Positions 1 through 64,000 of a stretch of 64,000 nt of DNA are shown here, in pieces. The stretch is from Acidobacteriota bacterium (lineage in GTDB: Bacteria > Acidobacteriota > Blastocatellia > Pyrinomonadales > Pyrinomonadaceae): positions 62,001 to 126,000 of the forward strand of contig JAOAPY010000013.1 in assembly GCA_025463135.1 (NCBI GenBank), written 5' to 3'. Positions within the stretch are counted from its first letter, which is position 1, and each line of letters opens with the position of its first letter. The notes under the pieces are model-generated. The model worked only from the letters and a program-made list of their open reading frames with translations. It was not told where the DNA came from and did no database searches. The position numbers and the translations under genes are program-made.

Positions 1-441
1 CGCGGAAAGGCCTTAAGACAGCAGAGCGCCGTACCGTTCGTCGAAGGAGACGCGCTGCAGTTGCCTTTTCCCGATGACGCATTCGATGGAGTCACCATCG
101 CGTTCGGACTGCGGAATCTTTCAAGTTTTGCCGACGGGTTAAATGAACTGTTAAGGGTTGCCAAACCCGGCGGTAGAGTGGTGGTGCTCGAATTTTCGCA
201 GCCAGGAGTGCCGGGTTTTCGAGCCCTGTTTCACTTTTACTTTCATCGGGTGCTGCCGCTGCTGGGAGGCGCTTTGAGCGGTTCGAAAAGCGCTTACGAA
301 TATTTACCGGATTCGGTAACGAGGTTTCCCAACCAGGAGCAACTGGCAAAGTTGATGCGCGACCTGGGATTCAAGGAAGTCGACTATTTGAATTTGACTG
401 GCGGGATTGCGGCCATTCACTCCGGCAGAAAACCGGAGTAG
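1..441 (+). CDS. ubiE: Demethylmenaquinone / 2-polyprenyl-6-methoxyphenol methyltransferase UbiE/MenG, 5'-truncated by the window edge
   Basis: The reading frame is open from base 1, so the N-terminus (with the first SAM-binding motif) lies outside the window; only the C-terminal ~146 residues are seen. UbiE/MenG C-methylates the quinone ring in the last step of menaquinone (or a late step of ubiquinone) synthesis using S-adenosylmethionine. Visible family features are the acidic motif of type GDAxxLPFPDxxFD, the following stretch with FGLRN, the LRVxKPGGRVVVLEFS motif, and the C-terminal YEYLPDSVxxFP element, all in the usual order. The TTG at 61 is an internal codon, not a start. The next genes form an accessory module, so no operon context is available to the right. 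Confidence 0.93.
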   Translation, partial: RGKALRQQSAVPFVEGDALQLPFPDDAFDGVTIAFGLRNLSSFADGLNELLRVAKPGGRVVVLEFSQPGVPGFRALFHFYFHRVLPLLGGALSGSKSAYEYLPDSVTRFPNQEQLAKLMRDLGFKEVDYLNLTGGIAAIHSGRKPE

Positions 442-490
442 TTGGCAAGGGATTGGTTGTCGCGGATTCGTCCGTTGCGCAACCAGTAAA

Positions 491-576
491 TGTAGCCCGC
501 GGATTGGTTTTCATGTGGCGGCGTACGGTTGTCGGGGCTGTGCGAAGTCTTAGGGAGCTGATTTCCGCGGGCTACA
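491..576. repeat. Palindromic intergenic element (13-bp arms)
   Basis: A perfect 13-bp inverted repeat (tgtagcccgcgga at 491-503 and its complement at 564-576) encloses about 60 bases. It lies just downstream of ubiE and next to a second palindrome. No T-run follows it, so it is better read as a dispersed palindromic repeat than as a classical terminator. Confidence 0.6.
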
Positions 577-620
577 TTCTTTCATGCCCGGCCCACATTC
601 TTTTCCGTGGCGCAGACTTA

Positions 621-707
621 AGAGCCACTTGCAAAACTCGGAACGGACCTCGTGACGCCACGGGACCAGCCCGTGGCATCACTAAACCGAGTTTTGCAAG
701 TGGCTCT
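621..707. repeat. Nested palindromic element with perfect 21-bp arms
   Basis: The arms at 621-641 and 687-707 are perfectly complementary, and an inner hairpin (gccacgg near 657-663 with ccgtggc near 671-677) is nested in the loop. The inner GCCACGGG...CCCGTGGC core resembles the short palindrome at 52587-52607. The right arm ends one base before the 12-bp inverted repeat that brackets the transposase module, so this element may have been the insertion target. Confidence 0.7.
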
Positions 708-753
708 TTGGCCTAATTTGAAATCCACAGCTTGAATGGTTGGCATAGCATTG

Positions 754-942
754 TTACCCGCAACTTTGCGTGGCTTCCTTTAACGTGTGGCGAATCCAAG
801 CAGACAAGGTTTTATGCTCGCTCCGGTCAGCGCATTTCGTCATTGCCTTTAGTTCTTCGTCGTTGAAACGGACGGGAACAATCTTTCCCTTCGCATGCCC
901 CTTCGGCAGCTTTGGCCTTCCGATCTTCTTAGCTTTCGGCAT
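754..942 (-). CDS. Small ribbon-helix-helix-like DNA-binding protein of the transposase operon
   Basis: A 62-residue basic protein. After a Lys/Pro/Gly-rich N-terminus (about residues 1-24) comes a segment VPVRFNDEELKAM ... LSAWIRHTLKEA that has the strand-helix-helix pattern of ribbon-helix-helix proteins and plasmid mobilisation accessory factors (hydrophobic beta strand, then two amphipathic helices, with the S-WIR motif opening helix 2). The start at 942 overlaps the 3' end of the 97-residue gene by 14 bases, so it is the third gene of a tightly coupled operon led by the transposase. It could regulate the operon or assist transposition; neither can be shown from sequence alone. Confidence 0.68.
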   Translation of the reverse strand: MPKAKKIGRPKLPKGHAKGKIVPVRFNDEELKAMTKCADRSEHKTLSAWIRHTLKEATQSCG

Positions 943-1222
943 TGGCTTGCGCCTCCCTCACATCACTTGCTATTAATACTTGAACAGCCTTACGAGGCGT
1001 TATGGCTGGCGGTCGCTTTGGATGCTCTGGATCGTCCGTGTCGTGCGCCCAAGCGTAGAGGCGGGAGGCGGTCGGATGTTCGTGTAGATCGAACACCTCA
1101 ACCTCGCCTTCCCAAATTGTTTGTCCGTTGAAGGTCTCAACCACTGGCACGGTCTCAACATGGGTTGACTCCGTGCCGTGCAACCGACGGATCACGTCTT
1201 GTAGTTCTTCGATGTAGGTCAT
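929..1222 (-). CDS. Unrecognised 97-residue protein translationally coupled to the transposase
   Basis: I do not recognise this acidic protein. The ATG at 1222 shares an ATGA overlap with the transposase stop (1219-1221), the typical arrangement of translational coupling; an upstream GTG-type extension to 1255 is open but lies inside the transposase gene. It begins MTYIEELQDVIRRLHG, which predicts a short helix, continues with TFNGQTIWEGEVEVFDLHEHP, a beta-rich stretch, and a segment rich in Trp, His and Asp (YAWAHDTDDPEHP), and ends in a helical tail. Its position between a transposase and a ribbon-helix-helix gene suggests an accessory or cargo role in the module. Confidence 0.65.
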   Translation of the reverse strand: MTYIEELQDVIRRLHGTESTHVETVPVVETFNGQTIWEGEVEVFDLHEHPTASRLYAWAHDTDDPEHPKRPPAITPRKAVQVLIASDVREAQANAES

Positions 1223-2049
1223 GATGCCGCCTCTACTAGGTCGGCAACCGACCAATAGCTACGCTCAACGCCAGCGGCCATCGCAGGGGTGCATCGCATT
1301 GTCGCGTGACGACGAACGAAATTGTAATAAGCGAAGTGAAGCGCAACAGCCGCCTCAAAGTTTTCAATCTTTTTGCTGAATGCGTGAGTGAGGCGAGTTA
1401 AGCGGCGCATGTGCTGGCGAGTGGTCGCGTTCAATCGCTCAACGTAGCTTGTCGAGACCAAGTCCATGTTGGGGCGGCCAACAACGTGGCGCTTTTCACT
1501 GAATACGATTTCAGGCGCACTATAGCGGCGCTCTTGGTGATGCTCGCCTTTATCTGCACCGTAGTTCTTATTAATCATTCCGTAGTCAACGTCCATGCCG
1601 AAAGCGTTCTCTACCGCCTCAACGTAAGCGCGTAGACCATCGGTTGAAACCTGCGGACGATTGCGAAGGCGAGAGGCAACGTCACTAACAAAAGCGTTCG
1701 CGGTTAGGTGGTCGCGCTGGCCGACTTTGAACGCGGGAACAAGCTTTGTTTCGGCATCAATGGCGCAGACCGTCCAAACGTCGCCTTTGGTCGGATCGTC
1801 GTCAAAGGTGACGTGCTTTTGCTTCTTTCCCACGAATCTCCACAGTTCATCGAATTGCAGGAAATTGCAGGTTAAATCGCGCATTTTGGCGTCCAGCACC
1901 CTAGCGCAGCCATTGCCAACGCGAACACCTAGACGGCAGATGGTATCGCGGTGTATACCAGTCATGCGCGAGATTGAGTGCATACTCGAACCCTCAGCCA
2001 ACGCGCTGATTATTGCTATCTGTTTATCTTTCGGTAGGACGTTTGCCAT
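1219..2049 (-). CDS. DDE-type transposase, IS1-like family
   Basis: A 276-residue protein with an N-terminal helix-turn-helix (about residues 8-45, ...ISRMTGIHRDTICRLG) followed by an RNase H-like catalytic core. The likely catalytic triad is D67 (in QFDELW), D137 (in STDG) and E204 (in YVERLN), with the downstream R...TRLTHAFSKKxENF and HFAYYNFVRRH stretches that characterise the IS1-like transposases often annotated in soil bacteria. All of the expected blocks are present and the frame is intact, so it may be active. It is the first gene of a minus-strand operon with two coupled small genes, and has a good sigma-70-type promoter at 2077-2105. Family assignment is from recognition of the pattern, not a database search. 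Confidence 0.88.
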   Translation of the reverse strand: MANVLPKDKQIAIISALAEGSSMHSISRMTGIHRDTICRLGVRVGNGCARVLDAKMRDLTCNFLQFDELWRFVGKKQKHVTFDDDPTKGDVWTVCAIDAETKLVPAFKVGQRDHLTANAFVSDVASRLRNRPQVSTDGLRAYVEAVENAFGMDVDYGMINKNYGADKGEHHQERRYSAPEIVFSEKRHVVGRPNMDLVSTSYVERLNATTRQHMRRLTRLTHAFSKKIENFEAAVALHFAYYNFVRRHATMRCTPAMAAGVERSYWSVADLVEAAS

Positions 2050-2076
2050 TTGCCTTATCTCCCTGTCAACGGAAAT

Positions 2077-2105
2077 AATGTAATACAGTTTCTATTTCCT
2101 GTCAA
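2077..2105 (-). promoter_or_regulatory. Sigma-70-type promoter of the transposase operon
   Basis: On the minus strand a consensus TTGACA (2105-2100) is followed after exactly 17 bases by TACATT (2082-2077, 4 of 6 matches to the -10 consensus). A purine-rich GGGAGATAAGG then precedes the transposase ATG at 2049. A second TTGACA lies between the -10 and the ribosome binding site (about 2071-2066), giving a direct repeat of TTGACAGG around the promoter that could be an operator. Confidence 0.5.
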
Positions 2106-2215
2106 GGGTTTTTGTGTTACAACTACGCTTGTACGCGCGCACTCCGTAAACGGCAAAAACAGCAACGCAAAGCAAGATTATGGCTGCAATTATAAAAAGG
2201 AGATCGCTGGCATCT

Positions 2216-3034
2216 ATGGACGCTACAAAATGGTTTCATTTGGTCGGGCTAATCAGCGCGGTCGCCTTGGGAATAGGTTTTGTTACTGCCCTTGTAAGTG
2301 TTGGACTAAGCTGGCGAGTAAACGAAACCCAAAAGACTGAGTTGGCTCGCTTGTCACATGACAAAGACGTGCAAATCGCAAAAGCTCGAACGGACGGAGA
2401 GACGCGACTAGGCATTGAAACTGCAAAGGTCAGACAAGATGCCCAAACGAAGATCGAGATAGAAACTGCAAAGGTGAGGGCCGAAGCCGACGAAAAGATT
2501 GAGCAGGTGCGGGCCGATGCCCAAAAGGATGCAGCAACGGCCCGCGTTAGACAAGATGAAATAGCCCTAGAGTTACGTACCAGTAACAAAGAACTAGCAA
2601 GCGCCCAACGCGCCGCAGACATAGCGCGCCTAGACCTACAGAAACACTTGAACGAAGTAGCGGAACGCCAAAGATTTCGGCAATTAACACCCGTCCAGCG
2701 CGCTGGATTACTTGAACGATTAAGCGTCGCCCCTAAGGGGGCCGCGACTGTTTCGTATGTTTCTTCTAACCCAGAATCAAATAGTTTTGCCGTTGAACTA
2801 TATGGAGTGCTTAAAGAAGCTGGGTGGAGTGTTGCTTTAGGGGCCAGCCAGCATCTTGGAGAGAATCCAAAGGGACTCCTATTGTGGGAACGTGCCACGA
2901 CGCCGCGCGGAGCGGGGTTAATACAGGCGCTAACGGCTGTGGGCGTGCCTGTCCTAGCGCAACCCAATGACACGTTGTCAGTAGGGATAAACGACCTAAA
3001 CTCACTATGGTTGGTTGTTGGAGTGAAACCGTAA
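2216..3034 (+). CDS. Membrane-anchored coiled-coil protein, unknown function
   Basis: I do not recognise this 272-residue protein. The start at 2216 is chosen because AAGGAG lies about 12 bases upstream; an ATG at 2180 would add 12 residues before that site. One membrane segment (about residues 9-31, LVGLISAVALGIGFVTALVSVGL) is followed by a long charged, Ala/Glu/Lys/Gln-rich helix (about 35-160) with repeated ETAKVR/EA-type units typical of a coiled coil. The last ~110 residues form a separate globular domain. The gene is divergent from the transposase operon and lies inside the 12-bp inverted repeat, so it may be cargo of the mobile module. N-in/C-out or the reverse cannot be decided. Confidence 0.75.
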   Translation: MDATKWFHLVGLISAVALGIGFVTALVSVGLSWRVNETQKTELARLSHDKDVQIAKARTDGETRLGIETAKVRQDAQTKIEIETAKVRAEADEKIEQVRADAQKDAATARVRQDEIALELRTSNKELASAQRAADIARLDLQKHLNEVAERQRFRQLTPVQRAGLLERLSVAPKGAATVSYVSSNPESNSFAVELYGVLKEAGWSVALGASQHLGENPKGLLLWERATTPRGAGLIQALTAVGVPVLAQPNDTLSVGINDLNSLWLVVGVKP

Positions 3035-3116
3035 GACGCCCTTCGGCAAATTAGGCCACTACCGGCTCTGAAGTGGGTGCTACTCATGCGACCTGCCGTG
3101 CTATTATTCGCGACCG

Positions 3117-4121
3117 GTGCGGTCCACAATAAAATATAAACTGCTAAACGGATTGCGACGGGTCGCTATTCTGCTGCTGGTCGTCTGGACAGTCGTGTCG
3201 CTCGTCACCATCCTGATCGAGCTGGTGCCCGGCGATCCCGCGGTCGCTGTCCTGGGCGAGCAGGCAACACCCGAACAGTTTGCGCAGTTCCGCGCCAGGC
3301 ATGGCCTTGATCGTCCACCTTTCTTCTTCTCATTTCCTCGCGATGTCCAGGGCGCCAGGCACTTTACGTGGCATGGCGCCCACAACCGGTACACGGACTA
3401 TTGGACCGGCGTTTTACACGGAGACCTTGGCTCATCCTTTCGCACAGATCGACCAGTCGTGGATCTGGTATTGGAACGATATCCTGCAACCATCGAACTC
3501 GCGCTTGCGGCTCTTCTCTTCGCGGTAGCCATCGCCATCCCCTTGGGCGTGATCGCTGGCACACACAAGGGAACATTGATAGATAACACGGCATCGGTCG
3601 TGGCGTTACTCGGCATCAGCCTGCCCAGTTTCGTGATTGGACCAATGCTGGTCTATCTGTTCGCCGTCAAGCTCGGGTGGCTGGCGCCGTCGGGACGCTT
3701 CGACTGGAGCGACATAATTTTGCCGGCGTTCACGTTGGGTGCGGCGCTTTCAGCCATATTGACGCGGATGGTGCGCTCTTCAGTTATTGAAGAGATGGGC
3801 GAAGACTATGTGCGCACGGCGCGCGCGAAGGGATTGAGTGAACGAAAAGTCGTTTATAAACATGTCCTTAAGAATGGGCTGATTCCCGTGGTGACGATTC
3901 TTGGCCTGCAATTGGGCGTACTGCTGGCTGGAGCAATTATTACGGAAAAGATTTTTGGCTGGCCCGGCCTCGGGCTTTTGTTAGTCGAGGACGGAATAGC
4001 AAAGCGCGATTATCGCGTCGTGCAGGGCTGCGTATTGATCATCAGCGTGACCTACATCTTCGCGAATTCGTTAACGGATATGGTTTATCGGTGGCTCGAT
4101 CCAAGAATTCGAGTGTCCTGA
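3117..4121 (+). CDS. dppB: ABC transporter permease, DppB/OppB family
   Basis: A 334-residue inner-membrane permease of the dipeptide/oligopeptide/nickel importer type. The N-terminal signature is present (first helix, then ELVPGDPAVAVLGEQATPEQ and the RARHGLD stretch), six hydrophobic segments follow, and the cytoplasmic EAA loop reads about as DYVRTARAKGLSERKVVYKHVLKNGLIP. The chosen GTG start at 3117 gives the normal N-terminus. It pairs with the DppC-type permease 64 bases downstream. No ATP-binding or substrate-binding subunit is in the window, so the solute is unknown and the rest of the system must be encoded elsewhere. Confidence 0.92.
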   Translation: MRSTIKYKLLNGLRRVAILLLVVWTVVSLVTILIELVPGDPAVAVLGEQATPEQFAQFRARHGLDRPPFFFSFPRDVQGARHFTWHGAHNRYTDYWTGVLHGDLGSSFRTDRPVVDLVLERYPATIELALAALLFAVAIAIPLGVIAGTHKGTLIDNTASVVALLGISLPSFVIGPMLVYLFAVKLGWLAPSGRFDWSDIILPAFTLGAALSAILTRMVRSSVIEEMGEDYVRTARAKGLSERKVVYKHVLKNGLIPVVTILGLQLGVLLAGAIITEKIFGWPGLGLLLVEDGIAKRDYRVVQGCVLIISVTYIFANSLTDMVYRWLDPRIRVS

Positions 4122-4122
4122 G

Positions 4123-4181
4123 TTTTGGTCTTGGACTTTGGTTTTTGGTCTTTGCTTTTTCTAAGACCAAAGACCTCTCTT
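4123..4181. repeat. Heptamer-type repeat (TTTGGTC family) in inverted arrangement
   Basis: The gap between the two permease genes consists almost entirely of TTTGGTC-like units (ttttggtcttggactttggtt, then ggtctttg) followed by the complement (aagaccaaagacc). It can fold into a hairpin between the two cistrons and replaces any recognisable ribosome binding site for the downstream gene. Confidence 0.65.
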
Positions 4182-4185
4182 TCTT

Positions 4186-5001
4186 ATGAATCGCCTGACC
4201 ATCATCGGCCTGGTTATCGTCTCGATCTTATTGATCGTCGCGATCTTCGCTCCATGGATTGCGCCGCATGACGTGGGCGCCACGAACCTGGCCATGCGCT
4301 ATCTGCCGCCGTCTGGTAACTTTTGGTTTGGCACTGATTCGACCGGCCGCGATATCTTTTCACGCGTTGTGTTTGGCGCGCGCATCTCTCTTCAAGTCGG
4401 AATAATCGTGGTTGGCGTTTCGGCATTTATTGGCACGATACTCGGCGCCCTCGCGGGCTTTTACGGCGGTTGGATCGATCGCATCGTGTCGGGCTATGTC
4501 TTCAACGTCTTCCTGGCCTTTCCCGGTCTCTTGCTGGCCATTGCGATGGTGGCGTTTTTGGGAGCGGGCTTGAACAAGTTAATTCTGGCGCTCTGTATTA
4601 TCGGCTGGGTGGGGTATGCACGCCTGATTCGGGGCCAGGTATTGAAAGTGCGGGAGTATGATTTTGTCCAGGCCGCGCGGGCACTGGGGGCGAACGACCT
4701 GCGCATACTGCTGGTCCATATTCTGCCGAATGCCATTCAGCCGCTAATCGTGCAGGCAAGTTTGGGTATGGCCGGGGCTGTCTTGTCGGAAGCCGCGTTA
4801 TCTTTCCTGGGTCTGGGCGTGCCGCCTCCCGCGCCTTCATGGGGAGTAATGATCGAAGAGGCGCGCGATCTTTCCACGCTGCAAGCCGCACCACACGCAT
4901 TGATCTTTCCGGGCATCGCCATCGTCCTCACGGTGTTGGCTTTTAATTTCATTGGCGACGGCCTGCGCGAGTACCTCGACCCACGCCAGCGCCGGCGATA
5001 A
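4186..5001 (+). CDS. dppC: ABC transporter permease, DppC/OppC family
   Basis: A 271-residue inner-membrane permease, partner of the upstream DppB-type protein. It opens with a hydrophobic helix followed by the family block APWIAPHD ... LPPSGNFWFGTDSTGRDIFSRVVFGAR, where the GTDxxGRDxxSR motif is diagnostic of DppC-like subunits. The EAA loop (YDFVQAARALGANDLRILLVHILPN) and the ending with GDGLRDYLDPR-like residues (here GDGLREYLDPRQRRR) are intact. Together the two permeases would form the translocation channel for a peptide-like or similar solute. Both genes read in the same direction with a hairpin-capable repeat between them. Confidence 0.92.
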   Translation: MNRLTIIGLVIVSILLIVAIFAPWIAPHDVGATNLAMRYLPPSGNFWFGTDSTGRDIFSRVVFGARISLQVGIIVVGVSAFIGTILGALAGFYGGWIDRIVSGYVFNVFLAFPGLLLAIAMVAFLGAGLNKLILALCIIGWVGYARLIRGQVLKVREYDFVQAARALGANDLRILLVHILPNAIQPLIVQASLGMAGAVLSEAALSFLGLGVPPPAPSWGVMIEEARDLSTLQAAPHALIFPGIAIVLTVLAFNFIGDGLREYLDPRQRRR

Positions 5002-5043
5002 GAAACGGTTTCCCCCAACTCCCTTCCTCTCAGACCTTCCTTT

Positions 5044-5267
5044 CATTCTCACCCGGTTTCAACGGCAACAACATACATGACGCATCAAGTGTTCGTTTGC
5101 CGAAGTGCCGTTCGAGATTGAGTGGAAAGCAGGATCTGACGCCTTCGGCGTCAAACAATCGACTCACGTGACTTAGCTCCTGGCACATTCAGTGGCCTTA
5201 CAAAATCGCTCAACAGTTCGCTTTGCTGTTCCAACTATATTGATGCCGTTTCAAGCGAGTGAGAATG
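5044..5267. repeat. Imperfect palindromic element, about 225 bp, in the gap before cysK
   Basis: 24-base arms at 5044-5067 (cattctcaccc...aacggca) and 5244-5267 are complementary at 20 of 24 positions. A perfect hairpin tgacgccttcggcgtca sits inside at 5137-5153. No coding frame fits this stretch. The shape (long imperfect terminal arms around a non-coding core) resembles a miniature inverted-repeat element. The rest of the 5002-5368 gap holds only the candidate cysK promoter. Confidence 0.45.
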
Positions 5268-5299
5268 AGATGAATTTCTCAGGGCTCGCCATAACAAAA

Positions 5300-5328
5300 T
5301 TGACACCGTGTTTCTCGGAGGCTACCAT
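5300..5328 (+). promoter_or_regulatory. Candidate sigma-70-type promoter for cysK
   Basis: A consensus TTGACA at 5300-5305 is followed after 17 bases by TACCAT (5323-5328, 4 of 6 to the -10 consensus), about 40 bases before the cysK start. Only the match itself supports the call. Confidence 0.35.
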
Positions 5329-5368
5329 GCGTCTCTGTTTTCAAACTTATCTTGTCAGCTAACTCTTG

Positions 5369-6292
5369 ATGAACGCGGGCCCTGCCGAAAGCATTATCGA
5401 TCTCGTAGGCAATACTCCCCTGCTCCATCTTTCCCGTTTCGCGCCGCCACCGCTGGCCGACATCTACGCCAAGCTCGAGTATTTCGCACCCGGCGGCTCT
5501 GTTAAAGACCGCGCGGCGCTCGGCATGATCCTGGACGCTGAAAGCAAAGGACTACTCGAGCCGGGATCGACAATTATCGAACCGACCGCCGGTAACACCG
5601 GGATAGGTCTCGCGCTGATCGGTGTGGCGCGGGGGTATCGTGTTATCCTGTGTGTTCCTGAAGGTTTTGCCGAGGAAAAGATGAAACTAATGGAAGCCCT
5701 GGGCGGCGAAATCGAGTACGTGCCAAAGGAACTGGGAATGACAGCCGCGGTGAACAAAGCACGGGAACTCGCTACGCAGATCCCAGACAGTTTCATCCCT
5801 CAGCAGTTTGAGAACCCCGCTAATCCTTCCTATCACGAGGCCACTACCGGCCGCGAAATCATCGAACAAATGGATGGACACATCGACGCGGTCGTGATTG
5901 GCGCCGGTACTTCAGGCACTTTTGTCGGCGTGTCGCGGGCAGTGAAAAAGATCAATCCCGAGGCACTTTGCGTTCTGGTTGAGCCCGAAGGATCCATTTA
6001 TGGAGGCGGGGCGCCAGGTAAGAAACAGATCGAAGGCATCGGGCAAACGCAATTTCTTCCAGAGATTTATGATGCCACGCTCGCGGATGAAATCATGATG
6101 GTGATGAATGATGAGACCTGCGCCGCCGTGCGCAGTCTGGCCCTGACTGAAGGAGTACTGGGGGGCTGGTCTTCGGGTGCAGCCGCCGCCGGCGCCTATC
6201 GCATCGCCCAACGACTGGGCCCAGGAAAGCGCGTCGTAACACTTTTTCCGGATGGCGCGGAAAGATATTTGAGTCAGGGAATATTCGATTAA
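5369..6292 (+). CDS. cysK: Cysteine synthase / cystathionine beta-synthase family PLP enzyme
   Basis: A 307-residue fold-type II PLP enzyme. The ATG at 5369 is preferred over the TTG one codon earlier. PLP would be bound by K46 in GGSVKDRAA; the substrate loop EPTAGNTGIGLA and the PLP-phosphate loop GAGTSGTFVG are intact. It makes cysteine from O-acetylserine and sulfide, or cystathionine from homocysteine and an activated serine. Because the next gene is a cystathionine gamma-lyase-type enzyme, the pair may work as a reverse transsulfuration route (methionine-derived homocysteine to cysteine), like MccA/MccB of Bacillus. Sequence alone does not separate CysK from the CBS-like activity. Confidence 0.9.
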   Translation: MNAGPAESIIDLVGNTPLLHLSRFAPPPLADIYAKLEYFAPGGSVKDRAALGMILDAESKGLLEPGSTIIEPTAGNTGIGLALIGVARGYRVILCVPEGFAEEKMKLMEALGGEIEYVPKELGMTAAVNKARELATQIPDSFIPQQFENPANPSYHEATTGREIIEQMDGHIDAVVIGAGTSGTFVGVSRAVKKINPEALCVLVEPEGSIYGGGAPGKKQIEGIGQTQFLPEIYDATLADEIMMVMNDETCAAVRSLALTEGVLGGWSSGAAAAGAYRIAQRLGPGKRVVTLFPDGAERYLSQGIFD

Positions 6293-6295
6293 GAA

Positions 6296-6411
6296 GGACT
6301 TTGGTCTTTGATCTTTGGTCTTTGGATTTCTTATCAAAGGTCTGGGTGATTCGCAGAATGTTCAAGATTTCAAATAAATACAAAAACCAAAGACCCAAAG
6401 ACCAAAACATT
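6296..6411. repeat. Heptamer-type repeat (TTTGGTC family), inverted pair around a short spacer
   Basis: Units ctttggtctttgatctttgg at about 6299-6327 face complementary units accaaagacccaaagacc at about 6384-6403. The repeat fills the gap between cysK and the downstream lyase and supplies an apparent in-frame N-terminal extension to the lyase gene that is not part of the protein family. Confidence 0.7.
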
Positions 6412-7551
6412 ATGGGCTTCGCAACGATAGCAATCCATTCGGGACAAGAGCCGGACCCAACCACGGGCGCGGTGACGGTACCGATTTATCAAACGTCGAC
6501 TTATGCGCAGGACGGACTCGGCCGGCACAAAGGCTATGAGTACGCGCGCACCCAGAATCCAACGCGCACAGCCGTCGAGAAGAACATCGCCGCACTCGAG
6601 GGCGCACGGTTTGGTTTCGCCTTCGCTTCCGGCATGGCGGCCATAGATGCCACGTTGCGTCTTATCAAAGCCGGCGAGCACGTCATCGTCTCCGACAACA
6701 CCTATGGCGGGACCGCGCGTTTGTTCACAAAGATTCTGGCGAACTACAACATCGAATTTGATTTCGTAGATACTTCTGACGCTTTGAACGTCGAAGCCGC
6801 CATCAAGCCGAACACAAAAATGGTATTTGTGGAAACGCCGACCAATCCGATCATGACGGTGACCGATCTGAAGGCCGTTGCCGAGGTGGCCCATCGCGCC
6901 GGTGCGCGCGTGGTGTGCGACAACACTTTCATGTCGCCGTACCTGCAGCGCCCATTGGAATTCGGCGTCGACATTGTCGTGCATTCAACTACCAAGTACC
7001 TGAATGGCCATTCCGACGGCATTGGCGGCATGGTGGTCCTGAACGATGAAACAGATGCCAACTGGATTGGCTTCGTGCAGAACAGCGCGGGCGCGATCCT
7101 CTCGCCCTTCGATTCATGGCTGGTGATACGCGGCACAAAAACCCTGGCACTGCGCATGGAACAACATGACAAGTCGGGCCGCACCGTCGCGGCATTTCTC
7201 GAAGAACACCCCAAGGTGCACAAGGTTTATTACCCCGGCTCGGCCTCGCATCCGCAACACGCTTTGGCCAAGCGGCAGCAACGCGGGTTTGGCGGCATGG
7301 TTTCCTTTGATGTAGGTTCGCTGGAGGCTGCCCGAATCGTGCTGGAATCTGTTAAGCTGTGCACCCTTGCTGAGAGCCTGGGAGGAGTCGAAACGTTAAT
7401 CTGCCATCCGGCCACCATGACTCACGCCTCAGTTGACCCGGACAAACGCCAGCGACTGGGAATAACAGATGGGCTGGTACGGATCTCAGTCGGAATTGAA
7501 GATACAGATGATATCGTCGCGGATCTTGATCAGGCGTTAAAGAAACTATAG
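6412..7551 (+). CDS. Cystathionine gamma-lyase / gamma-synthase family PLP enzyme
   Basis: A 379-residue Cys/Met-metabolism PLP enzyme. The ATG at 6412 gives the family N-terminus (GFATIAIHSGQEPDPTTGAV); the frame is open further upstream only through the heptamer repeat. PLP would bind K195 in HSTTKYLNGHSD; the YxRxxNPT motif (YARTQNPTRT) and ETPTNPIM are present. Members cleave cystathionine to cysteine, 2-oxobutyrate and ammonia, or make cystathionine from an activated homoserine. The adjacent cysK/CBS-like gene favours the lyase direction. Which of the two reactions dominates cannot be fixed from the sequence. Confidence 0.9.
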   Translation: MGFATIAIHSGQEPDPTTGAVTVPIYQTSTYAQDGLGRHKGYEYARTQNPTRTAVEKNIAALEGARFGFAFASGMAAIDATLRLIKAGEHVIVSDNTYGGTARLFTKILANYNIEFDFVDTSDALNVEAAIKPNTKMVFVETPTNPIMTVTDLKAVAEVAHRAGARVVCDNTFMSPYLQRPLEFGVDIVVHSTTKYLNGHSDGIGGMVVLNDETDANWIGFVQNSAGAILSPFDSWLVIRGTKTLALRMEQHDKSGRTVAAFLEEHPKVHKVYYPGSASHPQHALAKRQQRGFGGMVSFDVGSLEAARIVLESVKLCTLAESLGGVETLICHPATMTHASVDPDKRQRLGITDGLVRISVGIEDTDDIVADLDQALKKL

Positions 7552-7675
7552 CGAATCCTTGGTAGTTATTTACCGGCGCTTGACTCACTGTGCCAGGCCG
7601 GATGACACGAAAACGAGAGACGGGTTAAAATCATTCTGACTTTCGACCTATAAACCAGCGTAGATCACTCTCCTT

Positions 7676-8602
7676 ATGATTGTAGAGCTGCATGCAAAAT
7701 CGGACGTAGGCCGGGTTCGCCGCGGGAACGAGGACAATTTTCTGGTCCTCGACCTTTCCAGTCAGAAAACCTGGACGGGTTCGGATGGTGTTGAGGCGCC
7801 CAAAGAGTTTTCAAGCTTTGAACTGGGCAAGAAAGGCGTCGTGCTGGTCGTCTCTGACGGCATGGGGGGCGCGCTGGCCGGCGATGTCGCCAGCCGCATG
7901 GCAGTCGACTCGGTGCGTGAGATGCTGGTTGGGAGCGAGGCCGATGGCGGCTGTGACGATGACGCGCCGCTGGTGGACTGTCTTAAGAACGCCACGGTCT
8001 ATGCCAATCTTGCGATTCACATGCGCAGCCAGGAAGACGCCCGCTGTGCCGGGATGGGAGCGACTTTTACCGGCGCCGCAGTCAGGGCGGGCGGTCTGGA
8101 TCTGGTTCAGGTTGGAGATAGTCGCGCCTACATCATTCGCAAAGCACAAATTCGCCTGGCCACAAAGGATCAATCCCTGGTGCAGCAACTTGTCGATGTC
8201 GGACAAATCAGCGAAGCCGAAGCCGAGACTCACATGTTTCGCAATGTTATTTTGCAGGCCCTGGGCGCGCAAAGCGACGTGATTCCCGCAACCGGGCGCA
8301 TCCAACTGAAGCGTGGCGACATCGTTCTGCTTTGTAGTGATGGCTTGTCGGGAAAGCTGCGGGCTGAAGATATTCAAAACATCGTCATGAGCAATGCGGA
8401 CAACCTGGCTAAGGCCTGCGACGAATTGATTGCCGAAGCCAACAACCGCGGTGGTGAGGATAACATCACAGTCGTGCTGGCCCGCTTTGACGGCGACGAT
8501 CTACAGGAACCTACCACCGATCGCATCACGATCGAACTACCTGCTTTGGAAGAAGACAAAACGCTGGAAGACAATTTCGAAGCAGACACCGAATCGCACT
8601 GA
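7676..8602 (+). CDS. PP2C-family protein serine/threonine phosphatase
   Basis: A 308-residue cytosolic phosphatase of the PPM/PP2C type. It starts with the canonical block SDVGRVRRGNEDNFLV and carries the metal-binding motifs DGMGG, GDSRAYI, the DQSL motif, CSDGLSG and GGEDNITVVL in order, so the two-metal catalytic centre looks complete. The last ~45 residues, an acidic tail, have no domain I recognise. No kinase or FHA partner lies next to it, so its substrate is unknown. Confidence 0.93.
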   Translation: MIVELHAKSDVGRVRRGNEDNFLVLDLSSQKTWTGSDGVEAPKEFSSFELGKKGVVLVVSDGMGGALAGDVASRMAVDSVREMLVGSEADGGCDDDAPLVDCLKNATVYANLAIHMRSQEDARCAGMGATFTGAAVRAGGLDLVQVGDSRAYIIRKAQIRLATKDQSLVQQLVDVGQISEAEAETHMFRNVILQALGAQSDVIPATGRIQLKRGDIVLLCSDGLSGKLRAEDIQNIVMSNADNLAKACDELIAEANNRGGEDNITVVLARFDGDDLQEPTTDRITIELPALEEDKTLEDNFEADTESH

Positions 8603-8719
8603 GTGTATCGCCACGTCCGCAAATTCAATTCAGAACTGCACTTTGATAGCCATTGTAGGTTGACTGATACCGCGAAGCGGTTATGGCTTCTAAGGCTCAG
8701 CCAGTTGACTAGTCTCTGA

Positions 8720-9208
8720 TCACTCCGGCAGCGACTTCGCACGCCAATCAGCTTCCTGATCGACTCGCCGCACGTACAGCGACGCGCCTTCCATTTTTTC
8801 GACGCACACACGCTCGCCGGCTTCCAGAGGCTCTTCTCCCGGCGCCGGATACGCAGTCCAGGTTGAGCCGAAAACTTTCACTGCCCCTTCATTCAAAGCA
8901 CCACGACTCGAAGAAACAACGGTGCCGATCTTTCCCGGCAATGAATCCATGCCCGTGCGCAATGAATCGCCGGTCTTCTCTCGCGAGAAATAATTGACGA
9001 AGATGGTGCGCGAGGCCGCGGTCAGACCGATTGAAACAACGGCAAAGACAAGAAACTGAATCGCCAGACTATCGATGCCGACTATGCCGGTGAAGGCCGC
9101 GGCCAGCGCCCCAATGCCAAACCACAGCAAGACGAAACCGCTGGTAAACACCTCCGCGACCAGAAGGGCCAGGCCAAGAACGACCCATGCAATCCATAAC
9201 CAGTTCAT
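8720..9208 (-). CDS. NfeD-like membrane protein
   Basis: A 162-residue protein with three or four hydrophobic segments in the first ~85 residues (WLWIAWVVLGLALLVAEVFTSGFVLLWFGIGALAAA ... FLVFAVVSIGLTAAS) and a C-terminal OB-fold-like beta domain (GKIGTVVSS ... GAVKVFGSTWTAYPAPGEEPLEAGERVCVEKMEGASLYVRR). This is the short NfeD architecture, usually associated with stomatin/prohibitin-type proteins and membrane quality control; no stomatin partner is adjacent. It is convergent with the PP2C gene. Confidence 0.87.
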   Translation of the reverse strand: MNWLWIAWVVLGLALLVAEVFTSGFVLLWFGIGALAAAFTGIVGIDSLAIQFLVFAVVSIGLTAASRTIFVNYFSREKTGDSLRTGMDSLPGKIGTVVSSSRGALNEGAVKVFGSTWTAYPAPGEEPLEAGERVCVEKMEGASLYVRRVDQEADWRAKSLPE

Positions 9209-9238
9209 TTGTTGTCTCTAATCCTCAGAGTCGCTGTC

Positions 9239-9327
9239 GTTTAGACAGCGGACTTGTCCGCCTGTGCCAGGAAAGAACATGACGCTTGATGACTCTACGC
9301 CGGCGCACAAGTGCGCTCCTAAACGAA
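9239..9327. repeat. Palindromic element with CGGCGCACAAGTGCGC core
   Basis: gtttagacagcggacttgtccgc at 9239 onward and the facing gcgctcctaaac near 9312-9323 are partly complementary, with a core ccggcgcacaagtgcg. Closely related cores occur at about 30440-30468 and 16801-16818, so this is one copy of a small dispersed family. Confidence 0.5.
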
Positions 9328-9363
9328 CGGAAGTTGGTTGACGGCAGTTGTTTGCCGGCGGCT

Positions 9364-10284
9364 TCAACCCTTGAGCATATTCTTCATCACGAACCAGATG
9401 TTCGCCGGGCGCTCTGCCAACCGCCGCATGAAGTAAGGATACCAGTGTTTGCCGTAGGGCACATACACGCGCAGGTTGTAACCGTCACGCGCGAGTTGCG
9501 TCTGCAGATCGCGCCGGACGCCGTAAAGCATTTGAAACTCAAACGCATCCTTGCCGATTCCCTGCTGTTGCGCGAACTGAATGGTGGCCTCAATCATCTT
9601 GGGGTCGTGCGTGGCAATGCCGTGATAGATACCGCTGGAGAGCAGTAACTTCATTACGCGCACGTAATTTTCGTCAACGTCCTTTTTCTCCGGGTAAGCA
9701 ACTTCCGGAGGTTCGTTATAAGCGCCTTTGCAGATACGAATGCGAGCGGGAATCTTCAACAACTCCTGGGCATCTTCGAAGGTGCGGTATAGATACGACT
9801 GCAGGACGATCCCCACCTCGTTCAAACCAAACTCCGCCCGCAGACGCTTGAAGGTATCGATCGTCGCCTGGGTGACTTTTGAACCTTCCATATCGACGCG
9901 CACAAAGTTTCCGCGGCGCGCCGCATCCTCAACCACGACCCTTGCGTTTTGATAGGCAAGCTCAGGATCGATCTCCAGACCGAACTGCGATAGTTTTATC
10001 GAAACGTTGGAATTGATTCCCGTCGCGTCGATTCGCTCGAGGATGTTGGAGTACTCGCTTACTTCCGCTTTAGTTTCCGCCGCACTGGCAACCGATTCGT
10101 TGAGGTGATCGAATGAAGCGCCGCAGCCCGCGTCGTTAATTTTCCGAATGGCCGCAACCGCTTCCTCAATTGTCTCTCCCGCGACAAAACGGGTGGTTAG
10201 CTTTTTGAAAAGTTGAAAGCGAGTGGCAAAGTCTTTCAGCCCCTCGTGCTGTGAAAGGTAGATTAGGACGCTTCTGGTGACCAT
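9364..10284 (-). CDS. putA: Proline dehydrogenase (monofunctional PRODH)
   Basis: A 306-residue FAD-dependent enzyme oxidising L-proline to 1-pyrroline-5-carboxylate, the first step of proline catabolism. The TIM-barrel signatures are visible: SIKLSQFGLEID, VRVDMEGSK, the VLQSYLYRT motif, RICKGAY, and the C-terminal substrate-binding YGKHWYPYFMRRLAERPAN in which the paired arginines contact the proline carboxylate. The length fits the monofunctional form; the P5C dehydrogenase partner is not in the window. The gene symbol follows common use; the monofunctional enzyme is also called fadM or prodh. Confidence 0.93.
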   Translation of the reverse strand: MVTRSVLIYLSQHEGLKDFATRFQLFKKLTTRFVAGETIEEAVAAIRKINDAGCGASFDHLNESVASAAETKAEVSEYSNILERIDATGINSNVSIKLSQFGLEIDPELAYQNARVVVEDAARRGNFVRVDMEGSKVTQATIDTFKRLRAEFGLNEVGIVLQSYLYRTFEDAQELLKIPARIRICKGAYNEPPEVAYPEKKDVDENYVRVMKLLLSSGIYHGIATHDPKMIEATIQFAQQQGIGKDAFEFQMLYGVRRDLQTQLARDGYNLRVYVPYGKHWYPYFMRRLAERPANIWFVMKNMLKG

Positions 10285-10344
10285 TTATTCCTTGTCAGAC
10301 TTGGAACCGGTACTCGGAGCAGCTGTCTATTGCCAGTGGGCGAA

Positions 10345-10470
10345 GTTTACAGAACCGGGAGCGGTAGCGACCGGCTCCTGCACTCAACCTGCAATCATTT
10401 GCTTTCGCACCAAACCACCAATAGAACTAAAGATCGGATCCGGTCGCTATCCCGCTCCCGGTTCTGTAAC
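10345..10470. repeat. Palindromic element with about 30-base arms (ACCGGGAGCGGTAGCGACCGG type)
   Basis: tttacagaaccgggagcgg (from 10345) and ccgctcccggttctgtaac (to 10470) are near-perfect complements, and the match continues through gtagcgaccgg. The element occupies the otherwise empty 447-base gap between the divergent proline dehydrogenase gene and the small membrane protein gene. The remaining bases of the gap (about 10471-10731) show no further feature that I can support. Confidence 0.65.
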
Positions 10471-10731
10471 TACCTTCCCCACGGTGAGACTTCAGCGCCA
10501 CGTTCACTCGAACCGGCGCCCAGCAAAGGTGCTGTAAATATCTCGCCCCTCCAGGGAGAGGACCGGAATAGTGAAGAAACGCCGCTCTGGTTGCGAGAAA
10601 TTTAGAGACATCACAACCGCCTGCCGACTATCGCTAACTGCCTCGCAGTCTGCCGTATGGTATCCTTGGCAACCGCGGTTCAGGGCTTTCTCGTCACAAG
10701 ACCCGCTTCTCAAGAACACGACAAATTCTTA

Positions 10732-11064
10732 ATGCGACTCAAGCTGATAATAATCGCCTCGTTACTGTCCGCCCTCGTCGGGTCCGGCGCCTCGATAGCG
10801 ATTGTGCTCGGCGTGTTTTCATCGCTGAAACCGCTGAACACACCCGGCCTTCTGGTTGTTTCAACCTTTTTGCTGCCGCTTGGGGCGATCGTTTGGGCCA
10901 CGGTTTTTGTCTATCGGCACACCGCTCGGCGGCGAAAGCTCCAGGCTGTGCTGACCGCCCTACTCGGGTTGGTATTGGCGTTCGGCGCCTTTGCTACAGC
11001 TGTCGTAATCACCTCACGAGCGGCGCGTGTTCCGCCCCCTCCGCCGCCGCGCAACATCGCCTAA
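10732..11064 (+). CDS. Small membrane protein, unknown function
   Basis: A 110-residue protein with three predicted membrane helices (about residues 4-27, 38-58 and 71-94) separated by a short basic loop RHTARRRK, ending in a proline run and a short tail. The ATG at 10732 directly starts a hydrophobic segment; a longer frame back to 10657 has no plausible start. I do not recognise a family. The 3' end overlaps the convergent HD gene by four bases. Confidence 0.62.
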   Translation: MRLKLIIIASLLSALVGSGASIAIVLGVFSSLKPLNTPGLLVVSTFLLPLGAIVWATVFVYRHTARRRKLQAVLTALLGLVLAFGAFATAVVITSRAARVPPPPPPRNIA

Positions 11065-11651
11065 CTGCCTCCCAAAGAACTTATTTCATTAAGACCGATT
11101 CGCTGCTGCACTGGTCGCAGCGCTTCGATCACAAAACGAATGTGCTCGTCCGCGTCCACGTTTAGTTCCTCAATGCCCAGGCGTATGTCGTCACGATTGA
11201 CTGAGCGGGCAAAGGCTTTGTCTTTCAACTTCTTTTTTACCGACGAGACTTCGAGATCGTCCAGGCTCCTGGTCGGCCGCACGAGCGCGCAAGCTACTAA
11301 AAAGCCACAGAGTTCATCTGTGGCAAACAGTGCGCGGGCCATCGTCGTGTCGCGCGGCACTCCCGTATATGTTGCGTGGCCCATTATCGCGCGTATGACA
11401 CGATCGGAGTATCCCCGGCCGCAAAGGATATTGGCCCCAGTGAACGGATGCTGATCGGGGCCGGGAAACATTTCATAGTCAAAGTCATGCAAGAGCCCGA
11501 CGATACCCCACTCGTCGCCATCGGCGTCGGGCTCGCCATAGCGTGGGGCGCACGCGCGCATCGCGGTTTCCACTGCGATAGCATGCTTTCGCAGGCTATC
11601 GCCTTTAGTGTACTCGCACAATAACTCCCACGCTGCGTCTCGATCAGGCAT
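11061..11651 (-). CDS. HD-domain hydrolase
   Basis: A 196-residue cytosolic protein beginning MPDRDAAWELLCEYTKGDSLRKHAIAVE; the ATG at 11651 is preferred over a TTG at 11690. The metal-binding HD pattern is visible as KHAIAVE (first His), then LLHDFDYE (HD), followed by a further His in ILCGRGYSDRVIRAIMGHA. This matches the small HDIG-type phosphohydrolases of unknown substrate common in bacteria. No partner gene is adjacent. Confidence 0.87.
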   Translation of the reverse strand: MPDRDAAWELLCEYTKGDSLRKHAIAVETAMRACAPRYGEPDADGDEWGIVGLLHDFDYEMFPGPDQHPFTGANILCGRGYSDRVIRAIMGHATYTGVPRDTTMARALFATDELCGFLVACALVRPTRSLDDLEVSSVKKKLKDKAFARSVNRDDIRLGIEELNVDADEHIRFVIEALRPVQQRIGLNEISSLGGS

Positions 11652-11725
11652 ATGCAAACTAGGTATATTTTTGTTTTGGATTGCGTTCAAAAACTAACAC
11701 GGGCGAAGACCGCGGACAAGCGTAG

Positions 11726-11849
11726 AGGTCCGACAAACTTCAGGAAGCTCTGAACAAAGCAGGATGAGCCTCATGGGAGTCGTACCGTAGATTGCCTTCG
11801 TTTGCGGTCTCTTTGTAGCCGTATCGACAAACTGAAGCTTGTCGGACCT
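11726..11849. repeat. TGTCCGACAAAC-family palindrome
   Basis: aggtccgacaaacttcag at 11726-11743 faces its near-complement ctgaagcttgtcggacct at 11832-11849. The right arm abuts the stop codon of the VWFA gene. Other copies lie at 13408, 36022, 37126 and 57737. Confidence 0.65.
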
Positions 11850-13222
11850 TAATTGGCTGGGGCGCGGTATCCGGGACGGGCCCGCGCTGAAACCGTCTTG
11901 CGGCTGATGACGACTTTGACCTTGCGGTACTGTCCGTCGTGCGCCGCATTCGTAGGATAGTAACCGAGCGAATATTGCGTACGAAGTTCAGCGGCAATTT
12001 TGGCAAACGCATCCGGCAGCGAGCCAAGCGTATCAGCTTTCAGGAGCCGGCCGCCCGACCTGGTGGCCAACTTTTCGAGATACGAATCAGCCGTCAGATA
12101 GAGCCCATCCAACATGAGGCCAATCGAATCGTCGCTGCGTCGCGGCTGGTTCACCGTGCGGGGCGGTGTGTTGCGTGGATCGCGCGGATCGGGGAAAGGA
12201 CCTGGCGGGGTGCGGCCACTTGAGTCCGGCGGCCTGGGATCATCACCGGGACCGCGAATGGGAGGATTTGGATCACTGCTGCGAGGATCGCCGTTCCGTG
12301 GGTCATTGGGGTCACGACGTCGGCGCATGATTTCAGCCGGCGAAGGTAATCCGAGGATTCCCGTGCTGCGTCGTCCGTTGGTGGGTATCGATCCTTCTTC
12401 ACTACCCGGAAAAGTCGGCGCCGTCGTGCCTGGGGCTGGGGTCCTGATCACACCTATGGTTGGCAGTGCGACGCTGGTATCGCCTGCTTGCTCGCGCGCA
12501 ATACGTTCTGTTTGGGCCCGCGTGTCGTAGCGAATCGGATAAACAATCACTCCCTCTTCATCGAGGCCACGCAGAGTGCCATCGAAGCTGGCCTGATCGC
12601 TATGGTAATCGACGCCATCGGTGAAAAGAACGATAGCCTTTCTTCCCCGCAGCGGCCTGACTGAGTTCAAGGCCAACTCGAATGCGTCATAGAGCTTCGT
12701 TCCCTCCCCGGAACGAGTTTTTAGGATTGCTGTTCTTAATTGTTCTCGATTGTTCGTGAACTCGTTGAGATCGCGCACTTCGTTATCAAAGGAAATTACT
12801 TTTACGCGGTCTGCCGTTTGCAGCTGCTCCACGAAAGCCAGGGCCGCCTGTTGCATCTGCCTTAGTTTTTCTCCCGTGCTCGCACTGGTATCGAGCATCA
12901 GGATTACCTGAAAAGGCGCGTTCACAGTTGCGAAGAATGCGATGCTTTGCCGGACATCGTTTTCGGAAACACTGAATTCATCCTGCCGCAGATCGGCGAC
13001 ATAAAGCCCACTCGCATCGGTAACAATTACCGGAACAGTGACAAGGTTGGTATCGATCTTAAGTGTATCAACCTGCTGCTCATCCGGCGGCGTGGGTGCG
13101 GGTTGGGTCGCACTGCCGGCCGGGAACTTGCGAGGCCTTCGGGCATCCTGGGCCATCGTCGACATGGCTGTGGCAAGCAGGAAGACGATCGCAATTCCAA
13201 AGCAGGTACTCCGCTGGTGCAT
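11849..13222 (-). CDS. Secreted VWFA-related protein (acidobacterial VWA-like domain)
   Basis: A 457-residue exported protein. A Sec signal peptide (about residues 1-24, cleaving after AMSTMAQ) is followed by a short Pro-rich stretch, a beta-strand region typical of acidobacterial VWFA-related proteins (LVTVPVIVTDASGLYVADL..DEFSV.E), and a von Willebrand A fold with a metal site at D111-S113 (DTSAS) and FTDGVDYHS. Residues about 255-370 are a low-complexity Pro/Arg/Asp-rich insertion, after which the A domain finishes (SLGYYPTN...). The family is strongly expanded in Acidobacteriota and presumed to mediate extracellular protein binding; the function here is unknown. Confidence 0.88.
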   Translation of the reverse strand: MHQRSTCFGIAIVFLLATAMSTMAQDARRPRKFPAGSATQPAPTPPDEQQVDTLKIDTNLVTVPVIVTDASGLYVADLRQDEFSVSENDVRQSIAFFATVNAPFQVILMLDTSASTGEKLRQMQQAALAFVEQLQTADRVKVISFDNEVRDLNEFTNNREQLRTAILKTRSGEGTKLYDAFELALNSVRPLRGRKAIVLFTDGVDYHSDQASFDGTLRGLDEEGVIVYPIRYDTRAQTERIAREQAGDTSVALPTIGVIRTPAPGTTAPTFPGSEEGSIPTNGRRSTGILGLPSPAEIMRRRRDPNDPRNGDPRSSDPNPPIRGPGDDPRPPDSSGRTPPGPFPDPRDPRNTPPRTVNQPRRSDDSIGLMLDGLYLTADSYLEKLATRSGGRLLKADTLGSLPDAFAKIAAELRTQYSLGYYPTNAAHDGQYRKVKVVISRKTVSARARPGYRAPAN

Positions 13223-13407
13223 CTTTAATTCCCTTCACATTTCGAGCAGCAGATCGAAGAGGACGATACCATTGTTTCTGTTTGAGACCGGGAACGATGT
13301 GCCTTCGATGCTCCCGTCAAGGATAGCGTTTGCCCGGCGGTCTGGCAAACAATTCCATTTGGGAAATACCGTAATTTCTTAGCCGTTTTGCATCAGGGAG
13401 AGTGCAA

Positions 13408-13466
13408 ATGTCCGACAAACTTTAGTTTGTCGCGGCGTTACGACAAGCTAAAAGCTTATCGGACAT
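13408..13466. repeat. TGTCCGACAAAC-family palindrome, compact copy
   Basis: atgtccgacaaactttagtt (13408 on) and aagcttatcggacat (to 13466) form an imperfect hairpin only 59 bases long. It lies in the 330-base gap between the divergent VWFA and hemX-like genes; the rest of that gap shows no other feature I can support. Confidence 0.65.
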
Positions 13467-13552
13467 CAAACTGACTCACTACCCACTTCGGCGTACTCCT
13501 TGCCGCTCTGCAAGCGCATAAACTAGAATGACTCCGCGCGGTTTTACCATTC

Positions 13553-14374
13553 ATGAAGGCTCTTCTACTCGCAGTTCTCGCAGCCTACTTCGTTGCTGCT
13601 ATTCACTCGATCCTGGCGTTTGTGAACAAACGCCGGTCTTTGCAGCGTGTTTCCGATCTTTCACTGGCAACCGGTTTTGTATTACACACAACGGCCCTTA
13701 TCGCCGACTGGGTGATCGATCGCCGCTATCCGCTTTTATCTTTGCGCGAAACGTTGAGCTTTCTGGCGTGGACGGTCGTGGCGGCTTATGCAGTAGTGCT
13801 TTATCGTTATGGAGCCCACGCGCTGGGAGTAATAGCGCTGCCGCTGGTCTCGTTGCTTACCTTCGTATCCATCTTTATTCGGACCGGTCCCGCGATAGCT
13901 ATCGAGCAAATCAGCGGCGCCTCGGCAAGATGGCTTTTTCCGATGCATACCACCTTGCTGACTTTTGCTTATGCCGCTTTCTTTGTGGTCTTTGTTTCGA
14001 GTGTGATGTACCTGCTGCAAGAGCGGGAATTGAAACTAAAAACATTCAGCGCCATCTTTCATCGGTTGCCGTCTTTAACCACAGTGAATGACATCGCCAC
14101 TACCGCAGCGACAATCGGGCTGACGCTTTTGACTCTGGGTATAGCGACGGGAATGTTGTGGTCGGCATCGCGCGATGGTCGCCTTTGGCACAATGATCCC
14201 AAAGAAGTGTTCGCGTTACTGACATGGCTGCTGTATCTGGGCCTGCTCGTGTATCGCTCGACAGCCCGTTGGCGCGGACGCCGGGCAGCGTGGCTCGGAG
14301 TCGTTGGTTTCGTGCTGGTAGTGTGCACATTTCTCGGGCCGCGATTAATGAGCAGTTATCATGCGTTTGGGTAA
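13553..14374 (+). CDS. Cytochrome c assembly protein, HemX/CcsA-like
   Basis: A 273-residue polytopic membrane protein with about eight hydrophobic segments. The stretch GMLWSASRDGRLWHNDPKEVFALLTWLLY carries the Trp-rich WxxDPKE element of the CcsA/ResC/HemX superfamily, which handles heme on the outer face of the membrane. Because it sits directly before hemA, as HemX does in Bacillus, it could instead tune glutamyl-tRNA reductase levels. The conserved histidines expected for CcsA proper are few (H in SSYHAFG and FPMHTT), so HemX-like is the safer name. Confidence 0.82.
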   Translation: MKALLLAVLAAYFVAAIHSILAFVNKRRSLQRVSDLSLATGFVLHTTALIADWVIDRRYPLLSLRETLSFLAWTVVAAYAVVLYRYGAHALGVIALPLVSLLTFVSIFIRTGPAIAIEQISGASARWLFPMHTTLLTFAYAAFFVVFVSSVMYLLQERELKLKTFSAIFHRLPSLTTVNDIATTAATIGLTLLTLGIATGMLWSASRDGRLWHNDPKEVFALLTWLLYLGLLVYRSTARWRGRRAAWLGVVGFVLVVCTFLGPRLMSSYHAFG

Positions 14375-14382
14375 GAAGGATT

Positions 14383-14476
14383 TTGGTTTCTGGTTTGGGG
14401 GCCTCTGGCTTCGCTGTCTCAAGATCGGCGGGACAAGAATCCAAAGACCCAAGACCTAAGGCCAAAGACCAATATT
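14383..14476. repeat. Heptamer-type repeat (TTTGGTC family), weak inverted pair
   Basis: ttttggtttctggtttgg at about 14383 faces ccaaagacccaagacctaag and ccaaagacc at about 14442-14471. It fills the gap between the hemX-like gene and hemA. Confidence 0.55.
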
Positions 14477-14513
14477 CAAGACAAGAACCGAAAAGAGGGC
14501 CATTTCTTCTTCA

Positions 14514-15821
14514 ATGTCGATAGTCCTAATCGGAGTAAATCACAAGACCGCGCCCTTGGCAGTGCGCGAGCTGTTGGCCTTTTCCGAAAGTGCCATGGGA
14601 GAAGGACTGCGCGCGCTGGTCGATGGTGACGTAGTGCGAGAAGGATTAATCGTCTCAACGTGTAACCGCGTGGAAGTACTCTCAGCCACCGCCAACGACC
14701 AGCTGCAGACAGGTATTGAAAGGATCAAAGATTTCCTTTCGCACTCGAGAACCGTTGCTCGAGAATCGTTTGCTGCGCATCTGTATCAGCATGTTGATGA
14801 CCAGGCCGTACGGCATCTTTTTCGCGTCGCATCCTCGCTTGATTCAATGGTGGTGGGCGAACCTCAGGTGCTGGGCCAGGTACGTCGCGCATATTCACAG
14901 GCACTGGAAGCCGGCACCGCCGGTCGGGTCCTGAATCGCCTGATCCATCACACCTTTCACGTAGCCAAGCGCGTGCGCGCCGAAACTGGCATCGCGGCGT
15001 CGGCGGTCTCGATCAGTTACATGGCTGTCGAACTGGGAAAGAAAATTTTCAGATCTCTCGAGGGTTGCTCGGTGCTGTTGATCGGCGCCGGTGAGATGGC
15101 GGAATTGTCGGCTCGCCATCTCATGAACGCCGGTGTAGCGCGCGTGGTCGTTACGAACCGGACCCCGGAATCCGCCCATCGCCTGGCAACTGAATTTGGT
15201 GGCGAGGCTGTAAGTTTCGATGCGCTTGCGGAACACCTCGCCGAGGCTGACATTGTAATCTGCTCGACTGGAGCGGAAGGGTACGTGGTATCGAGAGCTA
15301 TGGCAGAGGCTGCCCTGGGCCGGCGCCGCAATCGGCCCGCCTTTTTCATCGACATCAGTGTGCCGCGCAACGTAGATCCCTCGATTGGCACGCTGCCGAA
15401 TTTGTTCGTGTTCGACATAGACGATTTAGAGTCAGTCATCTCATCGAATATCCGCGAGCGAGAACACGAAGCAGAGCGCGCCGAACTGATTGTGGATTCC
15501 GAAGTGATGCAGTTCCAACAGGCTTTGAGAGCGCTCGACATTGGTCCCACGCTCGGTGCTCTGCGGCAAAAACTCCAGGACATCGCGCGCAGCGAATTGG
15601 ATAAGCAGCGGAGCCGTCTGGGACAACTCACCCCGGAACAGGAAAAAGCTGTCGAGGCTCTTTTGATGGGGACCGTGAACAAGATCTCGCATCCGGTGCT
15701 GAACCATGTGCGGCGCAGCGCCGGCGACGACCAAAGCATTCAGGCCTGGCGAGAGATCTTCGGCCTGGAAGGCGAACGTCAGGGCGTTACCGAGGTCGCA
15801 GATGAGCTGGGGGATAAATAG
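14514..15821 (+). CDS. hemA: Glutamyl-tRNA reductase
   Basis: A 435-residue NADPH-dependent enzyme that reduces glutamyl-tRNA(Glu) to glutamate-1-semialdehyde, the committed step of the C5 heme pathway. The catalytic cysteine is C50 in VSTCNRVE. The N-terminal tRNA/substrate domain starts MSIVLIGVNHKTAPLAVRE, the VVGEPQVLGQVRRAYSQA motif is present, the Rossmann fold holds GAGEMAELSARHL, and the C-terminal dimerisation helix is complete. It overlaps hemC by 20 bases, implying translational coupling within a hemX-hemA-hemC-hemD operon. Confidence 0.96.
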   Translation: MSIVLIGVNHKTAPLAVRELLAFSESAMGEGLRALVDGDVVREGLIVSTCNRVEVLSATANDQLQTGIERIKDFLSHSRTVARESFAAHLYQHVDDQAVRHLFRVASSLDSMVVGEPQVLGQVRRAYSQALEAGTAGRVLNRLIHHTFHVAKRVRAETGIAASAVSISYMAVELGKKIFRSLEGCSVLLIGAGEMAELSARHLMNAGVARVVVTNRTPESAHRLATEFGGEAVSFDALAEHLAEADIVICSTGAEGYVVSRAMAEAALGRRRNRPAFFIDISVPRNVDPSIGTLPNLFVFDIDDLESVISSNIREREHEAERAELIVDSEVMQFQQALRALDIGPTLGALRQKLQDIARSELDKQRSRLGQLTPEQEKAVEALLMGTVNKISHPVLNHVRRSAGDDQSIQAWREIFGLEGERQGVTEVADELGDK

Positions 15822-16737
15822 ACGCTTCGTCATCGGCTCACGAGGCTCGCAGCTGGCGCTGGTCCAGTCTGAGTGGGTTAGGAGCCAACTCTCAATCCTC
15901 AATCCGGGGATTGATATTCACATTGAAATTATCAGGACCACAGGCGATGTTAAGACCGATCCTCTGTCGCTCATCGGCGGCAAAGGCGTCTTTACCAAAG
16001 AGCTTGAAGACGCGTTGGGCGACCGGCGCATCGATCTCGCGGTGCACTCTCTGAAAGATCTGCCTTCGATCATCCCGGAGGGTCTGGCCCTGGCCTCGAT
16101 TTGCGAGCGCGAAGATCCTCGCGACGCGCTGGTGCTCCCAAAAAATTCGAAGTTGTCCTGCGAGTCGCTGGCCGATCTTCCCCAGCATTCAGTGGTCGGG
16201 ACGTCGAGCCCGCGCCGGCTCGCACAATTGCTGTACTGCCGCCCTGATCTGGAGATAAAGGACCTGCGCGGTAATGTGGACACGCGCTTGCGCAAGCTTG
16301 ATGAAGGACAATACGACGCGATTATTCTGGCGGCCGCGGGACTGAATCGTCTGGGGCTCAAGGAGCGTATCAACACGACGATTGCCAACACGCAGATGTT
16401 GCCCGCAGTTGGTCAAGGCGCGATTGGCATTGAAACACGTGCAGGTGATCCTGAAATCAGGAAACTTGTGAGCCGCATCGATCATGCGGAAACCAATTTC
16501 GCTTGTACGGCCGAGCGCGCTTTGCTGCGCACGTTGGGTGGTGGTTGCCTGTTACCCATCGCCGCACACGCAATCGTCGCCGGCGAGGAGTTGCAGATCG
16601 AGGGGCTGGTTGCCAGTCGCGATGGAAGAAAAATTGTGCGTGATCAAATGAGCGGTTCGATTGAAGAAGCAGAGCGAGTGGGCAGTGAGCTTGCCGAGCG
16701 GTTGCTGGAAGCCGGCGCAAAGGAATTGCTGGCTTAA
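15802..16737 (+). CDS. hemC: Hydroxymethylbilane synthase (porphobilinogen deaminase)
   Basis: A 311-residue cytosolic enzyme that polymerises four porphobilinogens into hydroxymethylbilane. The ATG at 15802, inside the end of hemA, gives the family N-terminus (RFVIGSRGSQLALVQSEWV). The dipyrromethane cofactor attaches to C249 in LGGGCLLPI. Also visible are the DVKTDPLS and KGVFTKELEDAL stretches and HSLKDLP. Upstream in-frame extension to 15706 overlaps hemA deeply and is not credible. Only a short palindrome-containing gap separates it from hemD. Confidence 0.96.
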   Translation: MSWGINRRFVIGSRGSQLALVQSEWVRSQLSILNPGIDIHIEIIRTTGDVKTDPLSLIGGKGVFTKELEDALGDRRIDLAVHSLKDLPSIIPEGLALASICEREDPRDALVLPKNSKLSCESLADLPQHSVVGTSSPRRLAQLLYCRPDLEIKDLRGNVDTRLRKLDEGQYDAIILAAAGLNRLGLKERINTTIANTQMLPAVGQGAIGIETRAGDPEIRKLVSRIDHAETNFACTAERALLRTLGGGCLLPIAAHAIVAGEELQIEGLVASRDGRKIVRDQMSGSIEEAERVGSELAERLLEAGAKELLA

Positions 16738-16800
16738 TTGATTCTGGGCACCGGGACACCAGAATAGCTGATCGTTTTGAAAGCGCTTTGTCCGCTGTTG

Positions 16801-16818
16801 CGGGGCACAAGTGCCCCG
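16801..16818. repeat. Perfect 18-bp palindrome between hemC and hemD
   Basis: cggggcacaagtgccccg is fully self-complementary around ACAAGT. Its context (gtccgctgttg before, taaacggcag after) resembles the elements at 9239-9327 and 30437-30470, so it is a small member of the same family rather than an operator. Confidence 0.55.
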
Positions 16819-16851
16819 TAAACGGCAGCCCCTTTCCTTAGCCTTAAAAAA

Positions 16852-17670
16852 ATGGAGGATGACACTCAGACTAACCAGCCGCTTGGCGGTCGCACGATTG
16901 TGATCACGCGGGCGCGGGCACAGGCGGCAGAATTCGTCGCCGAACTCGAGCGCTATGGTGCACGGGTGCTGCTTTGCCCAACAATAGAGATTGCCGAACC
17001 CGAAAGTTACGATCGGCTGGACGAAGCGCTCGATCATCTTTACGGTTATGACTGGATTGTTTTTACCAGCGTCAATGGCGTCGATTATTTTCTGCGACGA
17101 CTCGAAACGCGGGCCCATCAAATCAGCGAGCTCGATGCGCTGCGAGTTTGCGCCATCGGCGAAGCCACCGCCGAACGGCTTGTCCTGGCCCACGTGCACG
17201 TGGATGTCATCCCCGAAGAATTCAAAGCTGAAGGCGTATTCGCGGCCCTGGAGCGATACACCGGCAGTCGGGAAGCACTGGGCCGGCTTAACTTCCTGAT
17301 TCCCCGGGCGGCAGTGGCGCGCGATTATCTGCCCGCGGCCCTGGAAGCGGCGGGCGCGCGGGTCGATGTTATTACCACATATCGCACGGTACAGGCCGAT
17401 GGACTCGATCGGGGTCGCCTCAGCGCCATGCTGACCGGCGGCGGTGTAGACTGCATAGCCTTCACCAGTGCTTCAACAGTGCGAAACCTCGCCCTGCTTC
17501 TCCATACGAACGACCTCAGCAGTGTTCTGGATGGCGTAGCCGTCGCCTCCATCGGTGACATAACTGCCAGTACGGCTGCGGAATACGGATTGGTCACGAA
17601 CATTCAGCCTGCCGAGTTCACCGTGCCGGCACTGGCAAAGGCCATTGCTGAACATTTCGCACAACAGTAA
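16852..17670 (+). CDS. hemD: Uroporphyrinogen-III synthase
   Basis: A 272-residue two-lobed enzyme that cyclises hydroxymethylbilane with inversion of ring D. HemD is poorly conserved, but the fingerprints are present: GGRTIVITRARAQAAEFV at the N-terminus, the first-lobe WIVFTSVNGVDYF motif, CAIGEATAE, RAAVARDYLPAALEAAGARVD, and the second-lobe DCIAFTSASTVRNLA and GDITASTA. Position directly after hemA and hemC supports the call. Length is typical. Confidence 0.92.
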   Translation: MEDDTQTNQPLGGRTIVITRARAQAAEFVAELERYGARVLLCPTIEIAEPESYDRLDEALDHLYGYDWIVFTSVNGVDYFLRRLETRAHQISELDALRVCAIGEATAERLVLAHVHVDVIPEEFKAEGVFAALERYTGSREALGRLNFLIPRAAVARDYLPAALEAAGARVDVITTYRTVQADGLDRGRLSAMLTGGGVDCIAFTSASTVRNLALLLHTNDLSSVLDGVAVASIGDITASTAAEYGLVTNIQPAEFTVPALAKAIAEHFAQQ

Positions 17671-17795
17671 TTGCGATGCAGGTACCACGGGCTCCGAGCC
17701 TGTTGTGAGTTTGGTTGCCTCTCAATTATCTGCGAAAACCGCAGGCTGGCAGCCCGCAGTACATTGGTTCGCGGCTCATGCTAAACTGACTCTTG

Positions 17796-18887
17796 ATGGA
17801 CCCATCGCGCACTGCCATAACCGAAGACACACTCCACGCACCTGAGTTGCTTGACGCGCTGTCTGAAACCAAACGCGAAAACGAGTTGGTGCGGCGGCAG
17901 CTGCAGGACCATGGCACTTTCGGAGAGCTGGTCGGCAGATCAGAATCAATGCGTGAGGTCTATGCCCTCATCGAGCAGGTTGCCCCTTCCACAGCATCGG
18001 TGCTCATCACTGGAGAGTCAGGCACCGGGAAAGAGTTGGTGGCCCGCTCAATTCATAAAATGAGTCCACGTAAAGACGCGCCTTTCGTAGCCATCAATTG
18101 TTCGGCAATTCCCGAAACGCTGATGGAGTCAGAGCTGTTCGGGCATGAGAAAGGCGCGTTCACGGGTGCTGCCTCGCGGCGTCAGGGTTGTTTCGAACTG
18201 GCGAATACCGGCACGCTCTTGCTGGACGAGATTGCTGAAATGCCGGCGCTGCTGCAGTCGAAATTGTTGCGCGTCATCGAAGAAAGATCACTGCGGCGCC
18301 TGGGAAGCAAACAGGAACTAGCGGTGGATGTGCGCCTGTTGGCCGCCACTAACCGCGATCCGGACGAAGCCGTGCGCGCCGGTACGCTGCGCGGGGATTT
18401 ACTATACCGCCTCAACGTGATCCGGATTCAGCTGCCGCAGCTAAAAGACCGCAAGGAAGATCTGCCTTTGCTGGCCCAGCATTTGGTCACGCAATTGGCC
18501 GGGAAGCACAACCGGCCGGCGCGCTTTCTGAGTGCAGCCGCGCTTTCCGTCCTGCAATTTCACGCCTGGCCGGGAAATGTGCGTGAATTGCGAAATGTAA
18601 TCGAACGCGCCGTCGTGATCTGTTCGGGTGAGCAGATCGAGCGCCACCACTTCGCGCCCTATCCCATCGAGCAGCGCGAGCGACTTCGTCATGAAGACAC
18701 GATTACTTTTCCGGTGGGCACGCCATTGGAAGAGGTCGAGCGACAAATGATCCTGCGCACACTCACAAAGACTAATAACAATAAAACCCGCGCTGCCGAG
18801 TTGTTGGGGATCAGCCTCAAGACTCTCCACAACAAGCTCAATCTCTATCGTGAGCGGGGACAATTGGGAAGTTCAGAGCCCTCATGA
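17796..18887 (+). CDS. Sigma-54-dependent transcriptional activator without receiver domain
   Basis: A 363-residue NtrC-type AAA+ activator. Only ~45 residues, mostly helical, precede the AAA core, so it has neither a response-regulator receiver nor a recognisable sensor domain and may be constitutive or controlled by another protein. Walker A is GESGTGKE (residues 73-80), followed by the sigma-54-contact loop [15 protein letters not shown], Walker [10 protein letters not shown], the sensor region and a C-terminal Fis-type helix-turn-helix ([20 protein letters not shown]). It is compatible with rpoN present further along the window. Target genes cannot be read from sequence here. Confidence 0.93.
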
Positions 18888-18897
18888 TGAAAGTCGC

Positions 18898-20433
18898 TTA
18901 GAGTTTATAGGCGGAATGGTCGTAGTATTTGTCGGAGAAACCGGAGGACCGCTCGAAATCATAGCGCGCTCGCTCGTCCTTTCCCATCAGGTAATTTGCG
19001 AATCCCATATAGAAAAAATCTTCAAGCGTTAGACACTCGGAAAAGTCTCGCACGCTAAGTACAACCTTGCACAACTCACCTATCTTTTTCTCATTGTTGC
19101 TGCTCTCAAAAGCCTTCAAGAGCCGGGCGTATTCGATCAGATACTGCCGGCTGCGCCTTTGCGGCACACACAACGTCTCATAGAGTTGCGCGGCCTTCTC
19201 AACCTCACCATGTCGCAGGTATGCGCGTGCGAGCAGGTGATAAAGGTTCGTATCGTCCAATCGTGCGGCCCCCGATTTCAGGATCGCAAGTGCCTTTCTT
19301 TTTTGACCACAATGCTCCAGCGCGGAAGAGTAATAGTCAACACAGGCATCGTCCATCTCTTCGGGATTCATCGAACCGAACACTTTCGTCGCCTCAAGAT
19401 ACTTGTTCGACCGGCATAAAACTATGCCTTTTACCTTGTTCACCTTGAAGCGTTCAGCGGCTGAGAGCTCGAGGTTGTCGTAGTGGTCCAGCATAGCGAC
19501 ATCAAACACCTGCTCCCCTGAATCCAACAGGGTTCCCAGAATGTTGAATTCAATGTCTCTGTCCGCGGGGTTCAGGCTGAGCGCTGTTTGAAAGGCTGTA
19601 ATTGCTTCAGAGTAGAGTCGGCGTGCATAGTACGTATGCCCCAGACCCGCGAAGGCATTTTCATCACGCAGGGGATGAATGCTGGCCTCCAGAAAAGTTT
19701 TCTCAGCCCGGGAATAATCCTGCAACTGCAGCTCGCAAACGCCCTTAATTATCTGCGGATAGTAAAAACGGTGCTCTGGCTCTCTTGCCATACTGTCGCT
19801 GAAGAGCTTGAACAGCGTGATGTCATCCAACGCCCCTTTCCATTCTTCTCGCAGGACTTTTTCAGCGCAGCGGTTCATGATGCGCATCAGTTCAAAGAAC
19901 TTATCGTTGGACAACGGAATGGCGTCAGCTTCCTGTGCTTCCCGCAGGAAGCGATGGGCAAAGAACACGCGCGCATCGTTGAGCGACGGCGGCACATAGG
20001 TGTTTGACATCCAACGGCAGATGCGGTGGATGCCTTCTTCAATGGAGTCAGAACTCGCCGGATCGATTTCCGCACGGACTAGGGTCGCTAACGATTGGTA
20101 GATATCACGCCATTGCTGTGGCGGGTTGTTGATGAGAAGAACCGGCAACAAACGACCTTGTTGCAGCAAACCACGCTGTACGGCATAGTGAACCTCCAAG
20201 CGCGTGTTGTGCCCGGTATGCTCTTCCGTGCTGTTTGCACTGACAACTGCGATAAAGTAATCACAGGCATCAATGCGCTCCTGCAAGCTTTTGTCGAGTG
20301 GCTGCGCGAGAGTGAGTTCCTGATCGAAACTCGAGTAGTCCCAGATCTCAGTACCCTGCAGTTGCAGTGAAGCGAACAGCTTCCTTACGTCATGCTGGTC
20401 TTTCCCCGAAAAGCTGACGAAAAGATTGGACAT
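18898..20433 (-). CDS. TIR-domain protein with C-terminal TPR array
   Basis: A 511-residue protein. Residues about 1-130 form a TIR domain of the bacterial type: LFVSFSGKD opening strand, an acidic/aromatic BB region (WDYSSFDQEL), DYFIAVVSANSTEE, and RLEVHYAVQRG with E80 at the position of the catalytic glutamate of TIR NAD+-hydrolases. From about residue 230 to 480 a series of tetratricopeptide-like helical pairs follows (e.g. AFAGLGHTYYARRLYSEAITAF). It stands alone between convergent and co-directional genes. TIR-TPR fusions act in NAD+ depletion defence or as signalling scaffolds in other bacteria; either role is an inference here. Confidence 0.88.
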   Translation of the reverse strand: MSNLFVSFSGKDQHDVRKLFASLQLQGTEIWDYSSFDQELTLAQPLDKSLQERIDACDYFIAVVSANSTEEHTGHNTRLEVHYAVQRGLLQQGRLLPVLLINNPPQQWRDIYQSLATLVRAEIDPASSDSIEEGIHRICRWMSNTYVPPSLNDARVFFAHRFLREAQEADAIPLSNDKFFELMRIMNRCAEKVLREEWKGALDDITLFKLFSDSMAREPEHRFYYPQIIKGVCELQLQDYSRAEKTFLEASIHPLRDENAFAGLGHTYYARRLYSEAITAFQTALSLNPADRDIEFNILGTLLDSGEQVFDVAMLDHYDNLELSAAERFKVNKVKGIVLCRSNKYLEATKVFGSMNPEEMDDACVDYYSSALEHCGQKRKALAILKSGAARLDDTNLYHLLARAYLRHGEVEKAAQLYETLCVPQRRSRQYLIEYARLLKAFESSNNEKKIGELCKVVLSVRDFSECLTLEDFFYMGFANYLMGKDERARYDFERSSGFSDKYYDHSAYKL

Positions 20434-20492
20434 ACTTCCACATTTTTCGATCGCGGTACAGTTCCCTTTCGTAGAGCAAGGTTAATCGATTG

Positions 20493-21539
20493 TCAGGGCA
20501 AGGGTTCTACTATCTCCGGCGTTGTCGTGTGCGGTAACGGCATGGGGGCCTGATTAATCTGGGCCATAAAGTTTCGCCATTGCCCCGGATATTTCTGTTT
20601 GCAATAACGAAAGAAAGCCGCGTAACGCATCAGTGTGACGTTCGCATCCCAAACGGCCGGATTGATGGCTCGAAGTAGCTTAGGCCGCGCAGACACCTGG
20701 GCCGACAGGTTGGCTACAGGAACTGCGCGAGCGTTGCCGGTCGCCAACGGTTGTGTCGCCCAAAAATAGTAGGTCGGTTGGCCGGTGAGAGTCAGACCCT
20801 GATCCTTGAGATCAAAGACTATGCGGCTGCCCTGATCACTAATGACGTATGACGTAAAGTTCTGCCTCGTTTGGCCCAGAAACTGACTATAAGCAATGGA
20901 CCTAAAGAAGTTTTGGAAGGCCATTTTACCTTTCTGATTAGTCACCACACTTGGCCTCAATTCACCTGCTCCCAGGACATATCGGCCCTTGTTCTTGATT
21001 AAGTCATAGGAGTAAGGGTGGATGATTAGGCCGTCCAACTGAAGCAGGCGCAGCCCCATTAACGTATCAACGAACGCGGGATGATAATTCGCGACGTAGC
21101 CGCCACGCTGTCGCACCTCGCGCTCGCGGGCCGCATCTTCAAGTCTGCCAAATAATGTAAAGCAAGCGTGGTACTGGCTGTCGGCAAACTTGGCGATGGG
21201 TATTAACTGCCAGTCGTAGATAGGAGCCGACACTTCCTGACCGTCAATAGTCAAAACCATTCGACTTCGGTCTTTTCGATCTGGCCGATACTCGATCGTT
21301 AGCGTGCGGAACTTGAATGTCTTTGCCGGAACGGCAACCTGGTCGAAAGCAACTCCGCCCACTTCTGCCAGATAGTTAAAGCTGTGGAGCCCAGCACTGA
21401 GCGTGGTGGGATCGCGCAATTGTCGCGCGCGTGCGTTAGTGAATCGCTGCGGTCCAAGCGACTGCTGGGCCGCGGCATTCAAACAACTTAAAAGCAGAAC
21501 TATTGAAAGGGAAAAACGGTAAAGGTGTGAGTGTTTCAT
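20493..21539 (-). CDS. Secreted protein of unknown family
   Basis: A 348-residue protein, not recognised. The ATG at 21539 is preferred because GGGAGAG lies just upstream and it begins a clear signal peptide (KHSHLYRFSLSIVLLLSCLNAAAQ); the frame extends nine codons further upstream without a better site. The mature part starts QSLGPQRFTNARARQLRDPTTLSAG and is mixed alpha/beta with many Tyr, Gln and Arg residues, ending in a Pro-rich tail. It lies upstream of the TIR-TPR gene on the same strand; a functional link is not evident. Confidence 0.75.
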   Translation of the reverse strand: MKHSHLYRFSLSIVLLLSCLNAAAQQSLGPQRFTNARARQLRDPTTLSAGLHSFNYLAEVGGVAFDQVAVPAKTFKFRTLTIEYRPDRKDRSRMVLTIDGQEVSAPIYDWQLIPIAKFADSQYHACFTLFGRLEDAAREREVRQRGGYVANYHPAFVDTLMGLRLLQLDGLIIHPYSYDLIKNKGRYVLGAGELRPSVVTNQKGKMAFQNFFRSIAYSQFLGQTRQNFTSYVISDQGSRIVFDLKDQGLTLTGQPTYYFWATQPLATGNARAVPVANLSAQVSARPKLLRAINPAVWDANVTLMRYAAFFRYCKQKYPGQWRNFMAQINQAPMPLPHTTTPEIVEPLP

Positions 21540-21722
21540 GTTGCTCTCCCTTCGGCGCAAAGTCATTGTGGTGAGGCGCGCGCTTCAGTTTGATCACGGC
21601 CTCTGAGTAGGAACTTTCGGGCCTGTCGCGAACGGAGGTTTATTACGCCAACCGGAAATGCAAGTCAAGCATAATTTGGTTGTTGTGCCGGCAGGGACCA
21701 GCCAATCGTTCTGCCTTAAAGA

Positions 21723-24700
21723 CTACTTTCGAGGGCCAACCTGTTTCAACAATTCCTTAACCGCGGCTTCGAGCTGGCTGTCCTTCCCCGCATAACTCTC
21801 GCCAACAGGCTTATCGACCGGCAGATCGACCGGGCGCGGATTCATTTCCATCACAGTTCCATCCGTCGCTGTAATCCGATCGTAGGGCAGGCGCAGAAAC
21901 GATCCATCGATGAGCTGCACGCCGGAGGTATAGATAATCCAGCCGGCAGTCGGCTCACCCACCACTTTACCGAGATGCAGGAAGCGATAGCCTTCCGTGA
22001 AATCCTCACCATCGGAAAGTGTGTGACGATTGATAACCAGAATCGTCGGCGATTCCAGCGCGCGCTGGCCCAATACTGTACGCGCGGGCGCGCTGGTCCC
22101 AATGCCACGCGGCGTCATTGTGAAGTAACTGCGCCGCGCGAAGACATCGATGGCATAGACGTTGACGAAGCCGCCGTTGTTATTGCGCATGTCGATCACT
22201 ACACCGTCGTGCCTCTGGTTCTCAGCATCCAGGTCAACATAAAGCTGCGCCAGGGAACCCGAAGACATATCCGGCATATGAACGTACCCCAGCCGGCCAT
22301 TGCTGATACGAGAGATGTAAGCGCGATTCTCTTCAACCCAGTTGCGATACAGCAAGCCCTTCTCTGTCCCCTGATTGATTGGTCTTACAATGACTTCTCG
22401 TTTTTGCGCGCCGGCGGCGGAAGCACCAATCGTAAGGACCGTAAGGCGATTGATTTTGTAAGCGAGCAACTCATCCAGATTTGTGCGAGCAGTGATCGGT
22501 GTGCCGTCGACTGCCAGCAGGTAATCGCCCGCCTTGATGTTAACCAGGGCTGCCGGAGTTAATGGAATCACTTCCGTGACACGCAGGGCGCCGCCACTCT
22601 CGTACTCAATGCGATCAAAACGCAGCCCCAGGCGTCCTGTAGCGGGCGGCACGATGGTGCTCGCCGGTCCGGAGATGCCGAGATGCGAAGCATTCAGTTC
22701 ACCCAACATGAGTGAAATAATTCGTCGCAGTTCATCGGGTGTGCGAGCGCCGGCGGCCAGCGGTTCATACTCAGCGCGTACTGTGTCCCAATTGGCCCCA
22801 TGAAAATTGGGATCAAAAAAATTATCGCGCAGGTAGGTCCATGCCTGACGAAAGACTGCCGCCTTCTCGCGGGCGAAATCGACGTCCATCTCGGCATTTA
22901 CCGCCAGCGGCCGCACCTGACGATTTTCCACCGTCACGATGTTTATGCGTCCCTGCTCGAGGTAGTAGACCTCCTTGCCATCCGCTGAGAATTGGGCCCA
23001 GCGTTTGTTACCGGCCGTTGAAGTCAGCTGTTTTGCCACCAACGGCTCTTTTGACAACTCATCGAGCGGAAACACGTAGAGGTTCAACTGGTTCGCAACT
23101 CCCGCGATCATCAGCACCCACTTACCATCCGGACTGATGGTGTGATAACCCACGTCAATCCCGACAGGCAGCAGACTTAAGCGCCGGCGAATCTGATCAA
23201 AGTTGATCTCTACAGGCTTCGGTTTTGACTTTGCTTCATTTGCGGCCGCGGGTGTCGGCGAAGCAACCGGGACCGGTGTCGATTGTGGCTCTGGTTGTTG
23301 TGGCTTGAGCGCAGGGGGAATACTCTTTGGCGTCTCTTCCTTGAATAGATCGCGAAATTGATCTTCGCGAAACTTTGGGGTGCGGGGAAGCAGATCCATT
23401 CGCGCCAGCTGGTTGCTCTCAGTGCGTTGGCCGGTGTCGAAAAGCAGGTAGGTACCGTCGGGACTCCAGGAAACCGAATTGCTGCCGACGTTGGCCAGAA
23501 AGCTGACGGCCCGGCTCTCGCCGCCGGCAATTGGGACCACAAAAATATTCTTGAAAAGCTTCTCGCCCACCGGCATATAGGCAATCCACTTGCTGTCAGG
23601 CGACCAGACAAAGGGTCGATCCGAGTTAAGTGGCGGTCGTTCCAGCTGAGCGTGGGCAATGCTTCGATCCTTTTTTGTTTCCGCATCCATGATCCGAAGC
23701 TCGGCGCCGGCCCGTTCAAAAGCAATCCATTTCCCATCGGGCGAATAACGCGGCGTATCGTCGCTCGCGCTCTCGCGCGTAAGCTGCGTCTCGGCGCCGC
23801 TGACAAAATCGTAAAGGAACAAATGGAGTGGTCCATCGCGATCCGAGACATACACAAGTCGCCGGCTGTCAGGCGACCAGGCAACCTGCGACTCTTCAGT
23901 GGGAGTGTTTGTTACCCGGGCTGCATCGCCGCCATCGGTTGACGACGCTGCGAAGATTTCGCCACGCACTATGAAGGCCGTTTTCTTTCCGTCAGGCGAG
24001 AGTGCTACTTCGGAAATCTGATCGGATAAGCGCAGATGCTCGATGGCCGGTCCGGCGGCAACACCGCGACGTGAAATGTTGACAGCGTTGGCGCGCCCGC
24101 TTTCGGTGTCGAGGCTCCAAATCTGAGAATCACGATTGAAAACAATCATGCGGCCGTCGTAAGAAATGTTGGGCCAGATCAGGCGGCCGTCGGTAAAGTG
24201 CGTCACGGCTTTCGTTTTTCTGTTCGCATCCGCTAACCAGATGTTCTCTGCCCCGCTGCGATCGGAAACGTAATAAAGACTGCGGCCATCCTTGTTCCAC
24301 ATCGGCCACATCTCTTTTGCACCGCCTTCGCTGACGCGCTCATAACTCGGCGTCGAGCCGGGGTGCAGCAGCCAAATCTCGCTTTCATCGATGTGGCTGT
24401 GACCGTGGCGCCACCATTGCGCGGATCCCAGACCGTGTCCGGTAAAGGCGATCGTATTGCCGTCCGGTGAGGGCGCGCTGAAGTATTCGGTCGTATATCG
24501 ATCGGCGCTGACCTGCATTGGCGTCCCACCTTCCGCGCTCACGCGAAAGATGTCGACCATGCCTGAGATGTCTCGGCTGTTTGACCCAAAGTAGAGCCAT
24601 TTGCCATCGGCGGACCACGCATCAAGCTGATCCTGGCTGTCGTCAAAAGTCAGACGTTTCAGATCCCCGGAGTCGAGTGTAAGCACATAGATGTCGCCGT

Positions 24701-25013
24701 TGCCGGTCCGTGTTGAGATAAAGGCGAGACGCCGGCCATCCGGCGAGTACAGCGGACGCGATTCGTTTGCCGGATGAGAGACGAGCAAGCGCGCATCGCC
24801 ACCCGTAGCCGGAACGGTCCAGATGTCGCCACCTGAGACAAAGGCAATCTCGGAACGGTCGGGCGAGATTGCCGGTTCGGTGAAGTATGGTTTGGCCTTC
24901 GGAGCAGCGTTCTCGGCTTGACCAAAAACCTCATACGACAGCAATGGCAGCACGGCCAACGCTAAAAGCAGGCGGCAATAAAGCTGAGTCCACGAGCGCG
25001 TTCCATTTATCAT
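21723..25013 (-). CDS. Tricorn-type secreted protease: beta-propellers, PDZ and S41 domain
   Basis: A 1096-residue exported protein. After a signal peptide (about residues 1-32) come many PD40/TolB-type repeats (PDGRRLAFISTRTGNGDIY-like units) making one or two beta-propellers up to about residue 650, broken by a Pro-rich linker near 560-590. A helical C1-like segment (about 690-760), a PDZ domain (about 770-850, LLAVDGTPITA) and an S41 serine-protease core follow. The likely nucleophile is the Ser of LSDGEDFTEG (about residue 1000). This is the order of tricorn proteases, which degrade peptides delivered through the propeller. Secretion fits the large extracellular peptidase set of soil Acidobacteriota. 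Confidence 0.9.
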   Translation of the reverse strand: MINGTRSWTQLYCRLLLALAVLPLLSYEVFGQAENAAPKAKPYFTEPAISPDRSEIAFVSGGDIWTVPATGGDARLLVSHPANESRPLYSPDGRRLAFISTRTGNGDIYVLTLDSGDLKRLTFDDSQDQLDAWSADGKWLYFGSNSRDISGMVDIFRVSAEGGTPMQVSADRYTTEYFSAPSPDGNTIAFTGHGLGSAQWWRHGHSHIDESEIWLLHPGSTPSYERVSEGGAKEMWPMWNKDGRSLYYVSDRSGAENIWLADANRKTKAVTHFTDGRLIWPNISYDGRMIVFNRDSQIWSLDTESGRANAVNISRRGVAAGPAIEHLRLSDQISEVALSPDGKKTAFIVRGEIFAASSTDGGDAARVTNTPTEESQVAWSPDSRRLVYVSDRDGPLHLFLYDFVSGAETQLTRESASDDTPRYSPDGKWIAFERAGAELRIMDAETKKDRSIAHAQLERPPLNSDRPFVWSPDSKWIAYMPVGEKLFKNIFVVPIAGGESRAVSFLANVGSNSVSWSPDGTYLLFDTGQRTESNQLARMDLLPRTPKFREDQFRDLFKEETPKSIPPALKPQQPEPQSTPVPVASPTPAAANEAKSKPKPVEINFDQIRRRLSLLPVGIDVGYHTISPDGKWVLMIAGVANQLNLYVFPLDELSKEPLVAKQLTSTAGNKRWAQFSADGKEVYYLEQGRINIVTVENRQVRPLAVNAEMDVDFAREKAAVFRQAWTYLRDNFFDPNFHGANWDTVRAEYEPLAAGARTPDELRRIISLMLGELNASHLGISGPASTIVPPATGRLGLRFDRIEYESGGALRVTEVIPLTPAALVNIKAGDYLLAVDGTPITARTNLDELLAYKINRLTVLTIGASAAGAQKREVIVRPINQGTEKGLLYRNWVEENRAYISRISNGRLGYVHMPDMSSGSLAQLYVDLDAENQRHDGVVIDMRNNNGGFVNVYAIDVFARRSYFTMTPRGIGTSAPARTVLGQRALESPTILVINRHTLSDGEDFTEGYRFLHLGKVVGEPTAGWIIYTSGVQLIDGSFLRLPYDRITATDGTVMEMNPRPVDLPVDKPVGESYAGKDSQLEAAVKELLKQVGPRK

Positions 25014-25168
25014 TCTCGATTGAACCTTCTTTGTGTTTTTTGTGGTTTGCAGGGGCTGGAATACTACAACATCCGCAGCCTCCAGGAAAAACTTTTATCG
25101 AGTTTGAGAGTAGATATCCGCGGGTTTTCACCCCGCTACTTCACGGGCGGGACACCCGTGCCACTACA

Positions 25169-25324
25169 GGGGTGACATGTTTATAGTCCTGGTGGACAAA
25201 GCAACTTCGCCTACGTTCGGAGGAGCGGAACTCAGATAGCATTTGCCACTCGCGGACCGGTCCGCTCCTCAGAAGGCAGGGAGAATTGAGAGTGAATGCT
25301 TTGACTATAAACATCTCACTCCTA
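25169..25324. repeat. Nested palindromic element with GTGACATGTTTATAGTC arms
   Basis: ggggtgacatgtttatagtc (25169-25188) faces gactataaacatctcactcc (25303-25322), nearly perfect complements; an inner hairpin ggaggagcgga / tccgctcctc lies near 25219-25269; the right end overlaps the perfect palindrome cactcctacggagtg. A further palindrome of the CACGGG...CCCGTG type precedes the left arm (about 25142-25160). The element occupies the 380-base gap between the divergent tricorn and phosphatase-superfamily genes. Confidence 0.65.
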
Positions 25325-25393
25325 CGGAGTGAAAGGCCCAGCCCCCTTTCGGCTATCTTGCATCGCGATGACTCTGAGTGCTACTGATAGAAT

Positions 25394-26269
25394 ATGTCAG
25401 TGCTTCTCTTTTTCATTGATGGGCTGGGTATCGGTTCGCGTGGCCGGCACAATCCGCTCGATGGACTCGTTGGCGCAGAGCCGCTGGCTGTGTTTCAACA
25501 GGAGGCGCTGCCCGTCATCTTCGATGGCATAGTAGTGCCGACCGACGCCTGTCTCGGTGTGCCGGGGCGACCGCAAAGCGCCTCTGGCCAGACAACGATA
25601 TTGACCGGAATAAATGCTCCGGCGCAACTTGGTTATCACAAACAGGGATTTCCCAATGCCGCACTACTGGAGATAATTCGAGAGCATTCGATCTTTCGCC
25701 AGCTCAAGGCCAGTGGCATAAATCCAATCACCTTCGCAAATGCCTATACACAACGGTTCTTTGACGATCGTCCACGCTGGATCTCAGCCACGACTGCCGC
25801 GGTCGAAGCCGCGCAGATACCGTTTCGAACTGTCGCCGACTTGAAGAAGGGACGTGCAGTTTTCATGGATTTTACCAATGAGTTCTTAATTGCCAGAGGC
25901 GAGGACGTTGCCACGCAAACGCCGGAAGAGGCTGCCGGTGTATTGGCCAACGTCGCGCGCGAAAACCGTTTCACCCTGTATGAATATTTCATCACCGACA
26001 AAGTTGGGCACGCGCAGGATATGGACGCAGCCCGTGCGGTAGTCCTTAATCTGGCAGCGATGATCAGGGGCCTGCTGGGAAAACTTGATCTCGATCAAAC
26101 AACGGTTATACTCACCAGCGATCACGGAAACATCGAAGACCTGTCAACGCGCAACCACACTTTGAATGCCGTACCAACTATCGTCTGGGGCGCAGACCGT
26201 CAACGCGTGGCGAACCAGATCAAGTCCCTCGCTGACATTACACCAGCCATCATTGAAGTCCTGGCCTGA
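25394..26269 (+). CDS. Alkaline-phosphatase-superfamily metalloenzyme (phosphoglyceromutase-like)
   Basis: A 291-residue protein that keeps the metal-site pattern of the alkaline phosphatase/iPGM superfamily: an N-terminal LFFIDGLGIGS (first Asp ligand), SASGQTTILTG in place of the nucleophile loop (Ser or Thr), YEYFITDKVGHAQDM (Asp and His ligands) and LTSDHGNIED with a downstream H in RNHTLNAVP. It is shorter than true 2,3-bisphosphoglycerate-independent phosphoglycerate mutase or phosphopentomutase and lacks their large second domain; substrate unknown. Confidence 0.82.
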   Translation: MSVLLFFIDGLGIGSRGRHNPLDGLVGAEPLAVFQQEALPVIFDGIVVPTDACLGVPGRPQSASGQTTILTGINAPAQLGYHKQGFPNAALLEIIREHSIFRQLKASGINPITFANAYTQRFFDDRPRWISATTAAVEAAQIPFRTVADLKKGRAVFMDFTNEFLIARGEDVATQTPEEAAGVLANVARENRFTLYEYFITDKVGHAQDMDAARAVVLNLAAMIRGLLGKLDLDQTTVILTSDHGNIEDLSTRNHTLNAVPTIVWGADRQRVANQIKSLADITPAIIEVLA

Positions 26270-26321
26270 AATCAGCACGAAAGATGCGCGGTCCCAGGAC
26301 TGAGAAAGGAACCCCAGACGG

Positions 26322-27800
26322 ATGGAAACGCCGGCCGCGAGCGATGGATTAGGTAAAGCGCCCCAGACTTTCCTTAACATTCCACGCTACTCCTACTATG
26401 CCCTGGGCGTGCTGACGGTCGTCAATTTTCTGAACTACATTGACCGCCAGATATTGCCGGCAGTGGCGCCTTTGATGGCTGAGGATCTCCATCTCAGTGA
26501 TACAGAGATTGGCGCGATGGAGGCGGCGCTACTGCTTTCGTTCACGATTCTGGCCCCGCTATTTGGACGTCTGGGGGACCGCTATTCGCGCACCAAACTC
26601 ATGGCCACGGCGGCGGTGCTCTGGAGTATAGCCAGTGCCTTGACCGGCATGATGGACCACTCGCCCGTCTTACCGGGCCCAATCCATTTCAACGTGCCGG
26701 TCGTGCAATTTACGCTTTCGCTTTCGGGCGTGGCTATCTTGCTTTGTCTGGTGCGGGCCACGGTCGGCGTCGGCGAATCGTCCTATTCAACGATCACGCC
26801 AAGTTTGATTGCCGACTATTTTCCTCCCCAGCGGCGCGCGACGGCGCTCGGCATCTTTCAGGCAGCCATCCCCATGGGTTTTGCCCTCGGTTACGTCATC
26901 GGTGTAATCCTGGCGCGGTATTTCGGCTGGCGCCTTGCCTTTATGATCGTCGGGTTGCCGGGACTGATCACTGCCGCCTTCGTATGGAAACTGAGAGAGC
27001 CGGTCCGCGGCGCCTATGACCGTGACTCTCATGCTTCACGAAGCGAAGATCACAACATCGGGGCCGCCGTAACTCTGTCAACCGGATCAACAGGATCAGG
27101 CGAATCATGGCTCCGGACTTCCTGGCGGATCATTCGCACGCGCGATTGGTTTCTTTGTACCGCCGGTTACACGGCCCTGACTTTTGTGCTGGGGGCCTTT
27201 GCCACGTGGGCCAACATCCTGTTAGTCCGCGATAAGGGGATGTCAGTCCAGGGGGCTGGTGTCACGCTGGGCGTGGTGATACTGATAGCCGGAGCGGCGG
27301 GCACTTTTGGTGGCGGTTGGTTGGCCGATCGCGTGGCGCGCAAAAGGCATAACGCTTACTTTCTGGTCTGCGCGGCCAGTAGTTTTTTGGGAATCATTCC
27401 GGCTTTCATTTCCCTGTCCGCACGAAATCCTTACGTGTTCATACCGGCGATATTCCTGACGGTGCTTTTCCTCTTCACTAACAACGCACCCTTCCACGCG
27501 ATCCTCGTAAACAGTGTTTCCGCGACGGTACGCGCTACGGCGGTGGCGTTGAACATTGTCGCCATTCACATCATGGGTGACGTCATCTCGCGTTTTGGCG
27601 TCGGCGTCCTTTCTGATTCACTCGCTGCCGGCCGCGTGCGGATCTTGAGTTCGCTGGCGCGCGGTGTTGGCATAGATCCGATAAGTGGTCACTTGACGGC
27701 AGCATTATTGGTCGTGCCGTTTGCGCTGCTCATCTCAGCGTTGTTTTTTTTGTGGGGCGCGGGAAAGCCAGGACAGAAAGCAGTAGCCAGTAGGCTGTAG
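26322..27800 (+). CDS. Major facilitator superfamily transporter, spinster-like
   Basis: A 492-residue inner-membrane transporter with 12 predicted helices. The cytoplasmic loop 2-3 motif LFGRLGDRYSRTKLM and RATVGVGESSYSTITPSLIADYF are typical of the spinster-type MFS branch, and the second half repeats the motif as GGGWLADRVARKRH. ATG at 26322 follows a GAAAGGA site. Substrate cannot be inferred from the sequence. It follows the phosphatase-superfamily gene in the same direction by 52 bases and may be co-transcribed. Confidence 0.9.
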   Translation: METPAASDGLGKAPQTFLNIPRYSYYALGVLTVVNFLNYIDRQILPAVAPLMAEDLHLSDTEIGAMEAALLLSFTILAPLFGRLGDRYSRTKLMATAAVLWSIASALTGMMDHSPVLPGPIHFNVPVVQFTLSLSGVAILLCLVRATVGVGESSYSTITPSLIADYFPPQRRATALGIFQAAIPMGFALGYVIGVILARYFGWRLAFMIVGLPGLITAAFVWKLREPVRGAYDRDSHASRSEDHNIGAAVTLSTGSTGSGESWLRTSWRIIRTRDWFLCTAGYTALTFVLGAFATWANILLVRDKGMSVQGAGVTLGVVILIAGAAGTFGGGWLADRVARKRHNAYFLVCAASSFLGIIPAFISLSARNPYVFIPAIFLTVLFLFTNNAPFHAILVNSVSATVRATAVALNIVAIHIMGDVISRFGVGVLSDSLAAGRVRILSSLARGVGIDPISGHLTAALLVVPFALLISALFFLWGAGKPGQKAVASRL

Positions 27801-27826
27801 GCAGACGGCAGATGAGACGAAGCAGA

Positions 27827-28141
27827 TTAGCTTGCGGTCTTTCTACCGCGCACGGCGGGTGCCTTCTTCAGGCATTCTCTCGAGCAGTAAGAAGTTGAAT
27901 CGGCGTTGAAAGCACGACTGAGCGGGATCCACGTATTACATTCCGCGCAACGAATCAATTTGCTTTTTGAGACTTGCGAATCGCGTCCAAACTCATTCGT
28001 GGACGCGTTCGCACGCGGGTCGATCGTGCCTCGCAAAGCGCTTAACAAGCGACTCAACAACTGGATGTAAGGCCGCAACCGCCGGTAAAGAAGCCAGCCG
28101 AGAAGCGCTATTAGCGCCAAAACGATTAATAACTTTATCAC
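27827..28141 (-). CDS. Small membrane protein with C-terminal zinc-ribbon-like motif (PP0621-like)
   Basis: A 104-residue protein: one N-terminal membrane helix (residues about 2-19, IKLLIVLALIALLGWLLYR), an arginine-rich juxtamembrane region, and a C-terminal CAEC...YCSRECL pattern (two CxxC/CxxxC pairs) like a small zinc ribbon. The layout matches the PP0621-type family of unknown function. Nine bases separate it from the upstream small gene on the same strand, suggesting an operon. Confidence 0.75.
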   Translation of the reverse strand: MIKLLIVLALIALLGWLLYRRLRPYIQLLSRLLSALRGTIDPRANASTNEFGRDSQVSKSKLIRCAECNTWIPLSRAFNADSTSYCSRECLKKAPAVRGRKTAS

Positions 28142-28150
28142 TGGAAGAAA

Positions 28151-28441
28151 CTATCTTTCCTCGCGTTTGCCTTCGTCGGCTCCGTCAGCAGAAGCGACAT
28201 AGGTCACATCGACGGCGCGACGTCTTGGCGCGGGGTCCGAAGACCGGCGACGCGGGACAGATTGCCGGGCCCGGCGATCGATGCTTCCCGCCGGCAGCCC
28301 CCGACCGTGCACTGCCTCTTCCAAAATGCGAGTTATTTCCTGGGAGAGAGTGCGGTGTTCCGCCGCGGCACGCCGTCGCAGCGATTCTTTGAGGTGGTTG
28401 GGCACATAAGCCCCGATGAAAACTCCTTTACGGTTTGCCAT
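28151..28441 (-). CDS. Arc/ribbon-helix-helix-like small DNA-binding protein
   Basis: A 96-residue basic protein. Residues about 8-44 (VFIGAYVPNHLKESLRRRAAAEHRTLSQEITRILEEAV) match the strand-helix-helix plan of Arc-type antitoxin/regulator proteins. The second half is a disordered Arg/Asp-rich tail. It precedes the zinc-ribbon membrane gene by nine bases; no toxin gene lies next to it. A transcription-regulator role is likely; its operator is unknown. Confidence 0.75.
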   Translation of the reverse strand: MANRKGVFIGAYVPNHLKESLRRRAAAEHRTLSQEITRILEEAVHGRGLPAGSIDRRARQSVPRRRSSDPAPRRRAVDVTYVASADGADEGKREER

Positions 28442-28491
28442 CGTTTCTGGTTTTCTCCTTCAACTATGTTGAGTCAGTGAGGTTTCCGATC

Positions 28492-28556
28492 CTGATCTCA
28501 AATCTAAGATCTTCGATTTCAGATCTGAGATTTGAAATACAGATTGAAATCCAGGC
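28492..28556. repeat. Heptamer-type repeat (AGATCTC/AGATTTG family), inverted
   Basis: tgatctcaaatctaagatct and agatctgagatttgaaat form a hairpin-capable block just beyond the 3' end of rnpB. Units share the AGAT(C/T)T(C/G) heptamer of the arrays at 47255-47345 and 42782-42893. Confidence 0.6.
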
Positions 28557-28567
28557 GCCATGCAAAG

Positions 28568-29019
28568 TAAGAGCAGGTCTGTAAGCCGAATTCTGTGCTC
28601 CAGCCGAAGCCGGAGCGGCGATCATTCATCTAGACCATTTGTTACCAAATGGTTCGAGCGACCTACCCGGAGGTCGTATCCCGATATATCGGGATTTGGG
28701 CGGGCAGCCCTGGTTGACGCCTCCCTATTTGGTCTTGCACCGCGAGGAGTTTGCCTGGCCGCGCGTGTCACCACGCACGCCGGTGCGCTCTTACATTAAG
28801 CCCCTTTGGGGCCGCACCATTTCACCCATCACCCCGGTTATGTGGTTTTGAGATTTCAAAGAAATCCCTGGCCAACCGGTAGGCTGGTATCTTCTCTGTT
28901 GCACTTGTCGTCATCCGAACTTTCGCTCAGATGCCCCGCCGTTAGCGGGCTCGCTGCCCTGTAGTGTTCGGACTTTCCTCTCCTGGATTGCTCCAGCAGC
29001 GACCGCCCGACCTGCTCTC
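28568..29019 (-). ncRNA. rnpB: RNase P RNA, bacterial type A
   Basis: The minus strand carries the catalytic RNA of ribonuclease P, which removes 5' leaders from tRNA precursors. The P1 helix closes the molecule perfectly: GAGCAGGTC at 29017-29009 with GACCTGCTC at 28579-28571. Conserved blocks appear in order: GAGGAAAGTCCGAACAC in CR-I, a GGTGATGGGTGAAA-like region, GCGTGAGAG/GCAAGACC-like CR-IV (GGTGCAAGACCAAATA), the P15-P16 loop, and the 3' block ACAGAATTCGGCTTACAGACC. Total length near 450 fits type A. The ends are set by the P1 helix and may be off by several bases. Confidence 0.95.
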
Positions 29020-29036
29020 TCATTGCAAGGCAGCGC

Positions 29037-29045
29037 ATTATAGCA
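29037..29045 (-). promoter_or_regulatory. Extended -10 promoter of rnpB
   Basis: On the minus strand TGCTATAAT (29045-29037) is a perfect -10 hexamer with the TGn extension. It lies about 18 bases before the P1 helix of rnpB, the right distance for the RNA start. No good -35 hexamer is spaced 17 bases away, consistent with an extended -10 type. Confidence 0.6.
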
Positions 29046-29117
29046 AACGAGTGTTCAACCGGTACAGTAAAGCTCAATCTCCTTTCAAACCGGGATAAAT
29101 ATATTCAAAACACGAAA

Positions 29118-29786
29118 TCAGCCAAAGTATTTCAGACCCACGCGCAGGTTGTAAACGAGATGGGAAGGTAGAGAAAGCGCGAGCAAGACTGATAGGACTG
29201 TGTGTGATAAGGCCGGCGCAAAAAGGTTGGGAGCCCGCTGATAAACGGCGGCCCAGAGCAAACCGCCCATCAGGGTCAAGCCGGTCAACAATGGATTGGG
29301 TAGGTGTACCGCGCTAAAGATCACTGCCACCAGGAGAATACTTTTCAGGCCGATGCCTGCCGCCAGCTGTGCTCTGCGATTGATAAAGCCCTGGAGGGCG
29401 TACTGTTGGAAGAGCGCCCACAAAGGCACCGTTAGAAAGCGGGGTCTGAACGGAGCGAAACCAAACTGGCGACCTCTCATGAGCCAGGCAAGCACCAGAA
29501 TCAGCGCACCTGCCATGATTGTCGGCAAGACCAGCAGGCGTACCGCGGGCAAGAAGTTATCAGTGCGAAACCCCAGGTCCCTCAGACTCTCTCCCCTTTG
29601 ACGATGTGAGAAAATCATGAATGCGAGGGCGAGAGCAACGGGAATCGCGCCCACGATCTTGCTGTTGCCTACAAATGCGAGCACAACCCACTCGGCTATC
29701 AAACATGAGATGACGACAGAAAGAATCTCCCAGCCTGCCAGGGCCCGGTCGATATTTTCGTCTTTGTTACTCTCGTGAGAGGTCAT
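29118..29786 (-). CDS. CPBP-family intramembrane protein with altered catalytic motif
   Basis: A 222-residue membrane protein with about seven hydrophobic segments and the CPBP (Rce1/ABI-like) domain from about residue 120. In active members motif 1 is EExxxR; here the place is FQQYALQGFINRR, i.e. Q127-Q128 and Q132, so the metal-binding/catalytic Glu pair and the Arg are absent. The later motifs SAVHLPNP and PALSHTVLS, with their histidines, remain. The codons read CAA CAG, so this is a real feature of the sequence. It is probably not a protease, or uses different chemistry. It follows a small secreted-type gene by 13 bases. Confidence 0.84.
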   Translation of the reverse strand: MTSHESNKDENIDRALAGWEILSVVISCLIAEWVVLAFVGNSKIVGAIPVALALAFMIFSHRQRGESLRDLGFRTDNFLPAVRLLVLPTIMAGALILVLAWLMRGRQFGFAPFRPRFLTVPLWALFQQYALQGFINRRAQLAAGIGLKSILLVAVIFSAVHLPNPLLTGLTLMGGLLWAAVYQRAPNLFAPALSHTVLSVLLALSLPSHLVYNLRVGLKYFG

Positions 29787-29799
29787 CGGATTTCTCTAA

Positions 29800-30249
29800 T
29801 CAGAATGATTTGTCTGAGAGCGGGTGCAAAGCGCCGTCGACAGCAACATCGAACATAATGGGATCACCCACCATTTGCAGTGTTTGCTGAGCGGCTCGTC
29901 TGTTTGCGTGCAACGCATAAACTCGGGCTTGATGGCGACCTGGACCGAGGGACAAGTCAAACTTGAAGCCATGCCACTCATCACTGGCCCATCCGGCCGC
30001 GGCAACATCCGGTCTTGATTGATTCGCCGTGCCGCTGGTTACAAATTTTCCGTCGATGAAGAGCTGCACTTCCAGCCGTTCCCAGGGGTCGGCTTGATTG
30101 ACGGCCCAGCCGGCAATGCTGTGCGGCTGAACTTCTCCCCAGCCATGAAAAGAAGGCGGGAACGCGGACAAGTAGAAGCTCACCGCGAGTACCGCGACCA
30201 GAATGGTTTCAGCAATTGACTTGCCTATCAGCGCATGGACCAGTTTCAT
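29800..30249 (-). CDS. Membrane-anchored protein with a beta-sandwich-like module, unknown function
   Basis: A 149-residue protein. The ATG at 30249 is preferred over one at 30261. An N-terminal membrane segment (about residues 8-30) is followed by a beta-rich module whose pattern GWAVN.....ERLEVQLFIDGKFV....N.SRPDVAAAG...HGFKFDLSLGPGRHQARVYAL resembles repeats found in several extracellular and polysaccharide-linked bacterial proteins. It is 13 bases upstream of the CPBP gene on the same strand, suggesting a two-gene operon near the polysaccharide-export genes. Confidence 0.7.
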   Translation of the reverse strand: MKLVHALIGKSIAETILVAVLAVSFYLSAFPPSFHGWGEVQPHSIAGWAVNQADPWERLEVQLFIDGKFVTSGTANQSRPDVAAAGWASDEWHGFKFDLSLGPGRHQARVYALHANRRAAQQTLQMVGDPIMFDVAVDGALHPLSDKSF

Positions 30250-30307
30250 ATGGCCGCGCATTATAGCAACGAAGGGATCACTACAGAACCGGAAGTGTGA
30301 GAGTACG

Positions 30308-30470
30308 ACAGGCTGCCGGGCTGTTGCCGTGGTCGCCGCTCTACCGCGAAGGATCTGCAGTCCGGCAGCCCGCAGTACAAAGTTACGGGCACGATTAGAA
30401 AGCGGAATTGTCCGCCGAGCTTCGCGACTCTTTCAACGCGCCGGCGCACAGGTGCGCTATCTAAACGGAC
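30308..30470. repeat. Compound palindromic region
   Basis: Two elements are packed here: caggctgccgggctg near 30309 faces cagtccggcagcccgcagtac near 30358 (related to copies near 17745, 55950 and 57770), and ccggcgcacaggtgcgc near 30439-30456, with flanking atctaaacgg, belongs to the CGGCGCACAAGTGCGC family. No coding frame is credible. Confidence 0.5.
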
Positions 30471-30500
30471 CATGATCGTAAAACAGCTCGCAGTACAAAA

Positions 30501-31775
30501 TTATGGAGTGTGGAGAAAGTTACCCTTACTATCGCGATAGAAGATGGAGTGTTTTGTTTGCGTAGCAAGGTTCAAAGTGCCGGCTCGGCGTGAACGCACG
30601 GAGATCTGCAGGACCTTCGTCTCACCCGGTTGGACCAGCGGCAGCCGGAAGGTAAGGACTTGTTTCTGCGCGACCAATTCCTGACGAACGGGCATTGGAT
30701 TCGAGGTAACATAATCCAGTGCCCCATCAAATTCACCGCGCACAGTGAGATCCTTCGCGGCTCCTCTTCCTTCGTTGACGATGATCAAACGATAAGAAAC
30801 GGCGCCATCAGCCGCACTGACGCCAGTCGTCTCTTCGATTTGCAAACGCAATAAAGGAACTTCAACTTTTGAAACTAACGTGCCGGGATCCCTGGCCGGC
30901 TCATTCATGAGTTTAGGGGACACAGAGAGACGTTGGGCAGAGAGACTGGTCGTGGCCGGCTTTTCAACCAGGGGTTGATTAACTGTTGAGGCGCCATTCA
31001 TCGATACTTGTCGCGCAGCCGGCTTCGCTGCGGCAACTGCTTTGTCCGGTCGCGGGAGTGAATCAGTGGAGGCAGTTAACCCTTTGACATTTTCAGCTCC
31101 GCGCGCGATCGGGATCTCAAGAGATGACGGCAGAAATAGCCCGGAAGCTCCGGTTCCTTTGACGTCGGTTGGCTTTCCTGATGCCGGCGCTCTCGGTATC
31201 GAACCGGCGCCGGCGATGGGAGCGACCGCTTTCTGCTCTGGGATTGCCGGCCTAATCGCAACTGCTTTACCAGTTGCCGGAACCAGGGCTTGGTCAGCTT
31301 CCGGCATCGAGACGGCTGCCGGTTGGTTGACTCTTGTTTCCAATCCAGTACGCGAAGCGGCGACCGACCTGGCGTAATTCTGCCGCCCTATCCGCAACTC
31401 CTCCTCGTAAATTCCGAGCATCGCGGTATCAGGAAGAGTTTTTAGACGCAGTTCGATCTGCTCCGCATTGGCAAGGTCAGCCTGGGCCAGGTAACAGCGA
31501 CCCAACCACAATAGCCCCAGGTCTTTGATAAGACTGTGTGGATACTGATCCAGAAATTGCTTGAGAACAACTACGGCCTCGCTGTACAGCCCCTGGCCAT
31601 GCAGGGTCTGACCTTTGATGAACAGCGCCTGCTCAGCTTCAGTCAGCTGAGCTTCTTCAACAGCTTGCGGGGAAGCTTGCGCGATCACAAAGCTGAAAGC
31701 CACCAACGAGGATGATGCGAGCAACACTGCCAGGGCCCGCTTTCGCGATCTCACGGTTGCAGATCCTTTCATCAT
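30501..31775 (-). CDS. Exported TPR protein with C-terminal CARDB/DUF11-like beta domain
   Basis: A 424-residue protein. A signal peptide (about residues 12-34) is followed by two TPR-like helical repeats (TEAEQALFIKGQTLHGQGLYSEAVVVLKQFLDQYP...), a long low-complexity Ala/Pro/Ser linker, and from about residue 310 a beta-sandwich resembling DUF11/CARDB repeats (SYRLIIVNEGRGAAKDLTVRGEFDG). It is 8 bases downstream of the polysaccharide-export gene. A periplasmic or outer-membrane-associated role in exopolysaccharide export is likely from context. Confidence 0.8.
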   Translation of the reverse strand: MMKGSATVRSRKRALAVLLASSSLVAFSFVIAQASPQAVEEAQLTEAEQALFIKGQTLHGQGLYSEAVVVLKQFLDQYPHSLIKDLGLLWLGRCYLAQADLANAEQIELRLKTLPDTAMLGIYEEELRIGRQNYARSVAASRTGLETRVNQPAAVSMPEADQALVPATGKAVAIRPAIPEQKAVAPIAGAGSIPRAPASGKPTDVKGTGASGLFLPSSLEIPIARGAENVKGLTASTDSLPRPDKAVAAAKPAARQVSMNGASTVNQPLVEKPATTSLSAQRLSVSPKLMNEPARDPGTLVSKVEVPLLRLQIEETTGVSAADGAVSYRLIIVNEGRGAAKDLTVRGEFDGALDYVTSNPMPVRQELVAQKQVLTFRLPLVQPGETKVLQISVRSRRAGTLNLATQTKHSIFYRDSKGNFLHTP

Positions 31776-31783
31776 GATTTGAG

Positions 31784-32818
31784 TTAGCGACTTTCGCTCA
31801 TCGCCACGCGATCACCCGCCTGCAGGATTGGATCAGGAATCTTCCCTTCCTCAATCTGGCGCAAGTTGTACTCACTGGTTGTGAGGCGACCGTCAGTGCC
31901 CTGTCGCGCCACTTTAACTTTGGCGCCGGCGGTACGGGTAACTCCGCCACTGGCAAGGATGGCCTGCGTCAGCGTTAACCCGCCATGAAATATTTTTTGA
32001 CCCGGTGAATTCAATGCTCCGCCCGTGTAGAAAAATACTGTCGGCTCTGTTGGCGGGGCGATCACCTTGATCACATCGCCCGGCATTACCAGAGTCGCGG
32101 CCGAATTCTGATCCCTAAGCTCGATGTTGATAATTGGAACTCCGGCGCGGGTGATAGTAGCCTTGAGGGCTTCGGATCGAGGTCTGGCCTCGGCAAGTAC
32201 TACATAAAGGGGGGTTGCTTCGCGTCGCAGAAACCTGGCGCCGGGATCGAGAACGAACCCGGTCACGATCACACTGTGGCTCGAATAGTCGCGAACCTTA
32301 ACGGCAACTTTTGGATTATCCAACACCTTGATGCGCACGCGCAGTTGGTCTGCTATCTCATCAGCTGTTAAGCCGACGACCGGCATAGGCGCATTCGAAA
32401 GCGGATAATCAAGTAGGCCTCCCTCGAGTACGGTGAACAGCGTAGACCTGGCTGACGGCACATCCATCAACTGCACGTCCAGCACGTCTCCAACACCGAC
32501 TCGATAGATTTGATTTAGAGGCACCGGCAAAACAGGAGCGCTTGTAGAAGCACTGGTTCTGAGACGCGTCATGCTGACATCACTTGCCGGCGCGGCATTC
32601 TTTGCTGCCACGTGATTGAGGGACGGGGCAGATCGGAGAGAGCTTGAATCCACCGCGGCCCGGGTGTTCCCCAAGACTCGCGCGCGTCCGGCGCTCGCAG
32701 ATTCATCGGCCCTGAGCAGGTCACCGGGTTGAACCACGACTGATTCCGAGTTGACCTGTGCCGACACCGAGACCAGGCTAAACAGCGCAACCGCAAATGC
32801 CAATATCAACTTACTCAT
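31784..32818 (-). CDS. Polysaccharide export protein with SLBB domains (Wza-like)
   Basis: A 344-residue exported protein. Signal peptide (residues about 1-20), a ~75-residue low-complexity segment, then the polysaccharide biosynthesis/export domain beginning YRVGVGDVLDVQLMD and two SLBB-type modules (VIVTGFVLDPGARFL..., VFFYTGGALNSPGQKI). This is the fold of the Wza/OPX outer-membrane channel, although no lipobox cysteine is present so it is not an obvious lipoprotein. It is the first gene of a two-gene operon with the TPR protein. Confidence 0.88.
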   Translation of the reverse strand: MSKLILAFAVALFSLVSVSAQVNSESVVVQPGDLLRADESASAGRARVLGNTRAAVDSSSLRSAPSLNHVAAKNAAPASDVSMTRLRTSASTSAPVLPVPLNQIYRVGVGDVLDVQLMDVPSARSTLFTVLEGGLLDYPLSNAPMPVVGLTADEIADQLRVRIKVLDNPKVAVKVRDYSSHSVIVTGFVLDPGARFLRREATPLYVVLAEARPRSEALKATITRAGVPIINIELRDQNSAATLVMPGDVIKVIAPPTEPTVFFYTGGALNSPGQKIFHGGLTLTQAILASGGVTRTAGAKVKVARQGTDGRLTTSEYNLRQIEEGKIPDPILQAGDRVAMSESR

Positions 32819-33121
32819 CTTTTTACCCCTGTATTTGAACCTGTAAAGCGCAAAATCTGCTCCCCTAGCAGAACTGAGGAAACTCCCTGCTTTACTAAAC
32901 CACTAAAGCGGCTGTTTTCTCAGAACTTTGGGCATCTTTCCTGAGTGGATTTGCGCCGAAGGCGGGTGAGCTGAGAGGAGGAGCTCTAAATGACTGGACT
33001 CGGGTCCGCAATTGGTTACCACTCGGTTATAGCTTCCGCTACGAACAGAGAACTAAGGAACCTCTGATCCTCTAGTCACGTTGGCGGATGGTAAGAACAG
33101 CACCGCGATCCTCATGTTCTG

Positions 33122-33321
33122 AGGCCCCGAAGGGGCCGGGATTCAATAGCCATGTCCGTAAGGGCGTGGTAAAGAATGCCAGCCCATGTGTTGAGGCCCG
33201 AAGGGCCGACACTTATTGTAGATTATCCCCCTCATTCCGCACCTGACGGCGCTCACTCATTTTAGAACAGCATTCCACGCCCTTACGGACGTGGCTACTG
33301 ATTGCCGGCCCCTTCGGGCCT
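33122..33321. repeat. MITE-like inverted-repeat element, 47-48-bp arms
   Basis: The left arm (33122-33169, with aggccccgaaggggccggg then tagccatgtccgtaagggcg) and right arm (33275-33321) are near-perfect reverse complements. An internal copy of the motif ggcccgaagggcc at about 33195-33207 lies in the core. The element is about 200 bp and non-coding, in the 620-base gap between the polysaccharide-export gene and ptsI, which otherwise shows no gene. Confidence 0.72.
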
Positions 33322-33438
33322 AAGGGCTCACCTTAGTCCTACGATACGACTCCTGAGAACCTTAAAGCCTGGACTTGACCCGAACTTCCTAATCAATGTT
33401 GTTGCGAAGTGACGGCAGCGATTGAATCCAACCGGTCG

Positions 33439-35265
33439 CTAACGCTCGCGGTCTTGCATATGATCGACTCGTTGCTGCGTTTTCTTTGCCGGCAAAGTCC
33501 GGGGCGGGAATAGCTGTGGCCAGCGAGCCAGAAAGCGCTCTCTCACAATTTCTTCAACCTCGTCCGCGGTTGCGCAGGCCAGGCATTCAGTGGCGATGGC
33601 GACAGCATCGCGCGAGTCGATGCCGTTCAGCACGCGCGTCACACGGGGAATCGATGAAGGAGTCATGCTCAAATCGGTGGCCCCAAGACCGACCAGGACC
33701 ACCGCATAGGCGGGCGTCGAAGCCATCTCGCCACAGACAATTGCCGGAATGGCCGCATCGCGCGCCGCTTTCAGAGTACGGGAAATGCTCTCCAAAACCG
33801 CTGGATGCAACGAGCGAAACCAATCGGCAACCTTGTCATTGCTGCGATCGACTGCCAGGACGTACTGCACCAAATCATTGGTTCCGAGTTCAAAGAAGTC
33901 CACTACCCTGGCGATCTTTTCCGCGGTGAAAACCGCGGATGGCACTTCAATCATGGCGCCCACGCGCACCGGGCCACAGTCTTCATTTTCCTTTTCAAGT
34001 TTGGCTCGCTCCTGGGTAATGATTTCCCTGGCGCGCATGACGTCAGAAACATCCGCAACCATCGGCAACACGATATCCAACTGCCCTTTTGCTGCTGCCC
34101 GAATAATCGCCCGCACCTGAGTGCGCAAAACTGTCTCGTTGAGCAAGCAAAAACGGATCGCGCGCAAGCCCAGCGCCGGATTGCGCTCCGAATCAGCTAC
34201 TGAGTCCCCGCCCTTATCACCGCCCAGATCAAACAACCGCACCACGGCGCCATTCTCTCCGGCGAGCTCAGCCACTTCGGAATATGCCCGATACTGCTTC
34301 TCTTCGGAAAGCATCACGCCCGGTTGCGCCAGTAAGAATTCCGATCGATACAAACCAATGCCGAGCGCGCCATACTTGCTGACTCCGGCAAACTCAGCCG
34401 GTAACTCAACGTTGGCTCGCAGTCTGACTTGAAGACCGTCACTTGTTAGCGCGATGCCGGTTCCGCTGGCCGGCGCTGCGGGCCGCGCACCCGCACGTCT
34501 TTGAATCTCAGCCAGGCACTGCGCAATCGTTGCGTTTGACGGGTGGAGGACTACTTCACTGTTGTAAGAATCCACGACGATTCCATCGCCGGTGCGCGCA
34601 TGCTGGCACAGGTCCTCGAGACCAACCATGGCGGGAATCCCCAAACCGCGAGCAATGATCGCAGTGTGCGAGGTCCAGCCCCCTGCGTCGGTCACAATGG
34701 CGCGCGCATGTCCGAGATCGAGCTCAGCCACCGCCGAAGGAAGTAGATCCTCGGAGACAATCACAGCCTCTTCAACCAAATCCAGATAAGCCGGCCGTTC
34801 CCCGCTCAAGGCTTCGAGCACTCGATGTATGACGTCTTCGATATCCGAACCGCGTTCGCGCAGGTAGTCGTCCTTGATTTCGGCATAGACCGAGAGCAAG
34901 CGATCGCCGAGGACTTTGACGGCCCATTCGGCGTTGGCCCGTTTTCGCGTTATGAAGTTTTCGATCTCTTCGCTGAGCTTGCGGTCTTCGAGCATGAGCA
35001 GGTGGGCGTCGAAGATGTAGGCATGGTCCTGGCCCATCAGGTTCGCTGCACGATCCTTGATGGCAAGCAACTGCGTCTTTGCCTGATCGACCGCCTCCCG
35101 AAACCTTTTTATCTCGCGGGCGACATCCCCGACTTCAATGCGGGCCGGATAGACGTGTTTCGTACCGCGGTGAATGCGCAGCACCCGCCCAAGGACCAAA
35201 CCTTCAGAGACGCTCAATCCCTGCCAGCGCCTCTCTGCAGGCTTTGATGACGCATCAGCAATCAC
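33439..35265 (-). CDS. ptsI: PTS enzyme I (phosphoenolpyruvate-protein phosphotransferase)
   Basis: A 608-residue cytosolic enzyme that takes phosphate from PEP and passes it to HPr. The swivelling domain holds the active His in GGWTSHTAIIARGLGIPAMVG; the C-terminal TIM barrel has LYRSEFLL, the RLFDLGGDK motif, MIEVPSAV and NDLVQYVLAVDR..NDKV, with the PEP-binding Cys near IVCGEMAS. The start GTG overlaps the HPr stop (GTGA), so it is coupled to HPr and the IIA gene. With no sugar-specific IIB/IIC genes in the cluster, a regulatory role is likely. Confidence 0.95.
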   Translation of the reverse strand: MIADASSKPAERRWQGLSVSEGLVLGRVLRIHRGTKHVYPARIEVGDVAREIKRFREAVDQAKTQLLAIKDRAANLMGQDHAYIFDAHLLMLEDRKLSEEIENFITRKRANAEWAVKVLGDRLLSVYAEIKDDYLRERGSDIEDVIHRVLEALSGERPAYLDLVEEAVIVSEDLLPSAVAELDLGHARAIVTDAGGWTSHTAIIARGLGIPAMVGLEDLCQHARTGDGIVVDSYNSEVVLHPSNATIAQCLAEIQRRAGARPAAPASGTGIALTSDGLQVRLRANVELPAEFAGVSKYGALGIGLYRSEFLLAQPGVMLSEEKQYRAYSEVAELAGENGAVVRLFDLGGDKGGDSVADSERNPALGLRAIRFCLLNETVLRTQVRAIIRAAAKGQLDIVLPMVADVSDVMRAREIITQERAKLEKENEDCGPVRVGAMIEVPSAVFTAEKIARVVDFFELGTNDLVQYVLAVDRSNDKVADWFRSLHPAVLESISRTLKAARDAAIPAIVCGEMASTPAYAVVLVGLGATDLSMTPSSIPRVTRVLNGIDSRDAVAIATECLACATADEVEEIVRERFLARWPQLFPPRTLPAKKTQQRVDHMQDRER

Positions 35266-35540
35266 GACTCAAGTTCTCCAAAACCATTTTCGAACAAGCC
35301 GGACAAGGCAGCTATTGCTTCGGCTTCATCGTGACCTTCAGCGATAGCTCGCAGTTCGGTACCGCCGCTCGCGGCCAGCATTAGCACATTCAAAATGGAT
35401 TTGGCATCCGCGGCAAGGGTGCCGTCAACCCGCTCGAGCCTGAGACTACTTTGGAAGCGATTAGCAGTGCGCACCAAACGAGCGGCGGCCCTGGCGTGCA
35501 GGCCCAGTTCATTCTTGACTGCCAGAGTGACTTCAACCAT
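35262..35540 (-). CDS. ptsH: HPr, histidine-containing phosphocarrier protein
   Basis: A 92-residue carrier. H15 in GLHARAAARLV is the phosphoryl site, and S48 in DAKSILNVL matches the regulatory serine phosphorylated by HPr kinase in other bacteria. The gene overlaps ptsI and abuts the IIA gene by one shared base. No hprK gene is present in this cluster, so whether S48 is used is open. Confidence 0.95.
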   Translation of the reverse strand: MVEVTLAVKNELGLHARAAARLVRTANRFQSSLRLERVDGTLAADAKSILNVLMLAASGGTELRAIAEGHDEAEAIAALSGLFENGFGELES

Positions 35541-36007
35541 TAACCTTTTGCACTCCGCGAGGGAGGAGTTAGTAAATCACTGGCAACGTAAATTCCCTGC
35601 CGGCCAACTTCGCAGAGTTGCCGCGCAACTTCAGCGAGCGATCCCGGCTCTTCCTGCGCAGCAAGTTTGATAATCATCGGCAGGTTTACGCCGGTAATAA
35701 CTTCAACGGCGCGTTCTTCAAGAAACATCGACGCGATATTCGTCGGTGTGCCGCCGAACATGTCAGTCATCAGCAGCACGCCCGCCGACTGTGACACACC
35801 CTTGATGGCGCGCTCGACTTCACCGCGCGCAGTGTCTACGTCATCGTGCCAGCCGATGGAGACGGCGGCGATGTGCGAGATAGGTCCAACAATCATCTCC
35901 GCCGCCGCCAGAAGTTCGCCGGCCAGATGTCCGTGAGTGACAATCACGCCGGCAACTTTGCGAACACCGATGCTTTCGGAAGCGGCTTGCTGCGGATTGT
36001 TGTTCAT
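35540..36007 (-). CDS. PTS IIA component, mannose/fructose (EIIA-Man) type
   Basis: A 155-residue cytosolic phosphocarrier. The active His is the first of VTHGHLAGELL; the family motif TDMFGGTPTN with ITGVNLPMIIKLA is intact. The ATG at 36007 is chosen because AGGAG precedes it by seven bases; a TTG at 36031 lies within a palindromic repeat. EIIA-Man proteins next to HPr, EI and RapZ without cognate IIB/IIC usually serve regulation, for example of RpoN-linked or cell-envelope processes. Confidence 0.93.
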   Translation of the reverse strand: MNNNPQQAASESIGVRKVAGVIVTHGHLAGELLAAAEMIVGPISHIAAVSIGWHDDVDTARGEVERAIKGVSQSAGVLLMTDMFGGTPTNIASMFLEERAVEVITGVNLPMIIKLAAQEEPGSLAEVARQLCEVGRQGIYVASDLLTPPSRSAKG

Positions 36008-36021
36008 TGAATTCTCCTGAA

Positions 36022-36145
36022 TGTCCGACAAACTTCAGTTTGTCGACGCCTGGCGAGTCTGAGCCTGTGGTGTTCCCACGAAATACATCTCAAGACATCG
36101 TTGAATTACCTTACGCGACAACGACTAAGTGAAGTTTGTCGGACA
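36022..36145. repeat. TGTCCGACAAAC-family palindrome between rapZ and the IIA gene
   Basis: tgtccgacaaacttcagttt at 36022 faces gaagtttgtcggaca ending at 36145. The left arm holds the ribosome-proximal leader of the IIA gene; the right arm abuts the rapZ stop codon. Confidence 0.7.
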
Positions 36146-36146
36146 C

Positions 36147-37067
36147 TTAGCGTTTGCGGTCTTTGCGCACGTCGCGATGGACCGCCTGCGCGTCAAACCC
36201 GGTCCGGCGCAAGCGCTGCGCTAAAGCATTGGCAATCATCACCGAACGATGTCGCCCGCCCGTGCAACCTATGCCCACCGTTACATATGCTTTTCCTTCA
36301 CGTTTGTACAGCGGCAGCAGATAATCCAGCAGGTCAGTAAAGCGTCTTACCGTCTCTTCGACTTCGGGTTGGGACCGCAGGAACTTAACCACTCTGGGAT
36401 CATGCCCGGACAATCGTCTCAGCTCAGGGACAAAATGAGGATTGGGCAAATGCCGAACATCAAAAAGTAATTCCAGGTTGGCGGGACTGCCGTACTTGTG
36501 CCCAAAGCTCAAAACCTGGACGCGCATTGGTGCGCCTTGTTTGTCGAGACTGAAGCGCTGGACCAGATGACTGCGCAAAGTGTGGACCGTGTGCTCGGAA
36601 GTATCGATGATCTGATCTGCCAGTGCGCGAACGCGTCGCATCGCCGCCCGCTCACGCTGAATCGCCTGGGCCAGACGCGGCCCCTTGTCGGCCGGGTGCG
36701 GCCGTCTTGTTTCGCTAAACCGGTGATGCAGGACTTCAGCGGACGCTTCGAGAAACAGCACGTAGACATTCAGCCCACGCGCGCGCAACGCCTCTAACTG
36801 TTTAGGAAAGTCGGCGAGGAACGATCCTTCGCGAATATCGATGACCAATGCGGCGCGCGTGATACCACTGTCGTCCTGACTCGCTTCGATCAGGCGCGCA
36901 AAGGTGGGCAAAATTGTTATGGGAAGGTTATCAACGCAGAAGTAACCGAGGTCTTCAAATGCATTCGTGGCCGAAGACATCCCCGAACCGCTCAGGCCCG
37001 TGATAATCACTATGTCAGGCACGGTATCGAGGCTGCGAGGTTCTGATTTTTTGCGCTTACCCGCCAT
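36147..37067 (-). CDS. rapZ: RapZ-family nucleotide-binding protein / RNase adapter
   Basis: A 306-residue protein of the RapZ (YvcJ) family, which in E. coli binds small RNAs and recruits RNase E, and in others binds nucleotides or UDP-GlcNAc. The N-terminal P-loop is expected to be GxSGSGKS; here it is GLSGSGMSSA, with Met at position 30 in place of the Walker A lysine (codon ATG, read directly). Other hallmarks remain: EDLGYFCVDNLP, the FLEASAEVLHHRFSETRRPHP block, FGHKYGSP, DVRHLPNPHFVPELR, and GIGCTGGRHRSV at the C-terminus. Nucleotide binding is therefore likely altered. Confidence 0.93.
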   Translation of the reverse strand: MAGKRKKSEPRSLDTVPDIVIITGLSGSGMSSATNAFEDLGYFCVDNLPITILPTFARLIEASQDDSGITRAALVIDIREGSFLADFPKQLEALRARGLNVYVLFLEASAEVLHHRFSETRRPHPADKGPRLAQAIQRERAAMRRVRALADQIIDTSEHTVHTLRSHLVQRFSLDKQGAPMRVQVLSFGHKYGSPANLELLFDVRHLPNPHFVPELRRLSGHDPRVVKFLRSQPEVEETVRRFTDLLDYLLPLYKREGKAYVTVGIGCTGGRHRSVMIANALAQRLRRTGFDAQAVHRDVRKDRKR

Positions 37068-37125
37068 AGTTGATCTGCCGAGTCGCTAAGTCTACTACGA
37101 TGAGTGACAGCACCCTAAAGCAAGA

Positions 37126-37207
37126 TGTCCGGCAAACTCTGATTTGTCGATCACCGTGGTCGGTCGGTCGTCACCAACGGTATCGACAAACTGAAGTTTG
37201 TCGGACA
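37126..37207. repeat. TGTCCGACAAAC-family palindrome upstream of rapZ
   Basis: tgtccggcaaactctgatttg at 37126-37146 and cgacaaactgaagtttgtcgg ending at 37204-37207 are near complements. It occupies the place where some relatives carry hprK or ptsN between hpf and rapZ. Confidence 0.65.
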
Positions 37208-37236
37208 TTTTTTGGAAAAGTTGGGAACAAATGTTC

Positions 37237-37767
37237 CTATGGCTCTATCAAGCCGTAGTTGCCGTCCGTACGTTTGTAGAGCACGCCAAGACGTTCTGTA
37301 TCGGCATCACGAAAAACGAGAAACTGATCCTGTTCACCCGACAGGCGCAGAGCCGCTTCCTCAGCCGTCATGGGCTTCACGGCATAGCGGCGCGCCGCAA
37401 TAATGCGCGCTGGTCGGGGCGTAGCTTCAAGTTGACCATCGGGGACGGGCGCGACGACTGAAGTGCGCGGCGCTGTCTGCTTACGATCAATAATCTTCTT
37501 CTTTAATTTCAGGGCCTGCTTCTCGACCTTGGTAATGGCTCGCGTCAATGCCATGTACATGTCAACATTGGTGTCTTTCGCGGTGAGTGTGTGATCGCGC
37601 CAATGAACAACCAGTTCACCTATATGCCGATTCTTCTCAACCTCGATAATGACGTGCGTAGTGGCGGAGTTATTAAAGATGTGATCCAACTTCTTGAAAT
37701 GATCTTCTACATGCTTACGAATGGCTGGCGAAACTTCGACGTGTCGACCCGTGTATTCAAACTTCAT
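37237..37767 (-). CDS. hpf: Long-form ribosome hibernation promoting factor
   Basis: A 176-residue protein. The ATG at 37767 preceded by GGAGGG gives the family N-terminus (MKFEYTGRHVEVSPAIRKHVEDHF); an earlier start at 37833 adds unrelated residues. The N-terminal ribosome-binding domain (residues 1-100) and the C-terminal dimerisation domain (about 120-176, RRYAVKPMTAEEAALRL ... RTDGNYGLIEP) are joined by a Pro-rich linker, so this is the long HPF that makes 100S ribosome dimers. It is downstream of rpoN, its usual place. Confidence 0.94.
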   Translation of the reverse strand: MKFEYTGRHVEVSPAIRKHVEDHFKKLDHIFNNSATTHVIIEVEKNRHIGELVVHWRDHTLTAKDTNVDMYMALTRAITKVEKQALKLKKKIIDRKQTAPRTSVVAPVPDGQLEATPRPARIIAARRYAVKPMTAEEAALRLSGEQDQFLVFRDADTERLGVLYKRTDGNYGLIEP

Positions 37768-37872
37768 TTCATACCCTCCATGATCCTCATCGTAGGGGCG
37801 CACCCGAGTGTGCGCCCTAACCGGGGCGGACACACAGGTCGGCCCCTACAACTGCAAACTACAAGTGCAAAC

Positions 37873-39495
37873 CTACACCACCGCGCGGCGTTCGCGCGAA
37901 CCGGGAATCTGCATCTGATCGCGGTACTTTGCGACCGTGCGCCGTGATAATTTGATGCCGTCTTTAGCCAGAATTTTCACGACCTGATCGTCCGTTATGG
38001 GGTTGTGTGAATCCTCTTCCTCAATAAGCTTTTTTATTTTCAACTTGATGATGCGCGTGGAGATCTCTTCCCCATCCTCGTTCATCATGCCTTCAGTGAA
38101 AAAGCGCCGCAGCTCGATAACGCCCTGCGGCGTGTGGGCATATTTGCGGTTCACCACGCGCGAGACTGTCGACAAGTGCATGCCAATATCTTCGGCGATG
38201 TCTTTTAACATCATGGGCTTGATGTACTGGACACCGTGGTCCAGAAATTCTCTCTGCCGCTGCACGATTGATTCGACGACTTTGTAGATCGTTTGCCGGC
38301 GATGTTCGATATTCCGCAAAAGGTCAACGGCGGAACGCATCTTTTCCCGGATAAAACTCTTAGTCTCGTTACTTACACCCTGTTGGGCCAACATCGTCTG
38401 ATACTGCGGACTCAGCCGCAGGCGAGGACTGCCATCGTCGGCAAAATAAATCACGTAATCGGGGTCGTCTTCGTCGAGCTTTTCGATATAGATCTCGGGA
38501 GCAATCAGGACCGGCTCTTCGGAGGAATAACGTCGACCGGGATATGGATCGAGCGTACGAATGAACTGTAATTCGTTCATCAGGGTGTCGACATCGACCC
38601 CAATCTGTTTGGAAAGGTGCGGCAGTTTGTGCTGCTGAAGGTCGGCCAGATGGTCGCTGATCAGACGCGCGGCGAGGCGATCGGTTTCCTTAGCCACTTC
38701 CAGCTGCACCAGCAAACATTCGCGAACATCGCGCGCGCCGCAGCCGAGCGGATCGAGTCGCATCACGGCCTGGCGTGCTTGCTCGACAATTTCTTCGGGC
38801 CAGGGACCCATCGCACCAATCTCTTCATTGGTAGCCGTAAGCCGGCCGTCAGCATCCAGGTTTCCAATCACGCAAACGGCAGCATCCTGGACCGATTCGG
38901 AAATCGGATCCATATGTAGTTGCCATTCCAAATGTTCGGAAAGGGATTGCGCTTTGGTCAGAAACTGCTCGAAGGTGGGCGCGTCTTCCTTGTATTCGTA
39001 TTCCTGCGTTTTATACCCGGGATCGAGGTAGTCCTGAAATTCGCGGCCGAAATCGATCTCTTCAAACGCATCTCTTGAAGCGTCATCACCGGTTGCCTCA
39101 TCGCCGCCGGCTTCTCCGCCTGATTCGGTAGAGCCCGAACCTTCCAGAGAATCGCCGTGCGCTTCGAACTCGCCTTCAGCGAAGGCGGCGACGGTAGCAT
39201 CCAGCTCGCCGGTGCCGTTCGAAGATACTGCACCCGCGTCCGCTTCAACCGCGCTCGCGGGTTTATCAAAGGTGCTGCCGTCGTCTGCGCTGGCCAGGTG
39301 ATCGAGAATTTTTTCCGCCAGCTCGTGCGCTTCTTCCTGCGTCGCGACTTCTTCGAGCACTGGATTTTCCAGTAACTGCTGCTGAATCAATTCGCCCAGC
39401 TCGAGGGTAGTCATCTGCAACATCTCGATGCGCTGGCGCAACTGAGGCGTCAATACAAGACGTTGAGATAGGCTGGTAGTAAGCTTTAGGGACAT
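37873..39495 (-). CDS. rpoN: RNA polymerase sigma-54 factor RpoN
   Basis: A 540-residue sigma factor. The N-terminal activator-interaction region (LTTSLSQRLVLTPQLRQRIEMLQM...LGELIQQQLLENPVLEE) is followed by an acidic low-complexity stretch (about residues 65-170), the core-binding domain, and a C-terminal DNA-binding domain that ends with the RpoN box LSRRTVAKYRDQM. It recognises -24/-12 promoters and needs AAA+ activators such as the one encoded at 17796. Position between lptB and hpf is the standard arrangement. Confidence 0.96.
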   Translation of the reverse strand: MSLKLTTSLSQRLVLTPQLRQRIEMLQMTTLELGELIQQQLLENPVLEEVATQEEAHELAEKILDHLASADDGSTFDKPASAVEADAGAVSSNGTGELDATVAAFAEGEFEAHGDSLEGSGSTESGGEAGGDEATGDDASRDAFEEIDFGREFQDYLDPGYKTQEYEYKEDAPTFEQFLTKAQSLSEHLEWQLHMDPISESVQDAAVCVIGNLDADGRLTATNEEIGAMGPWPEEIVEQARQAVMRLDPLGCGARDVRECLLVQLEVAKETDRLAARLISDHLADLQQHKLPHLSKQIGVDVDTLMNELQFIRTLDPYPGRRYSSEEPVLIAPEIYIEKLDEDDPDYVIYFADDGSPRLRLSPQYQTMLAQQGVSNETKSFIREKMRSAVDLLRNIEHRRQTIYKVVESIVQRQREFLDHGVQYIKPMMLKDIAEDIGMHLSTVSRVVNRKYAHTPQGVIELRRFFTEGMMNEDGEEISTRIIKLKIKKLIEEEDSHNPITDDQVVKILAKDGIKLSRRTVAKYRDQMQIPGSRERRAVV

Positions 39496-39583
39496 TCCTC
39501 GTTCAATTACTCTTTCGGGGTTTCGCGCGACTCATCACGCGGGGAGATTATAACCGATCCTCAACAGTTTGCGCGCAGGACTT

Positions 39584-40417
39584 TCACATTCGGAACTTCT
39601 CGCCGAGATAAAGCCTTCGCACCTCTGCGTCATCTGTCAAGTCTCGTGGCGCACCGGAGCGAAAGATGCGGCCTTCGGCCATGATGTAAGCCCGATCCGT
39701 CACGCCCAGGGTTTCGCGTACATTATGGTCGGTGATGAGGATGCCAATGCCGCGATTACGCAAATAAATGATTACATTTTGAATGTCATCCACTGCCTTG
39801 GGATCGATACCGGCGAAGGGTTCGTCGAGCAGGATGTATTGCGGTTCAGTGGCCAGGGCGCGCGCAATCTCGGTGCGCCTTCTTTCGCCCCCCGACAGCG
39901 CGTCCCCACGCGTGTTGCGCACGTGAGCGATACCAAACTCTTCCAGCAGTTGCTCCAGTCGCGATAGCCGTTCGCGCCGTCGCAATCCCATCGTTTCCAA
40001 AACGGCGAGAATGTTTTGCGCCGCGGTCATCTTACGAAAGATCGAAGGCTCTTGCGGCAGGTAACCAAGGCCCAGCCGCGCCCGCAAATACATAGGCAAC
40101 CTGGTTACATCCCGCTCGCCCAAACGCACCGTGCCTGAGTCCGGTTGCTCGAGGCCGATGATCATATAAAACGTCGTGGTCTTGCCGGCGCCATTTGCTC
40201 CCAGAAGTCCGACCACTTCGCCTCGCTCGACGTGGAGTCCGACATCATCCACAACGCAGCGCTTTCCGTAAGACTTGTAGAGTTTGAATGCCGCCAGGGC
40301 AAGATTAGACGGCTGCTGATCGGCTTCGCGAGCGGGCGCGGGTCGGGCATCGAGGGGCGCTTGGTGATTATCGCTGGTGGCCCGGGTATCCTCGGCCTGT
40401 GCGCTAAACAATGGCAT
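39584..40417 (-). CDS. lptB: LPS export ABC transporter ATP-binding protein LptB
   Basis: A 277-residue ATPase powering LPS extraction by LptFGC. Walker A GANGAGKT is at about residues 73-80; the signature [15 protein letters not shown], Walker [13 protein letters not shown] and the switch His ([10 protein letters not shown]) are intact. Residues 1-38 are an extension not usual for LptB; a later start would remove it, but no ATG lies nearer. It is co-directional with the LptC/LptA-like gene 29 bases upstream. Confidence 0.94.
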
Positions 40418-40446
40418 GAACTTTTTTGGAAACGGTGCGATTCACT

Positions 40447-42771
40447 TTATGGTTTCTTGATCTTGTGTGTAGAACGAACGCGACCTCCGGATTGCGGGCC
40501 GCGTGTATCATCCGCGACGACTCTACCTTCTCGCAAATAGACGGTCAATCGTCCACCTTCGACGGTTCCCTGTTCGACATCTTCAACGCGGGCGGGAATG
40601 CCTTTAAGGATTGCTACGTCATCGACGGCCGTGTACTGCATCCACTCGCCGGTTCCCTTACGGCCAGGCTGAGTCATTACGACGCCGTGTTCCGCAATCG
40701 TCTTCTCCAGCTCGTTGTTTTCTTTGGAAAGATAAACATCAGCAACGCTGCTGGTGATACGGTCTGGCGCCTGCCGGATATCTACATTGCCTTCGTAGTG
40801 AAGGATACGATCGGGATCTGAATAGCGCATGGATTCGGCGGTGGCGAAAACAGGAACCGTCGTGCTGGCGCCTTTCTCGCGCCGCTTGGCATTGTAAAGG
40901 GCACTCTGCACGTGACCGTTGCCGGTCATTCTTTTTTCGTTTGTTTGGATCGTCAGCTTATCAGCTCTAACAAAATTATCATCCTGCCAGGCGCGCGCAT
41001 CTCCCGTGTACGTGGCAACGCCCTCGTTGTGATGAAACTCGCCGCGATCGCTGACGATGTAAACCGGACTCTTTGTTTTGGTGAAGGGCGTCGCGCCGTT
41101 GGTCTGTTCCTGGCTGTAGTATGTCGTCGCCGTTTTACCACGGCTGTAAGAGATATCGTTCTTCAGATCTGAGTCCATCTCCAGCGCTTTGCTGCGCGCC
41201 CGAGAGTCCCACACTGTAGGTTCGCCGCCACGCAAACGCACGGTTTCGTCGGCAGCGGTGTAGGTGACATTAGTGGCAGTGCCATTGCGGTCAAGCTCGT
41301 TGAATTTCGCGTTGCCCTGCGCCTCGAGACGTTCGGGGTCCTGTGTTTCACGCGTGAATAAGGCTGACATCTTTTCTGAGGTTATGGTCCTGGTGCCGCG
41401 CTTTTCTGTCGGCTGCACCGGATCAATGACCGCTTTCGCTCCACCAGTCGCGGTGCAAATGTGGGCCAGATTACCAGCCTCGTAAAAGTCGCAATCAAAG
41501 CGTGGCCCGGTCAGCGTTTGCCGATTGGCTTTAGCATCCTTGATGACCGGCTCGACGTAGAGTTCGGCGTTACCTACAGCTTCGGCGCGCTGCAAATCCT
41601 TCCCCTGGGCCCACCATTCTAACTTGATTGAATCAGCCGTCAGGCGTTTGCTCGCCGAATGCGGATCATTGGCGCGCGACTTTGGCGCCGAGAGGTTGAC
41701 GGTTGAGCGGCCGAGTGAATGCATCTCCTGCAGGAGGCTGTCGTTACCCAGAACCTGAAAATTCGCTTCCAGAATATTGGCGCCGTTGCTCTGCATTTCA
41801 GAATCGGCGTCGAGCGTCCGCGCCTGGGTGTACTCGCGAGCTTGCGCCTTCTTTAGCCGCTGATCGTCGTCCAAATAAAAGTCCATATCACGCGCATGCA
41901 GTTCAGCGGCGTGGCCCGGGGCCATTGAACGCAGATATGAATTGCCGCGTACTTCGATTTGCTGCAATCGCTTCTTTGGATTGAGCAAGGCATTCATGTT
42001 GTCTCCGCTCATGATGTCACGCTCTTGTTCCGCAGTGACACCGCCGGAAAACGAAAGACGCATTGCCTGCTGCTCAAACACGGCGTGCGCCGCATGGATC
42101 GTTACGGGCCGCGAACGTGTGGACGGTGGCTTTGGCGGCTGGTCCGCCGGGCTCTTTGGAACGTCAGGCTGGACCGTGATCTCAACATCCTTGCGCAACT
42201 CGAGCTTCTTGGTCTTGGCCTCAACCATAGCGCCAGTGGCCTTGCCGGAAATGTTCTCGCGGCTGAAAGTCATAGGCACGTCCGTCTCGGCGACTTCGGT
42301 CGTCTGGTTGTAAACGATGGACTCAGTATTTACCTTGAGCGCGTCTTTGGTTTCGACTTTGACATTGCCTAAAAAGGAAATGACATTGTTTTTCTGATCA
42401 TAGATTGCACGAGTCGAGGTTATCTGGTCGGGCTTGTCCGCTGCCGCGGAATAGATAACGAGGTTCACATTTTCCAGCTCATGGTGACCGTCGGCGAAAG
42501 TGATCTCGCGCGCGGCACGCAGCCAGAGATAGAGGTGTCCGGCCTTGGTGACTCGCTGCTCATAGCCTTCAATCCGACCGGTTTCTTCCTTTGAAAGCTC
42601 GGCCGCTCCCGGTCTCATTTCGAACTTAGTCGTATTGCGGAGTTTGTAATAGGAAATGCCGACGAATACCAGACCCGCGATCAGCACAAAGAGCGCCAAC
42701 AGCCGCGTCACCAGCGGCATCCTGGCGCGTAAACCGATCGCTATCGCTCTTCTTCGTTTTATTTCCTGCAT
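40447..42771 (-). CDS. LptC-LptA-like fusion protein for LPS transport
   Basis: A 774-residue protein. One membrane helix near the N-terminus (about residues 20-40, RLLALFVLIAGLVFVGISYY) is followed by an LptC-like periplasmic beta-jellyroll segment and then repeated OstA/LptA-like beta units (e.g. SFLGNVKVETKDALKVNTESIVYN, VATYTGDARAWQDDNFVRADKLTIQTNEKRM, LHYEGNVDIRQAPDRITSSVADVYLSKEN). Usual LptC is ~190 residues and LptA ~180, so this looks like both joined with extra OstA repeats, forming an extended periplasmic bridge. The gene order with lptB and rpoN supports this reading. Confidence 0.82.
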   Translation of the reverse strand: MQEIKRRRAIAIGLRARMPLVTRLLALFVLIAGLVFVGISYYKLRNTTKFEMRPGAAELSKEETGRIEGYEQRVTKAGHLYLWLRAAREITFADGHHELENVNLVIYSAAADKPDQITSTRAIYDQKNNVISFLGNVKVETKDALKVNTESIVYNQTTEVAETDVPMTFSRENISGKATGAMVEAKTKKLELRKDVEITVQPDVPKSPADQPPKPPSTRSRPVTIHAAHAVFEQQAMRLSFSGGVTAEQERDIMSGDNMNALLNPKKRLQQIEVRGNSYLRSMAPGHAAELHARDMDFYLDDDQRLKKAQAREYTQARTLDADSEMQSNGANILEANFQVLGNDSLLQEMHSLGRSTVNLSAPKSRANDPHSASKRLTADSIKLEWWAQGKDLQRAEAVGNAELYVEPVIKDAKANRQTLTGPRFDCDFYEAGNLAHICTATGGAKAVIDPVQPTEKRGTRTITSEKMSALFTRETQDPERLEAQGNAKFNELDRNGTATNVTYTAADETVRLRGGEPTVWDSRARSKALEMDSDLKNDISYSRGKTATTYYSQEQTNGATPFTKTKSPVYIVSDRGEFHHNEGVATYTGDARAWQDDNFVRADKLTIQTNEKRMTGNGHVQSALYNAKRREKGASTTVPVFATAESMRYSDPDRILHYEGNVDIRQAPDRITSSVADVYLSKENNELEKTIAEHGVVMTQPGRKGTGEWMQYTAVDDVAILKGIPARVEDVEQGTVEGGRLTVYLREGRVVADDTRGPQSGGRVRSTHKIKKP

Positions 42772-42781
42772 GTCTCGCTTC

Positions 42782-42893
42782 TAATTGCTGATTACTGACT
42801 TCGAATTTTGAGATCTCAGATCTCGATTTCAGATTCAAAATCCGAGCTCTGAAAATCAGAAGTCAGCAATCCGAAATCTAAAATCTGAGGTCT
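42782..42893. repeat. Heptamer-type repeat (AGATCTC/AGATTTG family), inverted
   Basis: tgattactgacttcgaattt and agatctcagatctcgatttc face ctgaaaatcagaagtcagca and aaatctgagg. The right end overlaps the last codons of recJ (stop at 42878), so the repeat touches a coding end here as well. Confidence 0.6.
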
Positions 42894-44587
42894 TCCACGC
42901 ACAATTGTAACCGCACTTCGTTATTCCACTCATTCGTCTCGATCGTGTAGGCCAGATCCACGCTTGAATTAACTGCCGGTGTTTTCTCGAGTCCTTGCAT
43001 GCAGTGCCACCAGACCGTCTCCAGCGGGCGCCCCGCCGGACCAGCCAGTCGCAATTTCAGGTGCTGGTCCTTCATCACCATTGGCTCGGACATGACGCGC
43101 AGGTTCCGCGTCAAGAATACAGGTCTGGGATTACCAGCGCCAAATGGCTCAAGTGCGCTCAATTGTCTTGCGAGTTCGAAGTTAATCGACTCCGGGGCAA
43201 GCTCCGCATCCACGTTTACCCTTGGTTGCAAATCGTCTTCAGTCAGGTGTGCGGCCGCGTGCACGTTCAAACGACGGCGAAGCTCCGGGATTTGTTCCGC
43301 CCGTATAGTTATCCCCGCCGCATGCGAGTGGCCGCCGAACTTTACGAACAAGTCAGCGCATTCAGTCAGGCCATCAAGCAGATGATAGGCCTCAATGCTG
43401 CGTGCCGAGCCATGGCCAATACCGTCTTCCAGCGAAATGACGACGCAAGGGCGATGGATTTTTTCTGCGATTTTCGAAGCGGCGATGCCGATGACTCCGC
43501 GATGCCAGTCTTCCCCTGCGATTACCGCGACGTGCGAGTATTCCGCGCTGCTGCCACTCTCCAGCTCAGAAGTCGCGCGCGCTACAATTTCCGCCTGAAC
43601 CTGTTTGCGCTCCTGATTTCTACGCTCGAGATGTTCTGCGAGCTGCCTGGCTTCCACCGGGTCTTTGGTAGCGAACAACTCGACAACGGCACGGGCCGCA
43701 TCCATTCTGCCCGCGGCATTGATCCTCGGGCCGATTCGAAAGCCAAGGTCATAGGCACGCATACCGCGGCCATCACCGCAGCCGGAAACTTCCATCAAAG
43801 CGCGCAGGCCCCGGTTCCTCGCATTCACCAGGTCTTTCAAACCCAGTGCAACGATCGTGCGGTTCTCTCCCACCAGCCTGGCCACATCGGCGACTGTACC
43901 GATCGCAACTATCTTCAGGAACGAGGAGACCTGGGCTTCGCGCCCGCGCTCACGAAACAAAGCATGGATGAGTTTGAAAGCAACGCCGACGCCCGCCAAA
44001 TTCTTATCCGGGTAATTGCAGCCAAGCTGGTTAGCATTCAATACCGCAAACGCAGGCGGCACGCCTTCACCCTCATCCGGAAGATGATGGTCGGTAATGA
44101 CGACATCAAGGCCATTGTCCCTGGCCCAATAGAGTGGGTCGTGCGCGCGTATGCCGCAATCGACGCTGACCACCAGCTTGTAACCTTCGGCTGCCGCCCG
44201 TTCCAACGCGGGCTGTTGAATGCCGTAACCTTCAGTGAAGCGATGAGGCACGTGAAAACCGGTGCGTGCGCCCAACATACCAAGTCCGCGCAGCAGCACC
44301 GCCGTGCCCGTGGTGCCGTCAACATCATAGTCGCCATAAACCAGGATCGGCTCGCCTTGATCTATGGCGCGCAAAACTCGCTCGACCGCGGCGCGCATGC
44401 CAAGCATCAGATAAGGATCGTGTAGCTGATCGTACGAAGGTTGAAGAAAACCGCGTGCAGAGACTTCTTCCGCATATCCGCGCGCGATAAGTAGCGAGGC
44501 GACCACTGGAGAGACGCCGAGAACCCGTGCGAGCGAGGCAGCACGCTGCGAGTCTTGCTCCCGCAGGATCCAGCGCTTGGCAGTCAT
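42878..44587 (-). CDS. recJ: Single-strand-specific exonuclease RecJ
   Basis: A 569-residue DHH-superfamily 5'-3' exonuclease for recombination and repair. Motif I is YGDYDVDGT (D86, D88, D90), the VDCGI and ITDHHLPDE motifs follow, and the DHHA1 domain includes GGHSHAAGITI. The C-terminal OB domain closes near LCVEDLRF. It is downstream of PilZ with a 12-base gap and reads into the LptC-fusion region. Confidence 0.95.
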   Translation of the reverse strand: MTAKRWILREQDSQRAASLARVLGVSPVVASLLIARGYAEEVSARGFLQPSYDQLHDPYLMLGMRAAVERVLRAIDQGEPILVYGDYDVDGTTGTAVLLRGLGMLGARTGFHVPHRFTEGYGIQQPALERAAAEGYKLVVSVDCGIRAHDPLYWARDNGLDVVITDHHLPDEGEGVPPAFAVLNANQLGCNYPDKNLAGVGVAFKLIHALFRERGREAQVSSFLKIVAIGTVADVARLVGENRTIVALGLKDLVNARNRGLRALMEVSGCGDGRGMRAYDLGFRIGPRINAAGRMDAARAVVELFATKDPVEARQLAEHLERRNQERKQVQAEIVARATSELESGSSAEYSHVAVIAGEDWHRGVIGIAASKIAEKIHRPCVVISLEDGIGHGSARSIEAYHLLDGLTECADLFVKFGGHSHAAGITIRAEQIPELRRRLNVHAAAHLTEDDLQPRVNVDAELAPESINFELARQLSALEPFGAGNPRPVFLTRNLRVMSEPMVMKDQHLKLRLAGPAGRPLETVWWHCMQGLEKTPAVNSSVDLAYTIETNEWNNEVRLQLCVEDLRF

Positions 44588-44599
44588 GAGGTTCCGGCT

Positions 44600-44926
44600 C
44601 TAGTCAGCAAACCATCCATCCTGATCAAGCAGCTTAACACCGATTCGCCGCCGACCGTCCATCTCGTCAATCCAGGCGCCATTAACTTCAGCATCAAGCT
44701 CGCGCCCAAAGGGCGGAGTAAGGCGCACTACCGAACCGGTCGGAACTTCAGCGTCGATAATGATTGTTGCTCCGCCGCGGCTGATTTTAACGGCCTGGGC
44801 CCGAAGGTGAAAAGCCTTGCCGGCGACATTGGTGCCCCGCACCTCCAGCGCAAACTCAACAGGAACTCGCGGGTTGCGAGGGCGTTGTGAGGGCACAACG
44901 GCGCCCCGAGCGCGTTCGTCATTCAT
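44600..44926 (-). CDS. PilZ-domain protein
   Basis: A 108-residue single-domain PilZ protein, a likely c-di-GMP receptor. The RxxxR motif is RNPRVPVEF, near residue 18, and the second motif, usually (D/N)xSxxG, reads KISRGGA, i.e. Lys at the first position, so c-di-GMP binding may be weakened. The rest is a compact beta-barrel pattern. It leads a tight operon with recJ. Confidence 0.85.
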   Translation of the reverse strand: MNDERARGAVVPSQRPRNPRVPVEFALEVRGTNVAGKAFHLRAQAVKISRGGATIIIDAEVPTGSVVRLTPPFGRELDAEVNGAWIDEMDGRRRIGVKLLDQDGWFAD

Positions 44927-45124
44927 TCCTTTTACCGCCTTAATGATTTGATCTACCTGGTTTGATCAGGCCGGAGAGGGGAAAGGGCTCGAGTAGTGTA
45001 ACCGAAGTGTGGGGATTATGGTTAGGAAAAATCCTGTCGGAACCGACTGCGGTAGCGGTTGGGTGCTACGGATCCACTGACATGTGCGCGAAAAGTTTGA
45101 GGCCTTGTAGGTGCTTCTCTCTTA

Positions 45125-45275
45125 ATTTTCCATTCGAGATTTGACATTTCTCATTTGGTCATTTGAGAGAAAGAGCACCTTGGACCACGCCGCACGTGCC
45201 CTCTTTACCGGAGCCATAGGCGCTATTCGCGGCGCCGATGACCAAAGGAGAAATGTCAAATCTCGAATGGAAAAT
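45125..45275. repeat. Large hairpin-capable inverted repeat with 38-bp arms (37/38 match)
   Basis: The left arm 45125-45162 (attttccattcgagatttga...) and right arm 45238-45275 are complementary at 37 of 38 positions. The left arm itself has a 7-bp period (ATTTGAC, ATTTCTC, ATTTGGT, ATTTGAG). The element ends 20 bases from the uppP stop and fills most of the 369-base gap between uppP and the PilZ gene. The rest of the gap shows only a ccgactgcggtagcggttggg-like stretch near 45041. Confidence 0.75.
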
Positions 45276-45295
45276 GAAAGAAAACCAGATCGTTC

Positions 45296-46195
45296 CTACT
45301 TTACCGCCGCGGAAATGTATCCGCCCCACAACCCCAGCAGAATAAGGCCACCAATGATCAAACGATAGCCGATAAAGATGCCCGTCGAGTGGGTTCGCAG
45401 GAAACGCAGCAGAAACCAAATCGAAGCATAGCCCACCACCGCTGAAACCAATGTGCCTACGAAGAGCGACAGGGTACTCCCGGGTGGCAGTTTGTGCATG
45501 GCTTCTCGCATTTCCAGCAGGCCACTTGCCAACACCGCCGGAATTGAAAGAAGGAACGAAAACCTCGCTGCCGTCTCACGCACTTCGCCGGCAAACAAAC
45601 CGGCCATAATGGTCGAACCTGAGCGAGATGAACCGGGGATTAACGCCAGGCACTGCGCAAAGCCAACCGCTATGGCATCGAAGATTCCCAACTGCTCCAT
45701 CGTTCGCTTCTGCTTCCCTGCCAACTCAGCAAAAGCCAAAAGAATAGCGATCACGATCATCATCGTCGCGATCACCCAAAGGTTTTTCGTAAACGTCCCT
45801 TCGATCTGCTTCTTGAAAAGCAAGCCGACCACCGCCACGGGTATTGAACCGATGATGATAAGCCACCCCAGCCAGGCATCAGGCGATAATCGCTGGTCCG
45901 AACCATCAGCGCTCGAGACACGGTGCCGGCCCGTAATCAACGCCAGGTGGTCCACGACAAAGGCGCGCGCGATCTTCAAAATGTCGCTCGCGAAATAGAT
46001 CAGCACCGCCAATAAAGTGCCCAACTGCAGCACGGCGATAGAGGCGGTCGTTTGTTCAGCACGCAAGCTGCCGTCGACACCCGCAAAGAGTCCCAGCGCG
46101 CGGCTCGCAAAAACCAAGTGCGCGGTTGAGCTGACCGGAATGAATTCTGTCAAACCCTGGACGATGCCAAGGATGATTGCTTGTAAGAGGGTCAT
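45296..46195 (-). CDS. uppP: Undecaprenyl-diphosphatase UppP/BacA
   Basis: A 299-residue integral membrane enzyme that dephosphorylates undecaprenyl diphosphate to recycle the lipid carrier of peptidoglycan and O-antigen synthesis. Conserved blocks are GIVQGLTEFIPVSSTAHL and PGSSRSGSTIMAGLFAG, the two halves of the catalytic site. Around 20 extra residues sit in the loop after the first helix pair. It is bounded by the heptamer arrays on its 5' side and the large inverted repeat on its 3' side. Confidence 0.95.
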   Translation of the reverse strand: MTLLQAIILGIVQGLTEFIPVSSTAHLVFASRALGLFAGVDGSLRAEQTTASIAVLQLGTLLAVLIYFASDILKIARAFVVDHLALITGRHRVSSADGSDQRLSPDAWLGWLIIIGSIPVAVVGLLFKKQIEGTFTKNLWVIATMMIVIAILLAFAELAGKQKRTMEQLGIFDAIAVGFAQCLALIPGSSRSGSTIMAGLFAGEVRETAARFSFLLSIPAVLASGLLEMREAMHKLPPGSTLSLFVGTLVSAVVGYASIWFLLRFLRTHSTGIFIGYRLIIGGLILLGLWGGYISAAVK

Positions 46196-46202
46196 TGAAT
46201 CC

Positions 46203-46380
46203 TATTTCTTTGCTCTGTCTTTGGTTTTTGATCTTAGATCTTTGGCCTTTGGGCCTTTGGTCTTGGTCTTTGGTTTCTGATCAGCAGTGGAGGTTATATT
46301 ACGATTCGAGCCACGTTAGAAAGAAAATCAAAGACCAAAGTCCAAAGTCCAAAGACCTAAGACCTAAGCCCTAAGACCGT
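46203..46380. repeat. Heptamer-type repeat (TTTGGTC family), long inverted pair
   Basis: Units such as ggcctttgggcctttggtct at about 46240 face accaaagtccaaagtccaaa and gacctaagacctaag at 46334-46372, with a ~65-base unique centre. The block fills the entire gap between the SDR and uppP genes. Confidence 0.72.
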
Positions 46381-46382
46381 CC

Positions 46383-47150
46383 TTATTCACGAAACGAATT
46401 CTTTCTTGAAATCTGGTCGTAAAGAAAGTTCGGCATGATCATGCCAAGCCTCACAATGCTCGCCAACTGCCAGGGAAACGCGCAGCTCTTGCGGCGCTTC
46501 TCTATGGCCCTGACAATCTTCTGGACCGCATCATCGAGTTCCATAAGAAAAGGCATCTGCGCGTGCCGACCGGCTGTCAGCGGCGTCTTAATAAAGCCGG
46601 GATGAATAATCGTTACGTCTACGCCTCTGGGCTTCAAATCTAGTCGAAAACTTTCAAACATGCTGGACACGGCTGCTTTACTGGCGCAATACGCGGCGGA
46701 CTTTGGCAGCCCCCGATAGGCAGCCAGACTGGAGATCGCGACCAATTGACCGCTGCCCCGCGCTGCCATTTCCGGCGCGACTGCCGCCACACAGTTTGCC
46801 ACGCCGATTACGTTAACGCCCATCACTTTGGCAATATCGCCGGGTTTTAGCGAAGCCGCGTCGGCAGTCGCGCCTATACCAGCGTTGGCGATCAGCACAT
46901 CGATGGGACCAAAGTTTGAAACCAACTGCTCGGCGGCAACACGCACCGCGTCAGCATCCTGCACGTCGACGGGCAGGGCTAATGCCTTCCCGCCCTGCGA
47001 TTCAATTTCGCCAACAATCTGATCGAGCAGATCCCCGCGTCTTGCGAGCAAGCCGAGTCGCGCGCCACGTTTCCCCAGTTCCAGCGCGAGTCCCCGGCCA
47101 ATGCCGGAAGAGGCGCCAGTGAGCATTACGACTTTGTCGGTCCAGGGCAT
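46383..47150 (-). CDS. Short-chain dehydrogenase/reductase
   Basis: A 255-residue NAD(P)-dependent oxidoreductase. The classical SDR signature is complete: TGASSGIG at the nucleotide site, NAG (LIANAGIG), the catalytic Ser in AISSLAAY, and YCASK (the YxxxK pair). An Arg in LLARRG after strand 2 favours NADP. The C-terminal tail (RLGMIMPNFLYDQISRKN) matches a branch of SDR with unknown lipid- or sugar-like substrates. Its substrate cannot be fixed from sequence. Confidence 0.9.
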   Translation of the reverse strand: MPWTDKVVMLTGASSGIGRGLALELGKRGARLGLLARRGDLLDQIVGEIESQGGKALALPVDVQDADAVRVAAEQLVSNFGPIDVLIANAGIGATADAASLKPGDIAKVMGVNVIGVANCVAAVAPEMAARGSGQLVAISSLAAYRGLPKSAAYCASKAAVSSMFESFRLDLKPRGVDVTIIHPGFIKTPLTAGRHAQMPFLMELDDAVQKIVRAIEKRRKSCAFPWQLASIVRLGMIMPNFLYDQISRKNSFRE

Positions 47151-47159
47151 TGGATTCTA

Positions 47160-47345
47160 TTAGGTCTTTGGTCTTTGGTCTTTGGATTTTGCTATTTTGA
47201 TCTTTTGGAGTCTGTTTTCTTTGTGTTCGGTTGTTTTCGGTCAATCCGAAATTCTGGGATCTCAGATCTCAGATCTCAGATCTCAGATTTGAGATTTCAG
47301 ATTTGAGATCTCAGATTTGAGATTATTTGAGATCTGAAATTTCCA
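47160..47345. repeat. Adjacent arrays of two heptamer families
   Basis: Immediately upstream of the SDR start, ggtctttggtctttggtctttgg (47163-47185) has three TTTGGTC-type units; at 47257-47330 AGATCTC repeats in tandem four times and continues as AGATTTG/AGATTTC variants, each exactly seven bases. The second array is also self-complementary because AGATCT is a palindrome. Confidence 0.75.
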
Positions 47346-47391
47346 ATCTACTACGCGCCATCGTCCATCCTCATCATCCACGTCATCCTTC

Positions 47392-47847
47392 CTAACACAG
47401 TTCGCCAACATGTTCGCCAAGGACGCGCAGTGCGTTCCCCAGATCCGCCTGCTTAATTAATAAATGATCGCGCGTGAACGAGGAAAGCACGCCTACCGAG
47501 ATCTTTTCAGCCGCGAGCAACTCGGTAATCCGCGCTAAATATCCCACCGTAGTCCAGGGCAATTCGATATCCAATGTTACCAGCCGATAGCCGGCTTCAC
47601 TGCGGGCATCGCGAACCGCATGACGAATTCGCCGCCAATCATCTTCCTCGATCACCATCGTCACTTCATGAGCGTCACGCAGGATCATGAAGGGTGCATT
47701 GGCCCGCGGGCTTAGATCCGGGTCTTCAAGCAAACGCTGCCAGTCCTGTAAGCCGACTCCGACCACGACGTAGCTTGCGGGTGCGACTTCGACCTTCGTT
47801 TCACGCAGTAACTCAGCGACGCTCGGCGCGGCGGCACTATCAGACAT
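47392..47847 (-). CDS. ACT-domain protein
   Basis: A 151-residue protein. The second half (about residues 85-150) reads as an ACT fold, with VTLDIELPWTTVGYLARITELLAAEKISVGVLSSFTRDHLLIKQADL, including the conserved Gly of the ligand-facing loop; the first half has a second related beta-alpha segment (VTMVIEEDDW). ACT domains bind small effectors, typically amino acids. It lies 18 bases downstream of the RNase J gene on the same strand. Confidence 0.82.
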   Translation of the reverse strand: MSDSAAAPSVAELLRETKVEVAPASYVVVGVGLQDWQRLLEDPDLSPRANAPFMILRDAHEVTMVIEEDDWRRIRHAVRDARSEAGYRLVTLDIELPWTTVGYLARITELLAAEKISVGVLSSFTRDHLLIKQADLGNALRVLGEHVGELC

Positions 47848-47865
47848 GAATGAATGCTTCCCGAA

Positions 47866-49527
47866 TCAGACTTGGACAATCACAGGCATGATGACCGGTC
47901 GGCCGCCGGTGCGCTTTTGAATAAACCGTTTGAGCTCGACTCGGATGTGTTCCTTCAACAAACTCTCGTCCTTCACGGTATCGCGCGACGCGCCGGTGAT
48001 CGCGGCCTTGACGATGCGGCCGGCGTCCTCGGAAAACCCGTTGCCGGTGTCGAGGCCCTGCACTCCACGCGACACAATCTCGGGCGGCGTTTGCAGTTCG
48101 CCGGTTTCGGCGTTAAGAGTGATCACCAGTGTGATCATGCCGTCGGTGGCCATCTGCCGGCGCTCGCGGACAGTGTCTCGGCGAATTTCCTCAAAGCCAC
48201 TTTCATCGATAAACGTACGCCCGATTTCTCGCTTATTAACAACCGCTGCGCGCTCGCCATCCAGTTCCAGCACGTCTCCATTTTCGATCAGGATGATATT
48301 TTCTTCAGCATAGCCGAGGTGATTCTTGACGAACTCTTTGTGCCGAAACAGCATGCGGTACTCGCCATGAATAGGCACCACAAACTTGGGCCGCACGGCC
48401 TCAGTCATGATACGAATATCTTCCTGCGAAGCATGTCCGCTGACGTGCACCAGGCGTCGCTTCTCTTCGATGATGTTCGCGCCGCGCTTGTAGATGAATC
48501 CGATCATCCGCGAGATGGTGCGTTCGTTTCCGGGGATGATACGCGCTGAGAGCACCACGGTGTCGCCTTCTTCGATAGTCATGCCTTTGTAACTTTGGGT
48601 GGCCATCTGCGACAGGGCCGCGCGCATTTCTCCCTGCGAACCGGTAACCAGATAGACAATTTCACTATCCCGCAGCTGCTTGGCCTGGTTGAAAGACACC
48701 ATCAGACCATCCGGTATGTCCAGGTAGCCAAGCCGGTCGGCAATCTCAACGTTCTTGATCATCGAACGGCCCAGCACGCACACTTTGCGATTGAACTGCT
48801 GCGAAGTATCAAGGACGATCTGCAGACGATGAATTGAGGAAGCAAAGGCCGCGACGATAATGCGCCCGGGCGCTTCGGCAAATATTTCTTCAAAAGCGGG
48901 AATCACCGCGCGTTCCGATGGTGTGCGCCCCGGCACCGTTGCGTTGGTGGAATCCGACAGCAAGGCCAGCACGCCTTCCTGTCCATAACGACGAAACGAG
49001 CGGAGATCGATGGGCTCGCCGATGACAGGCGTTTCGTCCACTTTATAGTCGCCGGTGTGAATGATCGTTCCCACCGGTGTTTTGATGGCCAATGAGAAAC
49101 AGTCAATCAGCGAGTGGGAAACGCGTATGAATTCAATCGAGAAGACTCCCACGTCAACGACGTCGCGCGGCTCGACACGATGAATCAATGTGTTCTCGAC
49201 CAGGTCGTGTTCTTCAAGCTTGCTCTCGGCCAGGCCGGCGGTGAAATGCGAACAGTAAACCGGGACGTTGAACTTTTTCAGCAGGTAGGGTAGCGCGCCG
49301 AGATGATCTTCGTGTCCGTGAGTGAGGATGATCGCGGTTATGTGATCGCGGTACTCTTCGAGAAACTCAAAGTTGGGAATGGAGACATCGACGCCATAGG
49401 CGCTCTCTTCCGGAAACCCCATGCCCGCGTCGAGGATGAGCATCTCATCCTCATAACGTACCGCCATGCAATTCATCCCAAACTCGCCGATGCCGCCGAG
49501 CGGGATGATCTCTAAAACGTTACTCAC
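47866..49527 (-). CDS. rnj: Ribonuclease J
   Basis: A 553-residue metallo-beta-lactamase/beta-CASP ribonuclease with 5'-3' exo- and endonuclease activity, central to RNA turnover in lineages without (or beside) RNase E. The zinc motif HGHEDHLG is at residues 70-77, followed by HTGDYKVDE, SDSTNATVPGRTPSE, the beta-CASP GSQGEMRAALSQMA and HVSGHASQEDIR with the PxHGEYRML motif, then the C-terminal dimerisation domain. GTG start at 49527. Confidence 0.95.
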   Translation of the reverse strand: MSNVLEIIPLGGIGEFGMNCMAVRYEDEMLILDAGMGFPEESAYGVDVSIPNFEFLEEYRDHITAIILTHGHEDHLGALPYLLKKFNVPVYCSHFTAGLAESKLEEHDLVENTLIHRVEPRDVVDVGVFSIEFIRVSHSLIDCFSLAIKTPVGTIIHTGDYKVDETPVIGEPIDLRSFRRYGQEGVLALLSDSTNATVPGRTPSERAVIPAFEEIFAEAPGRIIVAAFASSIHRLQIVLDTSQQFNRKVCVLGRSMIKNVEIADRLGYLDIPDGLMVSFNQAKQLRDSEIVYLVTGSQGEMRAALSQMATQSYKGMTIEEGDTVVLSARIIPGNERTISRMIGFIYKRGANIIEEKRRLVHVSGHASQEDIRIMTEAVRPKFVVPIHGEYRMLFRHKEFVKNHLGYAEENIILIENGDVLELDGERAAVVNKREIGRTFIDESGFEEIRRDTVRERRQMATDGMITLVITLNAETGELQTPPEIVSRGVQGLDTGNGFSEDAGRIVKAAITGASRDTVKDESLLKEHIRVELKRFIQKRTGGRPVIMPVIVQV

Positions 49528-49770
49528 TTATCGTTGCTACCCTTATTCTCACTGGACATAAGTGGGAGAGTATAACACGTGGTCACGAGTATGACCCGAC
49601 CTCTCCCACGATAAGCTCAAATATAGGTCCACCGTCGTCAGCCTGGGCCGGTTGCAATATGATTCCTACCTTGCGACGGGAGACATGACTTTGAGCATAA
49701 CCATTTCCCAGTCAGAATTACTACGCTCGACTTCAAAATTGAACATGAATCGAACGGATTGAAACCGCCG

Positions 49771-49935
49771 ATGTCTCTTGAGCAGATTAGGACGGTTATT
49801 GAGAACTTCGTAAACGATACCCATAATGATTTGCTGGTGATTACAGGGGACTGGGGCGTTGGTCCACCTTTACGCGACCCATCGCTTGAAATAGACTTCC
49901 AACAATCGATCCGGAATGGTAATCTTAACCCATGA
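49771..49935 (+). CDS. Small ORF coupled to hicB (54 residues; possibly longer with a non-ATG start)
   Basis: A frame open from 49663 to the stop at 49933-49935 ends in an ATGA overlap with the hicB start. Its first ATG is 49771, giving MSLEQIRTVIENFVNDTHND ... LVITGDWGVGPPLRDPSLEIDF. The upstream part without ATG (DFEHNHFPVRITTLDFKIEHESNGLKPP) also looks protein-like, so a TTG at 49759 or a lost start is possible. I do not recognise a family. Coupling suggests a three-gene hic operon. The 49528-49770 stretch shows no other gene. Confidence 0.45.
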   Translation: MSLEQIRTVIENFVNDTHNDLLVITGDWGVGPPLRDPSLEIDFQQSIRNGNLNP

Positions 49936-50129
49936 ACATCAAGGTCATCGTTGAACCCGGTGAGGATGGTTACTTTGTAGCGCATGTTCCCTCACTAAAG
50001 AGTTGTTGGTCTCAAGGTGTCACCAAAGAAGAGGCTCTCAAAAACATTCGCGAGGCAATTGACCTGTATCTCGAACCTGAATCGAACGAACTAACCGAGG
50101 ATCAGGAGCTAATTGAGTTGACAATGTGA
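49932..50129 (+). CDS. hicB: HicB-family antitoxin
   Basis: A 65-residue antitoxin of the partial-RNase-H-fold HicB/UPF0150 type: KVIVEPGEDGYFVAHVPSLKSCWSQGVTKEEALKNIREAI matches the family core. It lacks a longer C-terminal DNA-binding segment, as in the short HicB group. It overlaps the HicA start by four bases (GTGA) and its own ATG is overlapped by the small upstream ORF. Confidence 0.9.
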   Translation: MNIKVIVEPGEDGYFVAHVPSLKSCWSQGVTKEEALKNIREAIDLYLEPESNELTEDQELIELTM

Positions 50130-50344
50130 AGTTACCTCTCCTCTCAGGAAGACAGGTGTCTGCGGCTCTCACCCGGATGGGCTTTGTCGAACTGCACCGT
50201 AAAGGCAGCCACCTGAAGATGAAGCACCCAGACGGCCGCGTAATCGTCTTTCCATTTCATGACCAGGTTGATCGTTACACTCTCAAGGGTGCTTTGCGCG
50301 ACGCAGACGTCAACGCCGATGACTTTTTGGACGCTGTTAAATGA
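50126..50344 (+). CDS. hicA: HicA-family mRNA interferase toxin
   Basis: A 72-residue toxin with the double-stranded-RNA-binding-like fold. The start is GTG at 50126. The catalytic His is H29 in RKGSHLKMKHP; the preceding SGRQVSAALTRMGFVELH and the following GRVIVFPFHDQVDRYTLKGALRDA match the family. HicA cleaves mRNA and is blocked by HicB. Gene order here is antitoxin before toxin. Confidence 0.92.
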   Translation: MKLPLLSGRQVSAALTRMGFVELHRKGSHLKMKHPDGRVIVFPFHDQVDRYTLKGALRDADVNADDFLDAVK

Positions 50345-50426
50345 TAGGTTCCCACCTGACCCCTCTTCAACTTTGAAGTAGAATACCCTCGCCTTTGCGA
50401 CTCCGTTTCTTCAGAAGGAAAACTCG

Positions 50427-52580
50427 ATGCGATTAAATTCCTTTTTCTTGCTCGTTCTCTTTTGTTTGATAAGCCCGGCCGTTGCCCAGAAGCGCAACAT
50501 CACTGAGAAGGACCTGTTCAATTTTGTCTGGGTCGCCGATCCGCAAGTCGCGCCTGACGGTTCGGCCGTCGCTTTTGTGAAAGTGACCGTGAATGAAAAG
50601 AAAGACGGCTACAACACTTCTGTCTGGATCGTCTCTACTGCGAACGGAGAAGCTCGGCAATTGACGAATGGCATTCGCGACGCCACGCCGCGCTGGTCGC
50701 CGGACGGAAAATACCTGGTCTTTGTACGCGCTACGGAAAAAGACGGCCGGCCTGAACCCGGACAACTGTTCATGCTCGCCATGGCCGGCGGTGAGTCGTT
50801 CCAATTCACCAATCTGCCCCGCGGAGCTGCCCAACCGCAGTGGTCTCCGGATGGTAAGGCCCTCGCTTTCCTCAACGGCGCGACCGCGGCGGAGCTTGCG
50901 AAAATGAAAGAGAAGGGCGGTCCGACGCCTTCTCCGAGTCCCTCGCCCAAACCAGAAGAACCACGTGAGAGCGATGTGCGAGTGATCACGCGTGCGGTGT
51001 ATCGCGCCAACGGCGCCGGGTATTTGGATTCAAAACATCCACAACATATCTGGGTGGTTTCGGCGCCGCGCAATGGTGACGAAAAGGTCAACCCGCGCCA
51101 ACTGACATCGAGTCGCTTTGACGACGGTGGTGTTACCTGGAGCAGGGATAGCGCGACGATTTATTTTACTTCCGATCAACGAGACGAGTCTTACTATGAG
51201 TTGCCAAAAACGGATATCTATTCAATCACCGCGACTGGTGGGCAGCCCACCAAACTGACTTCCCTCGATATGGGCGCAGGTAACTTTGCCCTTAGTCCGA
51301 ACGGAAAACAGCTGGCCTTTGTCGGCTCGGCAAACCAGCCAGTTAACTCTTATTCGCAACCCGACCTTTGGGTAATGGACATCGCGCCCAACGCCCAGCC
51401 GCGAAATCTGACCAAAGACTTTGACTACGATGTGAGTTCGGGTGTTGGCGGTGACAACACGGCCCCACGCGGCGGCGGCGGGAATCCGTTGGTCTGGACA
51501 GCGGATGGTCGAGGCATCATCACGGTATTCGCCAAAGAGGGTAAGGCGAATGTGGGCGAGTTTGATGCGGCCAGCGGCAAAGAAACGGATCGGACCACCG
51601 GCGACCACGCCATCGTCAGTTTTCGCGCGGCGCCGGATGCCTCGAAATTTGTATATCTAATTTCCACGCCCACACACATCGGCGATCTCTTCTGGCTAGA
51701 ACAACCGGGCGGCAATCCAAAACCGTTAACGCATCTTAATGATGAGTTGTTCGCGAAGCTTAACCTGACTGAGCCTGAAGAGATTTGGTATAAGAGCTTT
51801 GACGGCAAGCGTGTCCACGCCTGGATTCAAAAACCTCCTGATTTCGATCCACACAAGAAGTACCCGCTGATTCTGAATATTCACGGTGGCCCGCACGCGG
51901 CCTATGGTTTTGTTTTCGATCACGAGTTTCAGTGGATGGCCGCCAGGGGCTACGTCGTTCTTTACCCCAATCCACGGGGCAGCACCAGCTATGGTCAGGA
52001 CTTTGGCAACATCATTCAGTATCACTATCCGGGCGACGACTATAAAGATTTGATGGCTGGAGTCGACGAGGTAATCAAGCGCGGATACATTGACACGACC
52101 AAGCTCGGAGTAACGGGCGGCAGCGGCGGCGGGCTGTTGACCAATTGGACCATCGGACAAACGAATCGTTTCGCGGCGGCCGTCTCGCAACGCGACATCG
52201 CGAACTGGGCCGACTGGTGGTACACGGCCGACTTCACACTGTTTCAGTCGACCTGGTTTAAGGCCCCGCCTTTCGAGGATCCGGAAGACTACAAAGCGCG
52301 CTCGCCGCTTACGTACATCAAAAACGTCAAGACACCGTTGATGTTGATACTGGGAGAGGCAGACTATCGCACGCCGCCGGCTTCCGGCGGTGAAGAAATG
52401 TTTCGCGCTCTAAAGTATCGGAAGATACCAACGGTGATGGTTCGCTTCCCCAACGAGTCGCATGAATTGTCGCGTTCCGGGCAGCCGTGGCATCGCATCG
52501 AACGCCTGCAGCACATCGTGGGTTGGTTTGACCGCTGGCTGATGGGCGTGCCCAAGCCGGAGTATGAAGTTACGCAGTAG
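50427..52580 (+). CDS. Secreted S9-family (acylaminoacyl/dipeptidyl) peptidase
   Basis: A 717-residue exported peptidase. Signal peptide (residues about 1-20), an N-terminal beta-propeller of TolB/PD40-like units (residues about 30-450), then an alpha/beta hydrolase domain with the triad S566 (GGSGGG), D646 (EADYRTPP) and H679 (NESHELS). Between blades lies a Pro-rich insertion (TPSPSPSPKPEE). Such enzymes trim peptides from outside; the class has several members per genome in soil Acidobacteriota. A GAAGGA site precedes the ATG. Confidence 0.93.
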   Translation: MRLNSFFLLVLFCLISPAVAQKRNITEKDLFNFVWVADPQVAPDGSAVAFVKVTVNEKKDGYNTSVWIVSTANGEARQLTNGIRDATPRWSPDGKYLVFVRATEKDGRPEPGQLFMLAMAGGESFQFTNLPRGAAQPQWSPDGKALAFLNGATAAELAKMKEKGGPTPSPSPSPKPEEPRESDVRVITRAVYRANGAGYLDSKHPQHIWVVSAPRNGDEKVNPRQLTSSRFDDGGVTWSRDSATIYFTSDQRDESYYELPKTDIYSITATGGQPTKLTSLDMGAGNFALSPNGKQLAFVGSANQPVNSYSQPDLWVMDIAPNAQPRNLTKDFDYDVSSGVGGDNTAPRGGGGNPLVWTADGRGIITVFAKEGKANVGEFDAASGKETDRTTGDHAIVSFRAAPDASKFVYLISTPTHIGDLFWLEQPGGNPKPLTHLNDELFAKLNLTEPEEIWYKSFDGKRVHAWIQKPPDFDPHKKYPLILNIHGGPHAAYGFVFDHEFQWMAARGYVVLYPNPRGSTSYGQDFGNIIQYHYPGDDYKDLMAGVDEVIKRGYIDTTKLGVTGGSGGGLLTNWTIGQTNRFAAAVSQRDIANWADWWYTADFTLFQSTWFKAPPFEDPEDYKARSPLTYIKNVKTPLMLILGEADYRTPPASGGEEMFRALKYRKIPTVMVRFPNESHELSRSGQPWHRIERLQHIVGWFDRWLMGVPKPEYEVTQ

Positions 52581-52586
52581 CGAGTG

Positions 52587-52607
52587 TGGCACGGGCGTCC
52601 CGTGCCA
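52587..52607. repeat. 21-bp palindrome TGGCACGGG...CCCGTGCCA
   Basis: tggcacgggcgtcccgtgcca is perfectly palindromic apart from the centre and lies six bases after the S9 peptidase stop. Related palindromes occur at about 25142-25160 and within 652-682. It could help end transcription, but no T-run follows. Confidence 0.55.
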
Positions 52608-52638
52608 TGAGCGCGCTGCGCGACCGATTCAGTTTGGG

Positions 52639-52685
52639 TTAGAGAAGAACCGTGAAACCTTCCTGTGCGAAGTGGTGGTCATGGG
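52639..52685 (-). pseudogene. Displaced 3' end of the PIN toxin gene
   Basis: Immediately past the stop of the PIN gene, a different frame reads LTHDHHFAQEGFTVLL before a TAA at 52641-52639. This is the usual C-terminus of the PIN family, so a single-base loss near 52688-52690 has split the gene. The last part includes the final conserved acidic residue. Confidence 0.7.
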
Positions 52686-53045
52686 TTAGACATTAGTGAT
52701 ATTGCGCTCGCGCATCGCCACCATTGAGATGCAGTCCGTCAGGCTGTAGCCTTTGTCGTTGCGAGCCTTGTACAAGTCAAGACCGCGTAAGAGCGATTGC
52801 CTCGATTGCGGCAAGACCTCAATGCCCGGGTGCTTGAACGCTTCTTCAAACATTCCGATGACAATGCGCCGCTTTCTTTCCCCCGCATCCGCAAAGTAGT
52901 TCAGGAATTCACTAAGGACTTCATCGGTAGTTACCAAAGTCGATTGGGAATTCGTAAGATCAAAGGCTCTTGCAGCTTGATGTCTCGCATCCGCGGGATT
53001 CGCCAGAGCGATCCAGTAGAACGTGTCTGCGAAGATTTCGGGCAA
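52686..53045 (-). CDS. PIN-domain toxin (VapC-like), C-terminally truncated by a frameshift
   Basis: A 119-residue PIN-domain protein that would act as a Mg-dependent RNase. D7 (IFADTFYW), the acidic pair near E42-E46 (TTDEVLSEF) and D103 (SLTDCISMVAM) are in place, but translation stops at ERNITNV where relatives continue with TxDxHFxQEGF. That continuation is present one frame over (52639-52685). The toxin is therefore probably inactive or impaired, unless a slippage restores the frame or the base loss is a sequencing error. The antitoxin gene is 8 bases upstream. Confidence 0.88.
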   Translation of the reverse strand: MPEIFADTFYWIALANPADARHQAARAFDLTNSQSTLVTTDEVLSEFLNYFADAGERKRRIVIGMFEEAFKHPGIEVLPQSRQSLLRGLDLYKARNDKGYSLTDCISMVAMRERNITNV

Positions 53046-53053
53046 GTTGAGTT

Positions 53054-53314
53054 CTAGGTGCTGCGCTTGGGTGAGCCGTAAAGATAATGGTCGTGTTGCT
53101 CGGCGCCGTCGCGTGGTAACTCAGCCCACTCTTCGAACGGGATTTGGGAACTCAACTCGTCGAAGATTTCGCCGATTGGCCGACGCGTCAATTCCGGTTC
53201 CGTGAGTTGTTCTTGATCTAAAAGCGATTCGACCAAAGCCAGAACCTCCTGCTGCTTTCCGTCAGGAAGCGCCTGAAGTTTCTTCAAAATTGATTGTTCC
53301 AGATTTGCCGACAT
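53054..53314 (-). CDS. Antitoxin of the PIN toxin
   Basis: An 86-residue protein: QSILKKLQALPDGKQQEVLALVESLL forms the helical antitoxin core, followed by the linker and the conserved tail PFEEWAELPRDGAEQHDHYLYG that pairs with PIN partners in related loci. It precedes the toxin gene by 8 bases. Because the toxin gene carries a frameshift, this antitoxin may now stand alone. Confidence 0.85.
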   Translation of the reverse strand: MSANLEQSILKKLQALPDGKQQEVLALVESLLDQEQLTEPELTRRPIGEIFDELSSQIPFEEWAELPRDGAEQHDHYLYGSPKRST

Positions 53315-53662
53315 CTGATTCGCCCCTCGAAGACTCTAGCCTGCCGTTAGACTACATCCGGCTGGTCACTGCTGCAAGCCTTTAAAGGACATTCCTCAGT
53401 TGCACGGTCGTAGATTTGAAATAGGCGATTACCACTGACCGTTCGATAAGGATTTCGTACGATGGTGTGTTGAACTAACACAGGTTTCGTGATGTCCCAA
53501 GCAATTTTCCTACGAGGATCGCATGCTGAACTCTCATGAGTTCTTGCGAAACCATAAATTACCGCGGGTGTTCTGACAGTACCTCGTACAATTTTCGGCA
53601 ACAGAATCGCTCCCTTGCGCAACCACATGGAGTTCCACCGCATGTGCGCTACAATCGAGCGC
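53315..53662. other. 348-base stretch without a supported gene
   Basis: Between the divergent antitoxin and M64 peptidase genes I see no reliable gene. A minus-strand frame (53347-53742) contains PRRKIAWDITKPVLVQHTIV and some further protein-like runs but has no credible start and overlaps the peptidase signal sequence; it may be a remnant. Confidence 0.3.
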
Positions 53663-55114
53663 ATGTCCAAAACAATTCTTTCAGCCCCAGCCGCGGCTTT
53701 GCTTTTGCTGTTGGCTGTTTCAGCTTTTGCCGCGCCGCGCACGATGCGGCTGGACTATTACCACACCGGCAACGACAAGCAGGAAGTCTTCAGCGTCGAT
53801 CGCATCGTGCTCGAACCGTTGCCCTGGCCGGGCGATCTGAGCAAGTCCATCGACACCACCAACCTGGGAAAATATTTCTTTGAGGTTCGCGATCAGAAAT
53901 CGAAGCGCGTACTCTACTCACGCGGTTTTTCGTCCGTCTATGGCGAATGGGAAACAACCGACGAGGCCAAGGCTTTGCGGCGCACTTTCAGTGAATCGCT
54001 GCGCTTCCCTGCTCCCGAGGCGACGGCGGAAATTGTTTTGCGCAAGCGCGATGCGCAAAACGCCTGGGTGGACGTGTGGTCCACCGTCATCGATCCTCAG
54101 GACATTTTTATTGATCGCTCAAAGATTCCCGCGCCCGCGCCCCTGCTCGAGATTCAAAAAAGCGGCGACCCGATAACGAAAGTCGACTTTCTGATTCTCG
54201 GCGATGGCTATACAGCGAGTGAGACAGAGAAGTTTGCTGCTGATGCGCACCGGCTTACTGAAGTGCTCTTTGCGACTTCGCCTTTCAAGGAACACCGGCG
54301 AGATTTCAATGTCTGGGCGCTCTGTCCCCCAGCGCACGAATCCGGCATCTCGCGGCCCTCGACCGGGGTGTATCACGACTCGCCTCTGGGCGCGACTTAC
54401 GACGCTTTTGGTTCTGAACGCTACGTGCTCTCCTTTGATAATCGAGCCTTGCGCAAAGTCGCGCAATTCGCGCCTTACGAATTCATCGAAATACTCGCCA
54501 ACAATCGCACGTATGGCGGGGGCGGGATCTTTAATCTCTATAGCACAGTAGCGGCCGACAACGCCTTTGCGAATTACGTTTTTGTCCACGAGTTTGGGCA
54601 TCACTTCGCGGGTCTCGCGGACGAGTATTACACCTCATCGGTTGCCTATGGACCATCCGCAGAACGGATCGAACCGTGGGAACCAAATGCCACGGCGCTG
54701 TTAAGCGGCACGGGCGCTGGGGTGCTCAACTCGCCCGTGGTTGGCCCGCAGGCGCGTGACAGTCTGAAGTGGAAGGACCTGGTTTCTCCCGACACACCAA
54801 TCCCCACGCTCTGGAATAAAGACGCGTTCGAGGCCTACTCGCGCGAAATTCAAAAACGTCGCGCCCAAATACGGAAAGACAAGCGACCGGAAATCGAGAT
54901 GGAGGCGCTCTTCCGCGAAGAACTGAAGCACGAGCAGGCGATGTTCGCGAAGGAAAATTTCGCCGGCCGCGTCGGCGCATTTGAAGGCGCAATCTACGAA
55001 GCGAAAGGCTACTATCGCCCCGAGATTGATTGCATCATGTTCTCGCGCACCGATCATTTTTGCGCCGTGTGCCGCCGCGCCATCGAGCGCATCATCGCGC
55101 TCTATTCGAGCTGA
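53663..55114 (+). CDS. Secreted M64-family metallopeptidase (IgA peptidase M64-like)
   Basis: A 483-residue exported zinc peptidase. The ATG at 53663 directly begins a signal peptide (SKTILSAPAAALLLLLAVSAFAA); an upstream ATG at 53615 would add unrelated residues. An N-terminal M64-type beta domain is followed by the catalytic domain with FLILGDGYTASE and the zinc motif HEFGHH (H309, E310, H313) then GLADEYY. The end carries FCAVCRRAIERI. Substrate is unknown; family members in soil bacteria are not tied to immunoglobulin. Confidence 0.9.
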   Translation: MSKTILSAPAAALLLLLAVSAFAAPRTMRLDYYHTGNDKQEVFSVDRIVLEPLPWPGDLSKSIDTTNLGKYFFEVRDQKSKRVLYSRGFSSVYGEWETTDEAKALRRTFSESLRFPAPEATAEIVLRKRDAQNAWVDVWSTVIDPQDIFIDRSKIPAPAPLLEIQKSGDPITKVDFLILGDGYTASETEKFAADAHRLTEVLFATSPFKEHRRDFNVWALCPPAHESGISRPSTGVYHDSPLGATYDAFGSERYVLSFDNRALRKVAQFAPYEFIEILANNRTYGGGGIFNLYSTVAADNAFANYVFVHEFGHHFAGLADEYYTSSVAYGPSAERIEPWEPNATALLSGTGAGVLNSPVVGPQARDSLKWKDLVSPDTPIPTLWNKDAFEAYSREIQKRRAQIRKDKRPEIEMEALFREELKHEQAMFAKENFAGRVGAFEGAIYEAKGYYRPEIDCIMFSRTDHFCAVCRRAIERIIALYSS

Positions 55115-55274
55115 AATCCGGAACTTCCCTCTCAGGCGCTTAGAGTACCGACTTCAGTCGGGCTTTAGATCGCAAACACCCGATGAGGTCGGTAGCCTAA
55201 ACACCTGTTGCTCTGACAAGCAATCCAATCGGCGACTTGATCGCGTATATTGAGTTGAGGGAGACAAACAAATC

Positions 55275-55943
55275 ATGTTCAAATATCTTTACTTAAGTTC
55301 CGCGATTCTTCTTATGACAACTACATTCGCTTGCAATCTAGCCAAAGCCTCTGCAACCGCAATCCCGGATCCCGCTCTGCAGGTTCCGCCGGCAACCACG
55401 AAAGGCGAAGAGACCGCTGTGCTCGCCGGAGGTTGCTTTTGGGGAATCGAAGCAGTCTTCGAACATGTAAAGGGTGTCATTAGCGCCAAGTCCGGATATT
55501 CGGGCGGCGCCGCCGGCACGGCCCAATACGAGAAAGTCAGCAGCGGCCGCACCGGTCATGCTGAAGCTGTCCAGATTATTTTTGATCCATCTCAGGTTTC
55601 GTATGGTCAACTGCTGAAGGTTTTCTTTTCCGTGGCCCACGATCCCACCGAGCTGAATCGACAGGGGCCCGACTATGGCACGCAGTATCGCTCGGCGATC
55701 TTCTACGCAAACGAAGACCAAAAGCGCGTGGCCCAGGCCTATATCGATCAACTAAACCGGGCCAAGGTTTTCTCAGGACCAATCGTCACCCAGGTTGTTC
55801 CGCTGGACGCTTTTTACGAGGCCGAAGGCTACCACCAGGACTATCTCGCGCATCATCCTGACGAACCCTATATCGTCGTCAACGATTTGCCCAAGGTGGA
55901 AAACCTGCGCAAGCAAATGCCCGAGCTGTACAAAGCGAAGTAA
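55275..55943 (+). CDS. msrA: Peptide-methionine (S)-S-oxide reductase MsrA, exported
   Basis: A 222-residue repair enzyme that reduces methionine-S-sulfoxide in proteins. The catalytic Cys is C54 in GGCFWG, with GYSGG and the [13 protein letters not shown] block. The first 40 residues carry a signal peptide ending TTTFAC, a weak lipobox, so the enzyme is probably exported as a lipoprotein or soluble periplasmic protein. The expected resolving Cys near the C-terminus is not visible, so a single-cysteine or partner-dependent cycle is likely. Confidence 0.92.
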
Positions 55944-56230
55944 GTCTTGTACTGCGAGCTGCCAGCCTACACGTTCAACGTGTACTGCAGGCCCGACTCA
56001 CACTTGTGCAAAGAGAGTTCGGCGAATCAAACAAGCACCAAACCAGTGAAAGTATTGACTTCTGTGTCGCCTTTAAGATAAAAGGCCGCCGAGCCTAACC
56101 GCAGGAGTTAATCAGACGTGTACAGCCGGAGTCTTAATAGTTCGGCTGCAGCTCCCGGGTCGGCGTCTAAACCCGTGAGGCATTGCTATGCCTCTGACGT
56201 CCATATAACTAACAACAAGAGGAGATCTGG
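55944..56230. other. Intergenic stretch with palindromic pieces
   Basis: Contains a tgccagcctacacgttcaac-type piece related to the CAGGCTGCCGG repeats (about 55955), and a short hairpin gaggcattgctatgcctc at 56177-56194, followed by the ribosome binding site of the next gene. No coding frame is credible. Confidence 0.4.
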
Positions 56231-56578
56231 ATGAAAACAATCGGCAAATTGACAGCAGTGGCTTTACTGATAGTCGCAACGCTCTTTTCAACTGTGGTGA
56301 TTACGCAAGCTCGCATCATGTCGGGCCAAACAACTCCCGGTATCGATCGGCGTGAGCGACGCGAATCGAGGCGCATCAGGCACGGAGTTCGCAACGGCTC
56401 GCTGACACGGCGCGAAGCAAGACACCTGGGTGCTCAACAAACCAGGATTCGACGTCACGAACAACGTGCCAAAGCTGACGGAACGGTTACAGCCCGCGAA
56501 CGCGCCAGTATTCGGCGGCAGGAGAATCGCGCCAACCGGAACATCTATCGCAAGAAGCACAATTGGCGTCATCGCTAG
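56231..56578 (+). CDS. Small secreted basic protein with Arg/Glu-rich repeats
   Basis: A 115-residue exported protein: signal peptide (residues about 1-27) and a mature part with two related units (RRIRHGVRNGSLTRREARHLGAQQ and the RRHEQRAKADGTVTARERASIR region), ending in NIYRKKHNWRHR. The unit DG(T/S)LTxxE resembles an EF-hand-like loop. Similar small proteins are widespread without known function. AGGAG lies 9 bases before the ATG. It may form an operon with the next gene, 46 bases on. Confidence 0.75.
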   Translation: MKTIGKLTAVALLIVATLFSTVVITQARIMSGQTTPGIDRRERRESRRIRHGVRNGSLTRREARHLGAQQTRIRRHEQRAKADGTVTARERASIRRQENRANRNIYRKKHNWRHR

Positions 56579-56624
56579 ATATGACCGCCGACGCTCTCCC
56601 TGAATCACAACGATGGAGGAGAAC

Positions 56625-57098
56625 ATGAAGAAAGTTTCTCAGGTATTACTGATTACCTTAGCGTTTTGCAGTCTGTTGATAATTACCAAGGAAGCTCGCG
56701 CCCAGGGCACAGATCGTGGTCGTTTTTATACCAAGGCCGACGTTGAGCTCGTCATCAAACGCGTGGAAGAGCGCAGCGATGCTTTCCGGAAGGTAGTTGA
56801 TAGAACACTGGATCGCAGCGCCCTGGACGGGACGAACCGCGAGGACAACATCAACCAGCAGGTAAAGGAGTTGGAAAACGCGATCGACAAGCTGCGTAAA
56901 GATTTCAAGCGCGCCAACACCTGGGAAGAGACTCGCGGGCAGGTTCAAACTGTCATGAATGAAGCCGACGAGGTCAACGCCATCGTTCGGCGCGGCAGGT
57001 GGCGACGGGGTGGCGCGGTCAAAAGTGAGTGGGCCCTCGTGCGCGCCGACCTCAACAAACTTGCAGGTGTTTACAACCTGCGACAACTGGTGCCGTAG
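56625..57098 (+). CDS. Small secreted helical protein, unknown function
   Basis: A 157-residue exported protein not recognised. ATG at 56625 follows GGAGGAG and begins a signal peptide (KKVSQVLLITLAFCSLLIITKEARAQ). The mature part is charged and mostly helical (DVELVIKRVEERSDAFRKVVDRTLDRS..., QVKELENAIDKLRKDFKRA). It shares direction with the upstream basic protein gene, both preceded by strong ribosome binding sites, so co-expression in the periplasm is likely. Confidence 0.75.
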   Translation: MKKVSQVLLITLAFCSLLIITKEARAQGTDRGRFYTKADVELVIKRVEERSDAFRKVVDRTLDRSALDGTNREDNINQQVKELENAIDKLRKDFKRANTWEETRGQVQTVMNEADEVNAIVRRGRWRRGGAVKSEWALVRADLNKLAGVYNLRQLVP

Positions 57099-57266
57099 TG
57101 GGTGTGGGGGGTAGGGTGTGGGGTTTAGAGATGAAGCTCACTCTGGTTCTACTCCCCGCCCACAGCTCCCACAGCCTCTCTCCCAACAAACCATCAACAC
57201 GCCGGCAGCCCGTTGTACTCACAACGCGTCTCTGTCATAAACTCACCTGCGACTGAGAAGATCGAA

Positions 57267-57737
57267 ATGCCTGACTTGCTGGTAAACCTGCTGAAACTGC
57301 CACCACTCGATCCAGTGATCGAGAATATTGCGCGTGCTGAAATCATAGTGCGCCGGGCGCAAACCTTTGAGATCACTCAGGTCCGTACATTCATTGAGCA
57401 GAACTTTTCCGTCGCCTGGGCTGATGAGGTCAGCGTGGGCTTTGCCGGGAAGCCCGTTACTGTTTACATCGCAACCATGGGAAAAGAGATAGTCGGCTTT
57501 GCCGCTTATGAATGTACGCGCCGGGACTTCTTTGGACCGACAGGTGTGCTGCAAACTATGCAGGGACGTGGCATCGGCAAAGCACTTTTGCTTGCCTGCC
57601 TGTGGGGCCTGCGCGAGATGGGTTATGTCTATGGCATCATCGGCGGCGTGGGGCCGGTAGAGTTTTACAAGAAGACCGTTGGCGCCGGCATCATTGAAGA
57701 CAGCACGCCCGGGATCTATACGAATCTTCTGAAGTGA
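57267..57737 (+). CDS. GNAT-family N-acetyltransferase
   Basis: A 156-residue protein. ATG at 57267 (MPDLLVNLLKLPPLDP) preferred over one at 57213. The GNAT core is visible: EIIVRRAQTFEITQVRTFIEQNF, the acetyl-CoA loop QGRGIGKALLLACLWGLREMGY (Q/RxxGxG/A) and GVGPVEFYKKTVGA. Substrate unknown. It ends within a TGTCCGACAAAC-family palindrome. Confidence 0.88.
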   Translation: MPDLLVNLLKLPPLDPVIENIARAEIIVRRAQTFEITQVRTFIEQNFSVAWADEVSVGFAGKPVTVYIATMGKEIVGFAAYECTRRDFFGPTGVLQTMQGRGIGKALLLACLWGLREMGYVYGIIGGVGPVEFYKKTVGAGIIEDSTPGIYTNLLK

Positions 57738-57852
57738 GTCCGACAAACTTCAGTTTGTCGCTGATTGTACTACAGGCTGCCGGCCTGTAGGGCGGCATCC
57801 ACAGGCCGGCGCCTGTGTTACACCTAACGACAAACTGAAGTTTGTCGGACAC
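57737..57852. repeat. TGTCCGACAAAC-family palindrome, composite
   Basis: agtccgacaaacttcagttt at 57737 faces aactgaagtttgtcggacac ending at 57851; between them lies a second palindromic piece caggctgccggcctg. The right arm is directly before the P450 ATG, so the leader of that gene is a repeat arm. Confidence 0.7.
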
Positions 57853-57853
57853 T

Positions 57854-59230
57854 ATGAATAACGCTAAAGACCTGCCTGTTCGCCAAACCAACGCTGTCCG
57901 CGCTCTCGTCCCGCCAGGACCAAGGGGCCATCCCATACTCGGTGTAATGCCTGAGTTCAATCGCGACACGCTGGGGTTCATTGAACGCCTTCAGGATTAT
58001 GGCGACGTCGTGCGGGCCCGCTTCTTTTATGTGTCTGCGTACTTCCTGTATGACCCGGATGATATTGAGTACATCTTGTCGACCAACGCCAAAAATTTCG
58101 TCAAGGCGATGTCCTTGCGCTCGAACTTTTTTAGCCGCTTGCTTGGCAATGGCCTTTTAACGAGTGAAGGCGAGTTCTGGAGACGACAACGTCGTCTGGC
58201 CCAACCCGCTTTTCATCGCCAACGCATCAGCGCCTATGGCGAGGTGATGGTTGAGTTCACCGAACGAATGACTGCGACCTGGCGGGCTGGGGAAACACGA
58301 GATATCCATCCCGACATGATGCGATTGACTCTGGAGATCGTCGCCAGGACCTTATTCAATGCCGACGTATCCGGCGACGCCGATCGAGTGGGAAGGGTCC
58401 TTTCCGAAATCGTCAAGCCGTTTGCTTCACAGGCAACGCTTAAATGGATTCTGGATAATCGACTGCCAACGCCCGCTCATAATCGTTTTCATCGCTCGGT
58501 CCGGCAGATTGACGAAATTGTTTATCGGATTATCGCTGAGCGGCGCGCCAGCGGCCGCGACGAAGGCGACCTCCTCTCCATGATGTTGCAGGCCCAGGAT
58601 GAGGACGGCAGTCAGATGACCGATGCGCAGCTGCGCGATGAAGTCATGACGTTGTTTCTGGCCGGCCACGAGACTACTGCGTTGACGCTTTCCTGGTCCT
58701 GGTATTTGCTCGGCCTTAATCCCGCAGCCGAACAGAAGTTCCATGCTGAAGTCGATGAAGTACTGGCAGGTCGCAAACCGACGTTTGCCGATCTGCCGAA
58801 TCTGAAGTACACGGAAAAAATAGCGAAGGAATCAATGCGCTTGTATCCCCCGGCGTTCGGAGTCGGCCGCGAAGCTATCGCAGACTGTGAGATCGGCGGG
58901 TTCCACATTCCCGCGAAAGCTCAGGTCTTTGCGTTTCAATGGGTGACACAGCGCGACCCGCGCTACTTTGCAAAGCCGGAAAAGTTTGATCCGGATCGCT
59001 GGACTGAAGAGTTCGTCAGCCGACTTCCCAAGTATGCGTACTTCCCTTTTGGTGGCGGGCCGCGCGCCTGCATTGGCAACACGTTTGCGATGATGGAAAT
59101 CGTGCTCGTGCTGGCGGCCATCGGCCAGAACTTTCGTCTCGCTCTCGCGCCCGATCACAAAGTCGAACTGATGCCCGCGATGTCTTTGCGACCAAAGGAC
59201 GGAATCCGCGTTCTTGTCGAGCGTCGATGA
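57854..59230 (+). CDS. Cytochrome P450
   Basis: A 458-residue heme monooxygenase. ATG at 57854 starts NNAKDLPVRQ; earlier frame residues come from the repeat. The I-helix is AGHETTA (about residue 271), the K-helix ExxR is ESMR, the PERF-like motif is DPDRW, and the heme loop FGGGPRACIGNTFAMME has the axial cysteine near residue 405. The N-terminus is soluble in type (PPGPRGHPILG), like bacterial CYP102-like or CYP4-like forms. Redox partners and substrate are not in the window. Confidence 0.93.
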   Translation: MNNAKDLPVRQTNAVRALVPPGPRGHPILGVMPEFNRDTLGFIERLQDYGDVVRARFFYVSAYFLYDPDDIEYILSTNAKNFVKAMSLRSNFFSRLLGNGLLTSEGEFWRRQRRLAQPAFHRQRISAYGEVMVEFTERMTATWRAGETRDIHPDMMRLTLEIVARTLFNADVSGDADRVGRVLSEIVKPFASQATLKWILDNRLPTPAHNRFHRSVRQIDEIVYRIIAERRASGRDEGDLLSMMLQAQDEDGSQMTDAQLRDEVMTLFLAGHETTALTLSWSWYLLGLNPAAEQKFHAEVDEVLAGRKPTFADLPNLKYTEKIAKESMRLYPPAFGVGREAIADCEIGGFHIPAKAQVFAFQWVTQRDPRYFAKPEKFDPDRWTEEFVSRLPKYAYFPFGGGPRACIGNTFAMMEIVLVLAAIGQNFRLALAPDHKVELMPAMSLRPKDGIRVLVERR

Positions 59231-59406
59231 TACCCGCAGCTGGTGTACTCAAGTTTTGAACGAACTTGTTTTGCGTGCTCTGCGTCTTTGTGGGAAATTC
59301 TCTGTCACCCTTGAAGACTCCTCCCGCAAAGACGCAAGGCACACTATGAGGAGTGCGCCCCGCGAAAATTGGCAGCCCTGGTTGAAGAGGCCCGCGATCG
59401 AACCGA

Positions 59407-60294
59407 CTAGGCAAGCAAACGCGCCAGGCGAAACCACTCCGCGACTGTGAGAGTCTCGGCCCGACGTTGTGGCTGAATATTCGCTTCGCAGAGAATGATG
59501 CTCACTCCTCCACGAGGTTTGATTAACTCTTGAAGTGCTGCCGGCGCCTTACGAAGATTGTTAAGAATTGTCTTCCTTCTTTGTGCAAAGCCCGCGCTCA
59601 CGATGCTCAGGAACAACTGCTCGTTCATCTCAACTTCATTTTGCTGTCGGGTTCGCAAGCGAACCACACTGCTCCAAACCTTCGGCGCCGGGCGAAAGGC
59701 GCCGGGGGCAACGTCGAAGAGTTTTTCTGTTTCGCAGTAAGCTTCGACGAGAACGCTGAGATAGCCGCGCTCCGTCGCACCGGCAGGAGCTGTAATGCGA
59801 TCGACTACTTCCCTCTGCAGCATCAATACCATCTCTGTGATGCAGGACCGCTGATCGATGAGCCGTTGCAGAATAGCCGTGGAGATGTTGTAGGGGAGAT
59901 TGGCGACGACTCGAGCCTGTGTAGCCGGTCGTATTGCTTCACAAAAATCCGTGTCCAGGGCGTCGCCCTGCACCAGAGTGAAGTTTTTTCGCGAGGCAAA
60001 CTTTTCGAGCAGCGCGGGACCGAGATTGCGGTCGAACTCTATGGCAACCACAGATCCTGCCTCAGCAACCAGTCGCGTCGTTAAGGCGCCTTTGCCCGGA
60101 CCAATCTCGATAATTGTTTCGTCGCCTTGCGGTCCCAGTGCATTGATTATCCGGTCGACAATACCACCGCTAACGAGAAAATTCTGACCGAGACGTTTTA
60201 AAGGATGAAGGGTGAAGGATGAAGGATGTGGAGCGGGACGCAGGGATTGGGTGACACGGAGATGCGAAGACGATATGCGTTGGGACTCGGACAT
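59407..60294 (-). CDS. rsmA: 16S rRNA (adenine1518-N6/adenine1519-N6)-dimethyltransferase RsmA/KsgA
   Basis: The enzyme dimethylates two adenines in helix 45 of 16S rRNA late in 30S assembly. Motif I is EIGPGKGALT, motif IV NLPYNIS, and LKRLGQNFLV marks the family start. The frame is open to an ATG at 60381; the ATG at 60294 is closer but still adds ~30 residues ahead of LKRLGQNFL, and part of this extension is encoded by a heptamer repeat (HPSSFTLHP). No nearer ATG or GTG exists, so the extension is likely real or the gene uses a rare start. Its C-terminus is normal. Confidence 0.9.
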   Translation of the reverse strand: MSESQRISSSHLRVTQSLRPAPHPSSFTLHPLKRLGQNFLVSGGIVDRIINALGPQGDETIIEIGPGKGALTTRLVAEAGSVVAIEFDRNLGPALLEKFASRKNFTLVQGDALDTDFCEAIRPATQARVVANLPYNISTAILQRLIDQRSCITEMVLMLQREVVDRITAPAGATERGYLSVLVEAYCETEKLFDVAPGAFRPAPKVWSSVVRLRTRQQNEVEMNEQLFLSIVSAGFAQRRKTILNNLRKAPAALQELIKPRGGVSIILCEANIQPQRRAETLTVAEWFRLARLLA

Positions 60295-60413
60295 CGATAA
60301 GGCTGAGCCGCTTGATGGTTTTGGCTTTTTCTCGCTGTCTCCGCGTCCCCCGCCTTTCCCTTCCTCCCGTTCATTCTTCATCCTTCATCCTTCATCCTTC
60401 ATCCTTCTTCTCG
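60207..60413. repeat. Heptamer-type repeat (GGATGAA/CATCCTT family) between ksgA and ribD
   Basis: ggatgaagggtgaaggatga at 60203-60233 faces cttcatccttcatccttcat at about 60377-60410, with about 140 bases between. Each unit is seven bases. The left array lies inside the ksgA reading frame; the right array codes the last residues of ribD (RRMKDEG) and provides its stop codon. Confidence 0.75.
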
Positions 60414-61554
60414 GATATCCGGTGATCTCCACATCGGAACCGCGTTGCGTAATTTCCACTTCATCGAGCCGAAGGGCGTCCGCCATTTTTTCTATGCCGA
60501 CACCGGCGACAGCAGTGGGAGCTTCACGTCCGCCTATGATCACGGGCGCGATAAAGAACGTAGCCTTGTCAACCATACCGGCATCGATGAAGGCACCCGC
60601 GACGACGCCGCCGCCTTCGACCAGCAGACTCTGAATTGAGCGGCGACCCAGTTCTTCGAGCACTCTGAACACATCGCGTCCGCCAGTCTCATCCGCAATG
60701 ACTTCCACGCCCAGGGCCTGCAACGTATCGACAGCGTCGCTTGCAGCCGCTGCAGACGATGTACCTGAGAACACCAGGACCGGAGCATCGCGCGCCGTAC
60801 GCGCGAGTTGTGAATCGGCGGCTGTTTGCAAACGCTCGTCGAGAACAATGCGAACCAGGACCCGCCTTCGCGGTGCACCTGAACGATCAGTCAGTAACGG
60901 ATCATCAACCGTTGCGGTACCGGCTCCAACTAAGATTGCATCGCTTTCGTACCGTAAGCGATGAGAGAGAGCGCGCGCCTCTTCCCCGGCAATCCAGCGC
61001 GAGTCGCCGGTGCGCGTGGCAATTTTTCCGTCCAACGATACCGCTAATTTAAGATGAACAAATGGACGGCCGGTGCGCATAAAGTGCAGGTACTTTTCAT
61101 TGAGGCGCTCTGCTTCATGGGCCATTGAGCCGACGGAGACTTCAATGCCGGCTGAACGCAGGTGAGCAAAGCCCTTTCCGGAAACTTCCGGATTGGGATC
61201 TTCTATCGGCGCCACAATTCTCTTGATGCCCGCGGCAATCAGCGCATTTGTGCACGGCGGCGTGCGGCCATGATGCGCGTGCGGCTCGAGCGAAACGTAG
61301 GCGGTGGCCCCACAGGTATTGCTGCCTGCCTGTTCCAGGGCGAGAGTTTCAGCATGCCGAACGCGATCGAATATGTAGAAGCCTTCGCCGATTATTTTTT
61401 CGCGATCGTCAACGATCACGCAGCCCACGAGTGGCCCTGGACTTACCTGGCCCACTCCGGCAGCCGCCAGCTCAAGCGCGCGGGCCATCATGCGCCGGTC
61501 CGGATCGCGAGGCTCGCCCAAGGGCTCACTTACTGGGGTTGCTGTCTGTTGCAT
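60385..61554 (-). CDS. ribD: Bifunctional riboflavin deaminase-reductase RibD
   Basis: A 389-residue enzyme: N-terminal pyrimidine deaminase (residues about 20-165) and C-terminal NADPH-dependent reductase (about 170-385) for riboflavin synthesis. HAE is H67-A68-E69. The zinc motif, usually EPCxHxGRTPPC, reads EPHAHHGRTPPC, so the first zinc cysteine is His92; codon CAC was read directly. The reductase part has KLAVSLDGKIATRTGDSRWI and LVEGGGVVAGAF. C-terminal residues RRMKDEG come from a repeat. No FMN riboswitch is visible upstream. Confidence 0.94.
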   Translation of the reverse strand: MQQTATPVSEPLGEPRDPDRRMMARALELAAAGVGQVSPGPLVGCVIVDDREKIIGEGFYIFDRVRHAETLALEQAGSNTCGATAYVSLEPHAHHGRTPPCTNALIAAGIKRIVAPIEDPNPEVSGKGFAHLRSAGIEVSVGSMAHEAERLNEKYLHFMRTGRPFVHLKLAVSLDGKIATRTGDSRWIAGEEARALSHRLRYESDAILVGAGTATVDDPLLTDRSGAPRRRVLVRIVLDERLQTAADSQLARTARDAPVLVFSGTSSAAAASDAVDTLQALGVEVIADETGGRDVFRVLEELGRRSIQSLLVEGGGVVAGAFIDAGMVDKATFFIAPVIIGGREAPTAVAGVGIEKMADALRLDEVEITQRGSDVEITGYPRRRMKDEG

Positions 61555-61834
61555 GGAGGATGTTATTTCGACATTGACCGGTCATTAGAATGGATGCCTA
61601 ATGGTCGTGCAAGTTTGGTAAAGTGCTGGTCAGGAAGGAGGACGCTGTCCCCGCTCAAGCAGGCCAATATTCATGTCGAAGGTCAACCCCGCAACCTCAA
61701 GACGATAACGCTTCCAAACTTGAACGCTGCCCGAGTCGAAGCGCGGACAGGGTCCCCTTCCCTGCTGCCCTTTTCGCAGTTGACTCATGACATCTCGAAA
61801 TGAATTCTTCACAGGCTCTATTCCAGTTCTGCAT
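61555..61834. other. Intergenic stretch with an imperfect inverted repeat
   Basis: aggaaggaggacgctgtcc (about 61631-61649) can pair with ggacagggtccccttccct (about 61745-61763), and gcaagtttgg with ccaaacttg further out. A 60-residue minus-strand frame (61630-61812) overlaps this and is not supported as a gene. Confidence 0.4.
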
Positions 61835-63100
61835 TTAGCCGAATAAGCCGTTTACGTACTGTTCAGGATCAAAAACCACCAGATCATCAACCTGTTCGCC
61901 GATGCCCACATAACGAATGGGAAGGTTCAGCTCGCGAGAGATCGCCACGGCGATGCCACCTTTTGCGGTGCCATCAAGCTTGGTCAGTACGATACCGGTC
62001 ACTCCGGCCACTTTCAAAAATTGCCGCGCCTGCTCCAAACCATTCTGCCCGGTGACCGCATCGACGACCAGCAGTGTTTCATGTGGCGCGCTTTCAACTT
62101 CGCGAGCGGCGACACGCTTCATCTTTTCCAGTTCGGACATCAGATTGGACTTCGTATGCAGCCGGCCGGCGGTATCGACTATTAACACATCCGAGCCGCG
62201 CGCCTTGGCTGCCTTCAATGAATCAAATAACACAGCCGCGGGATCCGTTCCCTGCTTCTGTTGAATCAGCGGTACGCCGGTGCGTTCAGCCCAAATCGCC
62301 AACTGCTCAGACGCGGCCGCGCGAAAAGTGTCTGCGGCACAAATCAAAACGTCGTTGCCTTCGGCCTTGATTCGCTGGGCGAGTTTACCGATGGTGGTTG
62401 TCTTGCCGACACCATTTACGCCAACGATCATCATCACATAAGGCGACACGTTTTCAGGAATACTGGTTTCAGAAGCAATGCCCTGCGCTTCGGCAGCGTG
62501 CAGGATCTTCAAGAGCTCATCTTTGATGGCCTGCTTGAGAGCCTCGATATCGTTAATCGATTTTCGCGCGATGCCCCGCCGCACGTTATCCAGAATTTCC
62601 AGCGTTGTGGTGACACCGATGTCAGTCGCAATCAGGGCCTCTTCCAGTTCATCGAGCAATTCCTCGTCGATCTGCTTTCGTCCCTGAAAAACAGTATCCA
62701 GCTTTTCCGAAAGTGATTCCCGCGTCGCCGCCACTGCACGACGAAAGCGTGCCGAAAATTCCTGCTCCAGCGCCGCCTCCTGCGCCTGCAGTTCTTCGAT
62801 CGAAAGATTGAGCCCCAGAACTGAGGTCTGGAACGGCGATCGCGACGGAGCCGGTTTCGGGGCTTGCGGCACTTCACTCGCGGCGCGTTTTATGCCGCCG
62901 CCGGAGGTGGCAGATGCCGGCGCTCGAGGGGTCGCTTCGATCCTGGCCTCGACCTTCGCCGGCGCTACTGGAACCGGAGTGCTGACCGCCGCCGGTGCAA
63001 CCTGCGAAGGTTCCGGAGCGGGCGTCGCTGCCGTCCGCGGCTCATTCAGGCCAAGCGTTACAAACTGATCCTTGCTCTTGCGTTTCCAAAAAAGTCCCAT
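61835..63100 (-). CDS. ftsY: Signal recognition particle receptor FtsY
   Basis: A 421-residue SRP GTPase that docks SRP-ribosome complexes at the membrane. An N-terminal Ala/Pro-rich acidic-poor linker (about 1-95) precedes the four-helix N domain and the G domain: [18 protein letters not shown] (P-loop near residue 223-231), [20 protein letters not shown] and [10 protein letters not shown]. The linker is long and low-complexity, as in many FtsY proteins. Confidence 0.95.
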
Positions 63101-63167
63101 ATCTGGTCCACTAAGCCCGATGATTGCTAATTCAGGGATGAATGAAAGCGTCGATTATAAGCAGAAC

Positions 63168-63196
63168 AACCGCATCCCCACAAAAAGGGTGCGGTT
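63168..63196 (-). other. Small hairpin between the HD-GYP and ftsY genes
   Basis: aaccgcatcc at 63168 and gggtgcggtt at 63187-63196 pair over a short loop with a run of A (T on the minus strand) inside the loop. It lies downstream of the HD-GYP stop, so it may contribute to termination, but no T-run follows the stem. Confidence 0.3.
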
Positions 63197-63324
63197 ATGA
63201 GGACTGCTTCAGTTTAATCTGGTGAGGAAATCCTGGTTTGGGGGAGCGAGTAGTGACTATAGCCAGCGATTGAAACCGCGCGAGAATGAGAGGACCCTGG
63301 CTATTAAGTCGTCTGCCGCTCGTG

Positions 63325-64000
63325 CTACGAAACTGAAACAGCTTCAAGTGCGGACGGAATTTTAGGAGGCGAAGCTGAGGGCACGTCGCCGTTTCCACTG
63401 GCAGGTTTCTTCAGGCGCACCGACCCGGGTCGTATCTGTCCTTCCTCACATGCGGCCACGAACGCGGCAACCACACGCTCATCGTAGCGGGTGCCCACAA
63501 AACTCTTGATCCGTTCGATCGCATCCTCGAACTTCAGAGCCTGTTGATAAGGACGATCCGTGGTCATGGCATCAAAGGTGTCAGCAACGGAAACGATGCG
63601 CGCCATGAGTGGAATCTCGTCACCTTTGAGACCTTGCGGGTATCCTTGCCCGTTGATCATTTCATGGTGCATGTACATGCCGGGCAGAAACTCTTTCATC
63701 GCCGGGATTTGTGACATGATCTTGTAGCCCTTCTGCGGATGCTGCTTCATGATCGTAAACTCTTCATCCGTCAGCGCTGAAGGCTTCTTGAGGATCACAT
63801 CGTCAATACCGATCTTGCCTACGTCATGCAGCACCGCGCTGATGCGGATCTTTTCAACTTCGTCGTCAGGCAAGCCGAGACGCTGAGCGATAGCAATTGA
63901 GAAACGTGAGACTCGCTCGGAATGGCCGCGTGTATATGGATCCTTGCCGTCAATCGCCGCTGCCAGGCTCTTAACTGTTCCCAGGAACAACTGACGGTTC
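63325..64000 (-). CDS. HD-GYP domain protein, 5'-truncated by the window edge
   Basis: The frame continues past base 64000, so the N-terminus (often a receiver or sensor domain) is not visible; about 225 residues are. The c-di-GMP phosphodiesterase core is clear: LAAAIDGKDPYTRGHSERV, the HD pair in AVLHDVGKIG, and HHEMINGQGYPQGLKGDEIP for the GYP motif, then ARIVSVADTFDAMTTDRPYQ. It hydrolyses cyclic di-GMP and so can oppose the PilZ receptor system elsewhere in the window. Confidence 0.93.
   Translation of the reverse strand, partial: NRQLFLGTVKSLAAAIDGKDPYTRGHSERVSRFSIAIAQRLGLPDDEVEKIRISAVLHDVGKIGIDDVILKKPSALTDEEFTIMKQHPQKGYKIMSQIPAMKEFLPGMYMHHEMINGQGYPQGLKGDEIPLMARIVSVADTFDAMTTDRPYQQALKFEDAIERIKSFVGTRYDERVVAAFVAACEEGQIRPGSVRLKKPASGNGDVPSASPPKIPSALEAVSVS

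Follow-up and report, generated by a model that had tools for sequence, protein, structure and literature searches.

A probable decayed IS1-related transposon with a predicted ribbon-helix-helix repressor and a conserved accessory protein in an acidobacterial genome

Results

Layout of the locus

The window (the whole stretch of 64,000 nucleotides analysed here) belongs to a 6.48-Mb acidobacterial genome (G000) in which the element described below is present in one copy. Between ubiE, which ends at position 441, and an oligopeptide-permease gene, which starts at 3117, lie three minus-strand genes, coding for a transposase, a 97-aa protein (p97), and a 62-aa ribbon-helix-helix (RHH) protein, and a divergent plus-strand gene coding for a 284-aa protein (Table 1). 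The transposase gene overlaps the p97 gene by 4 bp (ATGA), and the p97 gene overlaps the RHH gene by 14 bp; the overlaps within this trio are kept in many related elements and may, as originally proposed, hold the three products in a fixed ratio. An exact 12-nt inverted repeat (709-720/3047-3058) encloses the four genes. Both the repeat and the overlaps had been claimed in the original prediction and are present in the sequence. A hairpin with 22-nt arms (620-641/687-708) adjoins the repeat, and a second one, with perfect 15-nt arms (AATGTAGCCCGCGGA; 489-503/564-578), is found between ubiE and the element.

Table 1 Features of the putative element in the window
Feature	Position	Strand	Basis
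Probable damaged left copy of the 8-bp target duplication (GGCTCT of GGCTCTGA)	702-707	.	Matches 3064-3069; also forms the base of the 620-708 hairpin
Terminal repeat TGGCCTAATTTG, damaged by loss of the outer GGTAG	709-720	+	Comparison with the ends of relatives
RHH protein, 62 aa, putative operon autorepressor	754-942	-	Weak Pfam/NCBIfam RHH-type matches, strand-operator covariation
p97, obligate accessory protein of the transposase clade, lacking 7 core-strand residues (HVTVLHL)	929-1222	-	
IS1-like DDE transposase, 276 aa, D67, D137, E204	1219-2049	-	PF03400, 3.4e-6
Transposase promoter: TTGACA (2105-2100), 17 nt, TACATT (2082-2077)	2077-2105	-	Similar layout in most relatives
Operator arm covering the -10 box (TGTAATACA)	2079-2087	-	Predicted
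Operator arm before the -35 box (TGTAACACA, minus strand)	2113-2121	-	Predicted
Passenger: single-pass membrane protein, long coiled coil, C-terminal alpha/beta domain	2180-3034	+	
Complete terminal repeat, 17 bp (CAAATTAGGCCACTACC when read on the plus strand)	3047-3063	-	
Target duplication, right copy (GGCTCTGA)	3064-3071	.	

An IS1-like transposase and its ends

The transposase is encoded in one frame, as in some ISfinder groups of the IS1 family, and the element contains no separate insA. Its PF03400 match is above the Pfam cut-off. The NCBIfam IS1 model gives 4.6e-17 and 62.6 bits, under its cut-off of 100, and scores far better than the IS1595 transposase model (18.4 bits, cut-off 75). 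The three putative catalytic residues (Table 1) are invariant in 75/75 relatives. Members of the IS1 family have terminal repeats beginning with GGnnnTG and target duplications of 8-9 bp; the ends of the relatives read GGTAGTG, and their duplications are mostly 8 bp and in some cases 9 bp, as in that family. The transposase is an IS1-like DDE enzyme. We found no description of the element in the open literature.

Taken alone, the 12-bp repeat lies near chance level and lacks significance: the same scan of 4.5 kb has another perfect 12-nt pair, and ~0.6 such pairs are expected by chance (estimated with 4500^2/2 position pairs and 4^12). It was accepted as real because like ends recur around ~40 unrelated copies. 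The full terminal repeat is 17 bp long (GGTAGTGTCCTAATTTG), the 12 bp noticed originally being its inner part. Acidobacteriota, Verrucomicrobiota, Proteobacteria, and viral contigs all contain related elements with these ends and 8-bp duplications, recurring at unrelated sites. In a search-biased sample of loci drawn largely from metagenome assemblies, 41/51 element candidates (neighbouring clade included) have 8-bp duplications whose two copies agree at 7 or all 8 positions; a few candidates have 9-bp ones. This recurrence upholds the earlier proposal of a mobile element: the trio and its ends were found at differing sites with target duplications, rather than as operons lacking the ends or at one fixed position inherited vertically. 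A complete element of the IS1-like p97 family, with its target duplication, was also observed inside a 94-kb viral contig (L148), a possible route between hosts.

The divergent gene as a passenger

The best structural matches of the C-terminal domain of the 284-aa protein, which has one membrane helix, are weak (Rv0431 C-terminal domain, E 0.005; soluble domain of an Rv2700 orthologue, E 0.02). Among the elements, relatives of this protein occur in L055 and L062 only, and we rejected the idea that the coiled-coil gene is a fixed part of the element. Most other elements have a different single-pass membrane protein in this position; its family accounts for 22 of the 44 passenger proteins compared, and its genes often terminate within the terminal repeat. 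Further elements carry GmrSD, P63C, or PIN/DUF433 genes. The coiled-coil gene had been proposed to be cargo, and its replacement by other genes among the elements agrees with this. The membrane protein could instead have a job in the transposon itself, such as choosing targets or keeping other elements out. Most elements do have a divergent gene that stops at the left end or within it, and the predominance of one membrane-protein family fits such a role. We nevertheless judge it unlikely, as unrelated genes substitute for the membrane protein elsewhere, as its sequence changes much more rapidly than the trio and follows the transposase only loosely (r 0.24), and as the type found in the window also has relatives in loci without GGTAGTGTCCTAATTTG-type ends nearby. 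The passenger of L065 (2938-4647) is a GmrSD-type restriction protein (HEC-06/Orf5/SspE models) and likely a defence gene. It is the one clear case of its kind, and the notion that passengers are mainly defence genes was discarded.

The RHH protein covaries with an operator at the transposase promoter

Of the 46 clade transposases (at least 52% identity), 43 have an RHH gene beside them; this gene is divergent from the transposase gene in Verrucomicrobia elements, and no recognisable copy was found in L007, L063, L066, L074, L085, and L092. Profile matches of the RHH protein are weak (DUF6290, 6e-4; NikA-like, 0.006; RelB, 0.017), and the pattern of a strand followed by two helices is clear by eye. 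The protein begins with an AT-hook-like GRP and is basic (mean pI 10.9, against 6.6 for p97).

In most elements, an inverted repeat frames the sequence TTGACA-17-TACA(G/T)T upstream of the transposase gene. One arm, TGTAnnnnA, precedes the -35 box; the other, its mirror image, covers the -10 box, and the two are 33-38 bp apart. A clear operator is absent from L065 and L069. The middle bases of the arms vary among elements, and both arms change jointly. They also follow the RHH strand. The class LRVRV/LRIRV pairs with CCCC (TGTACCCC) in 11/11 elements, VIQVRF pairs with CTAC in 3/3, and IVPVRF pairs with TGTA(A/T)TACA. For L062 and L083, in both of which the transposase start is damaged, the RHH class served to predict the operators, which were located afterwards.

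The match between strand and operator is independent of transposase phylogeny. On the transposase tree, with RHH classes set by eye, the class changed 8 times, 4 of them on well-supported branches, and the operator switched along in 4/4; the corresponding independent-pairs sign test gave p 0.125, n=4 being too few to reach significance. L042 and L044 have nearly identical transposases, and both the RHH strand and the operator are switched between them. Two further analyses are class-free on the protein side. When every RHH column was scanned, the top three were strand positions (z 13.3, 11.2, and 9.5), and with transposase distance removed, strand distance correlated with operator distance at a partial Mantel r of 0.65 (permutation floor 0.0002). 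The partial r of operator distance was 0.19 with the remainder of the RHH protein and 0.00 with the transposase.

The beta-strand of RHH proteins reads the major groove. On the basis of the covariation, the RHH protein most likely binds the operator bracketing the promoter of the operon. As the sites cover the promoter, we infer repression rather than activation, and the protein is most likely the repressor of its own operon. The original prediction had left the accessory genes as either regulators or transposition subunits; for the RHH protein, the strand-operator covariation strongly supports the regulator.

An RHH protein encoded in a transposase operon and weakly similar to NikA-like mobilisation proteins could in principle be a transposition subunit that binds the element ends, its link to the promoter being secondary. 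We give this explanation little chance, since in the LRVRV/LRIRV-class elements the covarying TGTACCCC half-sites are found exactly at the promoter and never at the ends, and since the ends are nearly constant while RHH strand and operator vary.

p97, a constant companion of the transposase

p97 is found beside 46/46 transposases of the clade. Within the phylum, it occurs in 6/297 genomes, each time beside a clade transposase, and none was found in the plasmid records searched. Its distances correlate with those of the transposase (Mantel r 0.80, against 0.62 for the RHH protein). In L007, L065, L066, and L074, p97 is encoded at the opposite end of the element and on the opposite strand; that the accessory genes are kept across differing arrangements argues for function. 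The AlphaFold2 model of p97 has an alpha-beta4-alpha topology (pLDDT 93). No significant match was obtained in Pfam, NCBIfam, PHROGs, or the sequences of solved structures, distant kinship being possible, and no convincing match of the fold in the Foldseek PDB and viral libraries or with VIA-align (best Z 4.2). From its association with the transposase, p97 is most likely a cofactor or modulator of that enzyme.

p97 is also kept without a transposase in three non-autonomous-looking pieces, which a pure transposase cofactor does not easily explain. These are stretches of viral contigs with TIR-like ends (L152, 2143-3337; L153, 1393-3517; L157, 1794-3801), at which no target duplication was seen; they are possibly non-autonomous derivatives that keep p97. 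The stretch in L157 additionally carries an RHH gene.

Two small coupled genes, one of them for a basic, DNA-binding RHH protein weakly similar to RelB, could also recall a toxin-antitoxin module that retains the element in its host. This is quite improbable for p97 and the RHH protein: p97 matches no toxin family or fold, is present in the six elements listed above as lacking a recognisable RHH gene, and correlates with the transposase better than the RHH protein, and the operator is located at the transposase promoter rather than between the p97 and RHH genes.

Related elements

In a neighbouring IS1-like clade (~40-50% transposase identity), p97 is replaced by a small basic protein with a KGG/AARW motif. 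Members of this clade (L011, L013, L018, L022, L023, L075, L077, L078, and L081) have their own ends (GGTAGTGGG...) and 8-bp duplications, and the conserved small protein, with its GGxKGG...AARW motif, stands in place of both p97 and the RHH protein. A further search of the class for more elements returned, besides the known ones, only members of this clade. Within the p97 family, an extra ~320-810 bp, usually with an ORF of ~90-180 aa, lies between the transposase and p97 genes of L004, L034, L040, L041, L042, L045, L047, L048, L050, L057, L060, and L083. A tRNA-Phe gene is predicted just inside the right end of one clade element (L085:3521-3607), and T-arm-like stretches occur upstream of the transposase gene in L007 and L074, where ARAGORN finds no tRNA.

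Insertion site and decay of the window copy

Seventeen same-family relatives keep the ubiE and permease genes side by side, separated by -4 to 639 bp (2675 bp in the window); this adjacency marks an insertion in the window genome. Subtracting the ~2355-bp element leaves ~320 bp between the two genes. Empty sites in relatives, which had been suggested as a check, were found in the form of ubiE and the permease gene without the insertion. That the trio could be a host operon, with a 12-bp repeat of the kind that chance alone is expected to give in a region of this size, is refuted because ends and target duplications recur at unrelated sites, and it also conflicts with the adjacency of the flanking genes in relatives and the complete copy in viral contig L148.

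The right end is complete and is followed by GGCTCTGA. The left end starts at 709 without the outer GGTAG, and its flank reads GGCTCT/T/TGGCC, so a few base pairs have probably been lost at the left junction. No target duplication had been noticed in the original prediction; a damaged one is likely, as seen by comparing GGCTCTGA with GGCTCT (Table 1). The seven residues missing from the window p97 are present in the nearest relative of the element among the named collections, L032 from an acidobacterial assembly, and the gap maps to the last strand of the predicted p97 fold. The window copy, one of whose ends is truncated and whose p97 has lost a core strand, is probably dead or immobile. The large palindrome does adjoin the repeat as described earlier, but its proposed role as a target was rejected: it is not repeated whole in the genome, and hairpins are not enriched at 37 other insertion sites.

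Discussion

The combination of recurring ends, a conserved gene trio, and covariation leads us to propose, with a probability of about 85%, that the locus is a decayed IS1-related transposon with an RHH repressor of its operon, p97 as a partner protein, and a membrane-protein passenger. An ancestor would have inserted between ubiE and the oppB/dppB-type permease gene, its DDE transposase recognising the 17-bp ends and leaving 8-bp duplications behind. The transposase would be the first product of a coupled operon that also encodes p97 and the RHH protein. As the covariation suggests, the RHH protein most likely binds the inverted-repeat operator and shuts the promoter, so that a newly arrived element would transpose and then silence itself. 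Joint replacement of the operator and the RHH strand would give different elements different regulatory specificities.

One could imagine that these specificities act like the immunity groups of temperate phages, allowing elements of different groups to reside in one cell without silencing each other. Two elements are present in each of three assemblies (L042/L071, L044/L053, and L045/L052), and the operator classes differ in 2/3, as immunity groups would predict, although three cases prove nothing. We put forward only tentatively the combined proposal of such immunity groups and of p97 as a new transposase partner with an alpha-beta4-alpha fold absent from solved structures. If the switching of specificity does serve immunity, transposons would share a strategy known from temperate phages. 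The elements also offer ~40 natural repressor-operator pairs with an apparent strand-to-operator code, in which R goes with GGGG, P with GTAA or GTAT, and Q often with GTAG. p97 appears as an obligate, uncharacterised partner of the transposase, and membrane-protein passengers as a recurring set.

Compared with known systems, the element is closest to IS1. It shares a DDE core with IS1-type motifs (DE.W, TDG, VERLN..RQH..RL), ends of the form GGnnnTG with 8-9 bp duplications, and a transposon-encoded repressor of the transposase promoter, the last being predicted for the window element. IS1 is controlled by the repressor InsA at an end-borne promoter (PMC12428005), whereas the window element would rely on a distinct RHH protein and an internal promoter. 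It also differs from the IS1 of E. coli (InsA/InsAB') in having a single frame with no InsA/InsB frameshift and a score under the NCBI IS1 cut-off, and its family differs in the obligate p97 and in a size of 2.2-3.7 kb with passengers. This appears to be an IS1-like lineage in which regulation has been handed to a separate RHH repressor with many natural specificity classes. Similar to the insertion sequences with passenger genes (tIS; PMC7986276), the family combines a transposase with unrelated passengers between terminal repeats; unlike them, it keeps two accessory genes in the operon of the transposase and favours one type of passenger, namely single-pass membrane proteins. Finally, like autoregulated RHH repressors such as MobC of RA3 (PMC4175270), the small RHH protein described here is predicted to repress its own operon at an inverted repeat that covers the promoter; the present family departs from them in that the operon is that of a transposase and in its many specificity classes, which switch jointly with the operator.
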